A DNA stretch of 12,508 nucleotides from Magnetospirillum sp. (GTDB taxonomy: Bacteria > Pseudomonadota > Alphaproteobacteria > Rhodospirillales > Magnetospirillaceae), in the NCBI GenBank assembly GCA_020217035.1, contig JAIWOG010000286.1:1-12508 (forward strand), given 5' to 3'. Shown here one piece after another: positions 1 to 12,508 of this stretch. Below the pieces are notes generated by a model. The model saw nothing but the letters and a program-made list of their open reading frames with translations, made no database searches and was not told the DNA's origin. The stretch's first letter is position 1, and each line of letters begins with the position of its first letter. The translations under genes were made by a program, and so were the position numbers.

Positions 1-141
1 TCGCTGTTTTCCACCCATCCGGGGACCCGCGAACGCATCGCCCGCATCGAAACCGCCGCCGCCAAGACGTCGCGCGGCAGCGGCGCCCAAACCTCGGGCT
101 GGAACGACCTGAAGGCCATCTTGCCCAGTCCGGCCGCCTAA
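1..141 (+). CDS. htpX: HtpX-like M48 zinc metalloprotease, C-terminal fragment (5' end outside window)
   Basis: The window opens in frame inside a gene whose last 46 codons are visible before TAA at 139-141. The fragment begins SLFSTHPGTRERIARIE. The S-L-F-S-T-H-P-x-T-x-x-R-I/V-x-x-L/I pattern is the conserved C-terminal signature of HtpX and related M48 peptidases, which are inner-membrane zinc proteases in quality control of membrane proteins. The HExxH catalytic motif and membrane segments would lie upstream and are not visible. After the signature comes a short low-complexity Ala/Ser/Gly tail ending in SPAA, as is common in alphaproteobacterial versions. A strong hairpin terminator follows five bases after the stop, so this is the last gene of its transcript. 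Another M48-family member cannot be excluded from 46 residues. Confidence 0.7.
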   Translation, partial: SLFSTHPGTRERIARIETAAAKTSRGSGAQTSGWNDLKAILPSPAA

Positions 142-145
142 ACAA

Positions 146-169
146 AAAGGGGGGCGCGTGCCCCCCTTT
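146..169. terminator. Bidirectional Rho-independent terminator between htpX and the DUF2892 gene
   Basis: A G6 run (149-154) pairs with a C6 run (161-166). The pair C155-G160 extends this to seven G-C pairs around the tetraloop GCGT, and AAA/TTT flanks (146-148/167-169) extend the stem further. Read rightward, it ends the htpX-like gene, followed by a short and interrupted T tract. Read leftward, it lies 21 bases past the DUF2892 stop and is followed by TTTTT-G-TTT, a good U tract. It therefore most likely serves both convergent genes. Confidence 0.85.
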
Positions 170-189
170 CGCTTGGTTTACGACTTGGC

Positions 190-393
190 TCAGTTGAAGG
201 CGCAGCCGGGCTTGATGCCCGCCTTCTTCAACATGATGGCCAGCGGGCAGAAACCGGTGAAGGCCGCCTGGAACATGTTCAGGCCGACGAAGGCGGTCAG
301 GAACAGCCAGTTGACCGAATGCACCTGCGACAGACCCAGGCTGGCCAGGATGACGAATCCGGCGAAGGCAAAAACGACACGATCGATGGACAT
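190..393 (-). CDS. DUF2892 / YgaP-like small inner-membrane protein
   Basis: This is a 67-residue protein with two hydrophobic segments (about residues 7-24 and 28-46), an N-terminal MSIDR start and a FTGFCP motif at 45-50. That matches the DUF2892 family, the same module as the membrane part of E. coli YgaP. Cys49 in the GFCP motif and Cys64 near the C-terminus are both present. Family members usually sit in sulfur or persulfide-related loci, often fused to or beside rhodanese domains, but no rhodanese is visible here and the biochemical role is unknown. The ATG at 393 has an AAGGA ribosome-binding site about nine bases upstream (403-407 on the plus strand). The gene is transcribed alone, with a promoter and probable operator at 440-469 and the hairpin at 146-169 as its terminator. 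It is divergent from the RND pump operon. Confidence 0.85.
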
Positions 394-431
394 GGAAGGT
401 ATTCCTTGTAAGGGGAGCGAACGGGATCACA

Positions 432-460
432 CTGCCTTGTAAATTAGTTTAGCCTAATAT
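432..460 (+). promoter_or_regulatory. Predicted promoter for the RND adaptor-pump operon
   Basis: CTGCCT (432-437; three of six) lies 17 bases upstream of TAATAT (455-460; four of six). Initiation would be near 467, leaving about 28 bases before the ATG at 495. It overlaps the opposite-strand promoter almost completely, so one protein bound at the central inverted repeat would block both. The -35 is weak, so the exact boxes are uncertain. The AT-rich block is the only plausible promoter in the gap. Confidence 0.4.
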
Positions 461-461
461 A
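440..461. promoter_or_regulatory. Inverted-repeat operator candidate shared by two divergent promoters
   Basis: ATTAG (443-447) and CTAAT (454-458) form a perfect 5-bp inverted repeat with a 6-base centre. Matching pairs continue at 441/460 and 440/461 after one mismatch, giving a near-palindrome of 22 bases in a strikingly AT-rich patch of a GC-rich region. AT-rich palindromes of this type are bound by ArsR-family repressors, including the YgaV/BigR/SqrR branch known to control DUF2892 genes in response to sulfide or persulfide. No regulator gene is visible in the window, so the binding protein is inferred only. Confidence 0.55.
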
Positions 462-469
462 TACGTCAA
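441..469 (-). promoter_or_regulatory. Predicted sigma70-type promoter for the DUF2892 gene
   Basis: On the minus strand, TTGACG (464-469; five of six to TTGACA) is followed by exactly 17 bases and TAATTT (441-446; a weak -10). Transcription would start near 434, giving a leader of about 40 bases before the ATG at 393. The inverted repeat ATTAG/CTAAT fills the spacer and the -10. The -35 and spacing are good. The -10 match is poor, which suits a regulated promoter. Confidence 0.55.
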
Positions 470-494
470 GGTTCAGGTTTCACGGAGATCCCCC

Positions 495-1460
495 ATGTCC
501 TTGTCCGCCATTCGCCTGTCTTGTTCGCTGATCCTGGCCGCACTCCCCGCCTTCGCCGGCGAGATGGTGGTGAAGACCCGGGAAGTGGAAGACTTGAAGG
601 CGGTGTTCGCCACGGTGGAAAGCGTCGACCAGGTGCTGGCCCGCGCCCGCATCCCCGGCACCGTGTCGGGACTTCTGGTGGACGAAGGCAGCCGGGTCGA
701 GGCTGGCGAGCGCATCGCCACCATCGGCGACCCCAAGCTGGCTTTGGCGACGGCCGGCATCGACGCCCGGCTGAAGGCCGCCGAAGCCGAACGCGACCTG
801 GCGGAAATCGAGTTCCGTCGCTCGCAAGACTTGCTGGCCAAGGGGGCGGCCACCCAGGCCCGCGTCGACAACGCCCGCACCCGCCTGGACGTGGCGGTGC
901 GCAATATCGCCGCCATCCGCGCCGAAAAGCAGGTCAGCGCCGAACGCAGCGGCGAAGGCGCGGTGCTGGCCCCCACCGCCGGTGTGGTGCTGAAAGTGCC
1001 GGTAACGCAAGGCAGCGTCATCATGGCCGGCGAGACGGTGGCGGTGATCGCCGCCGAGAACTACATCCTGCGCATGGCGCTGCCGGAACGCCACGCCCGC
1101 TTCCTGAAGGTGGGCGACAAGGTGCTTGTGGGACCGCGTTCCCTGCTGGCCGGCGACGCCCCGCCGCGCCAGGGCAACGTGCGCCAAGTCTATCCGCAGA
1201 TCGAGGACGGGCGGGTGATGGCCGACGTGGCGGTGGAAGGCTTGGGCGACTTCTTCGTGGCCGAACGGGTGCCGGTGCATGTGGCCACCGGAAAACGGCC
1301 GACCATCGTCATCCCACGCGAAGCGGTCAGCCGCCGTTTCGGCCTTGATTACGTGACGGTCAAGGATTCGGGGCCGGTGGTGGTGCAATTGGGCCAGGCG
1401 GTGGACGACAGCGTCGAGGTGCTGTCCGGCCTGCGCGACGGCGACGTGGTGACGTGGTGA
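495..1460 (+). CDS. RND efflux system periplasmic adaptor subunit (membrane fusion protein, HlyD/AcrA type)
   Basis: This is a 321-residue adaptor that should bridge the inner-membrane pump to an outer-membrane channel. Residues 1-21 are a typical Sec signal peptide (hydrophobic LILAALPAFA, probable cleavage after AFA), with no lipobox Cys. A split lipoyl/barrel-sandwich domain follows at about 46-80 (RIPGTVSGLLVDEGSRVEAG) and 155-188 (LAPTAGVVLKVPVTQGSVI), separated by a charged alpha-hairpin (about 82-150). Beta-barrel and membrane-proximal strands end in LSGLRDGDVVTW. It is on the short side for the family (often 350-400 residues), mainly because of a brief C-terminus. The ATG at 495 has GGAG (484-487) seven bases upstream. 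The stop overlaps the region containing the pump start, so the two are translationally coupled. No TolC-like channel gene is in view. Confidence 0.9.
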   Translation: MSLSAIRLSCSLILAALPAFAGEMVVKTREVEDLKAVFATVESVDQVLARARIPGTVSGLLVDEGSRVEAGERIATIGDPKLALATAGIDARLKAAEAERDLAEIEFRRSQDLLAKGAATQARVDNARTRLDVAVRNIAAIRAEKQVSAERSGEGAVLAPTAGVVLKVPVTQGSVIMAGETVAVIAAENYILRMALPERHARFLKVGDKVLVGPRSLLAGDAPPRQGNVRQVYPQIEDGRVMADVAVEGLGDFFVAERVPVHVATGKRPTIVIPREAVSRRFGLDYVTVKDSGPVVVQLGQAVDDSVEVLSGLRDGDVVTW

Positions 1461-1465
1461 GCGCC

Positions 1466-4400
1466 ATGAAACTGGGACTTTCGGGCGCCATCGCCAAGCA
1501 TTTCATCAAGTCGCCGCTGACGCCGTTGCTGCTGCTGGCGTCGCTGGCGGTGGGTTTCATCGCGCTTTCCGCCTTGCCGCGCGAGGAAGAACCGCAAATC
1601 AGCGTGCCCATGGTCGACATCATGGTGTCCGCCAACGGCCTGAAGGCGGTTGACGCCGTCGAGTTGGTGACCAAGCCGTTGGAAGACATCGTCAAGGGCA
1701 TCGACGCGGTCGAGCACGTCTATTCCAACACCTATGACGACCAAGTGGTGGTCACCGCCCGCTTCGACGTCGGCACCTCGGAAGACGCGGCCATCCTGCG
1801 CGTGCATGAACAGGTGCGCGCCAACATCCACGCCCTGCCCATCGGCATCCCCGAACCGCTGATCGTCGGACGCGGCATCAACGACGTCGCCATCCTGGTC
1901 CTCACCCTGGCCCCCAAGCCCGAGGCCGCCGAGCGCTGGAACGACAACGCCCTTTACAACCTGGCCGAGGAACTGCGCCACGAATTGGTCAAGGTGGACA
2001 ATGTCGGCCAAAGCGACATCGTCGGCGGCGCCAAGGACCAGATCCGGGTCGAGCCCGATCCGGAAGCCTTGGCGCTTTACGGCATCACCTTGAACCAGTT
2101 GGTGGACAAGGTCGAAAACGCCAACCGGTCGTTCATGGTCGGCGCCGTGCGCGAAGCCGGGCGCCATCTGCCGGTGGTGGGCGGCCAGACGCTGAACGGC
2201 GTTCCCGACATCGGCAACCTGCTGTTGGCCAGCCATGACGGCCGCCCGGTCTATGTGAAGGACGTGGCCACGGTGGTTCCCGGCGGCGCCGAACCGGAAG
2301 CCCGCGCCTGGCACATCGAAAACGGCCAGGCGGTTCCCGCCGTCAGCCTGTCCATGGCCAAGCGGGCCGGCGCCAACGCCGTGTTGGTGGCCGAGGACAT
2401 CCTGACCCGCCTGGATCAGGTCAAGGGCCGGCTGATCCCCGACACCGTGTCGGTGACGGTGACCCGCAATTATGGGGAAACCGCGTCCGACAAGGCCGAC
2501 GAATTGCTGTTCCATCTGGCCCTGGCGACCATATCCATCGTCATCTTGATCACCTGGGCCTTGGGCTGGCGCGAAGGACTGGTGGTGGCTTTGGTGGTGC
2601 CCACCACCATCTTGCTGACTTTGTTCGCCAGCCATCTGATGGGCTACACCATCAACCGCGTCAGCCTGTTCGCCCTGATCTTCTCTATTGGCATCCTGGT
2701 GGACGACGCCATCGTCGTGGTGGAAAACATCGTCCGGCGCTGGCAGATGGACAAGACTTCCGACCGCACCGAGGTGGCGGTGTGGGCGGTGGCGGAGGTG
2801 GGCAACCCCACCATCGTCGCCACCCTGACCATCGTCGCGGCGCTTTTGCCGATGATGTTCGTGTCGGGCCTGATGGGCCCCTACATGAGCCCGATCCCGG
2901 CCAACGCGTCGTCGGCGATGATGTTCTCGTTCTTCGTCGCCGTCATCATCACGCCGTGGCTGTTGGTGAAGATCGCCGGCCGTTCGCGCCAGGGCGCGGT
3001 CGAACATCACGGCCACGCCGACCGTTTGGGCGACATCTACCGCCGCTTCGCCCGTCCGCTGCTGGTGGGCCGCGCACCGTCCAAGAAGCTGTTGCTGGGC
3101 GTCACCATCGCCACCTTCGCCGCCATGTCCATGTTCGGCTTCAAGGCGGTGACGGTGAAGTTGCTGCCGTTCGACAACAAGTCGGAAATCCAGGTGGTGG
3201 TCGACCTGCCGGAAGGCTCGACCCTGGAAGACACCGAGCGGGTGCTGATGAATGCCGCCAAGCGCCTGTCCGACCTGCCGGAACTGACCAGCATCCAGGC
3301 CCATGCGGGTACCGCCGCGCCGTTCAACTTCAACGGTCTGGTGCGCCATTATTACCTGCGGTCCAGCCCGGAAATGGGCGATCTGCAACTGAACCTGACG
3401 TCGCGCCACGACCGGTCGCGCCCCAGCCACGACATCGCTTTGGACGTGCGTCAGCGTCTGGCCGGGGTGGCCAAGCCCGACGGCACCGCCATCCGTGTGG
3501 TCGAGGTGCCGCCCGGCCCGCCGGTGATGTCCACCCTGCTGGCGGAAATCTATGGCCCCGACGCCGAAACCCGCCGCCAGACAGCGCAACAGGTGCGCGA
3601 CGCCTTCGCCAAGGTGGACTTCGTCGTCGACATCGACGACACGCTTTCCCATCCCTGGCAGCGGCTGCGGGTCAGCATCGACCAGGAACGGCTGGAATTC
3701 TTCGGCGTCGAGCAACAGGCGGTCTACGACACCATCCAGGCGCTGATGGGCGGCGTGCGCGTCGGCTATTCCCATCGCGGCCAGGGCGCCAACCCCAAGG
3801 AAATCGTCATCGCCCTGGCCAAGGCCGACAAGCATCCCGGCGAGTTGCTGGCCACCACCCCGGTGCCGTCGGTTCGGGGCGTGGTCGAACTGGGCGACGT
3901 GGTCAACGTCAGTTACGAACCGGCCAGCGCCCCCATCTTCCGCCGCGACGGACGGTTCGCCGAAATGGTCCAGGCCGAACTGGCCGGACGCTACGAAGCC
4001 CCCATCTACGGCATGTTCGCGGTGGAAGACCACCTGCCCGAAACCATCGGCGTCAAGTATCACGGCCAGCCGTTGGACGAGACCACGCCGACCCTGTTGT
4101 GGGACGGTGAATGGGAAATCACCTATGTGACGTTCCGCGACATGGGGGCCGCCTTCGGCGTCGCCATCATCGGCATCTATCTGCTGGTGGTCGCCCAGTT
4201 CGGCAGCTTCCGCCTGCCGCTGGTGATCCTGGTGCCGGTGCCCTTGACCCTGATCGGCATCGTCATCGGCCACATGCTGTTCGCCGCCCCCTTCACCGCC
4301 ACATCCATGATCGGCTTCATCGCCTTGGCCGGCATCATCGTGCGCAATTCCATCCTTTTGGTCGATTTCATCCGCCATCGGCTGGGCGAAGGCGCCTCTA

Positions 4401-4624
4401 TCCGCCAAGCCGTGCTGGATTCGGGGGCGACCCGTTTCAAGCCCATCGTGTTAACGGCTGCGGCGGCGATGATCGGCGCCGCCTTCATCCTGGCCGATCC
4501 CATCTTCCAGGGTCTGGCCATCAGCCTGGTCTTCGGCTTGGCGTCGTCCACCGCGCTGACGCTTCTGGTCATCCCGGCGCTTTACGTTTGGCTGCGCGAC
4601 GACGGGCGGGAATTGGGGGATTAG
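1466..4624 (+). CDS. RND efflux transporter permease subunit (AcrB/HAE-like inner-membrane pump)
   Basis: This protein has about 1052 residues from the ATG at 1466, the normal RND size. It has the duplicated plan: a first membrane helix near residues 15-37, a large periplasmic loop, a helix bundle (about 345-500), a second loop, and a C-terminal bundle (about 890-1045). The proton-relay pair in helix 4 is intact (D413-D414 in GILVDDAIVVVEN, as AcrB D407/D408). In helix 10 the AcrB Lys940 position appears to be Arg (R960 in GIIVRNSILLVDF). The substrate cannot be read from the sequence. In-frame GTG codons at 1454 and 1457 overlap the adaptor's TGA. I prefer ATG 1466 because it begins the conserved MKLGLSGAIAKHF region, and GGTGAG (1456-1461) can act as its ribosome-binding site. 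The stop TAG overlaps the TAA of the convergent gene. Confidence 0.92.
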   Translation: MKLGLSGAIAKHFIKSPLTPLLLLASLAVGFIALSALPREEEPQISVPMVDIMVSANGLKAVDAVELVTKPLEDIVKGIDAVEHVYSNTYDDQVVVTARFDVGTSEDAAILRVHEQVRANIHALPIGIPEPLIVGRGINDVAILVLTLAPKPEAAERWNDNALYNLAEELRHELVKVDNVGQSDIVGGAKDQIRVEPDPEALALYGITLNQLVDKVENANRSFMVGAVREAGRHLPVVGGQTLNGVPDIGNLLLASHDGRPVYVKDVATVVPGGAEPEARAWHIENGQAVPAVSLSMAKRAGANAVLVAEDILTRLDQVKGRLIPDTVSVTVTRNYGETASDKADELLFHLALATISIVILITWALGWREGLVVALVVPTTILLTLFASHLMGYTINRVSLFALIFSIGILVDDAIVVVENIVRRWQMDKTSDRTEVAVWAVAEVGNPTIVATLTIVAALLPMMFVSGLMGPYMSPIPANASSAMMFSFFVAVIITPWLLVKIAGRSRQGAVEHHGHADRLGDIYRRFARPLLVGRAPSKKLLLGVTIATFAAMSMFGFKAVTVKLLPFDNKSEIQVVVDLPEGSTLEDTERVLMNAAKRLSDLPELTSIQAHAGTAAPFNFNGLVRHYYLRSSPEMGDLQLNLTSRHDRSRPSHDIALDVRQRLAGVAKPDGTAIRVVEVPPGPPVMSTLLAEIYGPDAETRRQTAQQVRDAFAKVDFVVDIDDTLSHPWQRLRVSIDQERLEFFGVEQQAVYDTIQALMGGVRVGYSHRGQGANPKEIVIALAKADKHPGELLATTPVPSVRGVVELGDVVNVSYEPASAPIFRRDGRFAEMVQAELAGRYEAPIYGMFAVEDHLPETIGVKYHGQPLDETTPTLLWDGEWEITYVTFRDMGAAFGVAIIGIYLLVVAQFGSFRLPLVILVPVPLTLIGIVIGHMLFAAPFTATSMIGFIALAGIIVRNSILLVDFIRHRLGEGASIRQAVLDSGATRFKPIVLTAAAAMIGAAFILADPIFQGLAISLVFGLASSTALTLLVIPALYVWLRDDGRELGD

Positions 4625-5409
4625 TCCCGACCGATGACCAGCTTGCGCCCGGGCTGGGCGGGACAATATTTGTCGCCCACACCCTTGACGGTCAGGCTGG
4701 CCGAGAACATGCGCGGGTCGCAGGAATTGTCGGCGAACATGTCGTAATGGCACGGAATGGCCAGGCGGGGGTTGACCCGCTTGGCCAGTTCGGCGGCGTC
4801 CCAGTGCGACAGATTGGCGTAACCGCCATTGATCGGACAGGCCATGGCGTCAGGTTGATGCATTGCCCCCGATTCGGCCAGAAGGTCACACCAGGCGGTG
4901 TCGCCGGTAATCCAGAATTTCGGCCCGTCATCCACTTCGACGACAAAGCCCATATGGGTCAGGTCCGAGGTGTCGGTGGGCAGCGCGAAAGTCCCATGCA
5001 GGCGGATATCGCCCAATTCCACCACGTCGCCGGGCCAGGTGGTGCGACATTGGTCGGCGCTGGCCCCGGCCTGGGCGAAGACGGCTTGCGTCTGCGCCGG
5101 CCCCAGGAACTGACCGATCCGCCCCGCCTGACAGGCCGGGCACAAGCTGGCGGGATCGGCATGGTCCTTGTGCGAATGGGTGCAGGCCAACAGATCGGCC
5201 CGCAGGTGTTCGGGGGCGATCAGCACCGGCACCTGACGGCGCAAATCCAGCCCGCGCCGCGACGGATGGCAAGAATCGGTCAAATAGGGATCGACCACCA
5301 AAATGCGGCCAGCAGGGGATTTGACCACCCAGCCGTTCTGGCCCAGGAACCACACCGCCATGGTCTTGCGGTCTGGGGTGGTGGCGTCGATTTCGTCTAG
5401 CAAAGTCAT
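4621..5409 (-). CDS. UlaG-like metallo-beta-lactamase-fold hydrolase
   Basis: This is a 262-residue cytosolic metal-dependent hydrolase. The MBL motif H78-S-H80-K-D82-H83 (CTHSHKDHAD) is intact. Later ligands look present as D170 in FWITGDT and H221 in IPCHYDMF. The N-terminal VWFLGQNGWVVKSPAGRILV strand pair and the P-x-H-Y-D/G-x-F ending resemble the UlaG (L-ascorbate-6-phosphate lactonase) branch. No ula sugar-uptake genes are nearby, so the substrate is unknown and the lactonase activity should not be assumed. The frame stays open upstream to 5847, but that region is antisense to the flavoprotein gene. The family-like N-terminus starts at ATG 5409 (alternative ATG 5427, adding six residues). 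Neither start has a clear Shine-Dalgarno. It is divergent from the flavoprotein gene across 76 bases and convergent with the RND pump. Confidence 0.85.
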   Translation of the reverse strand: MTLLDEIDATTPDRKTMAVWFLGQNGWVVKSPAGRILVVDPYLTDSCHPSRRGLDLRRQVPVLIAPEHLRADLLACTHSHKDHADPASLCPACQAGRIGQFLGPAQTQAVFAQAGASADQCRTTWPGDVVELGDIRLHGTFALPTDTSDLTHMGFVVEVDDGPKFWITGDTAWCDLLAESGAMHQPDAMACPINGGYANLSHWDAAELAKRVNPRLAIPCHYDMFADNSCDPRMFSASLTVKGVGDKYCPAQPGRKLVIGRD

Positions 5410-5485
5410 GGCGCCAAGGTGCCGCATGCGCGTCGCCCACGCAAGAGCAGGTGACAGAAACCCTGCCGCGCCGTAAGAAGTGGAC

Positions 5486-6667
5486 ATGGAAGACATCGCG
5501 ATCATCGGCGCCGGGCCGGCCGGATTGATGGCGGCCCAGGCGGCGGCGGAAGCCGGCTGCCGGGTGGCGCTGTACGATTCCCTGCCCCAGCCCGCCCGCA
5601 AGTTCCTGCGGGCCGGCATCGGCGGCTTGAACCTGACCCATTCCGAACCGTTCGAGTCTTTTCTGGGCCGCTTCGGCGATGCCGCCCCCATCCTGGACCC
5701 CCTGCTGCGCGCTTTCGCCCCGGATCGGGTGCGGCAATGGGCCGCCGAACTGGGCTCGGAAACCTTCGTCGGCTCGTCGGGCCGGGTGTTCCCCACCGAC
5801 TTCAAGGCCGCGCCTTTGCTGCGTTCCTGGCTGCGGCATCTGGACAAGCTGGGGGTGCGCTTTCATCCCCGCCATCGCTGGTTGGGCTGGAACGACCAGG
5901 GCGGTTTGCGTTTCGCCACCCCGGATGGCGAAAACACCGTCACCGCCCGCGCCACCATCTTGGCCTTGGGCGGCGCATCCTGGCCCAAACTGGGCTCGGA
6001 CGGCACTTGGATCGCTTTTTTCCCGCCCCTGTCCCTGGCGCCATTCCGCCCGACCAATTGCGGCTTCGAGGTGGATTGGAGCCCCCATTTCCGCGACCGC
6101 TTCGCCGGCACCCCGGTCAAGGCGGTGGGCTTGGCCTTTGGCGAGCGCCGTTTCAAGGGCGAATTCGTCGTCACCCGCCATGGAATCGAAGGCAGCGCCA
6201 TCTATGCCCTGTCAGCCCCCTTGCGCGACGCCATCGAAGCCGATGGCCAAGCCATCTTGCATCTGGACCTGAAGCCCGACTGGGACACCGAGAAACTGGC
6301 CGCCGCCCTGGCCAAACCACGCGGCAGCCGCAGCGTTTCCAACCATCTGGAACGCCAAATCGGGATCAAGGGCGTCCTGGCCGGACTGGCCCGCGAAGGG
6401 CTGCTCGCCGAAGACATGCTGAAAGCCCAGGCGTTGAAAGCGGTGCCGGTGCGGCTGACACGCCCCCGCCCGCTAGCGGAAGCCATCAGCACTGCGGGAG
6501 GTTTACGTTTTGATGCGCTCACCCCCGACTTGATGCTGAAAGACCGCCCCGGCGCCTTCGTCGCCGGCGAAATGCTGGATTGGGAAGCCCCCACCGGCGG
6601 CTATCTGCTGACGGCCTGCTTCGCCACCGGCTGGGCGGCGGGCCAAGCCGCCGCCAACTGGATTTAA
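5486..6667 (+). CDS. BaiN/HI0933-family FAD-dependent oxidoreductase, PP_4765 subgroup
   Basis: This is a 393-residue flavoprotein. The N-terminal Rossmann motif GAGPAG (residues 8-13) after IAII binds the FAD ADP moiety. The RKFLRAGIGGLNLTHSE block (38-54) is the family's flavin-contact signature in the variant form of the PP_4765 subgroup (the canonical branch has GGGRCNxTN). The LGGASWPKLGSDGTW segment (161-175) and the C-terminal GGYLLTACFATGWAAGQAAA (371-390) are also diagnostic. Family members are annotated as aminoacetone oxidase-like or BaiN-like reductases, but the physiological reaction of this subgroup is not established. ATG 5486 is preferred over an in-frame GTG at 5480: it gives the standard short N-terminus and has a weak AAGAAG ribosome site upstream. 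No partner gene is co-transcribed. Its stop overlaps that of the convergent multidomain gene. Confidence 0.88.
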   Translation: MEDIAIIGAGPAGLMAAQAAAEAGCRVALYDSLPQPARKFLRAGIGGLNLTHSEPFESFLGRFGDAAPILDPLLRAFAPDRVRQWAAELGSETFVGSSGRVFPTDFKAAPLLRSWLRHLDKLGVRFHPRHRWLGWNDQGGLRFATPDGENTVTARATILALGGASWPKLGSDGTWIAFFPPLSLAPFRPTNCGFEVDWSPHFRDRFAGTPVKAVGLAFGERRFKGEFVVTRHGIEGSAIYALSAPLRDAIEADGQAILHLDLKPDWDTEKLAAALAKPRGSRSVSNHLERQIGIKGVLAGLAREGLLAEDMLKAQALKAVPVRLTRPRPLAEAISTAGGLRFDALTPDLMLKDRPGAFVAGEMLDWEAPTGGYLLTACFATGWAAGQAAANWI

Positions 6668-9282
6668 TAGACGCCCTTATCGTTCAAGAACCGGGTATAG
6701 CCCTTGTCCTCGACGACGATGTGGCCGACCAGCCAATCCTGCAAGAAGGCCAGGAAATCGATCTGGGTGGGCTCGACGCTGTCCTTGAAGGTCTGGCGCA
6801 TCACCTGCAACTGCTCGGACAACAGCGCGTGATGGGCGCGGTGCGCTTCGGTTTCCGGATAGGCGTGGCGCAGCATCAGCGCCTCTTCCTCGCCGAAATG
6901 GTAATGGGCGTATTCGGCCATGGCGTCGAACAAGGGCACGATTTCCGGGCCGCTGATGCCGGCCTTGATGGCGTCCAGGATGGCATTGGCCTGTTCGAAC
7001 ATGCGGCGGTGCTGGGTGTCCAAACGCAGCACGTCGACGCGGTACTCCTCGCGCCAATGCAGACGGCCGCCATTGGTGCCGTGCTCGCTTTCGAAGATGG
7101 ATGTCATGCGGCGGCCCGCCGTTTCGAACAGCTTCCAGCGCACCGAGGGGATGCCGGCCAAAAGCCCGGCGGGAACCAGGAACACCTCGGTGGCGGTCAA
7201 CGCCTTCAGGCGGAACATGGACGGTGTCCAGAAGATGGACAATTCCTCGCCGAAGAAGTCGCCGAAGCGCAGCACTTCCACCTGTTGCTCGCCCAAATAG
7301 CGGCCCACTTGGCCGGTGACCACAAGGGCCACCGATTCGGGGCCGATGTCGATGGTCTCGCCCTCGGGGATACGCGACAGCGTCATCTCCTTGGCGATGC
7401 GGTTCAGCGTGCGGGTGGACACCACCTCGCCGAACAGCCAGGTGCGTTGCAGGAACTGGCGGTTCTCGAAGATGCGGGTAATCGACGCCGACAGGTCGTT
7501 GCGGCGGACGAAATCCTGGTACAGGCTGGACGGAATGCGCAGCGCCTTGACGAAGCCGATGGCGCGGTAGGTTTCGGTCACCGGGGCCTCGAACAGCGCG
7601 AACAACTCGCCGATCATGGCGCCGGCCGACAGCACCGACCGGGCGCCGCCGTCGATGTGCAGGGCCTCGATGCTGCCCGACAGCAGAAGATAGATGTTTT
7701 CGGTGGGCCGGCGTTCCTTGACCAGGATGGTGCCGGGATTGAAGGTGCTGACCGGGTTGTTCAGCAGCACCCGCAATTGGTGGTGGGCGATGTCGGGGAA
7801 ATAGGCCTGCAACAACTCGAAGGCCGAGCGCCAGATGAAGTCGTGGTTGGACGGGATCAGCACATCGACGTTGCCGAACGACGCGGTGGAACCGATGGCC
7901 TTTTGCGCCAGGGTGTGCTTGCCCGAAGTGTGGGCCAGGATCAGCCGTCCCGAGCGGTCGTCGCGGAAGTCGTAGGCGTCGCCATGGATCATGCCGCCGC
8001 CCACGTCCACCTTCTTGATGTTGGCGGGAAGCGCATAGGACGCCGCCACCGCCTGATACATGGCTTTCGAGATTCCCGGCTCCTCGGCGTCGTCGGTGAC
8101 GAAGCCACGCAGCACTTCCAGGCGGCAGATGTCGGCCCAGTGGGCATAGGACCGATAGCCGTCTTCCCAGGGTGCGCGGAACATGAACAAGGTGGTTTCC
8201 ACCGGATGGGGGGAAAACAACGGCCGCACTTCCAGGCCGTCGATCTCGTTCCATTCGCCTTCCACCAGATCGTGGCATTCGAAGTAATCGGCGAAGGCCG
8301 AAGGCTCGATGGACAGCAGGGCCGCCATCTTGCGGGCCACCGAGGCGCGGACCAGCGGCGTGGCGAAATACTTGATGCGATGGTCGGCGCGGATCAGCGT
8401 GGTCAGGCCGGAAAAGTGGTCGTCGTGGGAATGGGTATGGAAGATGCCGTCGATCTCGTTCACGCCGATGCCCAGGGCATCCAGGGTGAACAGGATGTTG
8501 GGTCCGGCGTCGATCAGGTAGACGCGGCCCTGGAACATCAGGATGGCGCCCATGCTGGGGCGGTTGATGTCCCAACCGTCGCCCTCGCCGGAATGCACCA
8601 CCGAGAAGTAATCCCGCTGCATGTTGTAGAAGCCCAGCGGATACGGGCATTCGTAGGTTTCGAACGGCGGCAGCGTCAGGTCGACGGTGACGCATTCGCC
8701 GCCGTGGCAAATCTCGAAGGTGTTCAAGCGCACCCGACGGATGGTGACGCCGTCCCTGATTTCGACCGGTTCGTTGTCGATATTCAGGGTATCAAGCAAT
8801 TCCTGGGGGTGGCGGATGCGGCCGAAGGCGAATTTCAGCTTCATCCGCATCAGGTCCTTGGCCTGCTGCGGGGTGGCGCCGGCTTCGACCAGTTCCTCTT
8901 CGTTGATCAGGCCGTAATTGCCGCGATAGATGTATTGCAGTTGGGCGCGGACCTGCTCGGCCGAACCGATCAGTAACGGCTTGGCCCCGGTGTTGCCGGG
9001 ATGGTCGGGAATGATCATGCCCTGGCGGTACAGCATCTGCAGCACCGGGAACTCGCCCAGATTGCTGAAGGTACCGTTCTGAACCATGACGTCGGACAAC
9101 AGGATGGCGTTCGGTCCGGTCTCGTAGGTGACGCCGTCGCGCTCGACCGTCGAGATCAAGCCGCGCTTCATCAGATGCTTCACCACGTCGGCTGGACAGC
9201 CGCACAAAATCCTGAGATTGGCTTTGGCGATTTCAACCCACCAGACACCGGTGGTCACCTCGGCCTTTTCAATAGAACCCAT
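6664..9282 (-). CDS. Multidomain protein: N-terminal unknown region, MBL-fold hydrolase, two cNMP-binding-like domains, C-terminal bacteriohemerythrin
   Basis: This 872-residue protein has no signal peptide or membrane helix. Residues 1-200 match no family I recognise, but include a CGCP motif (27-30). Residues 205-480 are a metallo-beta-lactamase domain with H284, H286, D288 and H289 (THSHDDHFSG), H359 (SPHPVE), D384 (HWAD) and H451 (LILAHTSG), apparently a full two-metal site. About 505-610 and 625-735 are cyclic-nucleotide-binding-like beta barrels (SGSIEALHID...GEL; TGQVGRYL...GEE). Both lack the usual P-R-x-A/S phosphate-binding signature, so nucleotide binding may be lost or altered. 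About 741-865 is bacteriohemerythrin with H758, H795, E799, H814, H818, H854 and D859, the whole di-iron ligand set. Hemerythrins bind O2 reversibly, so an O2- or redox-responsive hydrolase is a reasonable inference. The ATG has GGGGA six bases upstream, and a promoter lies at 9311-9339. The gene is monocistronic. Confidence 0.85.
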   Translation of the reverse strand: MGSIEKAEVTTGVWWVEIAKANLRILCGCPADVVKHLMKRGLISTVERDGVTYETGPNAILLSDVMVQNGTFSNLGEFPVLQMLYRQGMIIPDHPGNTGAKPLLIGSAEQVRAQLQYIYRGNYGLINEEELVEAGATPQQAKDLMRMKLKFAFGRIRHPQELLDTLNIDNEPVEIRDGVTIRRVRLNTFEICHGGECVTVDLTLPPFETYECPYPLGFYNMQRDYFSVVHSGEGDGWDINRPSMGAILMFQGRVYLIDAGPNILFTLDALGIGVNEIDGIFHTHSHDDHFSGLTTLIRADHRIKYFATPLVRASVARKMAALLSIEPSAFADYFECHDLVEGEWNEIDGLEVRPLFSPHPVETTLFMFRAPWEDGYRSYAHWADICRLEVLRGFVTDDAEEPGISKAMYQAVAASYALPANIKKVDVGGGMIHGDAYDFRDDRSGRLILAHTSGKHTLAQKAIGSTASFGNVDVLIPSNHDFIWRSAFELLQAYFPDIAHHQLRVLLNNPVSTFNPGTILVKERRPTENIYLLLSGSIEALHIDGGARSVLSAGAMIGELFALFEAPVTETYRAIGFVKALRIPSSLYQDFVRRNDLSASITRIFENRQFLQRTWLFGEVVSTRTLNRIAKEMTLSRIPEGETIDIGPESVALVVTGQVGRYLGEQQVEVLRFGDFFGEELSIFWTPSMFRLKALTATEVFLVPAGLLAGIPSVRWKLFETAGRRMTSIFESEHGTNGGRLHWREEYRVDVLRLDTQHRRMFEQANAILDAIKAGISGPEIVPLFDAMAEYAHYHFGEEEALMLRHAYPETEAHRAHHALLSEQLQVMRQTFKDSVEPTQIDFLAFLQDWLVGHIVVEDKGYTRFLNDKGVY

Positions 9283-9310
9283 TCATCGTCCCCACTCGTA
9301 CCCCAACCCT

Positions 9311-9339
9311 ATGCTAGGACGGACTGGCGCCCACTTCAA
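9311..9339 (-). promoter_or_regulatory. Predicted sigma70-type promoter for the MBL-cNMP-hemerythrin gene
   Basis: On the minus strand, TTGAAG (9334-9339; four of six) is followed by 17 bases and TAGCAT (9311-9316; four of six). The predicted start near 9304 leaves about 22 bases before ATG 9282, just enough for the GGGGA ribosome site. It sits back-to-back with the plus-strand promoter at 9396-9424. Confidence 0.45.
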
Positions 9340-9395
9340 CCCGCTGCTTGTGACGTTAAGAGTCGGAAAACCAACATGATTGTTGCAGCTTTTCC

Positions 9396-9424
9396 TTGAC
9401 CCTGCGAACGGGAATCACTATACC
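9396..9424 (+). promoter_or_regulatory. Predicted sigma70-type promoter for the 57-codon membrane ORF
   Basis: TTGACC (9396-9401; five of six) lies exactly 17 bases upstream of TATACC (9419-9424; four of six). Together with the minus-strand DUF2892 promoter, this is among the best promoter matches in the window. Initiation near 9431 would give a leader of about 33 bases to ATG 9464. A further -10-like TATACT at 9437-9442 has no acceptable -35. Confidence 0.55.
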
Positions 9425-9463
9425 ACAACCAGTCCTTATACTTTATGGTAAGTCCACACCCCC

Positions 9464-9637
9464 ATGGCTACCACCCCCGCTGACCACGTCATCCGTCTTC
9501 TGGCCCTTGGCGCCCTTTATGGGGCCGCGATCGCCATCGCCGTGGTGTTTTCCCCGGCCAACGGCTTCCTGCCGCCGGAAAAGCTGAACAACCTGATCGG
9601 CATGAACAGCCAAGCCCCGGTCAGGCTTCCCCGGTAA
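9464..9637 (+). CDS. Small single-pass membrane protein, 57 residues, hypothetical
   Basis: This short frame runs MATTPADHVIRLLALGALYG... to ...APVRLPR and is not assigned to a family. Residues about 10-29 form one hydrophobic helix (LLALGALYGAAIAIAVVF). A polar tail follows, with PPEKLNNLIG and an Arg-containing end, suggesting a single membrane anchor. Third codon positions are mostly G or C, as in neighbouring genes, and a good promoter lies just upstream, so it is probably expressed. The ribosome site is weak: GGTAAG at 9447-9452 is about 11 bases from the start. The last 17 bases overlap the convergent 3' end of glk. It could regulate or anchor something, but nothing in the sequence shows what. 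Confidence 0.55.
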   Translation: MATTPADHVIRLLALGALYGAAIAIAVVFSPANGFLPPEKLNNLIGMNSQAPVRLPR

Positions 9638-10580
9638 GCGCCGCCAAGCCGGCGAAGGCCGGCTCGGGATGGATGACCAGCCAGGTGGGAATAGCGGACA
9701 GATAACCGGCGAACCGTCCCTTGGCTTCGAAACGTCGGCGGAAGTCCGAGGCGAAAAACGCCTGGGCCATGCGCGGCAGGATGCCGCCGGCCACATAGAC
9801 ACCGCCCCGCGCCCCCAAGCTCAGCGCCAGGTTGCCCGCCACCGTGCCCAGCATGGCGAAGAACAGGGTCAACGCCTGCCGACACAGCGGGCACGACCCG
9901 TCCAAACCGTGGCTGGACACCGCCTCGGCGGTGGAATAGGACGCAGGCTGCCCCTGCACCGCCGCCACCGCTTCGTACAAGTTCAGCAAGCCCGGCCCCG
10001 ACAGCACCCGTTCGGCGGACACATGACCGAAACGGCGCCGCAGATGGGCCAGCACCTGGGCCTCGGTGTCGTCGGTGGCGGCCATCGTGACGTGCCCACC
10101 CTCGGTGGAAAGCGCGATCCAGCGTCCCAAGGAATCGGCCACCAGCCCCGACACCCCCAAACCGGTCCCCGGCCCCAGTACGGCGATGGGGGCGCCCGCC
10201 ACCGGCTCGGCGCCACCCAGTTTCATCAGATGGTTGGCCGCCAAGTGGGGCACCGACAGGGCCGTGGCGGTGAAATCGTTGACCACCTTCAACTCGGACA
10301 AGCCCAATTGCCGCTGCACATGATGGGCGGAAAAACGCCAGGATGAATTGGTCATCTCGATCATGTCGCCGGTCACCGGCGAAGCGACGGCGAAGGCGCC
10401 ACGCACCGGCCTGGCACCGCCGTTCGCTGCCAGGAACGCCTTGGCGGCATCGTCGGGACCGGCGAAGTCGGCGCATTGCATGACCATGTCGGGACCGATG
10501 GCGCCCGTTTCGTCCACCAGGGCGAAGCGGACGTTGGTGCCGCCCATGTCGGCGATCAGCGACAGCGGACGGACGGTCAT
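9621..10580 (-). CDS. glk: Glucokinase (ATP-dependent, proteobacterial Glk type)
   Basis: This 319-residue cytosolic kinase phosphorylates glucose to glucose-6-phosphate, feeding glycolysis and, through glucose-1-phosphate, glycogen synthesis. The N-terminal phosphate loop is ADMGGTNVRFAL (10-21). The catalytic N101-D102-F103 is in VVNDFTATAL, the nucleotide loop LGPGTGLGVS is at 135-144, the glucose-binding STEGGHVT at 158-165 includes E160 and H163, and the adenosine motif GGVYVAGGILPRM is near 259-271. Length is normal for the family (about 320). ATG 10580 overlaps the glgA TGA as ATGA, so glk is the second gene of a glgA-glk operon and is probably translated by reinitiation. The frame stays open further upstream inside glgA, but the family N-terminus begins here. 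The 3' end overlaps the convergent small ORF. Confidence 0.95.
   Translation of the reverse strand: MTVRPLSLIADMGGTNVRFALVDETGAIGPDMVMQCADFAGPDDAAKAFLAANGGARPVRGAFAVASPVTGDMIEMTNSSWRFSAHHVQRQLGLSELKVVNDFTATALSVPHLAANHLMKLGGAEPVAGAPIAVLGPGTGLGVSGLVADSLGRWIALSTEGGHVTMAATDDTEAQVLAHLRRRFGHVSAERVLSGPGLLNLYEAVAAVQGQPASYSTAEAVSSHGLDGSCPLCRQALTLFFAMLGTVAGNLALSLGARGGVYVAGGILPRMAQAFFASDFRRRFEAKGRFAGYLSAIPTWLVIHPEPAFAGLAALTGEA
9647..9664. repeat. Perfect hairpin-forming inverted repeat in the 3' end of glk
   Basis: AGCCGGC (9647-9653), loop GAAG, then GCCGGCT (9658-9664) gives a perfect 7-bp stem. It starts ten bases past the stop of the small membrane ORF, where a terminator would be expected, but there is no T tract. 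It lies within glk codons for FAGLA, so it may be a by-product of Ala/Gly-rich coding. A role in 3' end formation for the short transcript is possible but unproven. Confidence 0.35.
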
Positions 10581-12037
10581 GGGGTCACCATGCCGTCGTA
10601 GAGCTGCCCATAACGCACGGCCGAGCGGGACCAACTGAAATCCTGAGCCATGCCGGTGGTTTGGATGCGCTGCCATTGGTCCTTGTTGGCGAAGCTGGCG
10701 ATGGCGCGTTCGACGCACCATTGGAAGGCGCCGGCATTGGCGTGCTCGAAGACGAAACCGGTTCCGGTGCCGCTCATCAGCCCATCATAGCTGCAATCCA
10801 TCACCGTGTCGGCCAGACCGCCAGTGGCGTGGACCACCGGAACCGTGCCATAGCGCATGGCGTAGAACTGGGTCAGGCCGCAAGGTTCGAAACGCGACGG
10901 CATCAGCAGCATGTCGCCACCGCCCAACAGACGGTGGGCCAGTTCCTCGGAATAGCCGATGGTGACCGCGACGCGGCGCGGCGAGCCGTGAGCCGCCAGT
11001 TGGAAACCTTGTTCCAGGGCACGGTCACCCGCCCCCAGAACCGCCAGTTGCGCCCCCTGGCGCAGCAACGCCGGCAGGGTGGACAACACCATGTCCATGC
11101 CCTTCTGGTCGGCCAGACGGCTGATGATGACCATCAACGGCGCCTGCGAATCCGTTTCCAGACCCAAGGATTGCTGCAACGCCGCCTTGTTGGCGGCCTT
11201 GCCCGCGACGTAATCGGCGACGCCATAGGTCTTGGCCAGCAAGGAATCGTCGGACGGGTTCCACACCCGGTAATCGGCGCCGTTCAGGATGCCCGCCAGA
11301 TCGGCGGCCCGCCAGGACAGCACGCCTTCCATGCCGCAGCCGAAGGCCGACGACTGGATTTCGCGGGCATAACGCGGGCTGACGGTGGTCAGCTTGTCGG
11401 CATAGACCAGGCCGGATTTCAGGAACGACACGTCACCCCAATATTCCAATCCGTCCATGGTGAACATCGACCACGGCAGGCCCAGTCTTTCCAGGGTTTC
11501 GGCGGGGAATTGGCCCTGATAGGCGATGTTGTGGATGGTGAACACCGTCGCCGGGGGTTTTTCCACCGCCCACGCCTTCAGATAGGCGGGGGCCAGACCG
11601 GTCTGCCAGTCGTGGCAATGCAGGACTTGCGGCCGCCACTTGACCGGCGAGTCGTCGGTGCACAAACGTGCCGCCACCCACGACAGCAACCCGAAACGCA
11701 GCGGATTGTCGGCATAATCCAGCCCGTTCTCGTCCACATAGGGACCACCGACACGGTCATAAAGCGCCGGACAATCCAACAGCCACACCGGCACACCGGA
11801 ACCGGGCAGCTTGGCCGATATCAGCTTGGCCTCGCCGCCGACGCCCAGCGGGTCGCCGAAACTGGCGACCTGACGCTTGCCCTCGGCCTTGGCCAGGGCC
11901 TGCGGATAGCCCGGCAGCAGCACCCGCACCTCGTGCCCGGCTTCGATCAGCGCCGCTGGCAGCGCCCCCGCCACATCGGCCAGGCCGCCGGTTTTGACCA
12001 ACGGGAACACTTCGGACGCGGCGAACAGGATACGCAT
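10577..12037 (-). CDS. glgA: Glycogen synthase (ADP-glucose, GT5 family)
   Basis: This 486-residue cytosolic glycosyltransferase extends alpha-1,4-glucan from ADP-glucose. The start MRILFAASEVFPLVKTGGLA has the ADP-glucose-binding K-T-G-G-L (15-19). Further family blocks are LHCHDWQT (139-146), FTIHNIAYQG (166-175), ILNGADYRVWNP (250-261), ISRLADQKGMD (305-315) and the C-terminal SRFEPCGLTQFYAMRYGTVP (381-400) with catalytic Glu384. ATG 12037 has AAGGAAGG about eight bases upstream. The open frame continues to 12118 without family similarity. It is first in the glgA-glk operon and divergent from glgC, which makes its substrate, so the two arms of glycogen synthesis flank one regulatory gap. 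Length matches the usual 475-490. Confidence 0.96.
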   Translation of the reverse strand: MRILFAASEVFPLVKTGGLADVAGALPAALIEAGHEVRVLLPGYPQALAKAEGKRQVASFGDPLGVGGEAKLISAKLPGSGVPVWLLDCPALYDRVGGPYVDENGLDYADNPLRFGLLSWVAARLCTDDSPVKWRPQVLHCHDWQTGLAPAYLKAWAVEKPPATVFTIHNIAYQGQFPAETLERLGLPWSMFTMDGLEYWGDVSFLKSGLVYADKLTTVSPRYAREIQSSAFGCGMEGVLSWRAADLAGILNGADYRVWNPSDDSLLAKTYGVADYVAGKAANKAALQQSLGLETDSQAPLMVIISRLADQKGMDMVLSTLPALLRQGAQLAVLGAGDRALEQGFQLAAHGSPRRVAVTIGYSEELAHRLLGGGDMLLMPSRFEPCGLTQFYAMRYGTVPVVHATGGLADTVMDCSYDGLMSGTGTGFVFEHANAGAFQWCVERAIASFANKDQWQRIQTTGMAQDFSWSRSAVRYGQLYDGMVTP

Positions 12038-12063
12038 GGACGGGGCCTTCCTTGCTTGCTGGC

Positions 12064-12079
12064 GGCTTTGTCCAAAGCC
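12064..12079. promoter_or_regulatory. Perfect 16-bp inverted repeat upstream of glgA, operator or leader hairpin candidate
   Basis: GGCTTTG (12064-12070) and CAAAGCC (12073-12079) are exact reverse complements around TC. The element is 27-42 bases ahead of the glgA ATG in the 184-base gap shared with glgC. The short centre suits a protein-binding dyad such as a LacI- or TetR-family site. As RNA it could fold with a GUCC loop and six pairs. I found no convincing -35/-10 pair in this gap for either gene, so placement relative to a promoter is unknown. Confidence 0.4.
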
Positions 12080-12210
12080 TAACCCATGCGGGCGACGCGG
12101 GAAAGCCGCAACCGGCAAAGACCTGTCGCCGCCCCGGCGCGGTTGCCGCCGGACGCAATCTGTGGCACCGTCCGCCTGTCTTGCCTTGGGGGGGCATCAC
12201 CCATAACCCG

Positions 12211-12216
12211 GGAGGG
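12211..12216 (+). promoter_or_regulatory. Strong Shine-Dalgarno for glgC
   Basis: The sequence GGAGGGAGGAG (12211-12221) precedes the ATG at 12222. The first GGAGG gives the best spacing (six bases). The second copy is too close to the start. This purine run sets ATG 12222 as the start rather than the in-frame ATG at residue 10, which has no such site. Confidence 0.75.
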
Positions 12217-12221
12217 AGGAG

Positions 12222-12508
12222 ATGAGCGTGTCGCAGGATGGACAGCCCATGGATCTGGAAGTCAACCTTCGCCTGCGCCGCACGCTGGCGCTGGTGCTGG
12301 CCGGAGGCCGCGGCTCGCGCTTGAAGGCCCTGACCGACTGGCACGCCAAGCCCGCCGTACCGTTTGCCGGCAAGTTCCGCATCGTCGATTTCGCGCTGTC
12401 CAACTGCATCAATTCCGGCATCCGCCGCATCGGCGTGCTGACCCAGTACAAGGCGCACAGCCTGATCCAGCACATCCAGCGCGGCTGGGGCTTCCTGCGC
12501 GGCGAGTT
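12222..12508 (+). CDS. glgC: Glucose-1-phosphate adenylyltransferase (ADP-glucose pyrophosphorylase), N-terminal part, truncated by window end
   Basis: The first 95 codons are visible. The enzyme makes ADP-glucose from ATP and glucose-1-phosphate, the committed and usually allosterically controlled step of bacterial glycogen synthesis. The nucleotide-binding GGRGSRL motif (28-34, after LALVLA) is followed by [20 protein letters not shown] (43-62) and [20 protein letters not shown] (65-84), all diagnostic of GlgC. The catalytic Asp and sugar-binding regions lie beyond the window. The N-terminus carries about 19 residues before the fold, typical for alphaproteobacterial enzymes. It diverges from glgA-glk, so the pathway enzymes are split over two opposed transcripts that could share control in the 12038-12221 gap. 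Confidence 0.95.

What the first reader, a model, noticed from the sequence alone, without database searches (positions are those of the whole stretch)
6664..9282. One soluble protein joins a complete MBL hydrolase site, two cNMP-like domains and a complete bacteriohemerythrin
The 872-residue protein has an apparently full MBL ligand set (H284, H286, D288, H289, H359, D384, H451) and a full hemerythrin di-iron set (H758, H795, E799, H814, H818, H854, D859), separated by two cyclic-nucleotide-binding folds. Hemerythrins bind O2 at a non-heme di-iron centre. The MBL motif is of the hydrolase kind rather than the E-containing flavodiiron/ODP kind. The arrangement suggests an O2- or redox-gated hydrolase, perhaps acting on a nucleotide or other phosphodiester messenger. 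The substrate is unknown.
Basis: partly seen in the sequence, partly recalled or inferred. Interest (0 to 1): 0.8.

Follow-up and report, generated by a model that had tools for sequence, protein, structure and literature searches.

The report
Oxygen sensor fused to phosphodiesterase-like enzyme
This is a real bacterial protein in which an oxygen-binding iron domain sits on the end of an enzyme body that looks built to cut a signalling molecule, and relatives of the same body carry other sensors instead, which suggests a little-studied way for bacteria to turn oxygen into an internal signal.

Summary
The 872-aa ORF (6664-9282, minus strand) is one gene, open throughout in 24 of 24 related loci, with complete MBL and hemerythrin ligand sets. 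(1) Residues 1-207 are predicted to be a second, metal-less MBL fold; the pseudo-MBL/MBL tandem superposes on human ELAC2. (2) Both cNMP-type domains lack the cyclic-phosphate-binding arginine, so they are probably not ordinary cAMP/cGMP sensors. (3) The same body occurs without hemerythrin, or with a receiver, a solute-binding domain or Cache-HAMP in front, so it behaves as an exchangeable output module with hemerythrin as one input. (4) The nearest solved fold is Apyc1, a cyclic-nucleotide phosphodiesterase, and the MBL-CNB-CNB order matches Dictyostelium GbpA/GbpB, cyclic-nucleotide-activated phosphodiesterases. Best reading: an O2/redox-gated, phosphodiesterase-type signalling enzyme; activity and substrate unproven. 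Most sampled genomes with a magnetosome marker domain also carry the body, but shared ancestry confounds this. New variant of a known kind; interest moderate to high.

The parts
6664..9282 (-). whole gene, 872-aa sensor-enzyme, ATG start, TAA stop
8662..9282 (-). residues 1-207: predicted degenerate (metal-less) MBL-fold domain; no Pfam hit
7852..8610 (-). residues 225-477: MBL domain with complete two-metal ligand set
8416..8439 (-). residues 282-289 HTHSHDDH, the HxHxDH motif (H284, H286, D288, H289)
8206..8208 (-). H359, third MBL motif
   Evidence: 121/121, 103/103
8131..8133 (-). D384, expected metal-bridging Asp of the MBL site
   Evidence: 121/121, 103/103
7930..7932 (-). H451, last MBL ligand
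   Evidence: 121/121, 102/103
7447..7782 (-). residues 501-612: first cNMP-binding-type domain; V568 in the place of the phosphate-binding Arg
7084..7446 (-). residues 613-733: second cNMP-binding-type domain; S688 in the place of the Arg
   Evidence: similar to the first by hhalign; weak solved-structure matches, best E 0.0032
6667..7071 (-). residues 738-872: bacteriohemerythrin domain with complete di-iron ligand set

Best explanation
The protein is a cytoplasmic signalling enzyme. A two-metal MBL site (residues 225-477), set against an inactive MBL-fold partner (1-207) as in long-form RNase Z, hydrolyses a phosphodiester, most likely a cyclic nucleotide-type messenger. The bacteriohemerythrin at the C-terminus reads O2 or redox through its di-iron centre and sets the activity through the two CNB domains, which act as an allosteric coupler rather than as normal cAMP/cGMP receptors. 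By analogy with the two tested hemerythrin enzymes in the review passages read, the reduced (diferrous) form is the more likely active state. Shown: gene, domains, ligand residues, conservation, different sensors on one body. Predicted: fold and tandem. Inferred: hydrolysis, substrate, gating and its sign.
Confidence: 0.55

Rival explanations
1. The enzyme is an O2- or redox-gated hydrolase of a non-phosphate substrate (thioester, sulfate ester, lactone or modified metabolite); the resemblance to phosphodiesterases is only the MBL fold.
For: The MBL fold is catalytically broad; PqqB and aryl sulfatase chains lie close in Z, and 8gyg 'Arysulfatase' is the best sequence-profile hit.
Against: The top three structural rows are all Apyc1 (23.0-23.4), with a GMP-bound MBL protein, 3md7, next (22.1); MBL plus two CNB domains is the order of known phosphodiesterases; signalling inputs on the same body.
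Confidence: 0.2
2. It is a ribonuclease: a long-form RNase Z-like enzyme that processes or decays RNA under O2 or redox control, with the pseudo-MBL as RNA-binding partner.
For: Model residues 1-477 align with human ELAC2 over 373 residues; the RNase Z profile matches the motif region (35.8 bits).
Against: Score far below the RNase Z cut-off of 292.95; the genome has another RNase Z-like gene at G000:C136 (45.7 and 32.7 bits in two pieces, also below cut-off); many relatives carry signalling inputs (a biased sample).
Confidence: 0.1
3. The hemerythrin is not a gate but an O2/iron store or scavenger that protects the metal site of the MBL, or uses the body only as a scaffold.
For: Hemerythrins abound in this genome: ten further matches to the hemerythrin part besides the paralogue; H814 is Q or N in two of 16 aligned proteins.
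Against: Relatives carry known input domains on the same body in place of hemerythrin, which fits a sensor better than a store.
Confidence: 0.1

Closest known systems
Dictyostelium GbpA and GbpB (type IIb cyclic-nucleotide phosphodiesterases)
   Same: MBL catalytic domain followed by two CNB domains, intracellular (PMC11988041, passages)
   Different: The passages describe no hemerythrin; they are activated by cyclic nucleotide, whereas both CNB domains here lack the phosphate-binding Arg. Sequences were not compared.
Apyc1 / class II MBL phosphodiesterases (YhfI, yeast PDE1)
   Different: Homodimers of one domain (and recalled); Pfam Apyc1 model only 19.4 bits against a cut-off of 50; no CNB or sensor domains
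Hemerythrin-coupled c-di-GMP enzymes VcBhr-DGC and Ferrovum Bhr-HD-GYP
   Same: A bacterial hemerythrin fused to a messenger enzyme and shown to set its activity (PMC8846402, passages)
   Different: Output domains are GGDEF or HD-GYP, not MBL; in Bhr-HD-GYP the hemerythrin is N-terminal, here C-terminal
Human ELAC2 (long-form RNase Z)
   Different: RNase Z model 35.8 bits against a cut-off of 292.95; CNB and hemerythrin domains added
DcrH hemerythrin domain (Desulfovibrio vulgaris)
   Same: C-terminal hemerythrin, 33% identity and rmsd 1.6 over 132 residues
   Different: DcrH is a chemotaxis receptor (PMC2556348, passages); here the partner is an enzyme

Membership tests
bacteriohemerythrin | NCBIfam NF033749 score over curated cut-off (84) | tested here: met
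   105.6 bits, residues 741-867
bacteriohemerythrin | seven di-iron ligands on a four-helix bundle | tested here: met
   all seven present; four helices, rmsd 1.6 to DcrH-Hr
bacteriohemerythrin | binds two Fe and reacts with O2 | not testable with these tools
   needs protein
metallo-beta-lactamase superfamily | HxHxDH plus H, D, H ligands on the MBL fold | tested here: met
flavodiiron / ODP-type MBL | HxExD first motif (recalled) | tested here: not met
   motif is HTHSHDDH
Apyc1 (PF23023) | score over Pfam cut-off (50) | tested here: not met
   19.4 bits, residues 247-305 only
RNase Z (TIGR02651) | score over curated cut-off (292.95) | tested here: not met
   35.8 bits, residues 241-298 only
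long-form RNase Z-like tandem | inactive MBL fold followed by active MBL, packed as in ELAC2 (that ELAC2's first half is inactive is recalled) | tested here: met
   on predicted models only; a sequence-profile comparison of the two halves found nothing
canonical cyclic-nucleotide-binding domain | Pfam PF00027 over cut-off | tested here: met
   56 bits for the whole protein, two stretches, best one 513-595
canonical cyclic-nucleotide-binding domain | Arg that binds the cyclic phosphate (recalled; in PRTAT of SthK) | tested here: not met
   V568 and S688 in the window; Arg in 5/103 and 9/103 of the wide set; in the close set of 121, position 688 is R in 14, and at 568 the six commonest letters, 118 of 121, do not include R
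GbpA/GbpB-type phosphodiesterase | MBL then two CNB domains in one chain | tested here: met
GbpA/GbpB-type phosphodiesterase | cyclic-nucleotide hydrolysis | not testable with these tools
   needs assay; GbpA/GbpB sequences were not fetched or compared
hemerythrin-coupled c-di-GMP enzymes | GGDEF or HD-GYP output domain | tested here: not met
   no such domain listed at E up to 1

The most novel reading that the evidence does not exclude
The pseudo-MBL/MBL/CNB/CNB body is an undescribed bacterial signal-output module, comparable in role to GGDEF or HD-GYP, that destroys a messenger of its own. Its non-canonical CNB domains bind something other than cAMP/cGMP (for example a nucleoside, as in kinetoplastid PKA-R). 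The module is a standing part of the O2-sensing network of magnetotactic and other microaerophilic bacteria, with the hemerythrin form as its direct O2 input.
Probability: 0.25. Interest if true: 0.85.

Novelty: new variant of a known kind. Interest (0 to 1): 0.62.

Why it matters
The hemerythrin sensors with a tested enzymatic output that I met in the review passages work through c-di-GMP. This family would add an O2-gated MBL phosphodiesterase to that short list, and a bacterial counterpart to the MBL-CNB-CNB phosphodiesterases of Dictyostelium. Because the same body carries a receiver, a solute-binding domain, Cache-HAMP or hemerythrin in different relatives, one assay on one body would help to explain a whole set of signalling proteins. 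The sampled link to a magnetosome marker makes it a candidate part of how magnetotactic bacteria handle O2, testable by knock-out in laboratory strains.

Tried and rejected
Two separate genes or a frameshift: rejected, the frame is open in 24 of 24 loci, L009 running to its contig end. Sequence homology between the N-terminal domain and the MBL: not found by hhalign (probability 0.2%), so the second-MBL claim rests on predicted structure alone. Conserved neighbours: among 27 loci compared, no gene family other than the body itself recurs in more than five; in 7 of those 27 my simple ORF picker chose another frame over the body, so that comparison is rough. Of the 24 named loci, 15 show no match to any of seven window neighbours, 8 have glk, glgA and glgC beside the gene and one more has glk and glgA; no operon partner is claimed. 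FNR-type box: 4 matches with up to 2 mismatches against 2.08 expected (36 of 200 shuffles reach 4); one, at 9593-9606 with 2 mismatches, lies upstream of the gene, too weak to claim. Defence system: only weak TIR/PycTIR hits through the CNB domain (E 0.0057 and 0.0083).

Literature: no paper in the held library has all of hemerythrin, metallo-beta-lactamase, cyclic nucleotide-binding and Magnetospirillum, of bacteriohemerythrin, metallo-beta-lactamase and domain architecture, or of hemerythrin, beta-lactamase and cyclic nucleotide. Search listings brought nothing on this architecture; a 3-of-5-term search led to the Dictyostelium review. PMC4919030 counts 56 hemerythrin architectures; its main text has no 'lactamase', 'cyclic nucleotide' or 'cNMP', but its figures and supplements, where this one may be drawn, were not seen. 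All papers used were seen as search listings and passages only: PMC4919030, PMC2556348, PMC12442639, PMC5088516, PMC9117128, PMC8846402, PMC5459824, PMC11988041. MGMSRv2_1306 (a CNB gene higher at low O2) was dropped, as the passage says it has no homologue in the other strains. The genome has 5 class III cyclase matches, so cNMPs are possible messengers, but this proves nothing.
Full report
The gene. The ORF at 6664-9282 on the minus strand encodes 872 residues from an ATG. Pfam and NCBIfam place an MBL domain, cNMP-binding-type stretches and a bacteriohemerythrin above their curated cut-offs. Twenty-four related loci were found in named genomes, 15 of them titled Magnetospirillum or Paramagnetospirillum; in all 24 the frame is open over the whole match, one (L009) reaching the end of its contig. 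An alignment of the window with 15 of those 24 shows all seven MBL ligands and six of seven hemerythrin ligands invariant; H814 is Q in L009 and N in L019. Across 121 proteins the MBL ligands are 121 of 121; in a more divergent set of 103 they are 103 of 103 except H451, 102.

The CNB domains. They match one another (hhalign probability 96.7%) and eukaryotic kinase regulatory subunits. Aligned to SthK, the Arg of the PRTAT motif falls on V568; in the second domain, in a weak alignment to a Plasmodium PKG, it falls on S688. In the set of 103, Arg is found at these places in 5 and 9 proteins, and E559 is kept in only 50, though in 121 of 121 of the closer set. Among the Foldseek hits are kinetoplastid PKA regulatory subunits described as cAMP-independent and solved with guanosine, so another ligand is possible; this is inference.

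The hemerythrin domain. Residues 738-872 superpose on DcrH-Hr with rmsd 1.6 over 132 residues and 33% identity; all seven ligands are present. Published work shows hemerythrin setting the activity of a diguanylate cyclase (VcBhr-DGC) and of an HD-GYP phosphodiesterase, both listed as O2-negative, the latter with no activity when oxidised (PMC8846402, passages). That is the basis for the guess that the reduced form is active here.

The body is an exchangeable output module. A search returned 3297 related proteins, 120 listed. At E up to 1e-30, 92 of 297 genomes sampled in the order and 56 of 398 in the phylum have the family. Many hits stop at residue about 726 and lack hemerythrin. Others carry a receiver or a SBP_bac_3 domain in front, or sCache-HAMP. 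Of 254 listed proteins from three searches, home-made profiles label 111 hemerythrin, 91 receiver (two with a doubtful second label), 25 solute-binding, 3 Cache-HAMP and 24 none (biased sample). P0135 (receiver) is 86% identical to P0157 (Cache-HAMP) over 76% of the latter. On a quick tree of 108 bodies the 37 hemerythrin forms need two changes, which fits one gain and one loss, and the 11 solute-binding forms need one. Two histidine-kinase genes lie next to a receiver form (L102). A GGDEF gene and a PAS-kinase gene flank a hemerythrin form in L110; L110 is taken to be P. magneticum AMB-1, because its contig length, 4,967,148, is that of the P. magneticum proteins. Otherwise neighbours are not conserved.

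A precedent for the order of domains. In Dictyostelium, GbpA and GbpB have an MBL catalytic domain followed by two CNB domains and hydrolyse cGMP or cAMP, activated by cyclic nucleotide (PMC11988041, passages). That is the same order as here, with hemerythrin added and the CNB arginines lost. I did not compare sequences. My reading is that the outer sensor has taken over the gating that cyclic nucleotide does in GbpA/B.

Membership. It is a bacteriohemerythrin-containing and MBL-fold protein by tested features. It is not a member of Apyc1 or RNase Z as modelled (scores far under cut-off), though its catalytic part may work like Apyc1. It works like the hemerythrin-coupled c-di-GMP enzymes but lacks their catalytic domains.

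An association worth testing. PF18509 (MCR, recalled as the magnetochrome domain of magnetosome proteins) was sought in samples drawn in the same way. In the phylum sample 49 of 52 genomes with it have the family, against 7 of 346 without. In the order sample it is 32 of 36 with a hit over cut-off against 60 of 261 without, or 33 of 42 against 59 of 255 if six weak hits are counted. Related genomes are counted as if independent, so the p-values mean little. By GTDB family in the order sample my hand count is 9 of 9 against 3 of 22, taking codes f1-f31 as the 31 families of the order. The window's own genome has no MCR hit. Source names put receiver forms in Desulfamplus magnetovallimortis and Candidatus Magnetobacterium casense too, but also in Desulfatibacillum aliphaticivorans, which as far as I recall is not magnetotactic.

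Verdict. The finding is real and richer than stated: an O2/redox-sensing member of a family with one constant enzyme body and several inputs. Phosphodiesterase activity is likely but unproven. Parts of it are known separately; the combination was not met in the searches.

Noticed in passing
G handles: The enzyme body co-occurs with the magnetochrome domain PF18509 (name recalled): 49 of 52 MCR-positive genomes in the phylum sample and 32 of 36 (hits over cut-off) in the order sample; confounded by shared ancestry.
   Followed up: partly
L092 (G284:C52): A hemerythrin form and a hemerythrin-less form of the body lie next to each other on one strand, which would allow a mixed dimer.
   Followed up: no
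L103:5546-11478: In a genome taken to be AMB-1 the hemerythrin-less body directly follows, or by the mechanical start overlaps by 46 bases, an upstream TPR-CHAT gene.
   Followed up: no
L026 (G000:C188): The window's genome has a second hemerythrin form, 54% identical, plus ten other matches to the hemerythrin part, one with a stop inside.
   Followed up: partly
window 6664-6667: The gene and the convergent HI0933-like flavoprotein gene overlap by four bases, TTAA, that hold both TAA stops.
   Followed up: no
window 4621-5400 (-): A second, small MBL hydrolase (Lactamase_B_2/B_3) lies next to what look like RND efflux genes (the RND name is read from the sequence).
   Followed up: no
window 9621-12506: Glucokinase and glycogen/starch synthase genes and what looks like the start of glgC lie upstream; all three lie beside the gene in 8 of 24 related loci.
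   Followed up: partly
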